The position numbers were made by a program, and so were the translations under genes. A stretch of 64,000 nt of DNA, from assembly GCF_014191425.1 (NCBI RefSeq), contig NZ_JACHWP010000001.1, forward strand, positions 868,001 through 932,000, read 5' to 3'. This stretch comes from Helcobacillus massiliensis. GTDB lineage: Bacteria; Actinomycetota; Actinomycetes; Actinomycetales; Dermabacteraceae. Shown piece after piece: positions 1-64,000 of the stretch (position 1 is the stretch's first letter; each line of letters starts with the position of its first letter). The notes under the pieces are model-generated. The model worked only from the letters and a program-made list of their open reading frames with translations. It was not told the DNA's origin and did not search any database.

Positions 1-376
1 ACGGGGTGCGCACGCAGCTGGCCTCGAGCACGGTCGTGCCGATGCGCCAGCGCTCCCCGATCACGGCGCCGTCGGTGTCGATGCCGGTGGTGACGAGGTT
101 CTCGCCGAAGAAGCCGTCGGGGAACTCTCTGCCGAGGCTCTCCGCGAGCGCTTCGCGCTGCTCTCGCGCGTAGGCGTAGACGGCTTTGAACGTGCCGCCG
201 TGGTGCTGGCGGTCGCCCTGAACGTCGCCCCAGATCCCCTGGGAGAGGACCTCAACGGGGCCTTCAACGGGCTCCTTGGCGATGCCGCTGATCAGACGGC
301 CGCGTGTGGTGACGGCGAAGAGCTCGCGCGGCAGGCACACGGCAGCGAGGGTTCCGGCAATTGGGGTCGCGGTCAT
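1..376 (-). CDS. MOSC domain protein, 3' end cut by window
   Basis: Reading the minus strand from ATG at 376 gives 125 residues before the window ends. The sequence shows a basic N-terminal stretch, then GDVQGDRQHHGG and later FPDGFFGENLVTTGID and AVIGERWRIGTTVLE, the order of conserved blocks seen in MOSC (molybdenum cofactor sulfurase C-terminal) proteins of the YiiM type. Family members bind or transfer sulfur or molybdenum cofactor, and YiiM-like ones act on N-hydroxylated compounds; the specific role here is inferred only. The conserved cysteine region is just being entered at the window edge (EASCVRTP). The start overlaps the TGA of the upstream gene as ATGA, so the two are probably translated together. 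Confidence 0.85.
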   Translation of the reverse strand, partial: MTATPIAGTLAAVCLPRELFAVTTRGRLISGIAKEPVEGPVEVLSQGIWGDVQGDRQHHGGTFKAVYAYAREQREALAESLGREFPDGFFGENLVTTGIDTDGAVIGERWRIGTTVLEASCVRTP

Positions 377-2088
377 CGCTCTCCCGGGGTGGTGTCGGGC
401 AGGGACAGGGTGCGCGGGGCTGAGCTCGAGGTGCTGCCGCCGAGGTCGAGGGCTGCGAACGGGTCATCGTGCGGGACGTCCCCGTCGGCGATCCAGGCGG
501 GGATGGTGGACCGGGCCACGGTCTCGGTGAGGTCCTTCAGCTCCGTCACGTGGGGGGCGTCGTGCGCGTCGTAGACGAGCGCCGTGGTCTCCCCCGTGCT
601 GAGGCGGTGGATGATGTGTCCCGCGCCGGGGCCGCGCTCCTTCGGGTCCTGCGATGCTGTGCCAGTGTGCTGCAGGGAGCGCTCGATGATCGCCTGGAAG
701 GCGTCGGCACCGCCGGTCACGAGCTCCTCCGGGATGCTGGGCTCGCCGCGGCGGGTGGTCCAGCGCAGAACCGTCCCGTTCGTTGAGACGCCGAGGAGGT
801 GCAGGAACAGCCAGTCCTCGCTCGAACGCAGCGGCTTCTTCCGCACCTGCCAGTGCACATGGAGCATGAGGGCGTGCGGTGCCTTCTGGGCGGCGGGTGC
901 GAGGGCGCGGCGCAGCTGCTCCTGCTCCTCGACGGGCAACGGCAGCGGATTCGCCGAGCCCGGTCCGATCATGGAGACGCAGTCATAGAAGTCCGGCAGC
1001 GGGTCGACGGCTGCGAGGGCGGGAAGGACCTGCTTGAGGTATTCGAGATTCGGAATGCCACGGCCGTGCCGCAGGCCCCAGCCGGCTTCACCACTGTACA
1101 GCCTGATGGTGAGCTCATCGGCCCCGGGCTCCAGGCCGAAGAACACGCCGTAGACCCGTGTGCCGTGGTGATCGGCGAGCCCCTCCTCGAGGTGGGACTC
1201 CTTGAGGGAATCTGTCATGGCGCGGAGCACGTTCCGGTGCACGCCCTTGCGCAGAATCTGATCCATCTCCGGGGACAGCTGGACGCGTCGACCGTCCGCC
1301 GCATAGACCGTCACGTCCTTCGTCGTGCTGGTGCTGCCGCGGTTGAGCTCCACGAAGCAGACCGCGCCCGCACCGGCGAGCGGCACGGTGCAGCGCGCCA
1401 TCGCCTCGGACAGCGCGCTGATCACCCGTGCGCGGATCTCGGGCGGCAGCAGGTCCGGCACCGGTCGCCCGGCCGACGGGGCGGGCCTCGGGATCGCCCG
1501 GAGGTTGCGGCGGTGCTCGGTCTCCTGCTGCTGAACGCGCTCGAACATCAGATGGTGGCGGAACCCGTAGGCGTCGTCCACCCAGTTCGCCTGCGTGCGC
1601 ACGAGCCGGCCGTCATCCAGCAGCGTGAGGGCATCGCAGCTCTCACTGCCGGAGGCGCCTTCACGGATCGGCGTGCGCGCCCCGTCGGCCTCGGCGAGGG
1701 GGATGAGGAACTGTCGCGACGTCCCGTCGGCACCGCGGGTGGTGAGCAGCCGGGATTCGTACGGCTCGGGCACCTTCGCGGGCCCCGTGCCCTCCTCGTC
1801 GATCCACGGGACCTCGGAGGCGTCGGAGACCTCCCGGGCGCGGATCTCACCGTTCTCCTCGGTGATGAGCATCGCAAGGCCCTGAGCGCGGCGGAAGCGC
1901 TTCACGGGAATCTCCTCGAGCGGAGGGATCAGCCACGTCGACCGGCGGGAGCGGAACGTCTCGCTGTCCTCGATCTCGAAGCGGTTGCACTCCTTGTCCT
2001 CCACAAGACCGCGCAGCTCCCAGATCCCGATCAGCTCATCGGGGGCCGGTGGGCCGGCGGCTTCGGGGAACGTGGGCTGCTCGGGCAT
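373..2088 (-). CDS. unrecognised 571-residue protein between lepA and MOSC gene
   Basis: I do not recognise this protein. The ATG at 2088 is chosen because AGGAG lies five bases before it; longer versions would run into the lepA end. The protein is soluble-looking with no membrane segment or signal peptide. Residues 1-190 contain an Arg/Pro-rich patch (STWLIPPLEEIPVKRFRRAQGL). The middle and C-terminal parts alternate beta-strand-like segments with acidic loops (VYGVFFGLEPGADELTIRLYSG), and the tail is Ser/Thr-rich. Its TGA overlaps the MOSC start. It lies 52 bases after lepA on the same strand and may share its transcript. No catalytic motif is visible. Confidence 0.75.
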   Translation of the reverse strand: MPEQPTFPEAAGPPAPDELIGIWELRGLVEDKECNRFEIEDSETFRSRRSTWLIPPLEEIPVKRFRRAQGLAMLITEENGEIRAREVSDASEVPWIDEEGTGPAKVPEPYESRLLTTRGADGTSRQFLIPLAEADGARTPIREGASGSESCDALTLLDDGRLVRTQANWVDDAYGFRHHLMFERVQQQETEHRRNLRAIPRPAPSAGRPVPDLLPPEIRARVISALSEAMARCTVPLAGAGAVCFVELNRGSTSTTKDVTVYAADGRRVQLSPEMDQILRKGVHRNVLRAMTDSLKESHLEEGLADHHGTRVYGVFFGLEPGADELTIRLYSGEAGWGLRHGRGIPNLEYLKQVLPALAAVDPLPDFYDCVSMIGPGSANPLPLPVEEQEQLRRALAPAAQKAPHALMLHVHWQVRKKPLRSSEDWLFLHLLGVSTNGTVLRWTTRRGEPSIPEELVTGGADAFQAIIERSLQHTGTASQDPKERGPGAGHIIHRLSTGETTALVYDAHDAPHVTELKDLTETVARSTIPAWIADGDVPHDDPFAALDLGGSTSSSAPRTLSLPDTTPGER

Positions 2089-2140
2089 CGGATCTCCTAG
2101 TGGTGAGTGGCCGACGTTCTGTCGTGTCCGCCCCGCGGGG

Positions 2141-4015
2141 TCACTTGCGCTTGCCATCGCTGTTCGTGCTGCTGCCATCATTGGAGAGCGCCGCGATGAA
2201 CGCCTCCTGCGGAACCTCGACGTTGCCGATGTTCTTCATGCGCTTCTTGCCCTCCTTCTGCTTCTCCAGCAGTTTGCGCTTACGGGAGATGTCGCCGCCG
2301 TAGCACTTGGACAGGACGTCCTTGCGGATCGCGCGGATGTTCTCACGCGCGATGATGCGGGACCCGATCGCAGCCTGGATCGGCACCTCGAACTGCTGGC
2401 GAGGGATCAGCTCCTTCAGCTTCCCAGCCATCTCCACGCCGTAGTGATACGCCTTGTCTCGGTGCACGATCGCACTGAACGCATCGACCGGGTCGCCCTG
2501 CAGCAGCATGTCGACTTTGACGAGGTCGGAGGCCTGGTCACCGCGGACATCGTAGTCGAGGGAGGCGTACCCCTTGGTGCGGGACTTCAACTGGTCGAAG
2601 AAGTCGAACACAATCTCCGCCAGCGGCAGCGAATAGCGCAGCTCCACGCGGTCCTCGGAAAGGTAGTCCATGCCCTGCATCTGGCCCCGCTTCGACTGGC
2701 ACAGCTCCATCGTGGCGCCCACGAACTCCGACGGCACCAGAATGGTGGAGACCGCGACCGGCTCACGGATCTCGTTGACCTTGCCTTCGGGGAAGTCCGA
2801 CGGGTTCAGCACGCGCACCTCGGTGCCGTCCTCCATGCGGACGTCGTAGATCACCGACGGGGCGGTCGAGATCAGGTCGAGGTTGAACTCCCGCTCGAGG
2901 CGCTCACGGACGATCTCCAGATGCAGCAGGCCGAGGAAGCCCACGCGGAAGCCGAAGCCGAGCGCGGTCGAGGTCTCCGGTTCGTAGTTCAGGGCGGCAT
3001 CGTTGAGCTTGAGCTTCTCCAGGGCGTCGCGCAGGTTCGGGTAGTCGGAGCCGTCGATCGGGAACAGGCCGGAGAACACCATCGGCTTCGGCTCCTCGTA
3101 GCCGGCCAGCGGTTCTTCTGCGCCGTGGTGCAGCGTGGTGACGGTGTCACCGACCTTGGACTGGCGGACGTCCTTCACCCCCGTGATCAGGTAGCCCACT
3201 TCACCCACACCGAGGCCCTCCGACGGGTTCGGCTCCGGTGAGATGGTGCCGATCTCCTGCAGTTCATGACTGGCAAGGGTGGACATCATCTGGATGCGCT
3301 CACGCGGGGTGAGACGACCGTCCTTGATGCGGACGTAGGTGACGACGCCGCGGTACGTGTCGTACACGGAGTCGAAGATCATTGCGCGGCAGGGAGCGTC
3401 CGGGTCGCCCTCCGGGGCGGGGATGGTGCGGACCACGTGGTCCAGCAGCTCCTCCACGCCGAGACCGGTCTTGCCGGAGACACGCAGCACCTCGCTCGGG
3501 TCGACGCCGACCAGCTGGCCGATCTCCGCCGCGTACTTGTCGGGATCGGCGGCGGGCAGGTCGATCTTGTTGAGCACGGGGATGATCGTCAGGTCGTTCT
3601 CCATCGCCAGGTACAGGTTGGCGAGGGTCTGCGCTTCGATGCCCTGAGCGGCGTCCACCAGCAGGATGGCGCCCTCGCAGGCGGCGAGGGAGCGGGAGAC
3701 CTCGTAGGTGAAGTCCACGTGGCCGGGGGTGTCGATCATGTTGAGGGCGTACGCCTCACCGTCCACCGACCAGGGCATGCGCACGGCCTGGCTCTTCACG
3801 GTGATGCCGCGTTCGCGCTCGATGTCCATGCGGTCCAGGTACTGGGCGCGCATGAGGCGGTCCTCAACCACACCGGTGAGGCCGAGCATGCGGTCGGCGA
3901 GGGTGGACTTGCCGTGGTCGATGTGCGCGATGATGCAGAAGTTGCGGATCCGGTCCACCTGCGTGTGGGCCGGTCTGATCTTCGCCTGTTCCTGCGGGGA
4001 CACGTCCATCGCCAC
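2141..4015 (-). CDS. lepA: elongation factor 4 (back-translocase LepA)
   Basis: Ribosomal GTPase that can shift tRNAs backwards on stalled ribosomes. The sequence shows the G1 motif AHIDHGKST near residue 30, DTPGHVDF (G3) and NKIDLP (G4). These are followed by EF-G-like domains and the LepA-specific C-terminal domain ending with the basic [18 protein letters not shown] block. About 622-624 residues is slightly longer than the usual 600 because of a short N-terminal extension before [18 protein letters not shown] at 4015 is preferred since AGAGGA lies eight bases upstream; ATG at 4009 is the alternative. Upstream in-frame codons to 4378 look non-coding. It is divergent from the PemK-fold gene. 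Confidence 0.97.
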
Positions 4016-4171
4016 GAACTGATTCCTCTCGTCGAATACCTGGTGCACCGGGCGCTCACGGCCCGCGTCGGATGCGCGGGGGCGCCCTGGGGGTGCAGTC
4101 GCGCACCATCGTCTCACGAGTGCACCGGCCCCAGCATCATCTGAGCGCTCCGTCTCACCAGGCGCCGCTGC

Positions 4172-4177
4172 TAGCGT
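4172..4177 (+). promoter_or_regulatory. -10 hexamer TAGCGT of PemK-fold gene
   Basis: TAGCGT lies seven bases before the ATG at 4185. A TANNNT hexamer at this distance puts the transcript start at or next to the ATG, so the gene is probably leaderless. There is no convincing Shine-Dalgarno. Confidence 0.5.
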
Positions 4178-4184
4178 TCCAGTC

Positions 4185-4787
4185 ATGTCACTGTTCTCAT
4201 CGCTGCTGCGCGCAGCCCGCAATCCGATGGTGCAGCGCACCGCGTTCTCCCTGGGACGCCGCGGCATCCGCGAACTCCAGCGCCGCCGAGGCTCGGCCGC
4301 ACCTGCCCCGGCCCATTCGGGGGCTCCCGCGGCGGAGCGGACCGGCCGCGCCCAGGCCGAGCAGCAGACGCTCGGCACGCCACTGCCTGACCGCGACGGC
4401 TCCCGCCCGCTGCGCCTGACCTATGCACCCCGGGCCGATGGCTCCCCCGACCCGGGTGAGGTGGTGTGGGGGTGGGTCCCGTTCGAGGAGGACCCAACGC
4501 AGGGCAAGGACCGCCCCGTCCTGGTGCTGGAGGTCGACGGCGATGTCCTCACCTGCCTGATGCTCACTTCGCGGGACCGCGGCGCCGGCGACCATGTGGA
4601 CGAGCACGGCAACCGATGGGTGGACATCGGCTCCGGCCAGTGGGATGCGAAGGGTCGGCCGTCCGAGGTGCGGGTGGACCGATTGATCCAGCTGCGCACC
4701 AGCACGGTGCGCCGAGAGGGCGGCCGTGTGGGCGAGGCCGTGTTCACCCGGGTGAGCAAAGCCATACGTGATCAGTACGGTTGGTGA
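4185..4787 (+). CDS. PemK/MazF-fold family protein, no antitoxin partner
   Basis: The C-terminal 110 residues match the PemK/MazF toxin fold: [13 protein letters not shown], then [13 protein letters not shown] (family RPVLVL strand), and [19 protein letters not shown] near the end. An N-terminal 65-residue Arg/Ala-rich segment ([17 protein letters not shown], then a Pro/Ala linker) is not part of the toxin fold and may contact membrane or nucleic acid. Classical MazF cuts mRNA, but here no small antitoxin gene is adjacent and the gene stands alone between lepA and rpsT, so a housekeeping role is as likely as toxicity. Transcription appears leaderless (TAGCGT seven bases before ATG). Confidence 0.8.
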
Positions 4788-4798
4788 GGGGAGGGCGG

Positions 4799-4827
4799 TT
4801 CCCTGCGCGACGGCTCGCTGGTAAGGT
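4799..4827 (+). promoter_or_regulatory. possible rpsT promoter
   Basis: TTCCCT (4799-4804) and TAAGGT (4822-4827) are separated by 17 bases, which fits a weak sigma-70-type actinobacterial promoter. It would give rpsT a leader of about 200 bases. The assignment rests on pattern only. Confidence 0.3.
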
Positions 4828-4834
4828 CGGTCGA

Positions 4835-4850
4835 GTATGTGTGAACATAC
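4835..4850. repeat. inverted repeat in rpsT leader
   Basis: GTATGT and ACATAC form a perfect 6-base inverted repeat around a 4-base spacer (GTGA), just downstream of the possible -10 element. It could be an operator or the base of a small RNA hairpin. The rest of the 250-base stretch from 4788 to 5038 holds no open gene; I see only short GC-rich hairpins in it. Confidence 0.45.
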
Positions 4851-5038
4851 CGATCCGCTGTCGGTGGCGGGCCGCCCATCCGTGTCCGGGAGGCCTTTTC
4901 GCTGAACGGGGATCGTGTTATCCGCTTCCGCAGTGCGGCGCGGACGTCTCCAGGCGAATCCCCACCGCCCGTCCCCGTCCGAACCGCACCCTCCGCTGAA
5001 GCGGCGCTTCACCTTATAGACAACAGAGAAGGCTCCAC

Positions 5039-5305
5039 GTGGCAAACATCAAGTCCCAGATCAAGCGCAACCGCACCAACGAGAAGGCTCGCGCGCGCAA
5101 CCGCGCCGTCAAGAGCGAGCTGAAGACCTACACGCGCAAGGTGCGCGCTGCGGTCGCCAATGGTGACGCCGACGCAGCTGCTGCCGCACTGCGCGACGCT
5201 TCGCGCAAGCTGGACAAGGCAGCGTCCAAGGGCGTCATCCACAAGAACCAGAGCGCGAACCGCAAGTCCGGTCTCGCTGCGCTGGTCGCATCGCTCAAGA
5301 AGTGA
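5039..5305 (+). CDS. rpsT: 30S ribosomal protein S20
   Basis: Primary 16S rRNA-binding protein of the small subunit. The 88-residue product begins [17 protein letters not shown] and ends [10 protein letters not shown], with the typical Lys/Arg/Ala composition and three-helix pattern of bS20 at the usual length. The start is GTG, supported by AGAAGG seven bases upstream; no ATG alternative keeps the conserved N-terminus. It is monocistronic, preceded by a roughly 200-base leader and followed by a strong hairpin terminator. In other bacteria S20 represses its own synthesis through its leader; that is possible here but not shown by the sequence. Confidence 0.98.
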
Positions 5306-5328
5306 TCATCGCCTGACACAGGCTCGGA

Positions 5329-5361
5329 AAGCGGCCGCATCCCGAGGGGGTGCGGCCGCTT
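5329..5361. terminator. bidirectional terminator between rpsT and holA operon
   Basis: AAGCGGCCGCA (5329-5339) pairs perfectly with TGCGGCCGCTT (5351-5361) around an 11-base loop. It ends rpsT and also sits just past the stop of the convergent small membrane gene. Confidence 0.85.
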
Positions 5362-5363
5362 CG

Positions 5364-5540
5364 TCATGCCCTCAGCGGCGCGGCGATGCTCGCTGCACTG
5401 TGCGCGGCGGCGTTCGGGTCGGAGAACGTGGTGCGCAGCAGGTCCGGGCCCTTGAGGACCACGCCGATCAGAACCAGCAGGATGAACAGGGCCGCCCACA
5501 CGATCACGAAGATCTGCCAAGCGGTGAATCGGTGCTTCAT
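5364..5540 (-). CDS. small single-span membrane protein (58 aa)
   Basis: Reading from ATG at 5540 gives 58 residues. There is a short charged start (MKHRFTAWQ), one strongly hydrophobic segment (FVIVWAALFILLVLIGVVL, residues 11-29), then a polar Ala/Ser-rich tail of about 29 residues. AAGGAG lies five bases before the ATG, a strong ribosome site. It begins 20 bases after the holA stop and ends against the terminator, so it is the last gene of the comEA-comEC-holA strand. No family is recognised; the N-terminus is expected inside the cell from the charge pattern (inference). Confidence 0.7.
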   Translation of the reverse strand: MKHRFTAWQIFVIVWAALFILLVLIGVVLKGPDLLRTTFSDPNAAAHSAASIAAPLRA

Positions 5541-5560
5541 GAGTCTCCTTCAGTGAGAGG

Positions 5561-6547
5561 TCAGCGGATGCGGCGGGCGCGGCAGATGCTGATGACCATG
5601 CGCTGCACGGTCCAGTGGGGGTCGCGTTCGTTGCCCTTCACACCGTGGTCGGCGGAGGCGACGGCCTGGATCGCGGCGGCGAGTCCGCGGTCGGTCCATT
5701 GGCGGGCCTCCCGGGCCTGATTGCGGAACAGCCAATCGGGCATGCCGACGGACTGCGCGGTGGCACCCGGCGCCGCCGCCCTGGCCACATCCCGCAGTTT
5801 GCGGGCGAAGCTCGCGACGAGCGGCACGGGATCCACACCGGCGAGCTCCGCGTGGCGCAGCAGGGCGAGGGCTTCGCGCTCCTTGCCGCCGATCGCGGCA
5901 TCGGCCACGGCGAACGCGGTGGTCTCCACCCGCCCGGCGGTGAGCGCCTCGACGTCGCGCAGGGTGATCGGGCCTGCCTCCTCCTTCGGTTCCGGCTGTG
6001 TATCGGACAGCAGCTGCTGACAGGTGGCGGCGAGCTCTGCGAGGTCGGAGCCGAAGGCGTCAACGAGGGCGTGGACGGCGTCGGTGGCGATGCGCCGGCG
6101 GGCACGGGAGAACTCGGAGAGTGTGAACGCGTGCTTGTCGTTCAGCTTCTTGATCGGGTCGGCCTTCACCCAGGGAGCACCGGACTTCCTGATGGTGTCC
6201 AGGAGCTTCTTGCCGCGCTGCTCCCCGCCGTGGCGCAGCACGAGGGTGACGCCGTCCTCGGGCTGCTGCACGTAGTCGATGAGCGCGTCGAGCAGCTGGT
6301 CGTTGGCGCGGCCGAGGTTGTCGATGAGGACGAGGCGGGCGTCGCCGAATAGGGACGGTGCGGTGACCTGCCGCAGTTCACCGGGCGTGGTGTCGCCGGC
6401 CTGCAGGTCGTGGATTTCGACCTCGGGGTCCTTCTCCCGGACGAGTGTGCGGAGGCGGTCAGCGGCCCGCTGCAGCAGCAGCGGTTCTCTGCCTGTCAGC
6501 AGCACCACCGGGGCGGGTGCGACGCTGTGCCATTCCACCTGGGCCAT
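5561..6547 (-). CDS. holA: DNA polymerase III delta subunit
   Basis: Clamp-loader subunit that opens the beta sliding clamp. The 328-residue protein shows VVLLTGREPLLLQRAADRL at the N-terminus, FGDARLVLIDNLGRAND in the ATPase-like fold, and the C-terminal helical domain with LLRHAELAGVDPVPLVASFARKLRD, all as in actinobacterial HolA. GGGAGG lies four bases before the ATG. It follows comEC, whose reading frame runs 89 bases into holA. comEC-holA adjacency is common in bacteria. The ATPase fold lacks a Walker A motif, as is normal for delta. Confidence 0.95.
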   Translation of the reverse strand: MAQVEWHSVAPAPVVLLTGREPLLLQRAADRLRTLVREKDPEVEIHDLQAGDTTPGELRQVTAPSLFGDARLVLIDNLGRANDQLLDALIDYVQQPEDGVTLVLRHGGEQRGKKLLDTIRKSGAPWVKADPIKKLNDKHAFTLSEFSRARRRIATDAVHALVDAFGSDLAELAATCQQLLSDTQPEPKEEAGPITLRDVEALTAGRVETTAFAVADAAIGGKEREALALLRHAELAGVDPVPLVASFARKLRDVARAAAPGATAQSVGMPDWLFRNQAREARQWTDRGLAAAIQAVASADHGVKGNERDPHWTVQRMVISICRARRIR

Positions 6548-9167
6548 GGAACCTCCCTGTTGACCGGACCGAGTCTAGATCAGAGCGCTGGGGGTGCACA
6601 CGCCACGCGCCGCCGCCGTCGCTGCTGATGAGTGTGAGGCCGTGCAGGTCACTGCGCACGATGGTCGCGCCGCGATCGCTGATCAGCCTCAGCGCATCCG
6701 GGTGGGGGTGGCCGAACGTGTTGTCCTCCCCCACTCCGATCACCGCCAGCGACGGTGCGAGCTGACGGTACAGGGCGTCGTCCTGGCGGCGGGACCCGTG
6801 ATGCGCCACCTTCACGACGTCGGCATGCCCTGCGCCGAGCTCCGCCAGGGCGGCCTGGGCCGCCGGTTCGAGATCGCCGAGGGCGACGAGCCGGGCTCCG
6901 TCGGCCCACGTGAGGGCGACGGTGACGGAACAGTCGTTGGCCTCCGCCTGCTCGCCGGAGGAGCTCTCGCGGGCGGCGACGCTGGTGATGGTGTCGGCAT
7001 CCGTCGGCCAGAGGACGTCCAGGCGGCCCTGCCCGAGCGTCAGGGCGTCGCCCCGCACCGCGGTGCGGACGTTCGTGGTGGCGGGCAGATGCGGGGGTGT
7101 GGAGGTGTCCAGGGGACACACCCAGGCCGCCGACGGAGCCCGCTCCCCCGTCAGCGCAGGCAGGCCGCCGGTGTGATCGGCGTGGGGGTGGGTGAGGACC
7201 ACCAGGTCGATGCGGTCCACACCGAGCGCATCGAGGCAGCCGGTGAGCGCCTGCGGGTCGGGCCCGGTGTCGATCAGCACCACGGGTGCCGACGGATCCG
7301 GCGCCATTCGAGTCAGCAGGGCGTCGCCCTGACCGACGTCGCACAGCGCCATCGTCCACGCCGGTGGCGCGAACCGAATGCTCGCAGATTGCACGATGCC
7401 GGGCCCGGCGGCGATGAGGACGAGGCAGGCGGCGAGCGCCCACGCGGCGGGCCGGTGCCGCTGCCACGTCAGGGCGAGCACCCCGGTGAGCACCACCGCG
7501 GCGAGGAGGGCGCCGCGCGCCCCGTCGGGTACGGGGATCTGCGCGCCGGGCAGGATTCGGCTCCACTCGGCGATCTGAATGACGGCTTCGGCTCCCCAGC
7601 CGGCGACCTGCAGCATCGGAGCCGCGACGCCGGGGCTCACCAGAGCGACCGTGAGAGCGAGGAACGCGACGACGGTGGTGGGGGCGACGACGATCTCCGC
7701 GGCCATGTTCGCGGGAACCGCCCAGAGGGACACTTCGGGGCGCAGGAGGATCAGCACCGGTGTGCACGCCGCCTGCGCAACGAGCGGCACAGCGACGGCC
7801 AGCGCGATGATCTCCGGCACCCGGTCAGCGGTCAGTTCACGGATCACGGCGGCGGTGGGCCGCGCGAGGGTGAGGATCGCGCCGGTGGCTGCGGCGGACA
7901 GGATGAAGCCGACAGACGCCGCGAGGGGCGGCCACAGCGCGCTGTAGGTGATGACGGTCAGACAGAGGGCGTTGAGGGCGCTGGTGCGGATGCCGATGAA
8001 CCGCGCGACCAGCAGCGGCAGCACCATCGCGAACGCCCTCAGCAGACTCGGTTCGGGACCGACGATCAGCAGGTATCCCACCGCGGACGCGATGGACATC
8101 AGCACTCGGATCCGGCGCCGCACTCCGAGCAGCAGCAGCGGGATCGCCGCGCAGGCGCACGCGAGGGCGATGTTCGCGCCCGATGCCGCCACCAGATGGG
8201 TGAGCCCGGAGATCTTCATCGCCTCATCCAGCTCCTCGCTCATGCCGGTGGTGTCGCCGATGGCCATGCCGCGCACCAGGGCGGCGCGATCGGCGGGCAG
8301 GACGGACGTGGCGGCCTGCAGATGCTGGTGGAGCCGTCCGCGCAGCTGAGCCGGTCTCCACGGGCCCGTCAGGTCGAGGCCGTGGGCGGGGCGGATCTCG
8401 GCGGCGTCGATGAACACGGTGGTGCCGCGCCGGTCGATGCGGCCGCGCACCTGCACCTGGTCCCCTGGCAGCAGCCGTGCGTCCCCGCGGGTCGAGGAGT
8501 CGAGCGCGACGATCACGCGAGTGTGGTCCGGCAGCTCGACCCGGTCGCGGCCGAGGCGTGCTGACCGCTCAACGGGGTCCGCATGCGCGGTGACGCGGTC
8601 TCCGGCAGTGCTGAGCTCGGTTTCCCCGCTGTTGTCGGTGCGCCTCTGCGCCCGGATGAGAGCCGGTGGGGTGCGGATGCGCAGGTCGATCGTCATCATC
8701 AGGTCGGGGGCCGACGGGTCCGTGCGGGCCGCGACAGCACGGTCCAGCGGCACGAGCTGTTGCTCCTGCGCGTCGGTGCGCAGCAGCTGCACCGGCCCCG
8801 TGATGCACAGGACCACCGCAGTCACGACAGCGGTCGCTGTGAGGTGGGTCCGTGCCGGGGATGGCGGGTCGACGCGGTCGTCCTCGAGGCGACGGTGCCG
8901 CCGAGTGATGATCGCGGTCCCCAGCGCCACCAGCAGGCCCCCGGCGAGGACGGCGCGGCCGCTCTCCAGACCGGACAGCACACCGGTGATCGCTGCCGCC
9001 CACAGGATGACGGCGGCTGGGACGAGCCGGCTGCGGACCCGGCGATCCGGCGGCATCGGCGCGGCCGGATCGCCGCCCAGCGAGCCTCGGGCGGGGCGTT
9101 CACCAGAGGCGGCGTCGCCGGCTCTGAGGGTGCGTCGCCCAGGTCGGTCAGACTGTCGCGGAGTCAC
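6459..9167 (-). CDS. comEC: ComEC/Rec2 DNA-uptake channel
   Basis: Inner-membrane channel that brings single-stranded DNA into the cytoplasm during transformation. The 902-residue protein has N-terminal membrane segments, a DUF4131 region, the competence domain (RALVRGMAIGDTTGMSEELDE, then GLTHLVAASGANIALA) with many transmembrane helices. A C-terminal metallo-beta-lactamase domain carries LTHPHADHTGGL near residue 660. Start is GTG at 9167 with GGAG seven bases upstream, overlapping the comEA end by 20 bases. The last 30 or so residues (RRTRPGG onward) overlap holA and look unlike the family, so the natural stop may have been lost. Confidence 0.94.
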   Translation of the reverse strand: MTPRQSDRPGRRTLRAGDAASGERPARGSLGGDPAAPMPPDRRVRSRLVPAAVILWAAAITGVLSGLESGRAVLAGGLLVALGTAIITRRHRRLEDDRVDPPSPARTHLTATAVVTAVVLCITGPVQLLRTDAQEQQLVPLDRAVAARTDPSAPDLMMTIDLRIRTPPALIRAQRRTDNSGETELSTAGDRVTAHADPVERSARLGRDRVELPDHTRVIVALDSSTRGDARLLPGDQVQVRGRIDRRGTTVFIDAAEIRPAHGLDLTGPWRPAQLRGRLHQHLQAATSVLPADRAALVRGMAIGDTTGMSEELDEAMKISGLTHLVAASGANIALACACAAIPLLLLGVRRRIRVLMSIASAVGYLLIVGPEPSLLRAFAMVLPLLVARFIGIRTSALNALCLTVITYSALWPPLAASVGFILSAAATGAILTLARPTAAVIRELTADRVPEIIALAVAVPLVAQAACTPVLILLRPEVSLWAVPANMAAEIVVAPTTVVAFLALTVALVSPGVAAPMLQVAGWGAEAVIQIAEWSRILPGAQIPVPDGARGALLAAVVLTGVLALTWQRHRPAAWALAACLVLIAAGPGIVQSASIRFAPPAWTMALCDVGQGDALLTRMAPDPSAPVVLIDTGPDPQALTGCLDALGVDRIDLVVLTHPHADHTGGLPALTGERAPSAAWVCPLDTSTPPHLPATTNVRTAVRGDALTLGQGRLDVLWPTDADTITSVAARESSSGEQAEANDCSVTVALTWADGARLVALGDLEPAAQAALAELGAGHADVVKVAHHGSRRQDDALYRQLAPSLAVIGVGEDNTFGHPHPDALRLISDRGATIVRSDLHGLTLISSDGGGAWRVHPQRSDLDSVRSTGRFHGPGGMAQRRTRPGGAADRQRTAAAAAGR

Positions 9168-10038
9168 GCAGCTTCTCCAGCGTGGCCGGGCCGATTCCGC
9201 TCACCTCGGTGAGGGAGTCGACGCTGGGGAACGGGCCGTTCGCGTCCCGGAACTCGATGATGCGCTGGGCGATGGACGGGCCCACTCCGGGCAGTTCCTG
9301 CAGCTCCTGAGCGGTGGCGGTGTTGATGTTGATGCGCCCGTCGGCTCCCCCACCGGGCCCGCCGGTGCTGGTTCCGCGCGCTTCGGCGGGCCCGCCCCCG
9401 CTGCCCGGGCTGCTGGAGCCGGTGGTGCCGGTGCTGCCGGGTGAGCCGATGGTGCCGGCGCTGTACCCGGGCGGCGGTTCCTCCCCGTGGGCGAGGACAT
9501 GGATGTGCTCACCGTCCTGGAGAGGGCGGGCGAGGTTGAGGGAGGTGGTGTCGGCGTCGCCGGTGAGGCCGCCGGCGGCGCGCACAGCATCGTGCACGCG
9601 CGCGCCCGCCGGAACCCGGACCACGCCCTGGTTCGGCACCTGCCCGGTGACGTAGACGTACATGACCCCGGCGGCCGGTTCCGGTCCCTCTGCCGGGGCC
9701 GCAGGATCGCCGGGGCCGGGAGTCGAAGCGGGGGCGGGCTGCGGGCGCTCCGCTCCCCCACCGGTCCCGCCACCATCGCTGGCGGCAGTTCCCGGATAGG
9801 TGCGGGCGGCGGCAGCGGGCGGCACCACCGTGCCGGAATCGCTCCCGGCCGTCACCAGCCGGGCCGCCAGCACCACGACGGCGATGACGGTTGCGAACAC
9901 GAGCACGCGGGTGAGGGTGACGGCGCTCCGGACGCGTTCGGTGAGGGTGGGGCGTGCCCACTTCTCCAGATCGTCCCAGCTGCTGGCCTGTGTGTGCGGG
10001 GCCGCTCGGCGGCCCTTCCGCGTATCCCTCTGACTCAT
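9148..10038 (-). CDS. comEA: ComEA-type DNA receptor
   Basis: Membrane-anchored DNA-binding protein that pulls incoming DNA across the envelope. The 296-residue protein has a short cytoplasmic basic start, one membrane helix (about residues 43-63), a Pro/Gly/Ala-rich linker and an SLBB domain (VMYVYVTGQVPNQGVVRVP). A second Gly/Ser linker follows, then a C-terminal helix-hairpin-helix pair (ININTATAQELQELPGVG and SGIGPATLEKL). It overlaps comEC, so the two are co-translated. TAGCGT six bases before the ATG suggests a leaderless transcript. Pilus and ComF genes are not in this window. Confidence 0.95.
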   Translation of the reverse strand: MSQRDTRKGRRAAPHTQASSWDDLEKWARPTLTERVRSAVTLTRVLVFATVIAVVVLAARLVTAGSDSGTVVPPAAAARTYPGTAASDGGGTGGGAERPQPAPASTPGPGDPAAPAEGPEPAAGVMYVYVTGQVPNQGVVRVPAGARVHDAVRAAGGLTGDADTTSLNLARPLQDGEHIHVLAHGEEPPPGYSAGTIGSPGSTGTTGSSSPGSGGGPAEARGTSTGGPGGGADGRININTATAQELQELPGVGPSIAQRIIEFRDANGPFPSVDSLTEVSGIGPATLEKLRDSATV

Positions 10039-10044
10039 GCGCCC

Positions 10045-10050
10045 ACGCTA
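10045..10050 (-). promoter_or_regulatory. -10 hexamer TAGCGT of comEA
   Basis: On the minus strand TAGCGT is followed by six bases and the comEA ATG. There is no clear Shine-Dalgarno, which fits a leaderless comEA-comEC-holA transcript. Confidence 0.5.
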
Positions 10051-10145
10051 GGAAGCATCGTCCCCAGCCTCCGCCCGAAGACGGGGACTGGGGACAAGCG
10101 GTGATGTGGACCGAGCCGCCGTGTACGGACCGGGTCAGCTGCGGC

Positions 10146-10799
10146 TCACAGACCGAACATCAGCACCCACTGGTTCCAGAACATCACGACGATCAGAACG
10201 ATCACGAGCAGGTACCAAGCGAGGGTGAGCACCACCCAGGAGCGCAGCACCCGTCGGACGGCCCCCTGGGCACCGATATGCCCGGTCTCCACCAGGCGCG
10301 CCACCACCGAGAAGAACATGGGGGCGCTGGCCACCCACGCTACGAGGCACCAGGGGCAGAGGGCGTGGATGAAGAAGATCGCGGAGATCGCCAGCCAATG
10401 GATGAACGCGAACGAGAACGCCACTCCGCCGAACACCGCCCATTCGAACCAGCGCGGCAGGAGGACCCGGGACATCATCAGCGCGCCGACGGCCGCCATG
10501 ATCGCGAACCCGCCGATGCCGATCAGCGGGTTCGGGATGCCGAACGTGGACGCCTGCCACGTGTTCAGCATGGTGCCGCAGGAGATGAACGGGTTGACGT
10601 CGCACCCGAGCTTCGCGTGCGGGTCCTTCAGCAGGGTGAACTTATCGAGGGTGAGTGCAACCGACGCCCACCAGCCGAGGAAACCGCCGATCAGCAGGAC
10701 GAGCCCGACCGTGCGCTGAGGGGCGCGCGGGGCGGCATCCATATCGGCGCGGATCTCCGCATCCAGGTCCTGATAGTCCTCAACGGCGTGAGCGTTCAC
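10146..10799 (-). CDS. vitamin K epoxide reductase (VKOR) family protein
   Basis: Membrane quinone reductase that re-oxidises DsbA-type disulfide-forming proteins outside the membrane. The 217-residue protein has about five membrane helices, the loop pair Cys66 and Cys74 (GCDVNPFISCGTM), and the quinone-proximal CPWC at 148-151. GTG at 10799 is chosen because AGGA lies five bases upstream. It begins 34 bases after oleD on the same strand, so it may ride on the ole transcript. No DsbA-like partner gene is in the window. Actinobacterial VKORs have this length and four-cysteine arrangement. Confidence 0.93.
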   Translation of the reverse strand: MNAHAVEDYQDLDAEIRADMDAAPRAPQRTVGLVLLIGGFLGWWASVALTLDKFTLLKDPHAKLGCDVNPFISCGTMLNTWQASTFGIPNPLIGIGGFAIMAAVGALMMSRVLLPRWFEWAVFGGVAFSFAFIHWLAISAIFFIHALCPWCLVAWVASAPMFFSVVARLVETGHIGAQGAVRRVLRSWVVLTLAWYLLVIVLIVVMFWNQWVLMFGL

Positions 10800-10833
10800 G
10801 ATGTCCTTCTGTCTCGTGCCCGACGGATCCACG

Positions 10834-11814
10834 TCAGCGGGAGCGGGTGGAGTAGTAGCGGCGCAGGATCTCGAAGCCCTCATCGATGCTGACCTTCGGC
10901 GTCCACTGCAGGCGCTCACGGGTGCGGCGCTGATCGAACCAGTGCGCGGTGGACAGCTGTTCGGCGAAGAACTCCGTCATCGGCGGTTCGTCATATCCCG
11001 GTCGGATCTCCCAGAGCCGCTCGATGATGCGCCCGGCGATGCGCGCCACTGACGACGGGATCCGCAGCGTGGGACGCTCAGCACCGACAGCGGCGGCGAA
11101 GCCGCCGATGATGTCGCGCACCGTGCGCGGTTCGCCGTTGGTGACGACGAACGACTCGCCGTGCACCTCGTCGATTCGGTTCAGCGCCGCCACGATCGCG
11201 TCCGCGGCGTTGGTGACGTAGATGGTGTCGATCAGGGCGTTGCCCTCGTCCAGCAGCGGCATCCGCCCCTGCTTGGCGCGGCCGCCGATGCGCTCGACCA
11301 GCTGCGTGTCGCCCGGTCCCCACACCACGTGCGGGCGGATCGAGGTGACGAGCATGCCGTCCTCTCCGTCCGCAGCCATGGCGACGAGCTCCGCCGCTGC
11401 CTTCGTCCGCGCGTACGGGCTGGAGGCGCGCTCCGGTTCCGGGGCGGTGGTGCCGAGGCCCACGATCGACTGGCCGAAGTGCGCGACCGACGGAGAGGAG
11501 ATGTTGACGAGCTTGCCGCCGCCCTGTGCCTTCATCGCCTCAACGATGTGGCGGGTGCCCTCGATGTTGATCTTCCGGTACTCCTCTTCGGGACCGGAGA
11601 TCGACACCTTCGCAGCGAGGTGCACAACGGCGTCCTGCCCGGCGACGGCGCGGCGGACATCGGCCTCCTCCGTGAGGGAGCCGGTGATGTCGGCGACGCC
11701 GTCGATGCCGGCGGGGCGGCGCTGGAATGCGGACACCTCATGGCCGGCGTCGCGCAGAGCCCGCGCAACATACCCGCCGAGCATGCCGGATGCGCCGGTG
11801 ACGAGGACCTTCAC
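10834..11814 (-). CDS. oleD: 2-alkyl-3-oxoalkanoate reductase OleD
   Basis: Short-chain-reductase-fold enzyme that reduces the beta-keto acid made by OleA to a beta-hydroxy acid in long-chain olefin synthesis. The 326-residue protein has the NAD(P) loop VTGASGMLGG at residues 5-14 and the catalytic Tyr134-x3-Lys138 in SSPYARTK, typical of the extended SDR family. GTG at 11814 overlaps the TGA of oleBC (GTGA) and has AAGG eight bases upstream. The family alone covers many sugar epimerases and sterol dehydrogenases; the OleD call rests on its place directly after oleA and oleBC. Confidence 0.9.
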   Translation of the reverse strand: MKVLVTGASGMLGGYVARALRDAGHEVSAFQRRPAGIDGVADITGSLTEEADVRRAVAGQDAVVHLAAKVSISGPEEEYRKINIEGTRHIVEAMKAQGGGKLVNISSPSVAHFGQSIVGLGTTAPEPERASSPYARTKAAAELVAMAADGEDGMLVTSIRPHVVWGPGDTQLVERIGGRAKQGRMPLLDEGNALIDTIYVTNAADAIVAALNRIDEVHGESFVVTNGEPRTVRDIIGGFAAAVGAERPTLRIPSSVARIAGRIIERLWEIRPGYDEPPMTEFFAEQLSTAHWFDQRRTRERLQWTPKVSIDEGFEILRRYYSTRSR

Positions 11815-14519
11815 AGCTTCGCCTTCTTTCCGGACAGTGCCACCTCGGCCCACGCGGCCAGGCGCGTGCGGTCGATCTTGGAGTTGTGGCGGATATCGGT
11901 GGGCAGCGTGGTGGTGGTGAACACGGCGGTCACTTCGGCGCCGGTGCGCTCGCGCACGGTCCGACGGATGCTGTCCTCCAGTTCGTGCGGCGCCGGCTTC
12001 GGCTGTGCGGGCCTGCCCGGACGGTGGTCCTCCTCCATCTCCACCACCGCGATGATCTGCTGGGTGCCGGCGGGGCCGACGCCGCAGACGCCGGCGCGGC
12101 GCACGCCCTCGACCGATTCCACGGCCTGCTCGATCACGACCGGGGTGCGGACGCCCTCGGCCGTGGGGATCACGTGCGCGAGGCGGCCCTCCACCCAGAG
12201 CCGGCCCTGGTCGTCGAGGTGGCCGATGTCGCCGGTGGCGTGGTAGCCCTCGATGCGCATCGCCTCCCGGGTGGTGCGCCACAGCATGAGGTAGCGGTCG
12301 CGGACATGGGCTGCGCGGACCAGGATCTCACCGGTCACCCCTGCGGTGGTGACGGCGTGGTCGGCGGCGCGGCCGAGCTCATCGACCGGCGCGATGGCGA
12401 TCTCCACGCGCGGAACGGGTCGGCCCACGCAGACGCCGTTGCCACTGCCGGCCTCCTCGATGCCGTCGAGGTCGATCGCGGCGACCGCGAGGCATTCGGT
12501 CATGCCGTACGGGGAGAACGACTGCGCGTTCGGCATCAGCGTGCGCAGCTGCCGCAGCAGCGGCGCCGGGATCGGCGCGCCGGCGGAGAAGAAGCTGGGC
12601 ACACGCGCCAGCGCTTCCCGCTGTTCAGTGGTCAGCTCGCCGGCGGTGTCGATGATGTTCTTCAGTGCTGCGGGGGCGGTGAACACGGCCGGGGAGCCGA
12701 GCGCATCCACCGCATCTGCGAGAGCCGCAGCGGTCAGCTCACCGGGGCGGGTGACATCCATATCCGGCACCACACTGGGGGCGCCGAGCGAGGGACCCAG
12801 CAGCGCGAACGGTGCGAACCCGGCGACCAGGCCGCGCTCGGGACGCAGCTGCAGGGTCTCGCCGACGGCGCTGAACATGGCGCTGGCCTGACGGTGCGTG
12901 TAGGCGGCGCCCTTCGCGGGGCCGGTCGAGCCGGAGGTGAACAGGATCAGGGCGTCCTCGTCCGGGTCCAGGTCTTCGGCGCGGGTATCAGCGGCGAGGG
13001 CGCGCATCTGCGAACCCTCGTTCATCAGCTCCGCCATCGAGGTGGTGACGCCGAGGACGGCGCGGTCCACGGTCGGCAGGGTCTGCACACTGATCTTCTG
13101 CCCCGGCCAGCCGAGCACCTTCGCGCCGATGAGGGCACGGTCGATGCCGATGATGAAGTCCGGGTGGGAGCCCACGACCGCGCGGGTCAGGCCCTTCACG
13201 CCGAGACCCGCATCGGCCACAACGGCGACGGCCCCGATGCGCAGGCAGGAGTAGAGCACGGCGGTGAGGTCCGCACCCGGCTCCACCAGCACGGACACGC
13301 GCGAGCCCCGACGGATGCCGTGGGCGAGCATGCCGGCGCTGAGGTCGGCGATGCGCTCCTCGAGGCGGCGCCAGGTGATGGTGCGGCGGCCCCCGTCGGG
13401 CCCGCCGTTCATCTCCACCACGGCGGACAGGTCAGCGGTGGCGGGGTCCTCGGCGAGCTCGGTGATGCGGGAGCCGAGCGGCACGTGCGGCGGCTGGTCC
13501 GCGAACGTGGAGACGGCCTTCGGGCCGCGCTCCAGCGAGGGGACAGCGGTGTCGCCCGGCTTCTGGTCGCCGTAGACGTCCTGCAGCCACTCGGCGATGG
13601 TGCCGGCGACATCGGCGTCGTCCCACACGAGGTGGGAGGCGTTCTCGAAGCGGTGCACCTGGGCGTGCGGAACGCGTTCAAAGAGGTCGCGCAGGAACCG
13701 GTCGGAGAAGACGACGTCGCGCGGGCCCCACAGGAACAGAGACGGCACCTTCATGTCCTTCAGGCCCTCGGCGAGGCGCTCGAGCGTGGCGCGGGAGGGG
13801 TGCATGGCGTCGGCCGGGATGTCCGCCACGAACTGTTCGATGCCGGCGCGGCGCTTGGAGCCGCGGTACGGGGCGAGGTACGCCGCCTTCACCTCAGAAG
13901 GCAGCGGCGGCTTGGAGAGGTTGATGGTGCCGCGGAGGAACGCGTCGGTCCCCGAGGTCATGGTGCGGATGATCGAGGGCGCGGAGGCGATCTGCAGCGC
14001 CTTCGGCAGGGACTCGCCGAGCCCCTGGTAGATCGCCGTGTTGGTGAGGATCATGCCGACGACGTCGTGCTTGTTGTCCAGCGCCCAGCCGATGGAGATG
14101 ATGCCGCCCCAGTCATGGCCGACGGTCACGATCGGACCGCGCAGGCCGAGACTGTCGGTGAACAGGGAGAGGTCGGTGATGCGGTCCTGGAGGCCGCGGA
14201 TGCGCTTCGTGCGCTCCGAGTAGCCCATCTCCAGCTGGTCGACTGCGATGACGCGCCAGTCGATGTCGTCGCGGAACAGGGTGCGGAACAGGAAGGAGTA
14301 GGTGGGGTTGCCGTGCACCGCGAGGATGGTGCCGCGCGGTGTCACACCGCGCTCGGCGAGAAGATCGATGTTGTCCAGGTAGTGCCACTGGCGGTCGTCT
14401 CCGAAGGAGTCCTTCACGGTGGCGAACCTGTGCAGGCGAGGGTCCACTCCAGGCTGCTCGGGGATCTCCGGCGCTGCTGTACGGCCGGCGTCGGTGCTCT
14501 GGTGTCCGATCGTCACCAC
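11811..14519 (-). CDS. oleBC: OleBC fusion: beta-lactone decarboxylase + beta-lactone synthetase
   Basis: Two enzymes of olefin synthesis in one 902-residue chain. Residues 1-320 are an alpha/beta hydrolase resembling haloalkane dehalogenases, with the nucleophile Asp136 in VGHDWGG and late SHLVWDD carrying the catalytic His (OleB, which releases CO2 from the beta-lactone). From about residue 350 follows an AMP-forming adenylate domain with the P-loop FTSGSTGPAKGA near 528 (OleC, which closes the beta-lactone). Such fusions are known in actinobacteria such as Micrococcus. Two adjacent GTG codons (14519 and 14516) are possible; GGAGG precedes both and the second forms GTGA with the oleA stop. 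Confidence 0.93.
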   Translation of the reverse strand: MVTIGHQSTDAGRTAAPEIPEQPGVDPRLHRFATVKDSFGDDRQWHYLDNIDLLAERGVTPRGTILAVHGNPTYSFLFRTLFRDDIDWRVIAVDQLEMGYSERTKRIRGLQDRITDLSLFTDSLGLRGPIVTVGHDWGGIISIGWALDNKHDVVGMILTNTAIYQGLGESLPKALQIASAPSIIRTMTSGTDAFLRGTINLSKPPLPSEVKAAYLAPYRGSKRRAGIEQFVADIPADAMHPSRATLERLAEGLKDMKVPSLFLWGPRDVVFSDRFLRDLFERVPHAQVHRFENASHLVWDDADVAGTIAEWLQDVYGDQKPGDTAVPSLERGPKAVSTFADQPPHVPLGSRITELAEDPATADLSAVVEMNGGPDGGRRTITWRRLEERIADLSAGMLAHGIRRGSRVSVLVEPGADLTAVLYSCLRIGAVAVVADAGLGVKGLTRAVVGSHPDFIIGIDRALIGAKVLGWPGQKISVQTLPTVDRAVLGVTTSMAELMNEGSQMRALAADTRAEDLDPDEDALILFTSGSTGPAKGAAYTHRQASAMFSAVGETLQLRPERGLVAGFAPFALLGPSLGAPSVVPDMDVTRPGELTAAALADAVDALGSPAVFTAPAALKNIIDTAGELTTEQREALARVPSFFSAGAPIPAPLLRQLRTLMPNAQSFSPYGMTECLAVAAIDLDGIEEAGSGNGVCVGRPVPRVEIAIAPVDELGRAADHAVTTAGVTGEILVRAAHVRDRYLMLWRTTREAMRIEGYHATGDIGHLDDQGRLWVEGRLAHVIPTAEGVRTPVVIEQAVESVEGVRRAGVCGVGPAGTQQIIAVVEMEEDHRPGRPAQPKPAPHELEDSIRRTVRERTGAEVTAVFTTTTLPTDIRHNSKIDRTRLAAWAEVALSGKKAKL

Positions 14520-15547
14520 TCAACCTCCATCATTGCGGTGTTCAGACCGGAGCCCACACCCATCATCAGAATCTTGTCGCCGCGGGAGAACTTGTCCTGG
14601 TGCTTCGCCACGGTCATGGGGACCGCTTCGGCGGCGATGTTCCCGAGGTCCGGGAAGATCAGCGGCACGCGGTCGAAGTCGAAGCCCGCCGCCTTCGAGA
14701 AGGCGCGGGAGTACACCATCGACACCTGGTGGATGACCACCCAGTCGCAGGCGTTGTAGTCACGGCCGGACTCCTTGGCGGCGCGCCAGGTGTCCAGCAC
14801 GAGCGCCAGTCCGTTCTCGAGCAGGCCGGTGGAGTCGGTCTGCATGTGGTCCATGCTGCCGATGCACAGTTCGTGGTGCTCGGTGCCCGCCCGGGACTGG
14901 GTGTGCAGCAGACGGTGCCCCTCCGGGTGCCGGTCGGCTGGGCCGATGACAGCGGCGGCGGCGCCGGACCCGAGCGTGAGGGAGGCGAACTGGTTGTTGT
15001 AGTCGTCGCGGGTGGCGGTGCGCTGGTTGAGGCGGCCGATGGTGCGGCGCTGCACCTCTTCGACGTCCTCCGCGCCGACCACGAGCACGTAGTCGAGCTG
15101 GCCGGCGTCGATCAGGCCGGCGGCCATCGTCATGGCGTTCACGAAGCCGAGGCAGGCGTTGGTGATGTCGAAGTTCATCGTGGACGGCTGCATGCCGAGC
15201 GCGGCGTGGATGTGCGTGGACATCGCCGGCTCCAGATGCTTGCGGGACACCGAGGCGTTGATCAGCAGACCCACCTGGTCGCGAGAGATGCCCGCCTCGG
15301 CGATGGCCCGCTCAGCGGCCTGGACCACGCCGTGCTTCCACCCGTTCTCCGGGTCCTTCCACCAGCGGCGCTCGTACACGCCGGCCACGCGCTGCAGCAT
15401 GCCCTTGGGGATGCGCAGGCGCTTGCGGGCGGGGGCGAGCATCTCATCGAGCTCGTCCGAGGTCACGGGGACCTGCGCCTCCACCGCGGTCATGGAGAGG
15501 ATCGCGGCGTTGCGATGCTCGAACGAGGCGTTGCTGCTGAGAACCAT
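14513..15547 (-). CDS. oleA: acyl-CoA head-to-head condensing enzyme OleA
   Basis: Thiolase-superfamily enzyme that joins two fatty acyl-CoAs in a non-decarboxylative Claisen condensation, the first step of long-chain olefin formation. The 344-residue protein has the nucleophile Cys132 in DITNACLGFVNAM, the catalytic His in WVVIHQVS and Asn in GVGSGLN, the FabH-like triad. ATG at 15547 is chosen from GGAAG five bases upstream; it also gives the usual OleA length. It is first of the oleA-oleBC-oleD series, each joined by a GTGA-type overlap. FabH was considered, but the oleBC neighbour and sequence style favour OleA. Confidence 0.93.
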   Translation of the reverse strand: MVLSSNASFEHRNAAILSMTAVEAQVPVTSDELDEMLAPARKRLRIPKGMLQRVAGVYERRWWKDPENGWKHGVVQAAERAIAEAGISRDQVGLLINASVSRKHLEPAMSTHIHAALGMQPSTMNFDITNACLGFVNAMTMAAGLIDAGQLDYVLVVGAEDVEEVQRRTIGRLNQRTATRDDYNNQFASLTLGSGAAAAVIGPADRHPEGHRLLHTQSRAGTEHHELCIGSMDHMQTDSTGLLENGLALVLDTWRAAKESGRDYNACDWVVIHQVSMVYSRAFSKAAGFDFDRVPLIFPDLGNIAAEAVPMTVAKHQDKFSRGDKILMMGVGSGLNTAMMEVEW

Positions 15548-15682
15548 GTCACTTCCGTCTGTCTTCGTCTGCTCGTTGTTCGAGGCGCGCACTCGTGCAC
15601 GGGTGCGCGGCGCGCTGCTCTGCGGGAGGTTCGCGCTGCTCGGCCGACCGGACGGGGCCGGGCCCGAGCGCGCGGAATCCAT

Positions 15683-15701
15683 CAGGTGATTCTCTCACCT
15701 G
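15683..15701. promoter_or_regulatory. inverted repeat upstream of oleA
   Basis: CAGGTGA and TCACCTG form a perfect 7-base inverted repeat around a 5-base spacer, 136 bases upstream of the oleA ATG and 28 bases beyond the stop of the isomerase gene. It lacks a following T run, so it looks more like a repressor operator than a terminator. The rest of the 181-base gap (15548-15728) is GC-rich and shows no gene. Confidence 0.5.
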
Positions 15702-15728
15702 CCTCTGAAAAAGGGTGCAGAAATCCCA

Positions 15729-16646
15729 TCACTCGAAGGCATGGTGACCGAGCTCGCGTCGGGCGAACGCCAATGACCTCTCGATCGCCGGCATCTTCGC
15801 GTCCAAGCGGCGCCCCTTGCCGGTGCTGATCTCCACCACGATCGAGCCGTACCACTCCGTGATGGCGAGGTGCCGCAGAACCTCGGCGGCGGGCTGCTTG
15901 CCCTCCCCCGGCACCAGGTGCTCGTCCTTCATGCTGTGCCCGTTGCCGTCGGTGAGGTGCAGATGCGCCAGCCGGTCCCCCACCCGCTGCACCATCGCGA
16001 GCGAGTCGTCTCCGGCGGTGGAGGCGTGGGAGAGGTCGATCGTGACGTGGGCGAAGTCCTGGTCGGTCGGGTCGTGGTCCGGGGCGTATACGAGGACTTC
16101 GCGCACGCCGAGGCGCCAGGGGTACATGTTCTCCACCGCGATCTCCACGCCGTAGCGCTTCTCGAGGTCGCGCACGATCTGCTCGAACCGCGCGGCGTAC
16201 TTCCCCTGCCAGCGGAACGGCGGGTGGGCCACGACCGTCGGCACGCCGAGCTCCGCGGCGAGCGCCGCGGACCCCGCCAGCTTGCGGCGCTGATTGAGGC
16301 CGCCGACGAACTGCAGCAGGAACAGGGTCGGGGCGTGCAGCGACAGGATCGGCATGTCGTAGCGGGCGACCAGGTCACGCAGGTGCTCGGCGTCGTGCGT
16401 GCACCTTTCGTGCGAGAGCATCACCTCGACGCCGTCGTACCCGGCCCCCTGCGCAGCTCGGAACGTGTCCTCGAGCCCCAGGGGGAACACCGACGACGTG
16501 GACAGCCCCACCGGGATACGGCGGTTCACCTCGTGCCGCTGCAGAGCGTCCAGCTGCGGGCGGTTGCGGTCCCGCCACGCCGACGAGGCGCGCCTGGCCT
16601 GGTTCGGGCGGCTGATCCGCCTCCGGGGTGTGGAGTCGTCGGGCAT
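15729..16646 (-). CDS. sugar phosphate isomerase/epimerase (AP endonuclease 2 TIM-barrel family)
   Basis: The 305-residue protein starts with a 40-residue Arg-rich extension, then RIPVGLSTSSVFPLGLEDTFRAAQGAGYDGVEVM, the first strand and helix of the xylose-isomerase-like TIM barrel. Likely metal ligands follow in VAVENMYPW, TIDLSHAST, AHLHLTDG and VVVEIS. The substrate cannot be told. The ATG at 16646 is supported by TAGCTT seven bases before it (leaderless pattern); a GTG at 16529 would give a 266-residue protein without the extension. It is divergent from tdk. Confidence 0.85.
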   Translation of the reverse strand: MPDDSTPRRRISRPNQARRASSAWRDRNRPQLDALQRHEVNRRIPVGLSTSSVFPLGLEDTFRAAQGAGYDGVEVMLSHERCTHDAEHLRDLVARYDMPILSLHAPTLFLLQFVGGLNQRRKLAGSAALAAELGVPTVVAHPPFRWQGKYAARFEQIVRDLEKRYGVEIAVENMYPWRLGVREVLVYAPDHDPTDQDFAHVTIDLSHASTAGDDSLAMVQRVGDRLAHLHLTDGNGHSMKDEHLVPGEGKQPAAEVLRHLAITEWYGSIVVEISTGKGRRLDAKMPAIERSLAFARRELGHHAFE

Positions 16647-16653
16647 GGCACCG

Positions 16654-16659
16654 AAGCTA
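16654..16659 (-). promoter_or_regulatory. -10 hexamer TAGCTT of isomerase gene
   Basis: TAGCTT on the minus strand lies seven bases before the ATG at 16646 and supports that start over the downstream GTG. Confidence 0.4.
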
Positions 16660-16675
16660 GCAAGTCGGGGTGAAC

Positions 16676-16681
16676 TAGAGT
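16676..16681 (+). promoter_or_regulatory. -10 hexamer TAGAGT of tdk
   Basis: TAGAGT lies eight bases before the tdk ATG; GTGAGG just before the ATG could also serve as a weak ribosome site. Confidence 0.35.
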
Positions 16682-16689
16682 TGTGAGGC

Positions 16690-17304
16690 ATGGCCAAGCT
16701 GCACTTCAAATACGGCGCGATGAACTCCGGCAAGTCCGACACCCTCATCAAGACCGCCTTCAACTACGAAGAGCGCGGCCTGAGCACCCTCACCGTGAAG
16801 CCCGCTGTGGACACCAAGGGCGATGACTGGGTCGTGGCGCGCGCCGGCAGCCGCCGCCGCGTTGACCTGCTGGTGGAGGAGGGCGAGGATCTGCGCCGCA
16901 TGATCCACGACGCCGCCGCGCAGCTCAGCAGCCCCCTTGCCTGCATCCTCGTGGACGAGTCGCAGTTCCTCACCTCCGCGCAGATCGACCAGCTGTTCCT
17001 CGTCGCGAAGCTCGATGACATCTCCGTGATCTGCTATGGGCTGCGCACCGACTTCCGCACCGCGCAGTTCCCCGGCTCCTCACGGCTGTTCGAGGTGGCC
17101 GACAACTTCGAGAAGCTGCCCACGATGTGCCGGTGCGGCTCCCAGGCCGAGTTCAACTGCCGATCGGTGGGCGGCCGTTTCGTGTTCGAGGGCGACCAGG
17201 TCGCGATCGACTCCGGCGCCGGCGGCACCGTCACCTACGAATCGCTGTGCGGCCGCTGCTACCTTCAGGAGCGCTCCCGCGCCGCCGGTCCCGCCATGTT
17301 CTGA
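16690..17304 (+). CDS. tdk: thymidine kinase
   Basis: Salvage enzyme phosphorylating thymidine with ATP. The 204-residue protein begins AKLHFKYGAMNSGKSDTLI, the P-loop GAMNSGKS being diagnostic of type II thymidine kinases. It continues with VDESQFL (Walker B-like, catalytic Glu) and the lasso region. Structural zinc ligands are seen as CRCG near residue 147 and CGRC near 188. Length is typical. A GTGAGG sequence lies before the ATG. It is 29 bases upstream of pdxY on the same strand, and the pair probably forms a small salvage operon. Confidence 0.96.
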   Translation: MAKLHFKYGAMNSGKSDTLIKTAFNYEERGLSTLTVKPAVDTKGDDWVVARAGSRRRVDLLVEEGEDLRRMIHDAAAQLSSPLACILVDESQFLTSAQIDQLFLVAKLDDISVICYGLRTDFRTAQFPGSSRLFEVADNFEKLPTMCRCGSQAEFNCRSVGGRFVFEGDQVAIDSGAGGTVTYESLCGRCYLQERSRAAGPAMF

Positions 17305-17333
17305 CCGCGCACCGGGGGTGTAACAATGAGGGC

Positions 17334-18185
17334 ATGAAGATTCTGTCCATCCAGTCCTCCGTCGCCTACGGCCATGTCGGCAACAGCGCGGCCGTCTTCC
17401 CCCTGCAGCGCCTCGGCCACGAAGTGTGGCCCGTCAGCACCGTGCTGTTCTCCAACCACACGGGGTGGGGCTCCTGGCGCGGCCCCGTGGTGGACGCCGA
17501 CGATGTCCACGAGGTCATCCTCGGCATGGAGGACCGCGGCGCCCTCTCCGAGGTCGATCTGGTCCTGTCCGGCTACCAGGGCTCGAGCGCCATCTCCGAG
17601 GTCATCATCGACGCCGCGAACCGGGTGCGCGCCGCGAACCCGAACGCCACCTACACCGCTGACCCGGTGATGGGGAACAAGAACTCCGGCTGCTTCGTGG
17701 CCGATGACATCCCGCCGCTGCTGCGCTCGAAGGTGATCCCCGCCGCGGACCTCATCACTCCCAACCAGTTCGAACTGGGCTACCTCACCGAGACCGACCC
17801 GACCGATCTGGAGTCCACGCTCGCGTCCGTGGACCGTGCGTTCGAGATGGGCCCGTCGGCCGTGCTCGTCACTTCCGTGTTCCGCCCGGACCGCGAGGCC
17901 GACACCCTCGAGATGCTGTTCGCCGACCAGGACGGCGCCTGGATCGTGCAGACCCCGCACCTGCCCACCAAGCGCAACGGATCCGGTGACGTCACCGCGG
18001 CCCTGTTCTCCGCACACTACCGCTCCGGCGCAACCCCGGAGGAGTCGCTGGAGCGCACCGCCTCGGCCGTGTTCGACCTGCTGACCGACACGGAGGAGAA
18101 GGGCGCGCCGGAGCTGCTGCTGGTGGAGAACCAGGAGCGCTATGTGAACCCGCGCGACCAGTTCACCGCCCGCCGCGTCCGCTGA
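17334..18185 (+). CDS. pdxY: pyridoxal/pyridoxine kinase
   Basis: PfkB-superfamily kinase that salvages vitamin B6 to pyridoxal phosphate. The 283-residue protein begins MKILSIQSSVAYGHVGNSAAVFPLQRLG, the signature start of PdxY-type kinases. It has YTADPVMGN, ITPNQFELGYL and the catalytic RNGSGDVTAALF loop (anion hole GSGD with catalytic Asp). TAACAAT lies shortly before the ATG and GAGGGC directly precedes it. It follows tdk and ends at a strong bidirectional terminator shared with convergent gap. Confidence 0.95.
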   Translation: MKILSIQSSVAYGHVGNSAAVFPLQRLGHEVWPVSTVLFSNHTGWGSWRGPVVDADDVHEVILGMEDRGALSEVDLVLSGYQGSSAISEVIIDAANRVRAANPNATYTADPVMGNKNSGCFVADDIPPLLRSKVIPAADLITPNQFELGYLTETDPTDLESTLASVDRAFEMGPSAVLVTSVFRPDREADTLEMLFADQDGAWIVQTPHLPTKRNGSGDVTAALFSAHYRSGATPEESLERTASAVFDLLTDTEEKGAPELLLVENQERYVNPRDQFTARRVR

Positions 18186-18217
18186 CCGGTCCGCACAGGG
18201 ACCGACCCCGCACAGGG

Positions 18218-18265
18218 AAGGGCCCCGTCGGCGCTGAGGAGGTCTCCTCGGCCGACGGGGCCCTT
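18218..18265. terminator. bidirectional terminator between pdxY and gap
   Basis: A 15-base perfect stem (18218-18232 with 18251-18265) encloses an 18-base loop that itself contains GAGGA/TCCTC arms. Both arms of the stem contain the window-wide repeated 9-mer GCCGACGGG in inverted orientation (18224-18232 and 18251-18259). Confidence 0.9.
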
Positions 18266-18310
18266 CGTCATCTCACCCCAGCCCTGCGGGCAGTGCGGTG
18301 AGACGACCGG

Positions 18311-19729
18311 TCACATCTGCTCGGCCATGTGCTCCAGCACGCGGATCACCTGCGAGGAGTAGCCGAACTCGTTGTCGTACCAGACGTACAGCACGAGGCT
18401 GTTGTCCTCAGCGATGGTCGCGAGGCCGTCCACGACGCCGGCGCGCTTGGAGCCGACGAAGTCGGTGGAGACGACCTCGGAGGACGCGATGTAGTCGATC
18501 TGGTTGCGCAGCTCGCCGGTGAGGGACTCGGCGCGCATGTCGGCGTTGACCTCGTCGCGGTCGACCGGCTTCTCCAACGTCAGGTTCAGCACCGCAAGGG
18601 AGACGTCCGGCGTGGGCACGCGGATGGCGTTGCCGGACAGCTTGCCCTCGAGCTCCGGGAGGGCCTTGGAGACGGCCTTCGCAGCACCGGTCTCGGTGAT
18701 GACCATGTTGAGCGCGGCGGAGCGGCCGCGGCGCGGGCCCTTGTGGAAGTTGTCGATGAGGTTCTGGTCGTTGGTGTAGGAGTGCACGGTCTCCACGTGG
18801 CCGCGGACGATGCCGTAGGTGTCGTTGAGCTTCTTCAGCACCGGGGTGATGGCGTTGGTGGTGCAGCTCGCAGCGGACACGATGCGGGTGTCCGGGGTGA
18901 TCTGCTCGTGGTTGATGCCGAACACCACGTTCGGCAGATCGCCCTTGCCGGGCGCGGTCAGCAGCACTCGGCCCACACCGGTGGACTTCAGGTGCTCGGC
19001 GAGACCGGCCTCGTCGCGCCAGCGGCCGGTGTTGTCCACCACGATGGCGTTGTTGATGCCGTACTCGGTGTAGTCCACGGATGCCGGGTCGGAGGAGTAG
19101 ATGACCTGGATGCGGGTGCCGTTGGCGATGATCGCGTTGGAGTCCTTGTCCACGGAGATCGTGCCGTCGAACTTGCCGTGCACGGAGTCGCGGCGCAGCA
19201 GGCTGGCGCGCTTCTGCAGGTCATCCTCACCGTTCTTTCGGACCACGATGGCCTTCAGGCGCAGGCCCGCGCCGGAGCCCTGGTGGGCGATGAGGATGCG
19301 GGCCAGGAGACGGCCGATGCGGCCGAAGCCGTACAGGACCACGTCAGTGGGCTGCTGCGGGGCGCGGTTCTCGGCCTTCTCGAAGTACTCCAGGGCGGCT
19401 TCGCGCACGTCCTTGCCGTCACGGTAGGCGGCGCGGATCAGGCGGCCGAGGTCCAGCGGGATCCCGGTGACGTCCTTCTCACGGGCGAGTTCGAGCACGG
19501 CGAGGGTGTCCTCCACCTTCGCTTCGCCGTTCTCGATGCGGCGGGCCCAGCGGTGGGCCTTGAGGATGTCGGTTCCGGACTTGTTGATCAGAGTGCGACC
19601 GAAGATGTGGGGCTTCACATCCTTCTCGCGGTAGAGCCCGCCGATCAGCGGGATCATGCTTTCGGCGATCGCCACACGGCGGAGCCAATCGTTGTGGACC
19701 TGGTCAGCGCTGGCGGATGCGTTGCTCAC
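18311..19729 (-). CDS. gap: glyceraldehyde-3-phosphate dehydrogenase, long form
   Basis: Glycolytic/gluconeogenic enzyme. The 472-residue chain is about 135 residues longer than ordinary GapA. The N-terminal helical region (residues 1-130) is followed by the NAD loop VVLYGFGRIGRLLARIL and the catalytic Cys around residue 288 in SAASCTTNAITPVL. The end has WYDNEFGYSSQVIRVLEHM. This layout matches the long GAPDH class found in some actinobacteria, often favouring gluconeogenesis. GTG at 19729 is chosen because AGGAGG lies eight bases upstream. Whether a second, short gap exists elsewhere is unknown. It is divergent from putA across a 233-base gap. Confidence 0.95.
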   Translation of the reverse strand: MSNASASADQVHNDWLRRVAIAESMIPLIGGLYREKDVKPHIFGRTLINKSGTDILKAHRWARRIENGEAKVEDTLAVLELAREKDVTGIPLDLGRLIRAAYRDGKDVREAALEYFEKAENRAPQQPTDVVLYGFGRIGRLLARILIAHQGSGAGLRLKAIVVRKNGEDDLQKRASLLRRDSVHGKFDGTISVDKDSNAIIANGTRIQVIYSSDPASVDYTEYGINNAIVVDNTGRWRDEAGLAEHLKSTGVGRVLLTAPGKGDLPNVVFGINHEQITPDTRIVSAASCTTNAITPVLKKLNDTYGIVRGHVETVHSYTNDQNLIDNFHKGPRRGRSAALNMVITETGAAKAVSKALPELEGKLSGNAIRVPTPDVSLAVLNLTLEKPVDRDEVNADMRAESLTGELRNQIDYIASSEVVSTDFVGSKRAGVVDGLATIAEDNSLVLYVWYDNEFGYSSQVIRVLEHMAEQM

Positions 19730-19885
19730 GCGGTGTTCCTCCTTGAACAGCAAGTGGTGCTCGGACAGTCGGCATCGACTGTCTCCGGATACCATTGTGC
19801 CCGAGTCCGATCGAATGCACCCATAGAGGTGACACAGCCCGCAGGGCTGCGCGTGACGCAGTCCGCACTCCTCGGGCTGGGCTCG

Positions 19886-19906
19886 AATAGGGGGAGTGCC
19901 CCTATT
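19886..19906. promoter_or_regulatory. palindrome between gap and putA
   Basis: Arms AATAGGGG and CCCCTATT pair perfectly around a 5-base spacer, 57 bases before the putA start. No T run follows, so an operator is more likely than a terminator. The rest of the 233-base intergenic stretch (19730-19962) shows no gene. Confidence 0.55.
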
Positions 19907-19962
19907 GTTGGATCGAGAGCGCCGCCCGGCGCCCTCTTGTCTACGGTGAGGAGAAGACAGAG

Positions 19963-22900
19963 TTGTCCACCATGCCCCGATCCGGCCGCCGCGCCGATCA
20001 GCCCGCTGCTATGGCCGGCGCCGTCACCGAACAGGTGCGCACCTGGGTGCAGGATGCAGCCCGTCTGCCCGTTCCTTCACAGGCGAAGATGCTCGCCGAT
20101 GTTCTCGCCGACCCCAAGGGCCTCGAGTTCACCGTCGGATTCGTCGACCTCGTGATCCGCACGGAGGATCCTCGCGCCGCCGCGCACCATCTGCGCCACC
20201 TCGCCCAGGACCCGCCGAAGTTCCTGACCGGTCCCCTGCGCTCCATCGTGCAGCTCGGCTCCACCGCGTCGTACATCACGCCGCGCACCACGGTGCTGAT
20301 CGCCGGTGAGGTCATGCGCCGCATGGTCTCGCACCTCATCCTCGATGCCCGCGACCCACAGCTGGGCCGCGCCATTCAGCGCTTCCGCGATCAGGGTGTG
20401 AACCTCAACATCAACCTGCTCGGCGAGGCCGTGCTCGGCGCCCGTGAGGCGAACCGCCGGTTGGAGGGCGTGCACCGCCTGATCCTGCGCGATGACGTCG
20501 ACTACTGCTCCATCAAGATCTCCTCCATCGTGGACCACATGTCCCTGTGGGGCGCAGACATCACGATCGAGAAGATCCTCGAGAACCTGAAGCCGCTCTA
20601 TTTCGATGCGGCGCGTCAGGCGAAGCCGACCTTCATCAACATGGACATGGAGGAGTACAAGGACCTCGAGCTCACCCTCGAGGTGTTCGAGCGCCTGCTG
20701 TCCATGCCGGAGCTGAAGGACCTGTACGCCGGCATCGTGCTGCAGGCCTACCTGCCGGATGCCGCTGCCGCGATGGAGCGCGTGCAGGCGTTCGCTGCCC
20801 GCCGCGTCGCCGAGGGCGGTGCCCCGATCAAGGTGCGCCTGGTGAAGGGTGCGAACCTGCCGATGGAACAGGTGGAGGCGTCCGTGCACGGCCTGGAGCT
20901 CGCCACCTTCCACACCAAGGAGGAGTCGGACGCCCAGTACAAGCGCGTGCTGCGCTGGGCCCTGACCGAGGAGCGGCTGAAGAACGTTCATCTCGGCATC
21001 GCCGGCCACAACCTGTTCGACATCGCCTACGCGCACCTGCTGATGAAGGAGCGCGGACTCGAGGGCTCGGACGCCGTTGAGTTCGAGATGCTGGCGGGCA
21101 TGGCCCCGGGCCAGCAGCAGGTGGTCCGCGAGACCGTCGGCTCGATGCGCCTGTACGTGCCGGTCGTGCACCCCAAGGAGTTCGACGTCGCTGTCTCCTA
21201 CCTGGTGCGGCGCCTCGAGGAGAACGCCTCCTCGGACAACTTCATGTCCGCCGTGTTCGAACTGGACTCCAGCGAGGCTCTGTTCCAGCGCGAGCAGAAG
21301 CGCTTCGAGGCCGCTCTGCGCCGCTCCTTCGAGGAGGAGGCGCCGGTGCGTCACCGCATGGGTGACCGCGCCGCGGAGAAGCCGGCCGACGGGTCCCGCA
21401 TCCCGCTCGGCTCCGCCGCCATCCCGTCCACCCCGGGGAAGTTCCTCAACACCCCGGACACCGACATGACCACCGCCGCGAACCAGGAGTGGGCGCGTCA
21501 GCTGCTGCCGCGCATCGCCGACTCCACCCTCGGCGTCGTCGAGGCGGAGGCCGCCCGCGTGGACAGCGAGAAGGAGGTCCACGACATCATCTCCGGCGCG
21601 CTGCGCGCCCAGGAGGCATGGGCCGCTCGTCCGATGTCCGAGCGTGCGAACCTGCTGCGCGAATGCGCCCGGGTCCTCGCCGAGCACCGTGCCGAGCTGC
21701 TGGAGGTGGCCGCGTCCGAGACCGGCAAGACCTTCGAGCAGGGAGACCCGGAGGTCTCCGAGGCGATCGACTTCGCGCTGTACTACGCGGACAACGCCGA
21801 GGACCTGGCGAGCCGCGACGACATCGTGTTCGAAGCGCGCCCGCTGACCCTGGTCACCCCGCCGTGGAACTTCCCGATCGCGATCCCGTGCGGCTCCATC
21901 GTGTCCGCCCTGGTCACCGGTTCCGCCGTGGTTGTGAAGCCGGCTCCGCAGGCGATGCGCACCGGCGCCTACCTGGTGCGCCTGCTGCACGAGGCGGGCA
22001 TCCCCGAGGATGTTCTGCGCCTGGTGGACGTGCCGGAGAACGAGATCGGTCAGGCCCTCATCGGTGATGAGCGCATCGACCAGATCATCCTCACCGGCGC
22101 GTACGAGACCGCGAAGCTGTTCGCCCGCTTCAACCCGCTGGCGAAGATCAAGGCGGAGACCTCCGGCAAGAACGCGATCATCGTGACGCCGCACGCCGAC
22201 CTCGACCTCGCCGCCTACGACGTCGCCCACAGCGCCTTCGGGCACGCCGGCCAGAAGTGCTCCGCAGCTTCGCTCGTCATCACCGTGGGCAGCGTGGAGC
22301 GCTCCCGCCGCTTCCAGTCGCAGCTGGCGGATGCCGTGCTGTCCCTGCGGGTCGGCTGGCCGACGGATCCCACCGTCGAGATGGGCCCCGTCATCGAGAA
22401 GCCCGGCGAGAAGCTGGAGCGCGGCCTCACCGTCCTCGGCGAGGGCGAGAAGTGGCTCGCGAAGCCGGAGCAGCTGGATGAGACCGGTCGCCTCTTCTCC
22501 CCCGGTGTGCGCACCGGTGTGAAGAAGGGCAGCGAGTTCCACCGCACGGAGTACTTCGGCCCGATCCTCGGCGTGATGCACGCTGACACCCTTGATGAGG
22601 CGATCGAGATCCAGAACGGCACCGATTACGGTCTGACCGCTGGTCTGCATTCGCTGGAGCCCGCTGAGATCGCCGAATGGGCTTCCCGCGTGGAGGCGGG
22701 CAACCTGTACATCAACCGCGGCATCACCGGTGCGATCGTGGAGCGTCAGTCGTTCGGCGGCTGGAAGCGCTCCGCCATCGGCCCGACCGCGAAGGCGGGC
22801 GGCCCGAACTACCTGATGCACCTCATGGTGGGCAGCGACCCCGTTGAGGGCGAGCGCGATGCCGCCTGGCTGGAGAAGGCGAAGAAGTCCGACATCGAGA

Positions 22901-23388
22901 ACTGGTCGACCTTCTACGCCCCGAAGGACGTGCAGCAGCTGCACGGCGAGATCAACGTGATGAAGTACCGCCCGGTGGAGATGCTGATCCGCGTCGGCGG
23001 CAAGGTCACCGAGTTCGAGGTGGAGCGTGTGCTGCACGCCGCCAAGACCGTCGGCGCGACCGTATCCGTGTCGGTCCCGGAGCAGTTCGCCTCCCAGGTC
23101 CCCACCGACCACCCGGGCGTGGAGGTCGTCACCGAGTCCGCTGCGGCTCTGGCGGCGCGCCTGCGCACCGCACCGATCTACCGCGTCCGCGCCATCGGCG
23201 GTGTGGAGCCGGAGATCCGCGAGGCGATCAACCTCCGCCCGGAGGTCGCCCTGTTCGATCACGCAGTGGTGCAGTCCGGTCGCGCCGAGCTGATCAGCTA
23301 CGTGCATGAGCAGGCGGTCAGCGCCACCAACCACCGATACGGCAACCCGCTGCCGTACGACCTGGAGAAGATCATCCGCGAGGTCTGA
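19963..23388 (+). CDS. putA: bifunctional proline dehydrogenase / glutamate semialdehyde dehydrogenase
   Basis: Oxidises proline to glutamate in two steps. Residues about 90-420 form the FAD-dependent proline dehydrogenase barrel (VNLNINLLGEAVLG, DYCSIKISSI, YLPDAAAAMERV, VRLVKGANL). Residues about 500-960 form the aldehyde dehydrogenase, with TPPWNFPIAIPCG and the nucleophile Cys766 in HAGQKCSAAS. A C-terminal region of about 180 residues follows. There is no N-terminal ribbon-helix-helix, so it does not repress its own gene as E. coli PutA does. TTG at 19963 fits GAGGAG seven bases upstream; ATG at 19972 is the alternative. A palindrome upstream may be its operator. Confidence 0.96.
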   Translation: MSTMPRSGRRADQPAAMAGAVTEQVRTWVQDAARLPVPSQAKMLADVLADPKGLEFTVGFVDLVIRTEDPRAAAHHLRHLAQDPPKFLTGPLRSIVQLGSTASYITPRTTVLIAGEVMRRMVSHLILDARDPQLGRAIQRFRDQGVNLNINLLGEAVLGAREANRRLEGVHRLILRDDVDYCSIKISSIVDHMSLWGADITIEKILENLKPLYFDAARQAKPTFINMDMEEYKDLELTLEVFERLLSMPELKDLYAGIVLQAYLPDAAAAMERVQAFAARRVAEGGAPIKVRLVKGANLPMEQVEASVHGLELATFHTKEESDAQYKRVLRWALTEERLKNVHLGIAGHNLFDIAYAHLLMKERGLEGSDAVEFEMLAGMAPGQQQVVRETVGSMRLYVPVVHPKEFDVAVSYLVRRLEENASSDNFMSAVFELDSSEALFQREQKRFEAALRRSFEEEAPVRHRMGDRAAEKPADGSRIPLGSAAIPSTPGKFLNTPDTDMTTAANQEWARQLLPRIADSTLGVVEAEAARVDSEKEVHDIISGALRAQEAWAARPMSERANLLRECARVLAEHRAELLEVAASETGKTFEQGDPEVSEAIDFALYYADNAEDLASRDDIVFEARPLTLVTPPWNFPIAIPCGSIVSALVTGSAVVVKPAPQAMRTGAYLVRLLHEAGIPEDVLRLVDVPENEIGQALIGDERIDQIILTGAYETAKLFARFNPLAKIKAETSGKNAIIVTPHADLDLAAYDVAHSAFGHAGQKCSAASLVITVGSVERSRRFQSQLADAVLSLRVGWPTDPTVEMGPVIEKPGEKLERGLTVLGEGEKWLAKPEQLDETGRLFSPGVRTGVKKGSEFHRTEYFGPILGVMHADTLDEAIEIQNGTDYGLTAGLHSLEPAEIAEWASRVEAGNLYINRGITGAIVERQSFGGWKRSAIGPTAKAGGPNYLMHLMVGSDPVEGERDAAWLEKAKKSDIENWSTFYAPKDVQQLHGEINVMKYRPVEMLIRVGGKVTEFEVERVLHAAKTVGATVSVSVPEQFASQVPTDHPGVEVVTESAAALAARLRTAPIYRVRAIGGVEPEIREAINLRPEVALFDHAVVQSGRAELISYVHEQAVSATNHRYGNPLPYDLEKIIREV

Positions 23389-23420
23389 TCCTCCGTCGGT
23401 CAGCCTCGCTGACGAACAGA

Positions 23421-23456
23421 AGCGGCGGCCGTCCCCTCGTGGGGACGGCCGCCGCT
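23421..23456. terminator. bidirectional terminator between putA and UDP-glucose pyrophosphorylase gene
   Basis: A perfect 16-base GC-rich stem (23421-23436 with 23441-23456) closes on a TCGT tetraloop. It serves both convergent genes. Confidence 0.92.
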
Positions 23457-23518
23457 CGTCGCATCTGCGCCGCGCAGCCCTGCGGGTTCGCGCAGGCTCA
23501 GCGCGTCATGTCACGCGG

Positions 23519-24892
23519 TCATTGGCCCAGCACGGTCCCGTCGGCCACCTGACCGCCCTCGGCGCCGAGGCGCCCCTCACCGCGGACCACTACGTCCGCG
23601 CCGAACGTCCAGTCACCCTCCACGGTCAGGCGGGACGCCTCCTTCATGGACGGCACACCATGCGGGAAGCGGGCATCGAAGTCACCGATCAGCTTGTAGT
23701 CATCGCTCAGCGTCACCAGCGGCACCGTGTCCACCGCCTTGCGCAGCGCGAGGTCATCGGTGAGGGAGTAGGCGTCGGAACGGATCAGCAGCAGATCGCT
23801 GGTGGCCTTCACCGGCAGGAACCGGGCCCGATCCACCACGATCGCGGTCGCGCCCTCGAACACTTCGATCGCGGCGCCCATCGCGGACTCGATCTGGTAG
23901 ACGGGCGTGCTGGACTTGTCGCCCGGGTCCACGGTCTTCTCATTGCGGATCAGCGGCAGGCCCATCACGCCCCCGCGCTCATCCAGGATCTCCTGCAGGC
24001 GCACCAGATCGAACCACAGGTTGTTGGTGTGGAAGAACGGGTGGCGGTCCTCGTCGGTGAAGAAGTCCATTTCGTCCGCCGGGGTCTGCGCGGTGTCGCG
24101 GAGGATGAGGCGGCCGTCCTCCTTGCGCACGGCCAGGTGGCCGCCCTTGCGGTCCGCTGCGGTGCGTCGGCACAGCTCCGCGGCGTAGGGGGCACCGGAG
24201 GCGGCGAACCAGCCGGCGAGCTCGGGGGACGGCTCGGCGCCGAGGTTGTCCGAGTTGGAGACGCAGGCGTAGCGGAAGCCCGCATCGATCAGCTGGGTGA
24301 GCACACCCGAGGCGAACAGAGCGGTGTAGATGTCGCCGTGACCGGGCGGGCACCATTCGAGGCTCGGGTCCGCCTCCCACTCCACCGGGGTGAGGTCGTC
24401 CTGGCGGAGCTTCGGCTCCTTGTTCTGCAGGAAGTCCAGCGGCAGCCCCTCCACGGCGAGGTTCGGGTACTGCTCGAGGACCTCGAGGGTGTCCTCGCGG
24501 GTGCGGAAGGAGTTCATGAACAGCAGGGGCAGGCGGGCGCCGGTGCGCTCCCGCGCCGACAGAACCTGCTCGGCGAGGATCTGCAGGAAGTTCTTGCCGT
24601 CGCGCACCGGAAGCAGGGTCTTCGCCTTGTCCAGGCCCATCGACGTGCCCAGCCCGCCGTTGAGCTTGATCACCACGAGCTTCGAGAACGCGTCGGCCGC
24701 GTCGTCCTCGCTGACGGTCTCATCGGCGAGCTTCGGCGGGTTCAGGTACGGCTCGATGGTGTCCTCGGGGATCTGGCCGGTGGTGCCCTCCTCGAGCTGG
24801 CGGTAGAAATCGGAGAACACGCTGATGGCGGCTTCGGGGACGGAGGCCTCGCGCATCTTCCGCTGGGCGTGGGAAAGACCTTGTTCACTCAT
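23519..24892 (-). CDS. UTP-glucose-1-phosphate uridylyltransferase, eukaryote-like UDPGP type
   Basis: Makes UDP-glucose for cell-wall and storage glycans. The 457-residue protein carries VVIKLNGGLGTSMGL (residues 73-87, the nucleotide-binding loop of the UDPGP family), LLFMNSFRT, EWCPPGHGDIYTAL and YACVSNSDNLGA, and a C-terminal beta-helix-like tail (DWTFGADVVVRGEGRLG). This is the UGP2-like family rather than bacterial GalU. TAGGAT six bases before the ATG suggests a leaderless transcript. It is divergent from metG with only 48 bases between start codons. Confidence 0.92.
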   Translation of the reverse strand: MSEQGLSHAQRKMREASVPEAAISVFSDFYRQLEEGTTGQIPEDTIEPYLNPPKLADETVSEDDAADAFSKLVVIKLNGGLGTSMGLDKAKTLLPVRDGKNFLQILAEQVLSARERTGARLPLLFMNSFRTREDTLEVLEQYPNLAVEGLPLDFLQNKEPKLRQDDLTPVEWEADPSLEWCPPGHGDIYTALFASGVLTQLIDAGFRYACVSNSDNLGAEPSPELAGWFAASGAPYAAELCRRTAADRKGGHLAVRKEDGRLILRDTAQTPADEMDFFTDEDRHPFFHTNNLWFDLVRLQEILDERGGVMGLPLIRNEKTVDPGDKSSTPVYQIESAMGAAIEVFEGATAIVVDRARFLPVKATSDLLLIRSDAYSLTDDLALRKAVDTVPLVTLSDDYKLIGDFDARFPHGVPSMKEASRLTVEGDWTFGADVVVRGEGRLGAEGGQVADGTVLGQ

Positions 24893-24898
24893 ACCGCC

Positions 24899-24904
24899 AT
24901 CCTA
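24899..24904 (-). promoter_or_regulatory. -10 hexamer TAGGAT of UDPGP gene
   Basis: TAGGAT on the minus strand lies six bases before the ATG at 24892. The same bases fall in the -35 zone of the divergent metG promoter. Confidence 0.5.
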
Positions 24905-24928
24905 CTGAGCGCAGGTGAGGACGCCTCG

Positions 24929-24934
24929 TAGACT
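24929..24934 (+). promoter_or_regulatory. -10 hexamer TAGACT of metG
   Basis: TAGACT lies six bases before the metG ATG, with TGAGCG 17 bases upstream as a weak -35. The arrangement predicts a leaderless metG transcript. Confidence 0.5.
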
Positions 24935-24940
24935 GGGCCT

Positions 24941-26737
24941 ATGAGCAGAGTTCTTTCAGCAGTCGCCTGGCCGTATGCGAACGGCCCCCGCCATATCGGT
25001 CATGTCGCCGGCTTCGGAGTCCCATCCGATGTGTTCTCGCGCTACATGCGCATGGCGGGTCATGACGTGCTGATGGTCTCCGGCACGGACGAGCACGGCA
25101 CGCCCATCCTCGTCGCCGCCGATTCTGAGGGCGTGAGCGCTCGGGAGCTCGCCGACCGCAACAACCGGATCATCGTGGAGGACCTGGTGCAGCTGGGCCT
25201 GTCCTACGACCTGTTCACCCGCACCACCACGGTCAACCACTACTCCGTGGTGCAGGAGATGTTCCGCGCTGTGCGGGACAACGGCTACATGATCGAGCAG
25301 ACCACGCACGGCGCCATCTCCCCCTCAACCGGCCGCACCCTCCCTGACCGCTACATCGAGGGCACCTGCCCGATCTGCGGGACCGACGGCGCCCGGGGCG
25401 ACCAGTGCGACGCCTGCGGCAATCAGCTCGACCCCACCGACCTCATCAACCCGCATTCGCGGATCAACGGCGAGACCCCGCAGTTCATCGAAACCCAGCA
25501 CTGGTTCCTGGACCTGCCGTCGCTGGCGGAGGAGCTGGGACGCTGGCTGGACCAGCGGGAGAGGACCGGCCTGTGGCGGCCGAACGTGATCCGCTTCAGC
25601 CAGAACTTCCTGAAGGAGATCCGCCCGCGCGCCATCACGCGCGACATCGACTGGGGCATCCCGGTGCCGGGTTGGGAGGACCAGCCCACCAAGCGCCTGT
25701 ACGTCTGGTTCGATGCGGTCATCGGCTACCTCTCCGCTTCCATCGAATGGGCCCGTCGCAGCGGCGATTCGGACGCGTGGAGGAAGTGGTGGAACGATCC
25801 CGAGGCCCTGTCCTACTACTTCATGGGCAAGGACAACATCGTCTTCCATTCCCAGATCTGGCCGGCGGAGCTCATCGCCCACAACGGTGAGGGCGCCAAG
25901 GGCGGCTCCCCCGGTGTGTACGGGGAGCTGAACCTCCCCACCGAGGTGGTCTCCAGTGAGTTCCTCACCATGGAGGGCAAGAAGTTCTCCTCGTCCAAGG
26001 GCGTGGTCATCTACGTGCGGGACATCCTCTCCCGCTACCAGCCGGATGCGCTGCGGTACTTCATTTCGGCGGCGGGTCCGGAGAACAACGACGCGGACTT
26101 CACCTGGAGCGAGTTCGTCTCCCGCACCAACAACGAACTGGTCGCCGGCTGGGGCAACCTGGTGAACCGCACCGCAGCGATGATCGCGAAGAACGTCGGC
26201 GAGATCCCCGCCGCCGGCGAGATGGAGCAGATCGACCTCGACCTGCTGGCGAAGATCCGCAACGGATTCGACACCGTCGGCGATCTGATCGCGCACCACC
26301 ATCAGCGCTCCGCCATCAACGAGATCATGCGTCTGGTCGGCGAAGCGAACGGGTACGTCTCCGCGACCGAGCCCTTCAAGATGAAGGCGGAGGAGCAGCG
26401 TCCGCGCCTGCTGACCGTGCTGCACACGCTCGCCCAGGCCGTCACGGACCTGAACACGATGATCTCGCCGTTCCTGCCGCACTCCTCCAACGAGGTGGAG
26501 AAGGCCCTCGGCGGGGACCGCGTGGTCGCGCCGATGCCGCGCATGGAGGATGTGGACGACCTCGACGGCGGTCCCGGCTATCCGATCATCACCGGCGACT
26601 ATTCGGACGTGCCCGCTTGGGGCCACCGCCCGGTCACCGTCGGCGCCCCGGTTGCGAAGCCGAAGCCGATCTTCCAGAAGCTGGACCCGTCGATCGTGGA
26701 TGAGGAGCTGGAGCGGCTCGGCGTGAGCGACGCATGA
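24941..26737 (+). CDS. metG: methionyl-tRNA synthetase
   Basis: Charges tRNA-Met. The 598-residue class I synthetase has the HIGH motif as PRHIGHV (residues 16-22), zinc-knuckle cysteines in [18 protein letters not shown], and the KMSKS loop as KFSSSKG near residue 347. The anticodon-binding domain follows ([11 protein letters not shown]). It lacks the C-terminal tRNA-binding EMAP-like domain found in some bacteria, as is usual in actinobacteria. Its TGA overlaps the start of the cbiX-like gene (ATGA). TatD, RsmA and RsmI, frequent metG neighbours, are not here. Confidence 0.98.
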
Positions 26738-27438
26738 GCGAGCCCCTGTTGCTGGCGATCGCGCACGGATCCCGCCTGGACTCCGCTGTCACCGCCACCC
26801 AGGACATCGCCCGCTCCGCGGCCCGCATCGCCGGCGCCCCCTTCGCTGACGCGTACCTGGACCTCGCGGAGCCGTCCGTGCAGGCGCGTGCCGCGGAGCT
26901 GGCGGCGAACCAGTGCCCGGGAGCGATCGCGGTGCCGCTGCTGTTCACGGAGGCGTTCCACGCCACCTCCGATGTTCCGGCAGCACTGAATGAGGCGCAG
27001 GCGGCGACGGGTCTGCCGATCCACCGCGCCGGCATCATCGGCACCGGTGACGATGTGCTCGCGGTCCTCGCGGACCAGGCACGGGCCCACACCTCACCGG
27101 GTCGCGAGGACTCCCCTGTTGTGCTGCTGGCGGTGGGATCCTCACACGAGCAGGCGAACGCCGCGGTGGCGGACCTCGCGGACCGGCTGGGCGCTGCCCT
27201 GGGCCGACGGGTGCGGGCGGGGTTCGCGACCTGTGCTCCGCGAGCGGCGGACATGATCACCGCGGACGAGCCGGGCCTGCTGCTGCCGCTGTTCACGGCG
27301 CCCGGTCTGCTGCTCGAGCGCACCGCGGCATCGGCCGCCGCAGCCGGTTGGGACACCGCCGGGCACCTCGGCGCAGCGCTCGGTCCGGTGGTGGCGCAGC
27401 GCTATCTGGACTGCGCTGCCGCCCTCAGCGCCGACTGA
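26734..27438 (+). CDS. CbiX-type sirohydrochlorin chelatase
   Basis: The 234-residue protein contains two copies of the CbiX half-domain: [13 protein letters not shown] at the start (metal-binding His) and [21 protein letters not shown] after residue 125, with [15 protein letters not shown] carrying the second His. The family inserts iron or cobalt into sirohydrochlorin. Next to nirB, cobA and hemD, iron insertion for siroheme (SirB-type) is the natural reading; cobalt chelation is possible. It is translationally coupled to metG by ATGA and its end overlaps the convergent hemD end by 14 bases. Confidence 0.87.
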
Positions 27439-28360
27439 CCCGTTCGGGCAGCTGCTCGGCCATGAGCTGGATCATCGCACCCATGCGCTGACGCTGAGGC
27501 GCGATCGGGGTGATCCCTTCGGCTTCGAGGGGCTCCGCGGTGACGGGGCCGACGGCGACGGCCTGCACATCGCTGCGCAGCGCATCGACGACGTCGTCGC
27601 GGCGGCCGAGTTCGTCGGCTCGGGCGAAGAGGGCATCCACGGACGGCGCGGCCGTGAACGTCACCGCGTCGATGCGGCGCAGGCAGATACCGCTGACCAG
27701 TTCGTCGACGGGGTCCAGCTCCTCCGGCGGCTCCCACCGGTAGGGCGCCACCACCACGAGGTCGTGCCCCTCCCCCTCATCGGCGAGCCGGGTGAGGACA
27801 TCGGGGTGGATGTAGCCGTGGCGCTGCAGGCCGACGGGGCCCGCGGGGACGCCTTCGGCGAGGGCGACGTCGACCATCGATGCGGACGTCTCCAACGGTG
27901 CGGCCGGTGCGTCGGGCAGGCCGCGGCCCCGGACAGCGCCGCGGGCCTTCGCACCGCGGCAGATGATGCGCGTGTCGGCGAGGTAGGCCATGGCGGCCTG
28001 CGCGAGATCGGGGTCGGCGCTGCTGAGGGCGTCGAGCCACGCAGTGAAGCCCTGTGCCGTGGTGACGAAGAACAGTGCGGGACGCACGTCCAGCAGGCGG
28101 CGCGTGTCGGTGAGCAGCTGGGCGTCGGCACCCGTCGGCACGATCCTCATGGTGGGGGCGAGCAGGACGTCGGCGCCGCGGCGGCGCAGGGCATCGGCCT
28201 GGTCATCGGCGCGTCGGCTCGCCGTCACCGCGATCCGCAGGCCCGCCAGCGGCTGCTGCGTGCCCTGTGCGGTCGTGGGTCCCGGTGCGGCCGACGGGTC
28301 CGCCGATCCCGCGTTGCCGGCGGCGGTAGGCGGTGTCTGCTGGGCGTGGTCGGTGGGCAT
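27425..28360 (-). CDS. hemD: uroporphyrinogen-III synthase
   Basis: Closes and inverts ring D of hydroxymethylbilane to give uroporphyrinogen III, the precursor of siroheme and heme. The 311-residue protein has a 37-residue low-complexity N-terminus and then LAGLRIAVTASRRADDQADALRRRGADVLLAPTMRI, the characteristic HemD start. The C-terminal half has FTAAPSVDALF and VAVGPVTAEPLEAEGI. AAGGAG precedes the ATG. It follows cobA by 14 bases in the nirB-cobA-hemD order, so this copy probably serves siroheme; a separate hemD for heme may exist elsewhere. Confidence 0.9.
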   Translation of the reverse strand: MPTDHAQQTPPTAAGNAGSADPSAAPGPTTAQGTQQPLAGLRIAVTASRRADDQADALRRRGADVLLAPTMRIVPTGADAQLLTDTRRLLDVRPALFFVTTAQGFTAWLDALSSADPDLAQAAMAYLADTRIICRGAKARGAVRGRGLPDAPAAPLETSASMVDVALAEGVPAGPVGLQRHGYIHPDVLTRLADEGEGHDLVVVAPYRWEPPEELDPVDELVSGICLRRIDAVTFTAAPSVDALFARADELGRRDDVVDALRSDVQAVAVGPVTAEPLEAEGITPIAPQRQRMGAMIQLMAEQLPERVSRR

Positions 28361-28374
28361 GCCGTCTCCTTCTC

Positions 28375-29412
28375 TCAGAGGCCGTCGGTGATGTCCGCGG
28401 TGGTGGTGTGCAGTCCCGCCACCTCACCGATCACGATGATCGACGGGCTCGTCAGGCCGGCGTCGGCGGCGTCCTGCGCAACAGCGGCGAGGGTGCTGTG
28501 GCAGCGTGCCTCATCGCCATGGAATCCGCGGTGGATGACGGAGGCGGGCGTGGCCGGATCCAGTCCGGCCTCCAGCAGGGCTCGCTGGGTGAGCGGCAGA
28601 GTGCCCATGCCCATGAGGATCATGACGGAGCCGCCCAGCTGCACGAGCGCTGCGGCTTCTGCGCCGTCGATCGCTTCGTGGCCGGAGATGATCGTCACCG
28701 CGCGGGTGATGCCGCGGTGGGTGGCGGGGATTCCGGCCCTCGCGGGCACCGCCAGGGCGCTGGTGATGCCGGGGACCACGTCCACGCGGATGCCGTTCTC
28801 TGCGAGGTGCTGCCATTCCTCGGATCCGCGGCCGAAGATGAACGGATCGCCGCCCTTCAGCCGGACCACACGGGCGCCGGTACGGGCGAAGACCGTCATC
28901 TGGTCGTTGATGAGCTCCTGGATCATCGAATGGTGCCCGGGCTTCTTCCCCACATCCACGATGAGGGACCCGGGGGCGAGCCGGAGGCAGTCGCCGGCGG
29001 CACCGAGACGGTCGGCGAAGATGACGTCGGCCTCCGCGATGGCGCGCATGGCGGCCAGAGTGAGCAGCTCCGGATCGCCGGGCCCGCTGCCGACGAGCGC
29101 GACACTGCCTGGTACGGAGGGCGTCGGCCCCTCCCCCATCGGTTCGCCGCTGCGCGGCGCTTCTTCGCGGATGGTGATGGTGCCGAAATCGCGCGTCGCC
29201 CACTGCAGCACGGTGTCCTGCAGCCCCTGTTCACGGGCGAGGGCGTCGAAGCGCTGCGCGCGCCGCTGGGGCTCATCCGTGTCGAGGATGACGTGGGCGC
29301 CCTCAGCGGCGAACGCCTGCGCGGCCTGCCAGCTGAGGGGGCGGCCCGCCGTCTCCTGATCGACGGTCCGCCCCTGCCAGCTGCGCTCGAGGTGGAACGC
29401 GGTGGGCCTCAC
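28375..29412 (-). CDS. cobA: uroporphyrinogen-III C-methyltransferase with atypical N-terminus
   Basis: Methylates uroporphyrinogen III twice to precorrin-2 for siroheme. From about residue 103 the SUMT domain is complete: VALVGSGPGDPELLTLAA, DVIFADRL, VRLKGGDPFIFGRGSEE and PGITSALAVPARAGIP. The first 95 residues include AAQAFAAEGAHVILDTDE, which recalls the Rossmann fold of CysG/Met8, but the GxGxxA loop for NAD is missing. The enzyme may therefore lack precorrin-2 dehydrogenase activity. GTG at 29412 overlaps the nirB stop (GTGA). Confidence 0.92.
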   Translation of the reverse strand: MRPTAFHLERSWQGRTVDQETAGRPLSWQAAQAFAAEGAHVILDTDEPQRRAQRFDALAREQGLQDTVLQWATRDFGTITIREEAPRSGEPMGEGPTPSVPGSVALVGSGPGDPELLTLAAMRAIAEADVIFADRLGAAGDCLRLAPGSLIVDVGKKPGHHSMIQELINDQMTVFARTGARVVRLKGGDPFIFGRGSEEWQHLAENGIRVDVVPGITSALAVPARAGIPATHRGITRAVTIISGHEAIDGAEAAALVQLGGSVMILMGMGTLPLTQRALLEAGLDPATPASVIHRGFHGDEARCHSTLAAVAQDAADAGLTSPSIIVIGEVAGLHTTTADITDGL

Positions 29413-32102
29413 ACTGTGCGCCCGGAGCCGATGGCTTCGCCGCGCGGTCCGCGGAACGCGATCTCGGGGCCGGAGATGAGGACCGATTCGCGCTCCTCCA
29501 GGGTGGCGGGGCGGTTCTGGTCACGTTCGGGGACGCGGGCGAACAGCGGGTCGGCGGCCTCGGGGGCGTTGATGAAGGAGCGGAAGCGGGCGAGCTTCTG
29601 GGGGTCCTTCAAGGTGGCGACCCATTCGTCCTCGTGGCCGTCCACGAACTCCTGCATCTCCTTCTCCAGTTCGTCGGCGATGCCGAGGGAGTCCTCGACG
29701 ACGACGGCGTGGACGTGGTCGATGCCGCCGTCCATCGAGTCGATCCACGCAGCGGTGCGCTGCAGCTTCTCCGCGGAGCGGATGTAGTAGCCGAGGAAGC
29801 GGTCCACGAGTGAGACGAGGGTGTCGTCGTCGACGTCGGAGGCGAGCAGTTCGGCGTGGCGGGGCGAGAAGCCGCCGTTGCCGCCGACGTACAGGTTCCA
29901 GCCCTTATCTGTGGCGATCACGCCGATGTCCTTCCCACGGGCCTCCGCACATTCGCGGGCGCAGCCGGACACGCCGAGCTTGAACTTGTGCGGGGAGCGC
30001 AGGCCCTTGTAGCGCTCCTCCAGGAGGATCGCCATGGACACGGAGTCCTGCTGGCCGAAGCGGCACCAGGTGGAGCCCACGCAGCTCTTCACCGTGCGCA
30101 GGGACTTGCCGTACGCCTGGCCGGACTCCATCCCGGCGTCCACGAGCCGCTGCCAGATATGGGGCAGCTGTTCGAGGCGGGCGCCGAACAGGCCGATGCG
30201 CTGCGCGCCGGTGATCTTCGTGTACAGGTTGAAGTCGGCGGCGACTTCCGCGATGACGCGCAGACGCTCCGGAGTGATCTCACCGCCGGGGACGCGCGGC
30301 ACCACGGAGTAGGTGCCGTCCTTCTGCATATTGCCGATGAATCGGTCGTTGGTGTCCTGCAGCTCGCCGAGCCCTCGGTCGAGGATGTAGCGGTCCCGCT
30401 GGGAGGCGAGGATGGAGGCGACGGTCGGCTTGCAGACGTCACAGCCGTGACCGGTGCCGTATTCCGCGATGACCTCGTCGAACGTGGAGAGGTCATTCTC
30501 CCGGATCTTCGCGTACAGCTCGGAGCGCGAGTAGTCGAAGTGCTCGCACAGCGCGGTGGACACGGCGATGCCGGCCTTCGCGAGCTGCGCGGCGAGGATC
30601 TTCTGCATGAGCGGCACGCAGGAGCCGCACTGGGTGCCGGCGTTCGTGCAGGCCTTCAGGGTGGCGATGTCGCGGGCGGGGGTCTCGAAGTCCCCCTCGC
30701 CGTTGACGGCGCACTTGATGGTGCCGGAGGTGACGTTGTTGCACGAGCAGACCACGACTTCGTCGGGGATGTCGCCGGTGTCGGGCAGCTCACCGCCGCC
30801 GGCGGCGAGGTAGGCCGACGGGTCCCCCGGCAGCTCGCGGCCGATGTAGGCGCGCAGGGTCGAGTAGTTCTCTGCGTTGCCGACGAGGATGCCACCGAGC
30901 AGGACCCGCACATCGGAGGACAGGATGAGCTTCTGGTAGATCCCCTGCGTGGGGTCGGCGAAGACGACGTCCAAGGTGTTCTTCTGGGCGCTCTTGGCAT
31001 CGCCGAAGCTGGCGACGTCGATGCCGGAGAGCTTCAGCTTGGTGGAGGAGTCGGGTTCGCCGAACACGGCCTTTCCGCCGAGGAGGCGGTCGACGACCAC
31101 TTCCGCCATCGTGTTGGCGGGGGCGACCAGGCCGTAGCAGCGGCCCTCCACAGCGGCCACTTCACCGATCGCCCACACCCGGTCGATGGAGGTGGCGCAG
31201 TCCTGCCCAACCATGATGCCGCCGCGCGGCCCGATCTCGAAGCCGCCGACCTTCGCGAGCTCATCGCGGGGGCGGATGCCGACGGCGAGGCAGACCAGGT
31301 CCGCAGGGATCTCGGAGCCGTCGGAGAGTCGAACGGCACGCACGTTGGAGGCGGCGCTCGCCAGCGCGTCGGCTTCGGAGGCCGACGGCTTCCGCGAGGA
31401 GATCCGCTTCTCGATGGAGTCGAGGGAGACGCCCATGTGGAGGGTGATGCCGCGCTGTTCGATGAGGCGGTTGAGCAGTCGGCCGCCGCCTTCGTCGAGC
31501 TGAGCGGGCATCAGCCAGTCGGCGAGTTCGACGAGGTGGACGTCGTACCCTTCGGCGGCGAGACCACCGGCTGCTTCGAGACCGAGAAGGCCGCCGCCGA
31601 GGACGACGGCGGAGCCGGTGCGGTTCTCGTCGGACTGCATGCCCTGCACGCAGTCGGCCATCTGGTCGACGTCGTCGACGGTGCGGTACACGAACACGCC
31701 CTTGGTGTCCCAGCCGGAGATCGGCGGGGTGAAGGCATTGGAGCCGGTGGCCATGACGAGGTGGTCGTAGCCGTAGATGGTGCCGGAGCGGGTCCGTACC
31801 TGCCGCAGCTCGGTGTCGATGGAGTTGACGCGGTCGCCGAGGACGAGGCCGACGTGCTCGTCCTCCCACAGGGTGGGGTCGCCGAGGGTGAGGTCGTAGG
31901 AGCGGTCCCAGCGCTTGGCGAGGTTGACGCGGTCGTAGGGCGCCAGGGCCTCTTCGGAGATGACGGTGACCTTGAAGCGGTCCTCGGTGTCGCGGCGGCG
32001 CATCGTCTCGGTGAAGCGGTGTGCGGCGGGTCCGCCGCCCACCACGACGACGTGCTCGACCGCCGGTTCGTTCGTGCTGTGCGCGAGAGTGTCAGTGGTC
32101 AT
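29409..32102 (-). CDS. nirB: NAD(P)H nitrite reductase large subunit
   Basis: Cytoplasmic siroheme enzyme reducing nitrite to ammonium for assimilation. The 897-residue protein has an FAD/NAD oxidoreductase region (VVVGGGPAAHRF at residues 20-31), then BFD-type [2Fe-2S] cysteines (VCSCNN near 449 and CTNAGTQCGSC near 487). The siroheme/4Fe-4S half follows, with SCVGSTWCRFG near 674 and GVSGCARECAEARG near 715. ATG at 32102 has AAAGGG seven bases upstream. It heads nirB-cobA-hemD, which supplies the siroheme. Unusually, nirD is divergent rather than downstream. Confidence 0.96.
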   Translation of the reverse strand: MTTDTLAHSTNEPAVEHVVVVGGGPAAHRFTETMRRRDTEDRFKVTVISEEALAPYDRVNLAKRWDRSYDLTLGDPTLWEDEHVGLVLGDRVNSIDTELRQVRTRSGTIYGYDHLVMATGSNAFTPPISGWDTKGVFVYRTVDDVDQMADCVQGMQSDENRTGSAVVLGGGLLGLEAAGGLAAEGYDVHLVELADWLMPAQLDEGGGRLLNRLIEQRGITLHMGVSLDSIEKRISSRKPSASEADALASAASNVRAVRLSDGSEIPADLVCLAVGIRPRDELAKVGGFEIGPRGGIMVGQDCATSIDRVWAIGEVAAVEGRCYGLVAPANTMAEVVVDRLLGGKAVFGEPDSSTKLKLSGIDVASFGDAKSAQKNTLDVVFADPTQGIYQKLILSSDVRVLLGGILVGNAENYSTLRAYIGRELPGDPSAYLAAGGGELPDTGDIPDEVVVCSCNNVTSGTIKCAVNGEGDFETPARDIATLKACTNAGTQCGSCVPLMQKILAAQLAKAGIAVSTALCEHFDYSRSELYAKIRENDLSTFDEVIAEYGTGHGCDVCKPTVASILASQRDRYILDRGLGELQDTNDRFIGNMQKDGTYSVVPRVPGGEITPERLRVIAEVAADFNLYTKITGAQRIGLFGARLEQLPHIWQRLVDAGMESGQAYGKSLRTVKSCVGSTWCRFGQQDSVSMAILLEERYKGLRSPHKFKLGVSGCARECAEARGKDIGVIATDKGWNLYVGGNGGFSPRHAELLASDVDDDTLVSLVDRFLGYYIRSAEKLQRTAAWIDSMDGGIDHVHAVVVEDSLGIADELEKEMQEFVDGHEDEWVATLKDPQKLARFRSFINAPEAADPLFARVPERDQNRPATLEERESVLISGPEIAFRGPRGEAIGSGRTV

Positions 32103-32137
32103 CAACTGGCCCTTTCCCAGAGGTCTGTTCATCGCCG

Positions 32138-32166
32138 ACGCTACCCTGAAGATCTGCGGGTCACCA
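32138..32166 (-). promoter_or_regulatory. possible nirB promoter
   Basis: On the minus strand TGGTGA (32166-32161) and TAGCGT (32143-32138) are 17 bases apart, giving a leader of about 29 bases that keeps the AAAGGG ribosome site. The -35 abuts the palindrome at 32165-32180. Confidence 0.35.
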
Positions 32167-32180
32167 GGACGAGCGTCCTG
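32165..32180. promoter_or_regulatory. 16-base palindrome between nirB and nirD
   Basis: CAGGACG and CGTCCTG form a perfect 7-base inverted repeat around AG. It lies in the middle of the 177-base divergent region and overlaps the possible nirB -35, so it is a candidate operator for nitrogen control of both nir genes. Confidence 0.5.
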
Positions 32181-32279
32181 TTCGGGTCCATTCGACGGGT
32201 GGGAGGACCAGTGTCCCCGCAGCCCAGCCGCCCGGGCACGACAATGGTGGAAACAGCACCTGAGCTGAAGGAGTGTTCC

Positions 32280-32663
32280 ATGACCGACGATCAGTGGCGC
32301 GAGGTGTGCCGGATTGACCAGTTGGAGAAGAACTGGGGCGAGGCAGCGCTGTTCGGCACCGAACAGCTCGCCGTGTTCCTCGCCTGGGACGGCCAGGTGC
32401 ACATCACCTCGAACATCGATCCGCGCACGCACCAGGGCGTGATGTCGCGCGGCATCGTCGGCGACCACGAGGTGGGCGGTGAGCGCCGACCCACGATCGC
32501 GAGCCCGCTCTACAAGGAGTCCTACGATCTGGAGACCGGCGAGTGCTACACCTCGCCGAACTTCCGCCTGTCCGTGTACGACTCCCGCGTCCGCGACGGC
32601 GTCGTGGAGGTGGATCTGTCCTCCGCAACCGAGGCTGTCCGACGGGAGCTGCCGCAGCGCTGA
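32280..32663 (+). CDS. nirD: nitrite reductase small subunit
   Basis: Partner of NirB. The 127-residue protein has the NirD fold: WREVCRIDQLEKNWGEAALF, FLAWDGQVHITSNIDP, GIVGDHEVGGERRPTIASPLYKESYDLETGECY. The Rieske cysteine-histidine pairs are absent, as is normal for NirD of NirBD enzymes, so it carries no iron-sulfur cluster. AAGGAG lies six bases before the ATG. It points away from nirB, so equal production would need coordinated control of two promoters. Confidence 0.93.
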   Translation: MTDDQWREVCRIDQLEKNWGEAALFGTEQLAVFLAWDGQVHITSNIDPRTHQGVMSRGIVGDHEVGGERRPTIASPLYKESYDLETGECYTSPNFRLSVYDSRVRDGVVEVDLSSATEAVRRELPQR

Positions 32664-32693
32664 CCGAGCCCCGCCCGGCAGCTCCGGGCTCGG
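32664..32693. terminator. probable terminator between nirD and tag
   Basis: CCGAGCCC (32664-32671) pairs with GGGCTCGG (32686-32693) immediately after the nirD stop. The loop is 14 bases and no long T run follows; it would serve both convergent genes. Confidence 0.55.
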
Positions 32694-32722
32694 GCGGTTC
32701 GTTCGTCAGCAGCGGCGCCGGC

Positions 32723-33319
32723 TCAGCGGCGGGATCCGTCGGCCCCGAAGAGCCCCGACGCGCCGCGGCGGTGCGAGCCGACGAGGTGGGTGTCGACCAG
32801 TCCGATCGCTTCCATCAGCGCGAACACGGTGGTGGGGCCGACGAACCGGAACCCCCGTCCCTTCAGGTCGCGGGACAGCGCCCGTGACGTCTCATCCTGC
32901 GTGGGGATCTCAGCGAGGGTGCGCGGTGCGTAGGTGAGCGCCGGCTGGAACGACCAGATGTGCTCGGCGATGTCGGTTCCTTCTGTGCGCATGCGCTGGG
33001 CGATCCGCGCGTTCGTCACCGTCGCGGCGATCTTGCCGCGGTGCCGGATGATGGCGGCGTCGCTGAGCAGGCGCTGGATGTCCTCCTCCCCCATCTGGGC
33101 GACGCGGTCGACATCGAAGTCGTGGAAGGCGCGGCGGAACGCGGCGCGCTTGGTGAGGATCGTCGCCCAGCTGAGCCCCGCTTGGAAACCTTCGAGGCTG
33201 AGGCGCTCGAACACTCCCTGTTCGGTGCGCACCGGCATGCCCCATTCGGTGTCGTAGTAGGCGCGCACCATCTCGTTGGCCGTCGCCCAGGGCGGTCGGG
33301 CGCACCCGTCGGCCCCCAC
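32723..33319 (-). CDS. tag: DNA-3-methyladenine glycosylase I
   Basis: Base-excision repair enzyme removing 3-methyladenine from DNA. The 198-residue protein shows CARPPWATANEMVRAYYDTEWGMPV at the start (family zinc-site Cys and YHDTEWG-like motif), LEGFQAGLSWATILTKR and the C-terminal FVGPTTVFALMEAIGLVDTHLVGSH with paired His. GTG at 33319 is the first start that keeps the conserved N-terminus; no good Shine-Dalgarno is visible. It starts 37 bases after the siderophore-interacting protein gene and probably shares its transcript. Confidence 0.93.
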   Translation of the reverse strand: MGADGCARPPWATANEMVRAYYDTEWGMPVRTEQGVFERLSLEGFQAGLSWATILTKRAAFRRAFHDFDVDRVAQMGEEDIQRLLSDAAIIRHRGKIAATVTNARIAQRMRTEGTDIAEHIWSFQPALTYAPRTLAEIPTQDETSRALSRDLKGRGFRFVGPTTVFALMEAIGLVDTHLVGSHRRGASGLFGADGSRR

Positions 33320-33356
33320 TACGAGGTCGGGGCCAGCGCCGACGGGACCGACGGTC

Positions 33357-34220
33357 TCAGAAGATCTGCCCAACGGCTTCCCTCTTCTCCGCCTGGAACT
33401 GGTCCTCGACCCGCCCGAGCGCCCAGTACGCGGAGATGGACACGTCCTCGCGGTCGAGGCCGCGCTCATTGATGAGGGACCTGCGCAGGCGCTTCGTGGC
33501 GCCGCGCTCCAGGTGGCAGAACACCTGCAGACCCCGCTCGGCGATGAGCTCCTGGGACAGCTCCAGCGATTCGACCGCCTGAACGAGCTCCTCACGGTCC
33601 CCGATGATCCACTGGATCCGCATCCCGTCGGGAGCGTCGAGGTCGAGCTGGTCCTCGGCATGCTCGAGGTGGATGAGCACCTGCCCGACTGCGTCGGCCG
33701 GCATGGCGTCCAGGGCGCTGCCGATGGCGGGCACGGCGGCGTGATCACCGATCAGCAGATGCTGGCGTGCATCGGTCCGCGGCGTGTAGCCGCCGCCGGC
33801 TCCGCTCATGGCGATCTGATCACCGGGCGTCGCGGTGCGGGCCCATTCGGAGGCGATGCCGGTGCGGCCGGGCTCGGCGTGGATCACCACGTCCAGCCAC
33901 AGCTCCTGGGCGTCGTGGTCCCAGCGGCGCACCGTGTAGGTGCGCCGGGACGGCAGCAGCTCAGGGGTCTGCTCACGGATCGCGTCCATGTCGTACGGCG
34001 GGGTGAGGCCGCTGCCGGGCTGCGGCAGCAGGAGCTTCACGTACCGGTCCGCGTGCTGATTCGGGTTCAGACGTTCGATCTGGTCACCGCCCACGACGAC
34101 GCGGGTCAGTCGCGGGGTGAGCGGCGTGACGGAGCGGACGGTGAGGACGGCCTGCGGGCGCGGCTTCTTCGCGGGGCGGGGGCCGGGATCGGATGCGGGG
34201 CGGGGGCTCGGAGTCGTCAT
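33357..34220 (-). CDS. siderophore-interacting (ferric reductase-like) FAD protein
   Basis: The 287-residue protein has a Pro/Arg-rich start, then PRLTRVVVGGDQIERL and the FAD-binding RTYTVRRWD motif. LLIGDHAAVPAIGSALDAMPADAVGQVLIHLE follows, and the C-terminal SISAYWALGRVEDQ motif is typical of the ViuB/SIP family. These reductases release iron from ferric siderophores using NAD(P)H or ferredoxin. No siderophore transporter is adjacent. The start ATG at 34220 is set by TAGGGT seven bases upstream (leaderless pattern). Confidence 0.92.
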   Translation of the reverse strand: MTTPSPRPASDPGPRPAKKPRPQAVLTVRSVTPLTPRLTRVVVGGDQIERLNPNQHADRYVKLLLPQPGSGLTPPYDMDAIREQTPELLPSRRTYTVRRWDHDAQELWLDVVIHAEPGRTGIASEWARTATPGDQIAMSGAGGGYTPRTDARQHLLIGDHAAVPAIGSALDAMPADAVGQVLIHLEHAEDQLDLDAPDGMRIQWIIGDREELVQAVESLELSQELIAERGLQVFCHLERGATKRLRRSLINERGLDREDVSISAYWALGRVEDQFQAEKREAVGQIF

Positions 34221-34227
34221 GCGCCCC

Positions 34228-34233
34228 ACCCTA
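34228..34233 (-). promoter_or_regulatory. -10 hexamer TAGGGT of siderophore-interacting protein gene
   Basis: TAGGGT on the minus strand is followed by seven bases and the ATG at 34220; there is no Shine-Dalgarno. Confidence 0.5.
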
Positions 34234-34281
34234 CGCGAGCACCCTGTTTTCGACAGTCCCAGCTTGCATAAACCGGTCAGC

Positions 34282-34287
34282 TACGAT
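34282..34287 (+). promoter_or_regulatory. -10 hexamer TACGAT of mutT-like gene
   Basis: TACGAT lies seven bases before the ATG at 34295, predicting a leaderless transcript divergent from the siderophore-interacting protein gene. Confidence 0.5.
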
Positions 34288-34294
34288 CGGCAGC

Positions 34295-34714
34295 ATGCCG
34301 AGCCGTCACCTCCCCACCGCCCTCATCGTCGTCGCTGCCGCCATTCAGCACAACGGAGCTTTCCTGTGCGCCCGCAAAGCCCCCGGCACCGCGAACGCCG
34401 GACTGTGGGAGTTCCCCGGTGGGAAGGTCGACCCCGGCGAAACGGACGCGGCCGCGCTGATCCGCGAGATCCGCGAGGAGCTCGGCTGCTCCATCACCGT
34501 CGGCGACCGTGTCTCGGCCACGGTGACGCCCGGCCGGCGCCGCGCCGTCGAACTGCGGGTCTACACCTGCGCCCTGACCGGGGATGCGCCGACATCATCC
34601 ACGGACCACGATGCGATGCAGTGGGTGCACCCGTCGGACCTCCCACACCTGGCCTGGGCACCCGCCGATCTCGACGCGGTGCGGATCCTCTCCGGCGGCG
34701 CCGCGCCGGCATGA
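34295..34714 (+). CDS. MutT-like Nudix hydrolase (8-oxo-dGTP diphosphatase type)
   Basis: The 139-residue protein has the complete Nudix box GGKVDPGETDAAALIREIREELG (residues 42-64, with REIREE metal ligands) preceded by GLWEFPGGK, the pattern of MutT enzymes that clean oxidised nucleotides. Length and the ending (HPSDLPHLAWAPADLDAV) fit MutT. CTP- or other nucleotide-specific relatives cannot be excluded. It is a single-gene unit converging on trx with a hairpin terminator between. Confidence 0.88.
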   Translation: MPSRHLPTALIVVAAAIQHNGAFLCARKAPGTANAGLWEFPGGKVDPGETDAAALIREIREELGCSITVGDRVSATVTPGRRRAVELRVYTCALTGDAPTSSTDHDAMQWVHPSDLPHLAWAPADLDAVRILSGGAAPA

Positions 34715-34718
34715 CGAA

Positions 34719-34754
34719 CGGGCGGGCCCACGAAGATCGTCGTGGACCCGCCCG
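34719..34754. terminator. bidirectional terminator between mutT-like gene and thioredoxin gene
   Basis: Fifteen-base arms (34719-34733 with 34740-34754) pair with a single mismatch around AGATCG. Confidence 0.85.
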
Positions 34755-34778
34755 GTGCGGTGGTTCAGGTGCGGCGGA

Positions 34779-35150
34779 TCAGCCCTGCTGCTTCGCCTTC
34801 TGCTCCTCGTAGGCCGTGCGCACCTCATCCATGTCCAGGCCCTTGACCTGTTCGATGAGGCTGTTCAGGTCGTTCTCGCGCAGTGCGCCGGGCTGACCGA
34901 ATACGGGGATGCCGTCGCGGTAGGCGACCAGGGTCGGGATGGAGGTGACGCCGTACTGCATGGCGAGCTGCTGCTGCGCCTCGGTGTCGACCTTCGCAAA
35001 GGTGATGTCGGTGTGCTTCTCGGCCGCGGCCTCGAACACAGGGCCGAACTGGCGGCAGGGGCCGCACCATTCCGCCCAGAAGTCGATCAGGACGATGCCG
35101 TCCTTGACGATGTCGTCGTGGTTCTCGGTGGTCATCTCAAGAGTAGCCAT
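34779..35150 (-). CDS. thioredoxin
   Basis: Cytoplasmic disulfide reductase. The 123-residue protein has the active site WCGPC at residues 28-32 in LIDFWAEWCGPCRQF, the cis-Pro loop GVTSIPTLV, and a C-terminal extension of about 15 residues (DEVRTAYEEQKAKQQ). No signal peptide is present. It lies 51 bases after hisS on the same strand. No thioredoxin reductase gene is in the window, and several thioredoxins are usual in actinobacteria, so no number is assigned. Confidence 0.95.
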   Translation of the reverse strand: MATLEMTTENHDDIVKDGIVLIDFWAEWCGPCRQFGPVFEAAAEKHTDITFAKVDTEAQQQLAMQYGVTSIPTLVAYRDGIPVFGQPGALRENDLNSLIEQVKGLDMDEVRTAYEEQKAKQQG

Positions 35151-35201
35151 GCTGGTTCCAACCCCTTTCGGTGTGGTCCTATTCCGTGTGCGTGAGCGCG
35201 G

Positions 35202-36560
35202 TCACTCGGCGGTGGTGATGCGCACTCGCGCGTCCTCAGCGGGGATCTCCCAGGTGCGGGCATCGGCCTGCACCTGCTCACCGCTGCGGATGTCCTTGAC
35301 GTCGCCGGTGGTGCCGCCGTCCTCCGACGGGAACCAGACGAACGGGATGCCGCGCCGGTCGGCGTAGCGGATCTGCTTGCCGAACTTCGCGGACGTCGGC
35401 GACACCTCCGCGGCGATGCCTCGTTCGCGCAGTTCGCGCGCGATCTCGGTGCTGCGCAGACGCTCCTGCTCGCTCTCCACGATGACGAGGACCGCAGTCG
35501 GCACGGAGCGGGTCGGCACCGCCGCCTGGCGGGTCACCAGGCGCGACACCAGGCGCGACAGGCCGATCGACAGGCCCACACCCGGGTAGGTGAAACGGCG
35601 ATCGGCGGCGAGGGTGTCGTAGCGGCCGCCGGAGCAGATGGAGCCGAGGTCCTCATGGCCCTCCACGAACGTCTCCACGACGGTGCCGGTGTAGTAGTCG
35701 AGTCCGCGGGCGATCGACAGGTCCGCTTCGCACACGCCCGGAGCCGACGCATCGACCGTGCGGATCACGTAGGCGAGCTCCTCGACCGCGGCGTCGATGT
35801 CGTCGCTGCTGAGTCCGAGAGCAGCAATCCTGTCGGCGAGGTCGTCGGCGCCGGCGCGGATCTGGGCGAAGGCGAGGCACCCGTCGGCCTGCTCCCCCGT
35901 GGCGCCGGCCTTCTCCATCAGCTGACGGCGCACCTCTTCGGGGCCGATCTTCGCGATCTTGTCCAGTTCGCGCAGAACCGCAGGGGTGTCGGTGAGGCCG
36001 AGCGCGGTGAACACAGCTTCGGAGAGCTTGCGGTTGTTGACCGCCATGCGGAAACCGCCGGGCAGGGGGAGGCGGCGGAGGATGTCCGCCATCACGATCG
36101 CCACATCGGCGTCCATGTGGGCGGGCAGCGCGTTCTGGCCGATGATGTCGAGATCGGCCTGGTAGAACTCGCGGAAGCGGCCGTCCTGGGGGCGCTCGCC
36201 GCGCCACACCTTCTGCACCTGGTAGCGGCGGAACGGGAACTCCAGCCTGCCCTGGTTCTCCAACACGTAGCGGGCCAGCGGCACCGTCAGGTCGAAGTGG
36301 AGGCCGAGGCGGCGGTCCTCCCCGTCGGCAGCGGGGGCGTCCTCACCGTCCTCCGCGTGCAGGCGGGAGACGACGTACACCTCCTTGTCGATCTCGCCCT
36401 TGCGCAGGAGCTGCTTCATCGGCTCCACAGCGCGGGTCTCGATGTTGGCGAAGCCGTGCAGTTCGGCCACCTCGCGGAACACGTCGATGACGTGCTGCTC
36501 CACGAGCCTGTCGGCGGGCAGCCATTCGGGGAATCCTGACAGCGGCGTGATCTTCGCCAT
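35202..36560 (-). CDS. hisS: histidyl-tRNA synthetase
   Basis: Charges tRNA-His. The 452-residue class II enzyme shows motif 1 region (LSGFPEWLPADRLVEQHVIDVFRE), motif 2 FRRYQVQKVWRGERPQDGR, the His-specific LDYYTGTVVE, and motif 3 GVGLSIGLSRLVSRL. A C-terminal anticodon domain follows with ELRERGIAAEVSPTSAKFGKQIRYAD. AAGGAG lies ten bases before the ATG. An acidic insert (EDGEDAPAADGED) occurs near residue 75. It follows the MBL-hydrolase gene as in Mycobacterium. Confidence 0.97.
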   Translation of the reverse strand: MAKITPLSGFPEWLPADRLVEQHVIDVFREVAELHGFANIETRAVEPMKQLLRKGEIDKEVYVVSRLHAEDGEDAPAADGEDRRLGLHFDLTVPLARYVLENQGRLEFPFRRYQVQKVWRGERPQDGRFREFYQADLDIIGQNALPAHMDADVAIVMADILRRLPLPGGFRMAVNNRKLSEAVFTALGLTDTPAVLRELDKIAKIGPEEVRRQLMEKAGATGEQADGCLAFAQIRAGADDLADRIAALGLSSDDIDAAVEELAYVIRTVDASAPGVCEADLSIARGLDYYTGTVVETFVEGHEDLGSICSGGRYDTLAADRRFTYPGVGLSIGLSRLVSRLVTRQAAVPTRSVPTAVLVIVESEQERLRSTEIARELRERGIAAEVSPTSAKFGKQIRYADRRGIPFVWFPSEDGGTTGDVKDIRSGEQVQADARTWEIPAEDARVRITTAE

Positions 36561-36608
36561 GCGGGTGTGCTCCTTGGGGTGGTCCGGGTGGGGCGCCCAG
36601 CCGTGCGG

Positions 36609-37346
36609 CTAGAGGCTCAGGAACCTATTATCGGTCAGTTCGCGTCCGAATGCAGAGGCCGGTCCGTGTCCCGGCACGATCGTCATCGCACGCCGCTGCT
36701 CAGCGAGGGCCCGCAGCCGGCGCAGGGACGCGAGCATGTCGTCACTGCTGCCGCCGGGCAGATCCGTGCGGCCGATGGAGCCTCGGAACAGGATGTCGCC
36801 GGTGAAGGCGATGCCGTGCTCGTGGAGCTCGGCCAGGCCGTCGGTGATGCCGCCGGCGGGTACGGCCCGCACCGGAGTGTCGGCGCAGATGATCGTGGAT
36901 CCCTCCGTGTGCCCGGGCAGGGTCGTGGTGGTGAGGCGGTGCGCGCCGAGCTGGATCGTGTCCTCCTCGGCGAGTTCGCGGACCTGCGCGGGCCGCTGCC
37001 AGCCGAGCTGCTCCCAGACCGGCCGGATGGCGCCGGTGAAGGCGTCCGGCAGCTGATCGATCGGGCAGTCCAGCCGGTAGGAGTCGCCCCGGCCCACGTG
37101 CACGGGGACGTCCCAGTCGGCGGCGAGGCGGGCAGCGTCGGCCACGTGGTCGAGGTGGCCGTGGGTGACGGCGAGACCGACGGGTTCCAGCTCCCCCGCG
37201 TCCAGGTACGCCTGCACGGTCGGCGCGACGTCGAACCCCGGGTCGATGATGAGGGCGGCTCCGCCCTGCTGATCCTCGTGGAGGACGCAGCAGGTGGCCT
37301 GCAGGAACGGGGAGACGACGAAGCGGACGGCGAGAGGACTGCTCAT
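36609..37346 (-). CDS. metallo-beta-lactamase-fold hydrolase, glyoxalase II-like
   Basis: The 245-residue protein has the zinc motif THGHLDH (residues 61-67), LPGHTEGS, FTGDILFRGSIGRTDLPGGS and VPGHGPAS, the ordered metal ligands of the glyoxalase II branch. The substrate is probably a thioester, but this cannot be read from sequence. The gene lies between hisS and the relA region, the same place as the Rv2581c-type hydrolase of Mycobacterium. GGAG precedes the ATG. Confidence 0.9.
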   Translation of the reverse strand: MSSPLAVRFVVSPFLQATCCVLHEDQQGGAALIIDPGFDVAPTVQAYLDAGELEPVGLAVTHGHLDHVADAARLAADWDVPVHVGRGDSYRLDCPIDQLPDAFTGAIRPVWEQLGWQRPAQVRELAEEDTIQLGAHRLTTTTLPGHTEGSTIICADTPVRAVPAGGITDGLAELHEHGIAFTGDILFRGSIGRTDLPGGSSDDMLASLRRLRALAEQRRAMTIVPGHGPASAFGRELTDNRFLSL

Positions 37347-37392
37347 GACTCCATCGTGGCACAGGCCGGTCCCCGGGCCGATTCCGCGACGA

Positions 37393-37423
37393 TTGCCCGC
37401 ACTTCAGCCCGACGGGGTAGGGT
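37393..37423 (+). promoter_or_regulatory. possible promoter of DUF349 gene
   Basis: TTGCCC (37393-37398) and TAGGGT (37418-37423) are 19 bases apart. A small hairpin with 7-base arms follows at 37459-37478 in the leader. The 238-base gap holds no other gene. Confidence 0.3.
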
Positions 37424-37584
37424 TTTCGCAGGTCCCGGCCCACTCGCGCCCGCGCGTGCGATCCCGGTGCGGGGATCGTCCCCGCGGCGGCTGACTGCGC
37501 GCTGCGGATCCATGCCCCGGGCACCGCCGAGTGCCCCTGTCCGCGCCCCCAGTCGGGCGCAGCACCGTACGAAGGAGCATCGAC

Positions 37585-39186
37585 GTGAGCGACGACCGCA
37601 CCGCCGAGACCCAGCAGAACTCCGGCGAGCCCACCGCCGCCGAGGCCGCCCCCGAGACCGCCGCAGCTGAGCAGACCGCCGGTGCGGTGACGCCCGCGGA
37701 CCAGCCCATCGATCAGTCCGCGAAGACTGCCCAGGAGGCGGCGCAGACCGGCGCGGTCCCGTCGGCCGGCGACGATGCCCCGACCCCGTCGGCACCCACC
37801 ACGCCGGCGCCGTCTGCGCTCACCTCGGCGACCACGTCGTCGCCCGCCCCCAACCCGGCCGCTGTGGCCAAGCGGTCCACTCCCCTGGTGCCGGTGATCC
37901 CCGTGGCCGCCGAGTACGACGACGCGAAGGTCGCCGAAGCGAAGACCTTCGGCACGGTCCGCGAGGACGGCGTCGTCACCGTGCAGGACGGCACCCAGGT
38001 GCGTGAGATCGGCGCCGTCGAACCGGGCACCGACGTCGACGAGGCCCTCACTCCGTTCGCCCACGCCTACCTCGACCTCGCGGCGTTCCTCGACATCGTC
38101 GAGCAGAAGCTCGGGGTGGACGGCAACACGCAGGCCGATCTCAACCGCATCCTCGAGCAGATGCGCAAGAACATGAAGGAGCCGAAGACCGTCGGCGACA
38201 TCCCGGCGCTGCGCCAGCGCGCCCACGACCTGCGCGAGAAGGCGAAGGAGCAGATCGGGGAGCTGGAGAAGAAGCGCCAGGCGGCTCGCGATGAGGCCAC
38301 GGCGAAGCGCACCCGCTTCGTCGAGTCCATCGAGGAGCTCGTGGCCACCGATTCCCACCGCATCTCGTGGAAGAAGGCCGCCGCCACCATGCGCGGCATG
38401 GTCGGCGAATGGAAGACGATGCAGAAGGGCGATGTCGCCATCGACCGCTCCGTTGAGGACGGACTGTGGAAGCGCCTGTCCGCCGCCCGCAGCGAGTTCG
38501 ACCGCAAGCGCCGCGCCCACTTCAGCCAGCTTGATGCCGACCACGCCGAAGCCGAGAAGGTGAAGGCCGCCCTGATCGACCGCGCCGAGGCGATGAAGGA
38601 CTCCGAGGACTTCGGCAACACCGCCCGCGCCTACCGCGAGCTGATGGACGAGTGGCGCGCCGCCCCGCGCGGCAACCGCAAGAAGGACGACGCCCAATGG
38701 GCGAAGTTCAAGGCCGCCCAGGATGCGTTCTTCGAACGCCGCAATGCCGACCGCAAGAGGATCGAGGGCGAGCAGAAGGAGAACCTCAAGGTCAAGGAGG
38801 CGATCCTCGACGAGGCGGAGGCACTGCTGCCGATCACCGACCTCGACGCCGCGAAGGAGAAGATGCGCGGCATCGAAGAGCGCTTCGACGCCGCCGGCCG
38901 TGTCCCCCGCAACGCGATGCGCCGCGTCGAGGACCGCATCCGCGCTGTCCGCGACGCCCTGAAGAAGGCGGAGGACGCCGAGTGGCGCCGCACCGACCCG
39001 CGCACCCGCGCACGCGTCGAAGGCGCCTCCAGCCAGCTCCACAGCGCCATCGCCTCCTACGAGGAGGACCTGGAGAAGGCGAAGGCGTCCGGCGATGCGA
39101 AGCGCATCGAGAAGGCGCAGGCCGCTCTCGACGCCCGTCGCGAATGGCTCGCTGTCATCGAACGCTCCGCACAGCAGCTGAACTGA
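37585..39186 (+). CDS. DUF349 coiled-coil protein
   Basis: The 533-residue protein starts with about 120 Ala/Thr/Pro-rich residues, then three to four DUF349 repeats marked by WK and W-x-L/F-KAA patterns (ISWKKAAATMRGMVGEWKTM, FGNTARAYRELMDEWRAAPRG, DDAQWAKFKAAQDAFF), in a highly charged helical chain. The function of DUF349 proteins is poorly known. It is soluble and probably elongated. GTG at 37585 is set by GAAGGAG seven bases upstream. It is divergent from the MBL hydrolase and lies near relA as in other actinobacteria. Confidence 0.88.
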   Translation: MSDDRTAETQQNSGEPTAAEAAPETAAAEQTAGAVTPADQPIDQSAKTAQEAAQTGAVPSAGDDAPTPSAPTTPAPSALTSATTSSPAPNPAAVAKRSTPLVPVIPVAAEYDDAKVAEAKTFGTVREDGVVTVQDGTQVREIGAVEPGTDVDEALTPFAHAYLDLAAFLDIVEQKLGVDGNTQADLNRILEQMRKNMKEPKTVGDIPALRQRAHDLREKAKEQIGELEKKRQAARDEATAKRTRFVESIEELVATDSHRISWKKAAATMRGMVGEWKTMQKGDVAIDRSVEDGLWKRLSAARSEFDRKRRAHFSQLDADHAEAEKVKAALIDRAEAMKDSEDFGNTARAYRELMDEWRAAPRGNRKKDDAQWAKFKAAQDAFFERRNADRKRIEGEQKENLKVKEAILDEAEALLPITDLDAAKEKMRGIEERFDAAGRVPRNAMRRVEDRIRAVRDALKKAEDAEWRRTDPRTRARVEGASSQLHSAIASYEEDLEKAKASGDAKRIEKAQAALDARREWLAVIERSAQQLN

Positions 39187-39268
39187 CCACCGGCACTCAG
39201 CGCGTCCCTGTGGACGCCTGACTGTCCACAAAAGGATCTCCCCTCCTGCCCCGCCGTCCGAACCGGAC

Positions 39269-39274
39269 GATACT
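39269..39274 (+). promoter_or_regulatory. -10 hexamer GATACT of AbiEi-like gene
   Basis: GATACT lies seven bases before the ATG at 39282, without a Shine-Dalgarno. Confidence 0.4.
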
Positions 39275-39281
39275 GACGGGC

Positions 39282-39881
39282 ATGAGGGGAGATCTTTCTG
39301 CCTGTGCCGAACCGCTGACCGTGTGGTCTCCGCACGCGTACGAGCTCGGACGAACGATCAGCCGACATCTGCTGCTGGACGCCGGTGATGTCCGCACCCA
39401 GCTGATCGGCTTCGACGTCCCGGTGCACCGCCTCGGCGCAGACCTGCTGCTGCCGGCCCACGTCGACGTGTCACTGCCGGAGCGCGCCGTTCTCGCAGCG
39501 ATGGGCATCGGCGCGGACCTGCGCCGGCCGTGGGTGCTGGCCAACTGGAGCGCCGCCTGGGTGTACCTCGGCGGCGCGCCGCCCGAGCGTCCCGCCGTGG
39601 CGGTGCCGCACCGGGCCCGCACCCGCGGTGGGGTGACGCTCCACCAGTTCTCCCTCTCCCCCGCCGATATCCTCACGATCGGGGGCTGCCCTGTCATGTC
39701 GCCGAGCCGCGTGGCCGCTGACCTGCTGCGCACCGGGCCCGACGACCCCGGTGTGATCGCTGCGCTGCGAACGCTGCTGGAACGCGGGTGGACGCAGAAG
39801 ACCGTCGTGCGCGAACGCATCCACGAGATCGGGCCGGGCAGGAACTCACGGCGCTCCCTGGAGGCGCTGGAGCGTCTCTGA
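39282..39881 (+). CDS. hypothetical protein resembling the AbiEi antitoxin C-terminal region
   Basis: The 199-residue soluble protein contains RPWVLANWSAAWVYLGGAPPERPAVAVP, GVTLHQFSLSPADILTIGG and MSPSRVAADLLR. This order resembles the transcription-regulator-like C-terminal part of AbiEi-type proteins common in actinobacteria. The usual N-terminal winged helix and an AbiEii toxin are absent. The resemblance is from memory and moderate; the function is unknown. It converges on relA with only 16 bases between stops. Confidence 0.65.
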   Translation: MRGDLSACAEPLTVWSPHAYELGRTISRHLLLDAGDVRTQLIGFDVPVHRLGADLLLPAHVDVSLPERAVLAAMGIGADLRRPWVLANWSAAWVYLGGAPPERPAVAVPHRARTRGGVTLHQFSLSPADILTIGGCPVMSPSRVAADLLRTGPDDPGVIAALRTLLERGWTQKTVVRERIHEIGPGRNSRRSLEALERL

Positions 39882-39897
39882 ACGGCCGACGGAACCG

Positions 39898-42231
39898 TCA
39901 GTGGGAGCGGGCACCCGTCGCGTCGAGGATCGGCTGACCGTCGCTCGAGACACGATACGCATCCAGCACACCCTCGACACGGCGCACCTGCGCCAGCAGG
40001 AAGCTGAGGTGACCGGGGTCCACCAGCTCCACCGAGAAGTGGGCAATGGCCAGACGGTCCGGATGGCTGTTGCAGGAGGCGGACAGCATGTTCGCCTGCT
40101 GGTCGCTGATGACGTTCGCGAGATCGGTCAGCAGGCGGGAGCGGTCCAGTGCCTCCACCTTGATGTGGACCAGGTACTGGGAGCGGGCACTGCCGGACCA
40201 TGACACCTTGAGGAACCGCTCCGGGTTCTGCTTGTTCATGTCGATCGCGTTCGTGCAGGCCGCGTGGTGCACGCGCACACCGGCGCCGCGGGTCACGAAC
40301 CCGACGATCGGGTCGCCCGGCACGGGCGCGCAGCACTTCGCGAGCTTCACCCACAGGTCCGATTCTCCGTCGACCACCACGCCCTGGTCGGCCTGGGCGG
40401 CATCGCTGCGTCGCCGTGAAGTCACCTTCGACGGCAGCACCGCCTCCGCCTGGTCCTCCTCGGAGCCGTCGACCCCTCCGAGGGCGTGGACGAGGCGACC
40501 CGTGACAGCGCCTGCGCTGACATGGTTCTCACCGATCGCGGTGTAGAGCGCGTCCACGCTGTCGTAGTTGAGGTCCAGCGCAACCTGCGACAGCAGCTCA
40601 TGGGTGAGCATGCGCCGCAGCGGCAGGTTCTGCTTGCGCAGCTCCTTGGCCAGTTCGTCCTTGCCGCGGTCCAGTGACTCTTCGCGGCGCTCCTTGGAGA
40701 ACCACTGCTTGATCTTGTTGCGCGCACGCGGCGACTTCACGAAGGCGAGCCAGTCGCGGCTGGGCCCTGCGCCCTCCGCCTTGGAGGTGAACACTTCGAC
40801 CACGTCGCCGGTGGCCAGCTCCGCCTTCAAAGACACGAGCTTTCCGTTGACTCGGGCGCTGATGGTGCGGTGCCCGACCTCCGTGTGGACGCTGTACGCG
40901 AAGTCCACGGGGGTGGCACCCTGCGGGAGGGAGATGACGTCGCCGCGCGGGGTGAAGACGTACACCTCCTGGGTGTTCATCTCGTACCGCAGGGAATCGA
41001 GGAACTCACCGGAGTCGGTGGTGTCCTTCTGCCATTCGAGGAGCTGGCGCAGCCAGTTCATCTCCCCGCCCTGGATGTCCAGGGTGCTGCCGGAGCGTCC
41101 GTCCTGCGGCTCGTTGCGCATCTGCGCCTTGTACTTCCAGTGCGCGGCCACACCGTACTCAGCGCGTCGGTGCATGTCCCAGGTGCGGATCTGGATCTCG
41201 ACGGGTTTGCCGGTGGGGCCGATGACGGTGGTGTGCAGCGACTGGTAGAGATTGAACTTCGGCAGCGCGATGTAGTCCTTGAAGCGGCCCGGGATCGGGT
41301 TCCACCGCGAATGCAGGATGCCGAGGACCCCGTAGCAGTCGCGCACGGAATCCACGAGGACGCGTACGCCCACCAGATCGTAGATGTCGGCGAAGTCGCG
41401 GCCGCGCACGATCATCTTCTGGTAGATCGAGTAGTAGTGCTTCGGACGGCCCGTGACGGACGCGCCGATCTTCGCCTGGGAGAGGTCGTCCTCGATGATG
41501 GCGGTGACCTGCCCGAGGTACTTCTCGCGGGCCGGGGCGTGGCGGGCGACCAGGGCGACGATCTCGTCGTACACCTTCGGGTAGAGCACCTGGAAGGAGA
41601 GGTCCTCCAGTTCCCACTTGATGGTGTTGAGGCCGAGGCGGTGCGCCAGCGGCGCGTAGATCTCGAGGGTCTCCTTCGCCTTGCGCTCCGCGGACGACCC
41701 GGACACGTACTTCCAGGTGCGGGCGTTGTGCACGCGGTCGGCGAGTTTGATGAGCAGCACGCGGACATCGCGGCTCATCGCGATGATCATCTTGCGGACC
41801 GTCTCCGCCTGCGCCGCTTCGCCGTACTGGACCTTGTCGAGCTTGGTGACGCCGTCCACCATGACGGCGATGGTCTCGCCGAAGTCGGTCCTCAGCTCGT
41901 CGAGGGAGTAGTCGGTGTCCTCCACGGTGTCGTGCAGGAGCGCTGCCGCAAGCACCTCGGACGGGCTGCCCATTTCGGCGAGGAAGGTGGCGACGGCGAC
42001 GGGGTGGGTGATGTACGGGTCGCCGCTGCGCCGCATCTGGCCGCGGTGCGCCTTCTCGGCGACCTGGAAAGCGCGCCGGATGAGGGTGAGGTCGGTTTTG
42101 GGCTGGTGGCCGCGGATCGCTTGGATCAGCGGTTCGAGCAGGGGGTCGTCCGGGGTCTTCTTCCCGCCGAAGAGGCTCGTGAGGGACCGCCTGGGCGTGC
42201 TCGGCCCATCGGGGTGGGTGCTCTCAGCCAT
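39898..42231 (-). CDS. relA: bifunctional (p)ppGpp synthetase/hydrolase
   Basis: Stringent-response enzyme of the long RSH type. The 777-residue protein has an HD hydrolase domain (His100-Asp101 with EDT at 104-106) and a synthetase domain (GRPKHYYSIYQKMIVRG, YDLVGVRVLVDS). A TGS domain (EVYVFTPRGDVISLPQGATPVDFAY) and a C-terminal zinc-finger/ACT region (KLAKCCAPVPGDPIVGF, SQYLVHIKVEALDRSRLL) follow. Both catalytic halves look intact. AAGGAGG precedes the ATG; a TAGGAT promoter element lies 30 bases upstream. The gene follows apt as in most actinobacteria. Confidence 0.97.
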   Translation of the reverse strand: MAESTHPDGPSTPRRSLTSLFGGKKTPDDPLLEPLIQAIRGHQPKTDLTLIRRAFQVAEKAHRGQMRRSGDPYITHPVAVATFLAEMGSPSEVLAAALLHDTVEDTDYSLDELRTDFGETIAVMVDGVTKLDKVQYGEAAQAETVRKMIIAMSRDVRVLLIKLADRVHNARTWKYVSGSSAERKAKETLEIYAPLAHRLGLNTIKWELEDLSFQVLYPKVYDEIVALVARHAPAREKYLGQVTAIIEDDLSQAKIGASVTGRPKHYYSIYQKMIVRGRDFADIYDLVGVRVLVDSVRDCYGVLGILHSRWNPIPGRFKDYIALPKFNLYQSLHTTVIGPTGKPVEIQIRTWDMHRRAEYGVAAHWKYKAQMRNEPQDGRSGSTLDIQGGEMNWLRQLLEWQKDTTDSGEFLDSLRYEMNTQEVYVFTPRGDVISLPQGATPVDFAYSVHTEVGHRTISARVNGKLVSLKAELATGDVVEVFTSKAEGAGPSRDWLAFVKSPRARNKIKQWFSKERREESLDRGKDELAKELRKQNLPLRRMLTHELLSQVALDLNYDSVDALYTAIGENHVSAGAVTGRLVHALGGVDGSEEDQAEAVLPSKVTSRRRSDAAQADQGVVVDGESDLWVKLAKCCAPVPGDPIVGFVTRGAGVRVHHAACTNAIDMNKQNPERFLKVSWSGSARSQYLVHIKVEALDRSRLLTDLANVISDQQANMLSASCNSHPDRLAIAHFSVELVDPGHLSFLLAQVRRVEGVLDAYRVSSDGQPILDATGARSH

Positions 42232-42260
42232 AGCGCGACCTCCTTCTGACCTGTGCCCTG

Positions 42261-42266
42261 ATCCTA
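42261..42266 (-). promoter_or_regulatory. -10 hexamer TAGGAT upstream of relA
   Basis: TAGGAT on the minus strand would give a leader of about 20-25 bases containing the AAGGAGG ribosome site. relA may thus be transcribed apart from the secDF-apt operon. Confidence 0.35.
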
Positions 42267-42339
42267 GCGGTCCGGTGCGCCTCGGCCAGCCACTCGCCGC
42301 GCTTGTGACCGAACCGTCAACCCTGGTCCGGTCCGGTCG

Positions 42340-42876
42340 TCAGTTCGGGACGCTCCACACAGTGGTGACGGGGACGTCGTCCAGGACGTCCCGTCCGCCC
42401 AGACCCTCGAGTTCGATGAGGAAGCTGGCACCGGCCACGTCGGCCCCGTACTGGCGGGCGAGGTCCACGGTGGCGCGGGCAGTACCGCCCGTGGCGAGGA
42501 GGTCGTCGACCACCATGACGCGGTGGCCGTCGCCGATGGCGTGCTCAGCGATCTCGACCGTGGCGGTCCCGTATTCGAGGTCGTAGGTGAGCGAGCGGGG
42601 GTCGCCGGGCAGCTTGCCGGCCTTGCGGACCGGCACGAATCCGATGCCGAGGGCGTACGCCATGGGGGCACCGAACACGAAGCCGCGCGCCTCGGTGCCG
42701 ATGATGAGGTCGATGTCCGACGGGATCTTGGAGCACCAGTGGTCCATCACCTGGCGGAACGCGACGGGGTCGCGCAGCAGCGGGGTGATGTCGCGGAACA
42801 GGACCCCGTCCTGCGGGAAGTCGGGGTACAGCGCAATGTGGCTGTCGTAGAGGCTGTCGATGGTCGTGTCGCTCAT
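42340..42876 (-). CDS. apt: adenine phosphoribosyltransferase
   Basis: Purine salvage enzyme making AMP from adenine and PRPP. The 178-residue protein has YPDFPQDGVLFRDITPLL at the start, IGTEARGFVFGAPMAYALG and the PRPP loop VMVVDDLLATGGTA. Length is standard. Its ATG overlaps the secF stop (ATGA). The order secD-secF-apt-relA is conserved in actinobacteria; the extra solute-binding gene found between secF and apt in Mycobacterium is missing here. Confidence 0.96.
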   Translation of the reverse strand: MSDTTIDSLYDSHIALYPDFPQDGVLFRDITPLLRDPVAFRQVMDHWCSKIPSDIDLIIGTEARGFVFGAPMAYALGIGFVPVRKAGKLPGDPRSLTYDLEYGTATVEIAEHAIGDGHRVMVVDDLLATGGTARATVDLARQYGADVAGASFLIELEGLGGRDVLDDVPVTTVWSVPN

Positions 42877-43865
42877 GCGGCGACTCCTTCCTGGGCGGGC
42901 GCGGACGCCACGCGTGCACTGTGCTCCCGGATGCCGCGTTCACGGCTGCGCAGATCCACGAGCAGCCCCGGGGCGAGGAAGATCGAGGAGAACGTTCCGC
43001 TGATGATGCCGATGAACAGGACCAGCGAGATGTCCTTCAGCGTACCTGCACCGAGCAGGAATGCGCCGATCACGAGGATCGCGCCGACCGGCAGCAGCGC
43101 AACGACGGAGGTGTTGATGGACCTCACCAGGGTCTGGTTGGCGGCGAGGTTCACCAGCTGTTCGAACGTCCTGTTCTCCCTGGGCAGGTGAGCGGTGTTC
43201 TCACGGACCTTGTCGAACACCACGACCGTGTCGTACAGGGAGTAGCCGAGCACGGTGAGGAACCCGATGATCGTGGCGGGGGTGATCTCGAAGCCGATGG
43301 CGCCGTAGGCGACCACGGTGAAGATCAGGTCGCTCAGCAGCGCCAGCAGCGCTGCGGCGGATGCCTTCCAGTTGCGGAAGTACAGCGCCATCACCACGCC
43401 GACGAGCGCGAGGAAGACGAGGACTCCACGGATCGCCTTGTCGGTGACGCCCTGGCCCCAGTTGGGGCCGATGAACGAGGTGGAGACGGCCGACGGGTCC
43501 ACGCTGTACGCGGAGGCGAGGTCGGCGGCCAGGGCCTTCGTGGCGTCGGAGTCCAGCTGCTGGGTCTGGATCCGCAGAGTGTCGGAGCCGAGGGCGGTCA
43601 CGGTGGGTTCGTTGTCGGGCACGTGGTCGCGGACCACGGTGCGGGCGGTGTCGGTGTCGGAGACGCTCACGCCCGGAACCTGGAACTCGCTGCCGCCGGT
43701 GAAGTCGATGCCCCAGTTGAATCCCCGCACCCCGGCGACGATGCCGAGGATCAGAAGGACGCCGATGGCGATGGCGTACCAGGTGCGGCGGCGGGTGACG
43801 ATCCCGAAGGAGCGCTTCCCGCTGTGGAGGTCATTGCCGAATTCGGCCAGGTTCAGCGTGCTCAT
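42873..43865 (-). CDS. secF: protein translocase subunit SecF
   Basis: Membrane component that, with SecD, uses the proton gradient to complete protein export. The 330-residue protein has the first membrane helix after a basic start, then NWGIDFTGGSEFQV (conserved D1 motif) and an external loop. The C-terminal helices carry GYSLYDTVVVFDKVREN and NTSVVALLPVGAIL. Its ATG overlaps the secD stop and its own stop overlaps apt, so all three are translationally coupled. Confidence 0.97.
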   Translation of the reverse strand: MSTLNLAEFGNDLHSGKRSFGIVTRRRTWYAIAIGVLLILGIVAGVRGFNWGIDFTGGSEFQVPGVSVSDTDTARTVVRDHVPDNEPTVTALGSDTLRIQTQQLDSDATKALAADLASAYSVDPSAVSTSFIGPNWGQGVTDKAIRGVLVFLALVGVVMALYFRNWKASAAALLALLSDLIFTVVAYGAIGFEITPATIIGFLTVLGYSLYDTVVVFDKVRENTAHLPRENRTFEQLVNLAANQTLVRSINTSVVALLPVGAILVIGAFLLGAGTLKDISLVLFIGIISGTFSSIFLAPGLLVDLRSRERGIREHSARVASAPAQEGVAA

Positions 43866-45631
43866 GCGTCATCCTCCATCTCGCGCTCCAGGCGCACCTT
43901 CCGCTCGGCCAGGGTCTCAGTGGGGGCATCGTCTCCGCCGCGGCGGGAGCGCCGGCCCTTCCTCTCGTCGGGGCTGCGGAAGCGGCCGCGTCCGGCATAG
44001 GCGGGGACGTTCCGACCCAGCTGCGCGGGATCCAGACCGCTCATCGGGTGGCCCTTGCCGAAGAAGTTGGTGCGCACCAGGGTCTGCAGGATGGGGTGGG
44101 TGAAGAGGAACACCACGACGAGGTCGAGGACAGTGGTGAGTCCGAGAGTGAAGGCGAACCCGCGCACCGATCCTGCACTGACGAGGTACAGCACCACCGC
44201 GGCGATGAGGTTGACCGCGTCGGAGGCGAGGATGGTCCGCTTGGCGCGGTCCCAGCCGTGGTCGACCGCGGCGCGGATGCCGCGGCCGTCGCGGATCTCG
44301 TCGCGGACACGTTCGAAGTAGACGATGAACGAGTCGGCGGTGAACGCGATGGACACGATCAGGCCGGCTACACCGGCGAGGGAGAGGCGGAAGCCGATCT
44401 CGCTCATGTTCGACATGATCGTGATGATCCCGTACGCGAGCATGCCCATGGTGAGCAGACTGAGCGTGGTGACGATGGCGAGGACGCGGTACTGGAAGAA
44501 CGCGTAGACCACCACGAGGACCAGGCCGATGAGACCGGCGATGAGGCCCTTCTGCAGCTGGTCGCCGCCGAGCGTGGCGGAGATCTCCTGCTCGGATTCG
44601 ACTGTGAACTCCAGCGGCAGCGCCCCGAACTTCAGCTGGTCGGCGAGCTCCTGGGCGCTGTCGGCGGAGAAGTTGCCGGTGATGGAGGCGCCGCCGTACG
44701 TGGGGGCCTGCACCTGGGGTGCGGAGATCACCAGGGAGTCCAGGACGATGGCGAACTGGCCGGTGGCTCCCTCCCCGTTGAACAGGGCGGTGGTCATGTC
44801 ACCGAATGCCTTGCCGCCGGCTTTGTCGAAGTTCATGGAGACCTGGTAGTAGGTCGAGTTCTCCTGCGGCGCAGCCTTGGCGTCGGTGATGGAGGTGCCG
44901 TCGGCGGTTTCAGGGCCCAGGATGTACTTGGCGGATCCGTCGGGCGCGCACGCCACCACGGCGGACTTCGGGGCACTGTTGACGTCGTGGTTGCGGCGGA
45001 CCTCGGCGTCGGTGCAGTCGAGGCTCGTCCACTGCTTCTCCACCTCGGGAGTGATCTGCTCCAGCGACCAGGCCGGCTTGCCGTTGACCACGGTGGGCGA
45101 TGCGCCGCCGCCGGCATCGGAGGCTCCGCCGGCATCGGAGCCGGTCGCTTTCGGAGCCGCCTGGGCGCCGCCGCCGTCGGATGCGGCCTGGGCCTTCGCC
45201 TGGTCGATCTCCGAGGTGCCGTCGGACCCGCCGCCGTCGGAGGCGGTGGCGTTCGGCGCGCCCTGGATGAGCACGGGCCTGAAGGCGAGTGTGGCGGTGC
45301 GGCGCAGAGCGTCGGAGGTCTTCTGGTCGATCGAGCCGGGGACGCTCACCATGATGTTGGTGCCGCCCTGGACGGAGATCTCCGTTTCCGCGACGCCCAT
45401 GGCGTTGACTCGCTGCGCGATGATGTTGCGGGCCTGGTTCATCTGCTCGCTGGAGATCGGCTCGCCCGTGTTGGATCGGGCCTTGAGGATCACCTGGGTG
45501 CCGCCTTCGAGGTCGAGGGCGTACTTCGGCTGCGCCTGCCAGCCCTGGGTGGCGACGGCGAGGCCGAGCCCTCCGCAGACCAGGATCAGGAGGACGGCGA
45601 AGGCGCTCAGGGCAATGCGGCGTACTGGCAT
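43862..45631 (-). CDS. secD: protein translocase subunit SecD
   Basis: The 589-residue partner of SecF has an N-terminal helix followed by YALDLEGGTQVILKA, the P1 external domain, and six helices with SEIGFRLSLAGVAGLIVSIAFTADSFIVYFERVRDE. A low-complexity Gly/Ala/Ser/Asp-rich insert of about 70 residues lies in the external domain, as is common in actinobacteria. ATG at 45631 has GAAAGAG six bases upstream. It lies 57 bases after yajC. Confidence 0.97.
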   Translation of the reverse strand: MPVRRIALSAFAVLLILVCGGLGLAVATQGWQAQPKYALDLEGGTQVILKARSNTGEPISSEQMNQARNIIAQRVNAMGVAETEISVQGGTNIMVSVPGSIDQKTSDALRRTATLAFRPVLIQGAPNATASDGGGSDGTSEIDQAKAQAASDGGGAQAAPKATGSDAGGASDAGGGASPTVVNGKPAWSLEQITPEVEKQWTSLDCTDAEVRRNHDVNSAPKSAVVACAPDGSAKYILGPETADGTSITDAKAAPQENSTYYQVSMNFDKAGGKAFGDMTTALFNGEGATGQFAIVLDSLVISAPQVQAPTYGGASITGNFSADSAQELADQLKFGALPLEFTVESEQEISATLGGDQLQKGLIAGLIGLVLVVVYAFFQYRVLAIVTTLSLLTMGMLAYGIITIMSNMSEIGFRLSLAGVAGLIVSIAFTADSFIVYFERVRDEIRDGRGIRAAVDHGWDRAKRTILASDAVNLIAAVVLYLVSAGSVRGFAFTLGLTTVLDLVVVFLFTHPILQTLVRTNFFGKGHPMSGLDPAQLGRNVPAYAGRGRFRSPDERKGRRSRRGGDDAPTETLAERKVRLEREMEDDA

Positions 45632-45688
45632 CAGTGCTCTTTCACGGGAAAGCACCGCCCCGTCATGAGGGGCGGTGCTGCGGAGGGG

Positions 45689-46147
45689 TCAGAGGGCGGA
45701 GGATCCGCGGGTGTCGTCGCGGCGGTCGGAGGGGCGGGTCTCACCGAACGGGCCGGAGGTGTCCTCGGGACGGTGGCCGAACGAACCAGCGCTGTCGCTG
45801 TCCACGGAATCGGCATCAGCAGTCGTGGCGCTGCCGGTCGCAGAACCGGACTCGCCGTGGGTCTCCGCGGTGTCCGCCGTGACGGCATCGGTCGGGGTGA
45901 TGCGCTCAGCGATGGACTGAAGCGCCCACTTCAGCTCGGAGCCGTCCTCGGCTTCGAGGATGACGACGTCGTCGTACTTCTCGACCACGAGGCCGTAGAA
46001 GCCGGAGGTGGTGCGGACCTCTTCTCCGACCTGGACGGACTGCACCATCTCCTGGTGCGCCTGCATGCGCTTCTTCTGGCCGCGGCCCATGAGGAGCATC
46101 GGCAGCAGCATGAGGGCGAAGAGCAGGAGGAGGAAGGTGAAGTCCAC
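45689..46147 (-). CDS. yajC: preprotein translocase subunit YajC
   Basis: Small SecDF-associated membrane protein. The 152-residue product begins DFTFLLLLFALMLLPMLLM (single membrane helix), then GRGQKKRMQAHQEMVQSVQVGEEVRTTSGFYGLV, the diagnostic YajC block. A Thr/Ser/Asp-rich acidic tail of about 60 residues follows. GTG at 46147 is preferred, with AAAGGA six bases upstream; an in-frame ATG at 46162 would add five residues. It stands between ruvB and secD in the usual order. Confidence 0.93.
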   Translation of the reverse strand: MDFTFLLLLFALMLLPMLLMGRGQKKRMQAHQEMVQSVQVGEEVRTTSGFYGLVVEKYDDVVILEAEDGSELKWALQSIAERITPTDAVTADTAETHGESGSATGSATTADADSVDSDSAGSFGHRPEDTSGPFGETRPSDRRDDTRGSSAL

Positions 46148-46243
46148 GGAGGGTCCTTTCATACGATGAGTGCGAGCGGCTCAGCGGCCGCGCACAGTGC
46201 ACCGCCCACTGTATCGGGCGGAACGGTGTTTGCGAGAGCAGCC

Positions 46244-47389
46244 TCAGGCGAATCGTCCGAGACCTATGTCATCCCCGGGGTCGTCGGTGAGGGCGGGCTG
46301 CGCGCCCCACTGCGCGGACTGCGGCGGCGCGGCCAGGCCGAGGTGCTCCCACGCGGCCGGGGTGGCGATGCGTCCACGCGGTGTCCGGCCGAGCAGACCT
46401 TCTCGCACGAGGAAGGGCTCCACCACGGTCTCCACGGTTTCGGTCTCCTCCCCCACCGCGATCGCCAGAGTGGACAGGCCGACGGGGCCGCCTCCGAACT
46501 TGGTGCACAGGGCGGAGATGACCGCACGGTCCAGGCGGTCCAGCCCCCGCTGGTCCACTTCATAGACGCGCAGGGCTTCGAGAGCGGAGTCGATGGTGAT
46601 GTCCCCGGTTCCGCGGACTTCGGCGAAGTCGCGCACGCGGCGCAGGAGACGGTTCGCGATGCGGGGTGTGCCGCGGGATCGGGAGGCGATCTCGTGGGCG
46701 GCATCAGGATCGACGGCGATCTCCAGCCGACCCGCGCTGCGCTCGATCACCTGGGCGAGTTCAGCCGCCGAATAGAAGTCGAGGTGGCCGGTGAATCCGA
46801 AGCGATCCCGCAGCGGGGACGGCAGCAGACCGGCCCGGGTGGTGGCCCCGACCGCGGTGAACGGCGGCAGCTCCAGCGGGATGGCGGTTGCGCCCACTCC
46901 CTTGCCGACCACGACGTCCACGCGGAAGTCCTCCATCGCCATGTAGAGCATCTCCTCCGCCGGGCGGGCCAGGCGGTGGATCTCGTCGATGAACAGCACC
47001 TCGCCCTCCTCGAGGGAGGAGAGGATCGCGGCGAGGTCACCGGCGTGCTGCACCGCGGGACCGGAGGTGATGCGCAGCGGCGCCCCGAGCTCGCGGGCGA
47101 TGATCATGGCGAGCGTGGTCTTGCCGAGCCCGGGCGGTCCGGACAGGAGCATGTGTTCGGGAGAGCGGCCGCGCGCGGAAGCGGCGTCCAGGACCAGGGA
47201 CAGCTGTTCGCGCACGCGGGTCTGCCCCACGAACTCCCCGAGGTCCTTCGGCCGCAGCGCCCCTTCGGCGGCGCGCTCCAGAGCGGCGGCCTCCGCGCGC
47301 ACAAGGTCCCGGCCGTCCGCGTCGGCACCCGTCGGCCCTCCCCCACCGGGACGCGGCGCCCCCTCGGGGCTGCTGGAGCGTTCGATCAT
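46244..47389 (-). CDS. ruvB: Holliday junction branch migration helicase RuvB
   Basis: AAA+ motor that drives branch migration with RuvA. The 381-residue protein has a Gly/Pro-rich N-terminal extension of about 40 residues and Walker A GPPGLGKT (84-91). Walker B follows in [10 protein letters not shown], then the sensor region [15 protein letters not shown], and the C-terminal winged helix with [12 protein letters not shown]. Its ATG overlaps the ruvA stop (ATGA). Confidence 0.97.
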
Positions 47390-48024
47390 CGCTGACCTCC
47401 GAGGCTGCGCAGCGACAGACGCAGCAGCAGCGACGACTCCGCGAGGCGCGCTTCGTCCTCGCTCATGGTGGACAGGACGCTGGTGACGGCGTCCTCCGCC
47501 TGCTTCTGCGACCAGCCGAGACCGAGCAGCGCGGTGACCACGTCGGCCGCGTTCGGGGGCAGCGCCGCGGTCTCCTCGTCGGGTTCGGGGCCCGGCGGGG
47601 CCTCCTCGTTGCCGAACGCAGCGAAGCGCGCCGCCTTCTCCTTCAGCTCCAGCAGGATCCGCTTGGCGCTCTTGGGGCCGACGCCGGGCACCCGGGTCAG
47701 CGCTTTGACGTCATCGCTGACGATGGCGCGGCCGAACTCGCCGGGGGTGAACACGGCGAGAACAGCGAGCGCGATCCGCGGCCCGATCCCGGAGACGGAC
47801 TGGACGGTGCGGAAGAGGTCGGTCTCCTCAGCGGTGAGGAACCCGAACAGGGTCAGTGAGTCCTCGCGCACCACCAGTTCGGTGTGGAGCAGAATCGCCT
47901 GGCCATGCCGGGCCTGCTCGAGGGTCTGCGGAGCGGAGTGGACGAGGTAGCCGATGCCGCCGACCTCCACCACAAGCGCATCGAGGCCGATGGCACTGAC
48001 GGTGCCGTTCAGAGTTGCAATCAC
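47386..48024 (-). CDS. ruvA: Holliday junction DNA-binding protein RuvA
   Basis: The 212-residue tetramer-forming protein binds four-way junctions. It starts [28 protein letters not shown] (OB fold), has helix-hairpin-helix motifs [13 protein letters not shown] and [19 protein letters not shown], and a C-terminal RuvB-contact domain ([19 protein letters not shown]). It follows ruvC by 26 bases and is coupled to ruvB. Confidence 0.97.
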
Positions 48025-48050
48025 GAACCCATCCTAGAACACATGTTTGA

Positions 48051-48635
48051 TCACCAGTGGGATGTGGAGGCTTCTCGGGAGCGCCGGGCTCGTCGTTCGG
48101 CGTCGGCCCACTGCGCCTGCGCGCTGGTGCGCGCCGCTCCGGTGCGGTCCAGGCGAACGGTGCCGCGTCCGCGCCACAGCTGGGTGATCGCGATGGCGAC
48201 CGCGTCGGCGGCGTCGGCCGGCTTCGGCGCTTCGGCGAGCCCCAGCAGCCGGGCCACCACGGCCTGGATCTGCTTCTTGTCGGCGCGTCCGTTGTCGGTG
48301 ATCGCGCGCTTCACCTCGGAGGGAGTGTGCATCTCCACGGGGATGCCGCGCTGGGCGGCGAGCACGATCGCCAGTCCAGACACCTGCGCCGTGCCCATGA
48401 CGGTGCCGACGTTGTTCTGCGAGAACACGCGTTCCACGGCGAGGATGTCCGGGGCGTACTCCTCGATCACCTGCTCCAGGCCGGTGTGGATCTCCAGCAG
48501 GCGCTGGTCGATCGTGTCCGCGCTGGAGGAGGTGATGACGCCGGCGCCGACGAAGACGGCGGAGCGAGAGGCCCCGCCGTCGACGGCTCCGAAACCGCAC
48601 CGGGTCAGACCCGGGTCGATGCCGAGAACGCGCAT
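48051..48635 (-). CDS. ruvC: Holliday junction resolvase RuvC
   Basis: Endonuclease that cuts Holliday junctions. The 194-residue protein shows RVLGIDPGLTRCGFG with catalytic Asp7, ILAVERVFSQNN with Glu68, and DAADAVAIA carrying the final acidic residues. The C-terminus has a basic tail. It lies nine bases after yebC and heads ruvCAB. Confidence 0.97.
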   Translation of the reverse strand: MRVLGIDPGLTRCGFGAVDGGASRSAVFVGAGVITSSSADTIDQRLLEIHTGLEQVIEEYAPDILAVERVFSQNNVGTVMGTAQVSGLAIVLAAQRGIPVEMHTPSEVKRAITDNGRADKKQIQAVVARLLGLAEAPKPADAADAVAIAITQLWRGRGTVRLDRTGAARTSAQAQWADAERRARRSREASTSHW

Positions 48636-48644
48636 GGAATCCGA

Positions 48645-49397
48645 TCAGTCGTTGAGCTGCGCGGCGACGTCGTCGGGGATGTCGAGGTTGGTGAAGACGT
48701 TCTGGACGTCGTCGGAGTCCTCGAGGGCGTCGATGAGGCCGAGGACCTTCTTCGCACCGTCGAGGTCGACCTCGGTCTTCATGGACGGCACGAACTGCAC
48801 CTCGGCGCTCTCGTAGTCCTTGCCCGCCTCCTGCAGGGCGGTGCGGACCGCCACGTAGTCGCCGGGGTCGGAGATGATCTCGAAGACATCGCCCTCTTCG
48901 TTGATCTCCTCAGCGCCGGCGTCCAGGACGATCTCGAGCAGCTCGTCCTCGGTGTTGCCCTCGACGGCCACCGCGACGACGCCCTTGCGGGCGAACATGT
49001 AGGACACGGAGCCGGAGTCGGCCATGTTGCCGCCGCCGCGGTTGAACGCGAGGCGGATCTCGGAGACAGCGCGGTTCTTGTTGTCCGTCAGGGCTTCGAC
49101 CAGGACGGCGACACCGCCGGGCGCGTAGCCCTCGTACCAGAGCGTCTCGTAGTCGACACCGGACCCGTCCAGGCCACCGCCGCGCTTGACCGCGCGGTCG
49201 ATGTTGTCGTTCGGCACGGAGTTCTTCTTCGCCTTCTGGATGGCGTCGAAGAGGGTCGGGTTGCCGGCCGGGTCAGGTCCACCCATGCGCGCTGCGACCT
49301 CAATGTTCTTCACGAGCTTCGCGAAGAGCTTGCCGCGCTTGGCGTCCAGTGCCGCCTTCTTGTGCTTGGTGGTTGCCCATTTGGAATGACCGGCCAT
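48645..49397 (-). CDS. YebC/PmpR family regulatory protein
   Basis: The 250-residue protein begins [28 protein letters not shown] and has [16 protein letters not shown] and [22 protein letters not shown], the family signature. Members were described as DNA-binding regulators, and some act on ribosomes stalled at proline stretches. GGGAG lies six bases before the ATG. It precedes ruvC, as in most bacteria. Confidence 0.95.
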
Positions 49398-49474
49398 CGA
49401 TGCTCCCTCTGTCTGTCGGCGAACGGGGGCGCAGGGGTGTGGAGGCAGGCTCCATGGGACCCCGTGCGCCGGGG

Positions 49475-50752
49475 TCAGGAATCCATTGTAGTGGTCCCAC
49501 CTGATGCGCCGTTCACCGGCAGCGTCAGGGACGAGATCAGGCGCCGTTCGGACACCAGATCGGTCAGCAGCTCCGCTTCTGTGCGGCGGGCGGCGGCCCC
49601 GGCGTCCGCTCCCCCGCTCTGCCGCTGCATGGCGAGCGTCAGGGCCGTGCGGTGGAACGCCCGCATCGCCCACAGCACCACTGCTCCCTGCTCGGACGCC
49701 CACACGAGGGACCGACGGCGACTGCGGATGCCGGCGAGCATGTCCACCTCACCGGGGGTGAACCAGCCCGCGGCCGCGTACTCTCCGAGGCGACGGCGCA
49801 CGATCCGGCGCTGCCGCAGTCGCAGCGCGATCAGCACACCGGCGAGCACCACGAAGATCGGCACCTGGATCAGCGAATAGGTCAGCAGGAAGCTGCCGAA
49901 GCCGCCGTCCTGACGGCTGGCGGGGACGAGGAAGGAGGAGCCGTTCCACAGGGCGTGCAGGCACATCCCGAGCGCGATCCCGGCGGGACCGAGCGTGAGG
50001 CCGAGCAGGGGTGAGCGGCGCTCGGCTGCGATGCCGAACGCGAGCCCCGCAAGTGAGGTGAAGGCGGCGTGCGCGAAGGGCGACAGCACGCCGCGCACCA
50101 GCAGCATGGTCCAGAACAGGGTGGAGTTGCCGGTGATGCCGGCGGCATCGAGGGCGCGAGCGAAGTAGGTGATGTTCTCGGTGAACGCGAATCCGCTGGC
50201 GATGAGCATGGCGTAGACGACGCCCTGGACGGGCCCGGCGATGTACCGCCGGCCGAACGCCAGCAGCACGAGCAGTCCGGCGGACTTCATCAGCTCTTCG
50301 ATGACGGGCGCCTGGATCACCGCGCTGATGAACTGCTGCTCCGTCGGCTCCGGACGCTGCACGGCGAGCAGCAGCTGCACCGCGGTGCCCAGGATGAGGG
50401 TGAGCACAACGGAGCCGATCGCGCCCCACGCGAACGCGTACACCATCGTTCCGCGCGGCACCGGGTTGTAGCGGTCCAGCCACCAGATGCCGACGCCGAC
50501 GATCGCCAGCGGCAGCAGCGAGGCCGTGCCGGCGGCCAGCGCCGTTCCGAACCCCATCGGGATGAACACGAACACGAGCAGCAGCAGGGCTGCAACGGCG
50601 AGAACGGCGGCGACCATCCCGAACACGATCCAGCGCGGCCAGCGCCTGCGGCGCACGTCGAGGTGCGCCGTGCGGGAGCCGTTGGTGAGCGGCCGGTCCG
50701 CGGAGCCGGCCGGTCGCTCGACGTCATAGTCGTAGTCGTGGGCGTTTCTCAC
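49475..50752 (-). CDS. PrsW-family intramembrane protease
   Basis: The 425-residue membrane protein has about eight hydrophobic segments. The conserved PrsW-type motifs are [10 protein letters not shown] (Glu-Glu), [23 protein letters not shown] and HALWNG, which form the metal-like active site of this CAAX-protease-related clan. A cytoplasmic N-terminus of about 45 residues and a basic C-terminal region of about 100 residues flank it. In Bacillus PrsW cleaves an anti-sigma factor; the target here is unknown. GTG at 50752 overlaps the HIT gene stop (GTGA). In Mycobacterium this slot holds pgsA and PIM genes. Confidence 0.88.
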
Positions 50753-51369
50753 GCGCCGTCCTTCGGCCAGGCGTCGGCAAAGGCACGGCGGGTGTCGTCC
50801 AGCAGGATCGGCAGAGCCTTGGTGCGGCCGATGATCGGCAGGAAGTTCGCGTCGCCGAACCAGCGGGGAACCACGTGCTGGTGGAGGTGCCCGGCGATCC
50901 CAGCGCCGGCCACGTCCCCCTGGTTCATGCCGAGGTTGAACCCGGCAGGTTTCGACACGGAGCGGACCACCCGCATGGCTGTGCGGGTCAGCTCCGCGAC
51001 TTCGTGCACCTCCTGCTCGGTCAGGTCCGTGTAGTCGGCGACGTGCCGAAACGGACACACCAGCAGGTGACCGGAGTTGTAGGGGAAGAGGTTGAGGATC
51101 ACGAAGGCGCTCTGTCCGCGGTGGACGATCAGGGCGTCCTCATCGGTCCGGTCGGGCGCGGAGCAGAAGGGGCATTCGTCCGTCGCGTCCGTGGAGGACG
51201 GCTTGCCCGCCCCGTCGATGTACGCCATGCGGTGCGGCGTCCACAGGCGCTGCATGGAATCGGGCGCCCCGGCGAACCGGTAGGGGGCTTCGGATGCGGG
51301 CGCGCCCGCGCCCTCGCCGGAGGCGGGGACGCGGGCGGTGTCCGGGTCGTGCGGGAGCGGAGTGCTCAC
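50749..51369 (-). CDS. HIT-family nucleotide hydrolase/phosphorylase
   Basis: The 206-residue protein has a low-complexity start of about 40 residues, [20 protein letters not shown] (zinc-type Cys pair), [21 protein letters not shown] and the histidine triad [10 protein letters not shown] near residue 160. This layout matches the AP4A phosphorylase-like HIT protein found next to thrS in actinobacteria (Rv2613c type). GTG at 51369 overlaps the thrS stop (GTGA), and its own stop overlaps the PrsW gene. Confidence 0.93.
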
Positions 51370-53366
51370 ACCTGCTCCTTCTCGGCGATGGAGTGGACGA
51401 TCCTCTCCACGGCTTCGTCCACGGGGATGCCGTTGTCCTGGGAGCCGTCGCGCATGCGGAAGGACACGGCGCCGTTGGCCTGATCCTCTCCGCCGGCGAT
51501 CAGCAGATACGGCACCTTCTCCTTGGTGTGGGTGCGGATCTTCTTCTGCATGCGGTCGTCGGAGTCGTCGATGACCACGCGCACTCCCCGCTTGCGGAGC
51601 TTGTCCGCCACCTCGTGGAGGTAGGGAGCGAAGTCGCCGGCCACGGGAATGCCGACCACCTGCACGGGGGCCAGCCACACCGGGAACGCACCGGCGTAGT
51701 GCTCCAGCAGCACACCGAAGAAGCGTTCGATGGATCCGAAGAGGGCGCGGTGGATCATCACGGGGCGCTGCCGGGAGCCGTCGGACGCGGTGTACTCGAG
51801 GTCGAAGCGCTCCGGCAGGTTGAAGTCCAGCTGGATGGTGGACATCTGCCAGGTGCGTCCGATGGCGTCACGGGCCTGCACGGAGATCTTCGGGCCGTAG
51901 AACGCGGCGCCGCCCGGGTCCGGAACGAGCTCGAGGCCCGACGCGGTGGCGACCTCTTCGAGGGTGCGAGTCGCCTCCTCCCACACGGCGTCGTCACCCA
52001 CGTACTTCTCCTCGTTCTTGGTGGAGAGCTCGAGGTAGAAGTCGTTGAGGCCGTAGTCCTTGAGCAGGTCGAGGACGAACTCGAGCACGCGGGTGAGCTC
52101 GTCCTTCATCTGATCGCGGGTGCAGTAGATGTGGGCGTCGTCCTGCGTGAAGCCGCGGGCGCGCGTGAGGCCGTGCACCACGCCGGACTTCTCGTAGCGG
52201 TACACGGTGCCGAACTCGAACAGCCGCAGCGGCAGGTCGCGGTAGGACCGGCCGCGGGAGCGGAAGATGAGGTTGTGCATCGGGCAGTTCATGGGCTTCA
52301 GGTAGTAGTCCTGGCCCTGGCGGGTGATCTCACCCTCGGCGCTGCGCTCCTCGTCCACGTGCATCGGCGGGTACATCCCCTCGGCGTACCAGTCGAGGTG
52401 GCCGGAGGTCTGGAACAGCTGTGCCTTGGTGATGTGCGGGGAGTTGACGAAGCAGTAGCCGTCCTCCACGTGGCGGCGGCGAGAGTAGTCCTCCATCTCC
52501 ATGCGGATCATCGCACCCTTGGGGTGGAACACGGGCAGGCCGGAGCCGATCTCGTCCGGGAAGGAGAAGAGGTCGAGTTCGCTGCCGAGGCGACGATGGT
52601 CGCGGCGCTCCGCCTCCGCGATGCGCTCCTGGTACTCCCGCAGCTCCTCCTTCGTGGGCCAGGCGGTCCCGTAGACGCGCTGCAGCATCGGGTTCTTCTC
52701 GCTGCCGCGCCAGTAGGCGGCGGCGGAGCGGGTGAGGGCGAAGCCGTTGCCGATGAGCTTGGTGGACGGCAGGTGGGGGCCGCGGCAGAGGTCAGTCCAC
52801 ACGACTTCGTCGCGACGGTTGATGTTGTCGTACATGGTCAGGCCGCCGTCGCCGACCTCCACACTGGCGCCTTCGGCGGCTTCGGACGCGTTGGACTTCA
52901 GACCGATGAGCTCGAGCTTGTACGGCTCGGAGGCGAGCTCCTGCTCGGCATCGGGGTCGAGGATGTCACGCCGCTGGAAGCGCTGACCCTCCTTGACGAT
53001 CTTCACCATTTCCTTCTGGAGGGCCTTGAGGTCCTCCGGGGTGAACGGGGTCTCCACATCGAAGTCGTAGTAGAAGCCGTCGCGGATCGGCGGGCCGATG
53101 CCGAGCTTCGCCTCGGGGTTGATGCGCTGCACGGCCTGCGCGAGGACGTGCGCGGTGGAGTGGCGGAGGATCATCAGGCCGTCGTCGCTGGTGAGCTCCA
53201 CGCCTTCGACCTGGTCGCCGTCGGCGACCTCCGCGTAGAGGTCCTTCAGTTCACCGTTGACGCGCAGGGCGACGATGTCCCGCTGAGATTCGAAGAGCTC
53301 GGTGCCGGTGGTCCCTCCCTCGACGGTGGTGGGCGTTCCGTTGAGGACGATGCTGATCTGGGACAC
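51366..53366 (-). CDS. thrS: threonyl-tRNA synthetase
   Basis: Charges tRNA-Thr. The 666-residue class II enzyme has an N-terminal TGS domain (SISIVLNG-like start, [12 protein letters not shown]), the editing domain with [11 protein letters not shown], and catalytic motifs ([34 protein letters not shown]). The C-terminal anticodon domain ([15 protein letters not shown]) completes it. The start is GTG with AAGGAG five bases upstream. It heads thrS-HIT-PrsW. Confidence 0.97.
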
Positions 53367-53450
53367 GTGAGCTCCTTATCGCTGAGGGGATCCGACCTAC
53401 CATGCCGGCTCTGCCGTCCAGTGTAACGATGCACCGGGGGCGCTCACAGC

Positions 53451-53456
53451 TAGGGT
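53451..53456 (+). promoter_or_regulatory. -10 hexamer TAGGGT of FAD oxidoreductase gene
   Basis: TAGGGT lies seven bases before the ATG at 53464, a leaderless pattern. Confidence 0.5.
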
Positions 53457-53463
53457 TGTCGGT

Positions 53464-55005
53464 ATGGATCACATGCCACGCCCAGCCGTCGATCCGGCCG
53501 TGCTCCGCGGCTGTTCGGGACCGTGGGATGCGGTGGTGGTCGGCTCCGGCCCGAACGGCCTGCTCGGCGCACTGACTCTGGCCCGACGGGGCATGCAGGT
53601 GCTCGTGCTGGAGGCGGAGGCCACCCCCGGCGGTGGGGCGCGCACGCTCGATCTGGGGCTGGCCGACGGGGTCGTCCATGACGTCTGCTCGGCTGTGCAT
53701 CCGCTGGCGCTGGCGAGTCCGGCGATCGGAGCTCAGTGGCTGCGCGCCCGTGGTGTGGACATGATCGCGCCGGAGGCGTCGTACGCGCATCCGCTGGACG
53801 GCGGCAGGGCAGCGGTTGCGATGCGCAGCGCCGCTGCGACGGGAGATCTCATCGGTGGGCGCCGCGGGCGAGTGTGGGCCGACGTGTTCTCCTCTCTCGC
53901 CGCTCATGGACCGGACGTGATGGCTCTGATGCTCGGCACGGCTGAGCAGCGCCTGCGCGCCATCACCTCACCGACGGGTGCCCGCACGGCAGCGCTGCTG
54001 GGCCGGGCAGCTGCCCTGGCGGACCGCTCCGTCCGCAGCGGCGACGATGCCGGCGCGCTCCTCGCGGGGGTCGGCGCCCATGCGATCAGCCCCCTCTCCT
54101 CCCCCACGGCGATCGGGACGGCTGTGCTGCTCGGCTCCCTCGCCCACACCGGCGGCTGGCCGATCCCCCGCGGCGGCTCGCAGTCCCTGGTCACCGCGTG
54201 GATCGCGGAACTGTCCGAGCTCGGCGGCTCAGTGGTGACGCACGCGCCGGTCACGTCACTGGATCAGCTCCCGCCGTCGAGGGTGGTGCTGCTGGATCTG
54301 CCTGCCCCGTCGGCCGGTCGACTGCTGGCTCCGTGGGCGAGGTCCGCCGCCTCCCGCCGGCTCACCCGCCGTCTGCAGGTCTTCCCTCCGTCGGCGGGGG
54401 CGGCGGCGAAGGCGGACCTGGTGCTGTCCGGGCCGATCCCGTGGGCGGCCGCACAGCAGGCGCCGGGGATTGCGCGCGCCGGGACGGTGCATCTGGGCGG
54501 GTCGGCGACCCTGATCAACACGGCCGAGCGGGAGGTGGCGGAGGGTCGGCTGCCGGAGGCCCCGGTGGTGCTGGTGAGCGATCCGGCGGGGGCGGATCCC
54601 TCGCGGGAGGTGCGAGGGCTGCGGCCGGTGTGGGCGTATGCGCACGTGCCGCTGGGCTGCCCGGTGGATCCGGTGCCGTTGGTGCTGGCACAGCTGGAGC
54701 GGTTCGCCCCGGGCGTCCGAGACCTGGTGGTGGCGGCGCGGGGCGTTCCGGCCTCGCGCATGACGGGTCACAACCGGAGCCTGACCGGCGGGGACATTGC
54801 GGGCGGCAGCACGGCTCTGCCGCATCTGGGGGCCCGGCCGTTCCTCGCGACGGATCCGCACCATCTGGCGACCCTGCCGGGCTGGGCGCCGGGCGGCGAG
54901 GATGCTGAGGTGCTGCTGTGCTCGGCCTCGAGCGCGCCGGGGCCCGGTGTGCACGGCCTGGGAGGGCAGGCGGCAGCGCGCAGCGCGCTCGCACGGCTGG
55001 CCTGA
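53464..55005 (+). CDS. phytoene-dehydrogenase-like NAD/FAD oxidoreductase
   Basis: The 513-residue protein has the dinucleotide loop WDAVVVGSGPNGLLGALTLARRG at residues 21-43, LEAEATPGGGARTLDLG, and a C-terminal ASSAPGPGVHGLGGQAAARSAL, the ordered features of the CrtI/phytoene desaturase-like superfamily. Members of the NAD(P)/FAD-dependent branch close to this one have no known substrate. No carotenoid synthase gene is nearby. It ends in a strong terminator ahead of the tRNA cluster. Confidence 0.88.
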   Translation: MDHMPRPAVDPAVLRGCSGPWDAVVVGSGPNGLLGALTLARRGMQVLVLEAEATPGGGARTLDLGLADGVVHDVCSAVHPLALASPAIGAQWLRARGVDMIAPEASYAHPLDGGRAAVAMRSAAATGDLIGGRRGRVWADVFSSLAAHGPDVMALMLGTAEQRLRAITSPTGARTAALLGRAAALADRSVRSGDDAGALLAGVGAHAISPLSSPTAIGTAVLLGSLAHTGGWPIPRGGSQSLVTAWIAELSELGGSVVTHAPVTSLDQLPPSRVVLLDLPAPSAGRLLAPWARSAASRRLTRRLQVFPPSAGAAAKADLVLSGPIPWAAAQQAPGIARAGTVHLGGSATLINTAEREVAEGRLPEAPVVLVSDPAGADPSREVRGLRPVWAYAHVPLGCPVDPVPLVLAQLERFAPGVRDLVVAARGVPASRMTGHNRSLTGGDIAGGSTALPHLGARPFLATDPHHLATLPGWAPGGEDAEVLLCSASSAPGPGVHGLGGQAAARSALARLA

Positions 55006-55053
55006 GAGCTGCGATGCGCGGACCCCGTCGGGTTCCCCTGCGCCTGTCATGCA

Positions 55054-55085
55054 GAAGACCCCCTCGGCGAACCGAGGGGGTCTTC
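55054..55085. terminator. terminator between FAD oxidoreductase gene and tRNA cluster
   Basis: A perfect 14-base stem (55054-55067 with 55072-55085) with a CGAA tetraloop ending in TCTTC. It serves the oxidoreductase and the converging tRNA transcript. Confidence 0.92.
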
Positions 55086-55093
55086 TTCGTGGG

Positions 55094-55165
55094 TGGGCGA
55101 TACTGGGATCGAACCAGTGACCTCTTCCATGTCAAGGAAGCGCGCTACCACTACGCTAATCGCCC
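55094..55165 (-). tRNA. tRNA-Val (GAC)
   Basis: The minus strand folds as a cloverleaf with acceptor GGGCGAT/ATCGCCC, anticodon loop TTGACAT between CTTCC and GGAAG, and T-arm with TTCGATC. CCA is not encoded. Confidence 0.97.
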
Positions 55166-55195
55166 GTATGCAGGACCCGTGGGCCCATTGTTGCG

Positions 55196-55266
55196 AGGTG
55201 GGTACGGGATTCGAACCCGTGTACACGGCTTTGCAGGCCGTTGCCTCGCCTCTCGGCCAACCCACC
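55196..55266 (-). tRNA. tRNA-Cys (GCA)
   Basis: Acceptor GGTGGGT/ACCCACC with discriminator U, anticodon loop CTGCAAA between GGC and GCC, and T-loop TTCGAAT. CCA is not encoded. Confidence 0.97.
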
Positions 55267-55288
55267 GTGCGAGAACCGAAGTTCTCCG

Positions 55289-55361
55289 AGCGGATGACGA
55301 GACTCGAACTCGCGACCCTCACCATGGCAAGGTGATGCTCTACCAACTGAGCTACATCCGC
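55289..55361 (-). tRNA. tRNA-Gly (GCC), first copy
   Basis: Acceptor GCGGATG/CATCCGC, anticodon loop TTGCCAT flanked by CACC/GGTG, T-loop TTCGAGT. It is almost identical to the plus-strand copy at 55688; CCA is not encoded. Confidence 0.97.
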
Positions 55362-55383
55362 AGATCACTATTCATATGTGACG

Positions 55384-55455
55384 TGGGCGATACTGGGATC
55401 GAACCAGTGACCTCTTCCGTGTGAAGGAAGCGCGCTACCACTACGCTAATCGCCC
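55384..55455 (-). tRNA. tRNA-Val (CAC)
   Basis: Same body as the tRNA-Val (GAC) copy 290 bases away, with anticodon loop TTCACAC. The two are recent duplicates with changed anticodons. The 232 bases between this gene and the plus-strand tRNA-Gly hold no gene that I can support. Confidence 0.97.
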
Positions 55456-55687
55456 GGGTCTGCCGGTGCGTTTCCGGAGCGGCCTGCTCCCTCAACGACC
55501 TGAACAACATTACACGACTTCCGAGCGGCGACAAATTCGCAGAGGTCGAAAACGGGCAGTTTGCGGCGAGCGCCACATTCGACCCGCTCGGCCGTGACCC
55601 CGACCACGAAGCAGCCTGCGGATTTGCGCGGCCCTGACGGGCCTGGCTACTGTCTTCTTTCGTCGGAGCACGCTCCGGCCGACCCAT

Positions 55688-55763
55688 GCGGATGTAGCTC
55701 AGCTGGTAGAGCATCACCTTGCCATGGTGAGGGTCGCGAGTTCGAGTCTCGTCATCCGCTCCA
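55688..55763 (+). tRNA. tRNA-Gly (GCC), second copy
   Basis: Plus-strand copy differing from the 55289 copy by one base in the D-loop (CAGCTGG against CAGTTGG). This copy is followed directly by CCA (55761-55763), unlike the other four tRNAs here. A strong terminator follows. Confidence 0.97.
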
Positions 55764-55768
55764 CGAGG

Positions 55769-55796
55769 AAAGGGCCCCGGGTAACCGGGGCCCTTT
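55769..55796. terminator. terminator of plus-strand tRNA-Gly, shared with zapE
   Basis: Perfect 12-base stem (55769-55780 with 55785-55796) with a GTAA loop and a T run from AAA/TTT at its base. Confidence 0.9.
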
Positions 55797-55866
55797 CGCT
55801 GTTCCAGACCCGCACCCGCGCCAGCACCGCCGGCGCGGGCCACGAGTGGGCGGTGCACGCCGCGCC

Positions 55867-56895
55867 TCACACGAGCGCGCGGGCCCCGTCGGCCTGCAGC
55901 GCCCCCAGGCGGGACAGGCAGCGCAGATACTTCTTGCGGTAACCGGAGTTCAGCAGGTCCTCGGTGAACAGCTCCGGCACCCGCACCCCGCTCAGTGCCA
56001 CCGGCACTTCCCGGTCGTAGAGGCGGTCGATCAGAACCACGAGACGCAGCCCGCGGTTGTGCTCACTGACCTGCTCCATCCCCACGATGTGGCAGCGCTC
56101 TATCCCGTCGATCATCGCGCCGTAGCGGGAGGGGTGGACCTCCCGCAGGTGCTCGGCGAGCGGTTCGAAGTCGTCGAGGCTGACCCTGTCACCGCGAGCG
56201 CCGCTGCGGACCTGGTCGTCGGCCAGCTGGGGCGGGTCGTCGATGCGGTCCTTCTCGCGGTAGTCGAGGCCGTCGATGCGGAGCACATCGAAGCGGTCGG
56301 CCATGGCCTGGATCTCGCGGAGGAAGTCCTGGGCGGCGAAGCGGCCCTCGCCGAGTGCGTCGGGGAGGGTGTTGGAGGTGGCGACCACGGGGACGCCGCG
56401 GTCGGACAGCTCACGGATCATGCGCGTCATGAGGAGGGTGTCGCCGACGTCGTCGAGTTCGAACTCGTCGATGCACAGGACGCTGGCGGTGGAGAACTCC
56501 TCGACGGCGCGGGTGAAGCCGAGGACGCCGATGAGGTTGGTGTACTCCACGAAGGTGCCGTAGAGGGGCCGTCCGGGTGCAATGTGGAAGAGGGCGGTGA
56601 GCAGGTGGGTCTTGCCGACTCCGAAGCCGCCGTCGAGGTAGAGGCCGTGGGCTGCGGCCGGGCCCTTCTTCCTGCCGAACATGCTGAGCAGGCCGCCCCG
56701 GCTGCTGCTGGGCTGAGCGGTGAGGCGGGACGCGAACTGCTGCAGGGACTGCTTCGCCGCCTCCTGGGAGGGGTAGTCCGGGTCGGGGATGTAGTTGTCC
56801 AGGCGGGCCTGCTGGAAGCGCGGCGGGGGAACGAGCTGGGCGACGAGTTCGCCCGGTGCGGGTGTGGGGAATCGGGAGGTCAGGCTTGTGGTCAC
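55867..56895 (-). CDS. zapE: ZapE-type AFG1-like ATPase
   Basis: The 342-residue P-loop ATPase has Walker A GGFGVGKTH (89-97), Walker B SVLCIDEFELDDVGD, and sensor TSNTLPDALGEGRF, with the C-terminal SGYRKKYLRCLSRL. In E. coli ZapE acts on the division ring under stress; the role in actinobacteria is less clear. The GTG at 56895 is set by TACACT seven bases upstream, a leaderless pattern. It is divergent from the RibD_C gene, as in Mycobacterium (Rv2670c/Rv2671). Confidence 0.92.
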   Translation of the reverse strand: MTTSLTSRFPTPAPGELVAQLVPPPRFQQARLDNYIPDPDYPSQEAAKQSLQQFASRLTAQPSSSRGGLLSMFGRKKGPAAAHGLYLDGGFGVGKTHLLTALFHIAPGRPLYGTFVEYTNLIGVLGFTRAVEEFSTASVLCIDEFELDDVGDTLLMTRMIRELSDRGVPVVATSNTLPDALGEGRFAAQDFLREIQAMADRFDVLRIDGLDYREKDRIDDPPQLADDQVRSGARGDRVSLDDFEPLAEHLREVHPSRYGAMIDGIERCHIVGMEQVSEHNRGLRLVVLIDRLYDREVPVALSGVRVPELFTEDLLNSGYRKKYLRCLSRLGALQADGARALV

Positions 56896-56902
56896 GGCGT
56901 TC

Positions 56903-56908
56903 AGTGTA
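56903..56908 (-). promoter_or_regulatory. -10 hexamer TACACT of zapE
   Basis: TACACT on the minus strand is followed by seven bases and GTG at 56895, which fixes the start. Confidence 0.5.
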
Positions 56909-57007
56909 CGGCGGAGGGGTCTGGGTCTGCTCACTATGCTGGAGGCGATCCCAGGAGCCCGCGAGCCGTGCCGGGCCCTTTTCCTGCGCGGTGGATTGGA
57001 GAGTGCG

Positions 57008-57787
57008 ATGACCGCCGACGGGGTGCAGAAGGACAGTGTGCACATGGTGCTGCGCGATGGTGCGTTCACCGACGGTGCCGCTGCCGCGGTGCCGATGGAC
57101 GATGCGGGTGCTGAGGAGCTCGCGGACCTGTACCAGTTCGATCCGGAGCGCACCACGGTGCGGGTGATGATGAACTCCTCGGTGGACGGTTCCGCCACGG
57201 GGGCCGACGGGACCAGTGCGTCTCTGGGGAACCCGACTGACTTCTTCAACCTGGTGGTGCTGAGGGCGATGCCCGATGTGATCGTTGCGGGCGCTGAGAC
57301 TGTGCGGGCGGAGGACTACAAGCGGCCGGGCGGCCGGAAGTCCCTGCGCTCTCCCAGCAGGCGGCCGAGCGGGACGGAGTTTCCGGCGCTGGTGGTGCTG
57401 ACGGGCAGTGGGGACCTGGGTGGGGCGGTGGATCCGTCGTGGCCGACCCTGCTGGCGACCTCGCGGGGGAAGCGGGATGCGGTGATCGAGGCCTCCGGTT
57501 TCCCCACGGAGAACGTGGTGACGTTCGAGGAGCCGTTGGACCTGATCGAGCAGCTCGCGCAGCGCGGCTGGGTGGGCATCCAGGTGGAGGGCGGCCCGTC
57601 AGTGAACGCGCTGTTCTTGGAAGCCGATGCAGTTGACGAGCTGTGCGTGTCCACCAGTCATGTGACGGTGGGCGGCGAGCACACGCGGATCGTGCGGGGG
57701 GCGGAGCATGACGCGCAGTGGCAGCTGTCGGACATGCTGGTGGGCCGCGGCGCCACTCTTCATCGGTACGTGCGGGACCGCGACTGA
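57008..57787 (+). CDS. RibD C-terminal domain reductase
   Basis: The 259-residue protein is a stand-alone RibD_C/dihydrofolate-reductase-like domain: TVRVMMNSSVDGSATGADGTSASLGNPTDFF, DVIVAGAETVRAEDYKRPG and GWVGIQVEGGPSVNALFLEADAVDELCV. It lacks the deaminase half of RibD, so it may reduce a pteridine or related pyrimidine; the Mycobacterium relative (Rv2671) can use dihydrofolate. GGAGAG precedes the ATG. The stop is 26 bases from the convergent hydrolase stop. Confidence 0.9.
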   Translation: MTADGVQKDSVHMVLRDGAFTDGAAAAVPMDDAGAEELADLYQFDPERTTVRVMMNSSVDGSATGADGTSASLGNPTDFFNLVVLRAMPDVIVAGAETVRAEDYKRPGGRKSLRSPSRRPSGTEFPALVVLTGSGDLGGAVDPSWPTLLATSRGKRDAVIEASGFPTENVVTFEEPLDLIEQLAQRGWVGIQVEGGPSVNALFLEADAVDELCVSTSHVTVGGEHTRIVRGAEHDAQWQLSDMLVGRGATLHRYVRDRD

Positions 57788-57813
57788 CGCCGGGGCGCTG
57801 GTGGCTGCCGGCT

Positions 57814-59094
57814 TCAGAGCCTGCGACCGGAGGACAGCGGCTGGGCTGGGGCGCTGGGCTGACGGATCGGGAGGGCCGACGGGTCCACGCGGTTGATCGG
57901 GAACCCCGCTCCGGCGGAGCGCTGCTGGATCCAGGTGAGGATCTGGCTCTCCCAGCGCGCCGGGTCGAGGTTCCATTCCCGGGTGTGGGAGGCCATGTCC
58001 CAGGTGCGCAGGTGCACGAGGTCGGGGCGCGAGTGGGCGAGGAGCCTGCTCGGTTCGTAGGGGACGACTTCGTCCTCGCGGGAGTGGATGAGCAGGGTGG
58101 GGTGGCGCAGCGCGTCTGCCGCGTAGTCGGTGGTCATCTCGTTCAGGAGGATCGGCTCCAGCAGGCGGACGGAGCGTGACCAGCGCGGGTGCGTCATCAG
58201 GCTGCGGGCCGCGAGCGCGAGCGGTTGCGGAACCCGTCGGAGCCGCGTGTGGTGCTCGAGGATGACCTCCCAGTCGACCGCGGGGGCGTCGAGGATGAGG
58301 GAGTCGATTACGTCGCGGTGCTCGGAGAAGAACGAGGTGCGCAGAGCGATGGCGCCGCCCATGGAGAAGCCGATCAGGAGGATGCAGCGAGCACCGTGCC
58401 GCAGCGCGAACGCGATGGCGGCGTCGACGTCCTCCCACTCCTGGGCACCGAGGTGGAGGAGGCGGTCGGGTGAGGGGGCGGCTCCGGCGTCGTTGCGGTA
58501 GGAAACCATCAGCGTGGTGAGGCCGAGGGCGTGCAGCAGCGGGAGGGCGCGCAGGCCTTCGCCGCGGACGGAGCCGTGACCGTGGATGGTGATCGCCCAG
58601 GTGCGGGCGGGGTCCGGGCCGCCCGCACTGGGGGCCGCGCCGAGGACCAGCCAGGACGGCATGGAGCCGACGGGTGAGTCGATGGTGACGTCCTGGAAGG
58701 GCATGCCGTGGGCGTGCATGGGTGTGCCGGCCCAGAACAGGCCGTTGCGGGCGGCGGGGCCGGGCGCCAGGTGCTCGCGGGTGTCGGCGGCGAGGATGCG
58801 CCGCACCACCGTGGTGGGCGTGGGTTTGGCGATGATGTCGCCGATGCGGGCGTGGACGGCGCCGCCCTGTTGGCGGATGCCGAAGACGCCGGGCCATTCG
58901 GCCGCGCGGGACGCGGTCAGGGTGACGCAGTGGACATCGGCGTGCTGAACGGTCAGCAGGGGCGGTTCGGACGCGACGGGGGTCAGGGGCGCCCGGGCGA
59001 CCATGGTGGCGGCCGCTGCTGCTCCGGCCGCGGAGAGGGCGAACGCACCGGCGCCGACGGTGCTGGCGACGGCGATGCGGGAGGCCTTGGTCAT
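57814..59094 (-). CDS. alpha/beta hydrolase with signal-like N-terminus
   Basis: The 426-residue protein starts with a basic segment and the hydrophobic Ala-rich stretch VASTVGAGAFALSAAGAAAAA, a signal peptide or membrane anchor. The hydrolase core has an oxyanion region ITIHGHGSVRGEG, nucleophile Ser near residue 244 in LLIGFSMGGAIAL, Asp in IHSREDEVVP and His in DMASHTREWN. Esterase or peptidase activity outside the membrane is plausible, but the substrate is unknown. TACCCT seven bases before the ATG predicts a leaderless transcript. Confidence 0.88.
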   Translation of the reverse strand: MTKASRIAVASTVGAGAFALSAAGAAAAATMVARAPLTPVASEPPLLTVQHADVHCVTLTASRAAEWPGVFGIRQQGGAVHARIGDIIAKPTPTTVVRRILAADTREHLAPGPAARNGLFWAGTPMHAHGMPFQDVTIDSPVGSMPSWLVLGAAPSAGGPDPARTWAITIHGHGSVRGEGLRALPLLHALGLTTLMVSYRNDAGAAPSPDRLLHLGAQEWEDVDAAIAFALRHGARCILLIGFSMGGAIALRTSFFSEHRDVIDSLILDAPAVDWEVILEHHTRLRRVPQPLALAARSLMTHPRWSRSVRLLEPILLNEMTTDYAADALRHPTLLIHSREDEVVPYEPSRLLAHSRPDLVHLRTWDMASHTREWNLDPARWESQILTWIQQRSAGAGFPINRVDPSALPIRQPSAPAQPLSSGRRL

Positions 59095-59101
59095 GTTCGT
59101 C

Positions 59102-59107
59102 AGGGTA
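59102..59107 (-). promoter_or_regulatory. -10 hexamer TACCCT of hydrolase gene
   Basis: TACCCT on the minus strand lies seven bases before the ATG at 59094. Confidence 0.45.
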
Positions 59108-59146
59108 CGGGACGGGCCTGGGCGCAGATGGTGCAGGGGCCGGGTC

Positions 59147-59152
59147 TACGAT
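59147..59152 (+). promoter_or_regulatory. -10 hexamer TACGAT of gene at 59160
   Basis: TACGAT lies seven bases before the ATG at 59160, a leaderless pattern. Confidence 0.45.
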
Positions 59153-59159
59153 CGGTGAC

Positions 59160-59702
59160 ATGTGCACCCTCGCCGAGCAGTGCGGCCCCGATCTCGTGGT
59201 GGTCGCCGACTGCACCATCGACTCCATCGATGCGCTCAATGCCCTGACGTTCCTCGGGATCGACCCGCGGGACGGCGGCCGCCCGTCGGCTCGTCTGCGA
59301 GTGCACTCCTCCCGCACCCGGAACCTGGTGCTGGACACCGTCGACGTGCTGGGCCTCTCCGATTTCGCCGACCGCTTCCCGCAGGAGATGGCCCTCCTGC
59401 GGGGTGCTGAGCACGGCCGCGAGCAGGCGGAGCCCGAGGAGATCCTGTCGTCACTGACGCGGGCGTTCACCGCGGCGGGCTGCGATGTGGTGGACGGCTG
59501 TGTGACGGACCGTCCCCTGTCGGCCTGCTCCGCGGACGTCTCGGAGTGCTCGTCGATGACGATCGTGGCGTTCACGCAGCCGATCGTGCGCGACCATGAG
59601 TTCGCCGACGAGTGGGCGCATACAGTGGAGGACGCGGTGGAGGCGACGTTCCTGCACCTCTACCCCACCCCGGCGGGTGCGGCACCGGCGCGCCCGCAGT
59701 GA
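59160..59702 (+). CDS. unrecognised cysteine-rich 180-residue protein upstream of msrB
   Basis: I do not recognise this protein. It is soluble and acidic with seven cysteines: three near the N-terminus (Cys2, Cys8, Cys18) and four in the GCDVVDGCVTDRPLSACS to SECSS segment. LVVVADCTIDSIDALNALTFLGIDP suggests an alpha/beta start. It lies 13 bases before msrB, whose ribosome site overlaps its stop region, so a redox link is possible but only inferred. The start is fixed by the leaderless TACGAT element. Confidence 0.75.
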   Translation: MCTLAEQCGPDLVVVADCTIDSIDALNALTFLGIDPRDGGRPSARLRVHSSRTRNLVLDTVDVLGLSDFADRFPQEMALLRGAEHGREQAEPEEILSSLTRAFTAAGCDVVDGCVTDRPLSACSADVSECSSMTIVAFTQPIVRDHEFADEWAHTVEDAVEATFLHLYPTPAGAAPARPQ

Positions 59703-59715
59703 AAGGAGTCCACCC

Positions 59716-60147
59716 ATGAGCACGCACCGGATCGGCGACGGCGACTATCCCCTGGCGCTCAGCGGCGAGCAGTGGCGTCAGCGTCTCAGCCCTGAGGAGT
59801 TCCATGTTCTGCGCGAGGGCGGCACGGAGCGGCCCTTCACCGGCGAATATGAGGAGGTCCGTCCGTCGGGGACGTATGCGTGCCGAGGCTGCGGCGCGGA
59901 GCTCTTCACCGCTGAGACCCAGTTCAACGCGCACTGCGGCTGGCCGGCGTTCTACGCGCCGACGGATTCCGACGCGGTGGAGCTGCTCGATGACGATTCG
60001 TTGGGGATGCGCCGCACCGAGGTGCGGTGCCGGGCCTGCGGCAGCCACCTCGGGCATGTGTTCCGGGGAGAGGGCTTCCCCACCCCCACGGATGAGCGCT
60101 TCTGCATCAATTCGATCTGCCTGGTCCATTCCGACGACGCCGCCTGA
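59716..60147 (+). CDS. msrB: peptide-methionine (R)-S-oxide reductase
   Basis: Repairs oxidised methionine in proteins. The 143-residue protein has zinc-binding CRGC (56-59) and CRAC (105-108), HCGWPAFY, and the catalytic Cys130 in ERFCINS. The N-terminus (LSGEQWRQRLSPEEFHVLREGGTERPF) is standard. GAAAGGAG precedes the ATG. It appears co-transcribed with the cysteine-rich gene upstream. Confidence 0.97.
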   Translation: MSTHRIGDGDYPLALSGEQWRQRLSPEEFHVLREGGTERPFTGEYEEVRPSGTYACRGCGAELFTAETQFNAHCGWPAFYAPTDSDAVELLDDDSLGMRRTEVRCRACGSHLGHVFRGEGFPTPTDERFCINSICLVHSDDAA

Positions 60148-60229
60148 GAACACCGGCGATCGTCGCGACCGGCCCCATATCCGGTCGGCGCGTGCGGCGC
60201 GCCGCCGCGATCCGGGAACAGCGCGCCGT

Positions 60230-60235
60230 TAGGGT
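60230..60235 (+). promoter_or_regulatory. -10 hexamer TAGGGT of DUF3000 gene
   Basis: TAGGGT lies six bases before the GTG at 60242; no Shine-Dalgarno is seen, so the transcript is probably leaderless. Confidence 0.5.
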
Positions 60236-60241
60236 GTTCGC

Positions 60242-60829
60242 GTGGCAGTCCATCAGTTCCCTCAGCATCGTGCGGCGTTCCAGGCCCTGACCGATGCTCT
60301 CTCGAGAGTCCGCGTGCGCCGGGAGGTCGAGTGGAACGAGATCCCCGCTCCCTCCCGCCTCGCCCCGTTCACGTGGGCGGCGTCCGCTGAGCTCATCGGC
60401 GATGACGATGAGGAGGTCGCCAGCGGAAAGTTCATCGTGCTGTACGACCCTGCCGGGAACGACTCATGGCAGGGCGACCTGCGCGTGGTGACGCTGATGC
60501 AGGCCCGGCTGGAGCCTGAGTTCGCTGTGGAGTCGATGCTCGGTGACGTCGCCTGGTCCTGGGTGACGGAGTCGCTGGAATCGATGGGCGCGTCCGCTCA
60601 TGAGCTCGGCTGCACCATCACCCGGGTGGTGTCGCAGAGCTACGGCGCGCTGGCTGCCCGCCCAACCTCGGTGGATGTGGAGATCCGTGCCTCGTGGACC
60701 CCGGACGAGCACCACCTCGAGCCCCATTTCGCCTCCTGGACGCAGATCCTTGCAGCGGCCGGCGGCCTCCCGCCGCGTCCGGTCGACCTCGCGTCCGCCC
60801 GACCCCCTCTTCGAGCCGATGACCTCTGA
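60242..60829 (+). CDS. DUF3000 domain protein
   Basis: The 195-residue protein has RRAFQAL-like start (HRAAFQALTDALSRVRVRREVEWNEIPAP), APFTWAASAEL, GRFIVLYDPAGNDSW-like segment and WVTESLESMGASAHELGCTITRVVSQSYG, the features of DUF3000. The domain is confined to actinobacteria and its function is unknown. It overlaps the ribonuclease D gene by 11 bases; this pairing is conserved (Rv2680/Rv2681). Confidence 0.9.
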   Translation: MAVHQFPQHRAAFQALTDALSRVRVRREVEWNEIPAPSRLAPFTWAASAELIGDDDEEVASGKFIVLYDPAGNDSWQGDLRVVTLMQARLEPEFAVESMLGDVAWSWVTESLESMGASAHELGCTITRVVSQSYGALAARPTSVDVEIRASWTPDEHHLEPHFASWTQILAAAGGLPPRPVDLASARPPLRADDL

Positions 60830-62204
60830 ATCTCCCCGCTCCTCCTCACGCACCCGGACGCGCTCCCGCAGCCGCGCCCGCTCCCAGTCCCGCGCTCGGT
60901 CCGGGCGGCCCTTCTCCTCAGCCGCCGCCGACGATGCCCCGGCGTCCTCCGGCTCCCCTGCCGATACCGGGTCCGCGGATGCTGCTCGCACCGGCCGTGC
61001 CGGTGACGCGGCAGCCCCGGCGCCGGCGGCGCCGCTGGTGCGCGAACCAGCCGGCGGCACTCCTGAGCTCACCACCACGATCCAGCAGCTCCTGGCGTGG
61101 TGCGACCGCGTGGCGGCCGAGGAGGACCTCGCGGTCGATGTGGAGCGCGCCTCCTCCTACCGGTACAGCGCGAAGGCGTACCTGATCCAGGTGCGCAGCG
61201 AATCCGCAGGCACCGTGCTGGTGGATCCGCTGGCGATGCGGTTGCCGCGCAGCTTCGTGGAGCTGATGAACTCCCGCACCTGGGTGCTGCATGCCGCCCG
61301 GCAGGACCTGCCGTCCTTGGCGATGGACGGAATGGAGCCCGCGGGGCTGTTCGATACGGAGGTCGCCGGTCGGCTCCTCGGTCTGGAGCGCGTCGGCCTC
61401 GGTGCCGTAGTGGAGGAGTTCATAGGGGTGCGCCTGGCGAAGGAGCACTCCGCCTCGAACTGGTCGAAGCGCCCCCTGCCGACCTCCTGGCTGGCCTATG
61501 CCGCTCTCGATGTGGAGTACCTGTTGCCGCTGCGGGACGCGCTGACGGAGCGTCTGCGCCACGACGGGAAGTGGGAATGGGCCCTGCAGGAGTTCCACCA
61601 CGAGATGCGGTTCTCCCACCCGGAGGTTCCCGATGAGCCGTGGCGGTCCCTCAGCGGGGTCAGTTCACTGCGGTCCCGCAAGCAGCTCGCGATCGCCCGT
61701 GCCCTGTGGACGAAGCGCGATGAGATGGCGCGGACCGCGGACATCGCTCCGTTCATGGTGGTGCGCGACAAGCACCTGATGGCGATGGTGAAGGCGTCGA
61801 TGCGGACGAAGGCGGATTTCCTGGCGGCCATGCCGAAGGGGATGAAGCAGGGCGAGGCCTGGTGGCAGGCGGCCCGCGCCGCCCGCGCCCTGGGGGTCGG
61901 GCATCTGCCGGAGACGAACGAGAAGGGCCCGCACCCGCACCACAAGTCGTGGGCGCGGAAGCACCCGGAGGTGCAGGAGCGGTACCGGACTGTGCGCGAG
62001 CGCCTGCTTCGGCACGCTGAGGAGATCCGCATGCCGGTGGAGAACCTGATCTCCCCCGGGCAGGTGCGTCAGTGGGTGTGGAACCACGAGACGGCGTCCG
62101 ATGATACGGCCGCTGTGCGCCGCGAGCTCGAGGCCGTCGGTGCGCGGCCGTGGCAGGCTCAGCAGGTGGCGCCGCTGCTTCAGGCGGCACTCCCCCGCCG
62201 CTGA
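60819..62204 (+). CDS. ribonuclease D-like 3'-5' exonuclease with HRDC domain
   Basis: The 461-residue protein has a Ser/Arg-rich disordered N-terminus of about 60 residues. The DEDD exonuclease core follows: VDVERASSYRYSAKAYLIQV (first acidic pair), TWVLHAARQDLPSLA, GLFDTEVAGRLLGLERVGL and YAALDVEYLLPL (YxxxD of the DEDDy type). HRDC-like helices close the chain (RKQLAIARALWTKRDEMARTADIAP). It processes structured RNA 3' ends. ATG at 60819 lies inside the DUF3000 reading frame, so the two are coupled. Confidence 0.93.
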   Translation: MTSESPRSSSRTRTRSRSRARSQSRARSGRPFSSAAADDAPASSGSPADTGSADAARTGRAGDAAAPAPAAPLVREPAGGTPELTTTIQQLLAWCDRVAAEEDLAVDVERASSYRYSAKAYLIQVRSESAGTVLVDPLAMRLPRSFVELMNSRTWVLHAARQDLPSLAMDGMEPAGLFDTEVAGRLLGLERVGLGAVVEEFIGVRLAKEHSASNWSKRPLPTSWLAYAALDVEYLLPLRDALTERLRHDGKWEWALQEFHHEMRFSHPEVPDEPWRSLSGVSSLRSRKQLAIARALWTKRDEMARTADIAPFMVVRDKHLMAMVKASMRTKADFLAAMPKGMKQGEAWWQAARAARALGVGHLPETNEKGPHPHHKSWARKHPEVQERYRTVRERLLRHAEEIRMPVENLISPGQVRQWVWNHETASDDTAAVRRELEAVGARPWQAQQVAPLLQAALPRR

Positions 62205-62247
62205 CCCGCACCGGTCACTGCGCTCGGGTGGGACATGCGCGCTGGGG

Positions 62248-62880
62248 TCAGGCGCCCGGCAGCGGTCGGTCGGCGTCGGGCAGGTCCAGCTGAGCAACAT
62301 CCGCCTCGCCCAGACCCTGCCGGTTCAGATGCGCCCAGACGGCGAGCACTGCGCTGCCCAGCGCCGCATTGGTGACCTCACCGCCGAGGACGGCGTCGAC
62401 CAGCTCCCCCAGCGGCACGAGCTCCACCTCGATCTCCGCTTCCTCATCCGTCCGGTCGAATTCCACGGAGGCGGCGGGATGGGCGCCGAGAGCGACGAAG
62501 ATCCGGATCATCTCACTGGAGCTGCCCGCCGACGGGAAGACGTCGAGGAGGTGATGGATCCGCGTCGCCTCGTACCCGGTCTCCTCCGCCAGTTCGCGCA
62601 GGGCCGCGTCCCCGAGTGCCTCGCCGTCCTTGTCGAGCAGTCCCGCGGGGATCTCCGCGAAGCACCCACCGGCCGGGTGGCGGTACTGCCGGATGATGAC
62701 GGCGCGGGCGTCGTCGGTGAACGCGAGGACGGCGACCGCACCGGGATGGTCGATGTATTCGCGGTCGAAGCGGACCCCGTCGGCGAAGTCGACGGTGTCA
62801 CGCCGGACCGTCCAGATCATGCCGGAATGGACGGCTCGGGACTGGACGGTGGGGCGAGCGCCGAAGCGGTCGGTGAGCAT
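62248..62880 (-). CDS. Nudix hydrolase, ADP-ribose pyrophosphatase type
   Basis: The 210-residue protein has [27 protein letters not shown] and the Nudix box within [27 protein letters not shown], followed by [16 protein letters not shown], the layout of NudF-like ADP-ribose pyrophosphatases. AAGGAG precedes the ATG at 62880. It starts 10 bases after the glycosyltransferase stop and is its operon partner. Confidence 0.9.
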
Positions 62881-62890
62881 CAGTTCTCCT

Positions 62891-64000
62891 TCAGTCGAGC
62901 TGCAGCAGCCGGGTGATCTGCTCCAGCAGGTCCGCATCGCCGGGCAGGCTGTGGGATCGGCGGAGGGCCCGCAGGCGGAAGTCAGCGCGCACTGCGGCAT
63001 CGCTCATCTGCACGATCGCGTCGGCGAGGGCCGACGGGTCCGCCGGTGGCACGAGCAGGGCAGCGTCCTCCGTCACCCAGCGGGTGCCGCCGGCGTCGGT
63101 GGCGATCACGGCGCACCCGCGGTGCAGTGCTTCCTGGATCGCGACGGGCTGTCCTTCCCAGACGGAGCTCTGCACGATCACGTCTGCGTCGGCCATGAGG
63201 GCCGGGAGGTCGGTGCGGTGGCCGAGCAGGTGCGCTTCCTCCCCGGAGCCGGCGATGAGCTGCTCGAGGTGGTGGCGCAGCGGCCCCTCCCCCGCGATGT
63301 CGAGCCGCACCGGCCCCATGCCGCGCTCCTTCAGCAGGGCCATGGCCGCGAGGGCGGTGGGGATGTCCTTCTGCGGGGCGAGCCGCGCCGGCATCAGCAG
63401 ACGCAGGGGCTCCGAGTCGGTATCGGTTCCGCGTGATGGGTTCGGGTCGCGGCCATCGCGCCGTGCCGAGGCCAGCTCCTCGGAGTCGCGCGGCGCGTCG
63501 GTGGCGCCGGGTCGCTGCGCGGGGATGACAGCGCGCTCCACCTGCTCCGCACCGGCGGCTCGTGCGGCATCCGCGAGGTCCGGGGAGACGGCGAGGATGC
63601 CGTCGGCCCCGCGAGCGGTGATCCGCAGCAGCACCGCCCCCACTGCGGCGCTGACACCTCGAGTGGGGAGGGCGTTGTGCAGGGTGACGATGAGTCGACC
63701 GCGGCGTTCAGGCGCACAGCCTCGACGGGCCAGAACGGCCAGTGCCCCGGCCCGCACCCCGTGGGCGTGCACCGCGACGCTGGGGCTGCGGCCCAGCAGG
63801 GTCCGCAGGGCGAGCACGGCGCGGAGGTCCCGCAGCGGGTGCGGGCGGGCACCGATCGGCATGCCGTGATGGTGGATGGCGCTCGCGGGAATCGCATCGT
63901 CGGTAGGGCCGGCGTCCAGGGTGGGGTGGCCGGCTGCGGTGAGCATCCGGTGCTCATCGCGGATGTGGCTGAGGATGCCGCCGGCGGCGCGGGGACGAAT
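62891..64000 (-). CDS. family 4-type glycosyltransferase, 5' end outside window
   Basis: At least 369 residues are present; the reading frame is open to the window edge, where [24 protein letters not shown] gives the GGI...H and GH hallmarks of a GT-B N-terminal domain. The C-terminal domain has [51 protein letters not shown] and [10 protein letters not shown], the donor-binding EGxP/E region. Donor and acceptor are unknown. An insert rich in Arg/Ser/Asp lies near the domain junction. Confidence 0.9.

Follow-up and report, generated by a model that had tools for sequence, protein, structure and literature searches.

The window analysed here is a stretch of 64,000 nucleotides from Helcobacillus massiliensis, and between positions 10834 and 15547 it holds three minus-strand open reading frames, where a sequence-only reading had placed a three-gene olefin cluster. 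The gene oleA (14513..15547, minus strand) encodes a thiolase-fold condensing enzyme of 344 aa with Glu106, Cys132, His273 and Asn303. It is followed by oleBC (11811..14519, minus strand), which codes for a fusion protein of 902 aa. The OleB half of this protein (approximately residues 1-325), annotated as a beta-lactone decarboxylase, carries Asn71, Asp136, Trp137, Asp268 and His296, while the OleC half (approximately residues 341-902), annotated as a beta-lactone synthetase, contains the P-loop TSGSTGPAKG at residues 528-537. The third gene, oleD (10834..11814, minus strand), encodes an NAD(P)H-dependent reductase of 326 aa with Ser107, Tyr134 and Lys138. OleB and OleC form a single uninterrupted reading frame, as in the fused oleBC type of the Micrococcales, and homologues of OleB, OleC and OleD all lie less than 5 kb from oleA, the distance criterion used in PMC7158056.

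The best start of oleA was found to be the ATG at 15547, with GGAAG immediately upstream, and the longer mechanical frame reaching 15682 is unnecessary. At the oleBC/oleD junction the two genes share the bases GTGA (11814-11811). For oleA and oleBC the overlap is GTGA if oleBC starts at GTG 14516, and seven bases long if it starts at GTG 14519; the sequence fits either. The residues singled out by that reading, namely Cys132 of OleA, Asp136 of OleB, the P-loop of OleC and Tyr134 and Lys138 of OleD, are each at the position given. Gene identity, the order oleA-oleBC-oleD, the fusion and the active-site residues as given in that reading are all upheld.

The best match of the ligase half of OleBC, an AMP-binding domain, is PRK09274, a fatty acid CoA ligase family (E 1.1e-103, 347.3 bits, below the cut-off of 478), and the Xanthomonas OleC model is matched with an E-value of 7e-86. 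For OleD, the best model is the OleD reductase (E 6.6e-84). These E-values, like that of OleA given below, put the homology well above chance level. The NCBIfam equivalogs built on Xanthomonas and Shewanella give 288.8 bits against a cut-off of 900 and 247.6 against 850 for the OleC half, and 282.1 against 580 and 225.4 against 580 for OleD, and because these scores are far below the cut-offs the window's proteins are not filed under the equivalogs. The OleB half is an alpha/beta-hydrolase, whose PDB matches are hydrolases and haloalkane dehalogenases and whose NCBIfam haloalkane dehalogenase match (85.2 bits) is likewise below the cut-off, here 241. By likeness to the haloalkane dehalogenases, Asp268 would be the acid of the catalytic triad. 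Since both the neighbours and the residues agree, we read the low scores of OleB, OleC and OleD as a probable sign of divergence from Xanthomonas and Shewanella, the lineages after which the Ole models are named.

The distribution of the cluster was considered in 98 genomes, 47 from the family Dermabacteraceae (the window's own genome included) and 51 from the same order outside the family. At E 0.001 some OleA match is present in 88 of the 98, many of these being FabH-like. Strong matches (E <1e-90) occur in 45 of the 47 family genomes and in 18 of the 51 others, which suggests that the ole cluster is an old, inherited trait, in agreement with the statement in the available text of PMC7158056 that within a genus ole clusters are almost always present in all members or in none. 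The two family genomes with no strong match are G002 (98% complete, 3.9 Mb), for which a loss of OleA is probable, and G044 (74% complete).

The surroundings were inspected for 38 of the 63 strong-match loci, that is, 20 of 45 in the family, our own included, and 18 of 18 outside it. The order oleA-oleBC-oleD and the in-frame OleBC fusion were found in all 38. In the alignments, so were the Glu, Cys, His and Asn of OleA, the positions Asn71, Asp136, Trp137 and His296 of OleB, and Lys536 of OleC; the Ser, Tyr and Lys of OleD are present in 37, the contig of the remaining locus (L063) ending inside oleD. A motif search had pointed to loss of the OleB nucleophile in L063 and L064; this turned out to be an artefact of the motif. 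A more variable position is Trp299 of OleBC, three residues after the OleB histidine, which is Trp in 20 of the 38 loci. In the remaining 18 it is Ala, Pro, Ser, Gln, Thr or Val, and the listed exceptions start with loci outside the family.

A condensing enzyme of this fold could in principle be a second FabH with unrelated fatty-acid genes as neighbours, and the name that NCBIfam gives to the matching model, "3-oxoacyl-ACP synthase III", lends this idea something. The scores speak against it. The protein passes PRK09258 with 407.8 bits (cut-off 285, E 3.9e-122), and in the test for FabH-type membership it stays below both cut-offs, with 99.1 bits against 292.1 for NCBIfam fabH and 113.2 against 249. 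In the PDB, the best matches are 3s21 and 3row at 235.3 bits, entries titled 3-oxoacyl-[ACP] synthase III which we take to be Xanthomonas OleA; the best other entry reaches 72.5, and no FabH structure exceeds this value. Residues 11-344 are matched, and Glu106, Cys132, His273 and Asn303 align with identical residues in the OleA entries. The counterparts of Cys132 and Asn303 in the Xanthomonas enzyme are presumably Cys143 and Asn315; for the Glu and the His the numbers are 117 and 285, according to titles in the reference list of PMC7064751. The OleA signature EPxx[AS]x(14,18)DxxNACL, as given in the text of PMC7158056, was found by pattern search in the window's protein and in 37 of the 38 loci overall. 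The relative L051 lacks the strict signature, yet in the alignment it keeps all four catalytic residues.

The sequence-only reading had itself named clustering of OleA with FabH proteins as the observation that would count against it. A maximum-likelihood tree was therefore calculated from 55 rows: 38 OleAs, 14 FabHs (including the genome's own; the label denotes more than 150 bits to that protein) and 3 other KAS III-like proteins. The 38 OleAs group together, apart from the 14 FabH rows (support 97/99, midpoint root), in a tree that includes rows with long-branch warnings relative to the OleA or FabH sides (the FabH rows L103 and L105, as well as L099, L101 and L102). The family's OleAs form one group, within which that of the window joins four from the genus g6 (100/98). 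The genome also encodes a genuine FabH elsewhere, which passes the fabH cut-off (310.5 against 292.1) and whose flanking genes look to us like FabD and FabF. With the NCBIfam scores, the PDB scores and the tree all ruling out a FabH identity, we give a second FabH practically no chance, and on these sequence comparisons the window's protein is a true OleA, distinct from FabH.

We now consider what the cluster would produce. In the proposed pathway, OleA would condense two fatty acyl-CoAs, with no decarboxylation, to a beta-keto acid, which OleD would reduce to the beta-hydroxy acid. Ring closure to a beta-lactone would then fall to the OleC half of the fusion protein, and the OleB half would expel CO2 to yield a cis internal alkene. 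We infer every one of these reaction steps by carrying it over from published work on relatives. A different outcome would be that the pathway stops at the lactone and yields a beta-lactone natural product, as in the oleACD clusters of Streptomyces toxytricini and Nocardia brasiliensis described in the text of PMC7064751, with which the window shares homologues of OleA, OleC and OleD. Those clusters are, however, without oleB, whereas in the window the OleB half is present and in frame, adjoins oleA and has its active-site residues, and its nucleophile, histidine and haloalkane-dehalogenase-like Asn and Trp are kept in all 38 loci. A beta-lactone as the end product is disfavoured because OleB is intact, and we regard it as very unlikely.

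The three genes are thus, with high confidence, a complete olefin (head-to-head hydrocarbon) operon. Our confidence is slightly reduced because of a caveat on the actinobacterial OleAs: two clades have been reported, and in one of them one homologue was only weakly active with the test ester, as stated in the available sections of PMC7064751. The same source places proteins of the Micrococcales in the most active OleA group.

As to the nature of the alkenes, the supply of branched-chain precursors is relevant. According to the text of PMC5857589, Micrococcus luteus in which the branched-chain complex has been deleted shows a drastic drop in branched fatty acids and loses its olefins completely. 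The present genome has AceE (1302.9 bits, cut-off 859.9), a Kgd-like frame of 1316 aa with E1 and E2 domains, and a further E2 on contig C1. Contig C3 carries another, separate set, in which E1-alpha, E1-beta and E2 stand next to one another. An attempt to name this set as branched-chain by NCBIfam failed, no model being passed and the nearest ones being pyruvate dehydrogenase types (395.5 bits against 411.35 for E1-alpha). Since pyruvate and 2-oxoglutarate already have their enzymes, the C3 set most likely serves branched-chain substrates, and with a third, probably branched-chain dehydrogenase the prediction of branched alkenes is reasonable.

The Micrococcales olefins described in the accessible parts of PMC7158056 average C27-C29 and have iso or anteiso ends, and by analogy the products here would probably be of about the same length with the same kinds of ends. 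Kocuria and Kytococcus are given there as exceptions with shorter, partly straight-chain olefins, and the chain length could for this reason differ from that in Micrococcus. The prediction in the sequence-only reading of very-long-chain, probably branched internal alkenes can accordingly be called well founded by analogy.

Next to oleD lies a gene for a VKOR-family membrane protein (10146..10799, minus strand; PF07884, 126.9 bits), which starts 34 bases past oleD with GTG 10799 chosen as the start. It follows oleD in 19 of the 20 family loci, L052 being the exception, and in none of the 17 informative loci outside the family, each with a limited flank of about 2 kb after oleD; the eighteenth is uninformative because its contig (L063) ends inside oleD. 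One can speculate that the VKOR protein joined the olefin operon of the family in a shared membrane-redox role, so that disulphide or quinone chemistry would be tied to alkene production through co-regulation or a functional link, but we consider this improbable. The link is taken here as one of neighbourhood, with no claim of pathway membership, and the adjacency is a mild curiosity. Of the other neighbours, comEA comes after the ole genes in 19 of the 20 family loci, and a TIM-barrel gene lies ahead of oleA in 17 of them. In the window, two overlapping minus-strand frames at 6459-10038 look to us like comEA and comEC. As regards a link between com and ole genes, the terms oleA, VKOR and hydrocarbon were not found in the available portion of PMC8467076.

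Two further regions were noted. At 26734-32468 of the window, a nitrite/sulphite-reductase-type protein of 1019 aa adjoins genes for a tetrapyrrole methylase, HemD and CbiX, probably a set for nitrite or sulphite assimilation and sirohaem. A non-ribosomal peptide synthetase cluster is suggested elsewhere in the genome (G000:C14:5355-13588), where two AMP-binding domains lie in open reading frames of great length, 2318 and 1962 aa.

The GC-MS survey of Micrococcales in PMC7158056 contains no occurrence of Dermabacter, Helcobacillus or Brachybacterium in its available main text. Among the literature matches listed, no title treats ole genes in Dermabacteraceae. Sukovich 2010 reportedly lists Brachybacterium faecium. 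The family, with these three genera, would be one more family of likely alkene producers, and the finding of the cluster alters no concept.

Of the known systems, that of Xanthomonas campestris shares all four catalytic residues of OleA (Glu, Cys, His, Asn), which align between the window and several structures (3row, 3s21 and others). In Xanthomonas, oleB and oleC are separate genes. The fusion of the two has been observed earlier in certain Actinobacteria, typically Micrococcales, as stated in the text of PMC7064751, and the Micrococcales operon is described as oleA, oleBC, oleD in that of PMC7158056. Likened by these published descriptions, the operon of Micrococcus luteus has the same genes and the same fused oleBC as the window, which differs from it in belonging to another family, with Dermabacter, Helcobacillus and Brachybacterium as relatives, and in having the VKOR gene after oleD. 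The window's cluster is therefore an ordinary, intact one of a well-known kind; that Micrococcales have a fused OleBC and make alkenes is already published.
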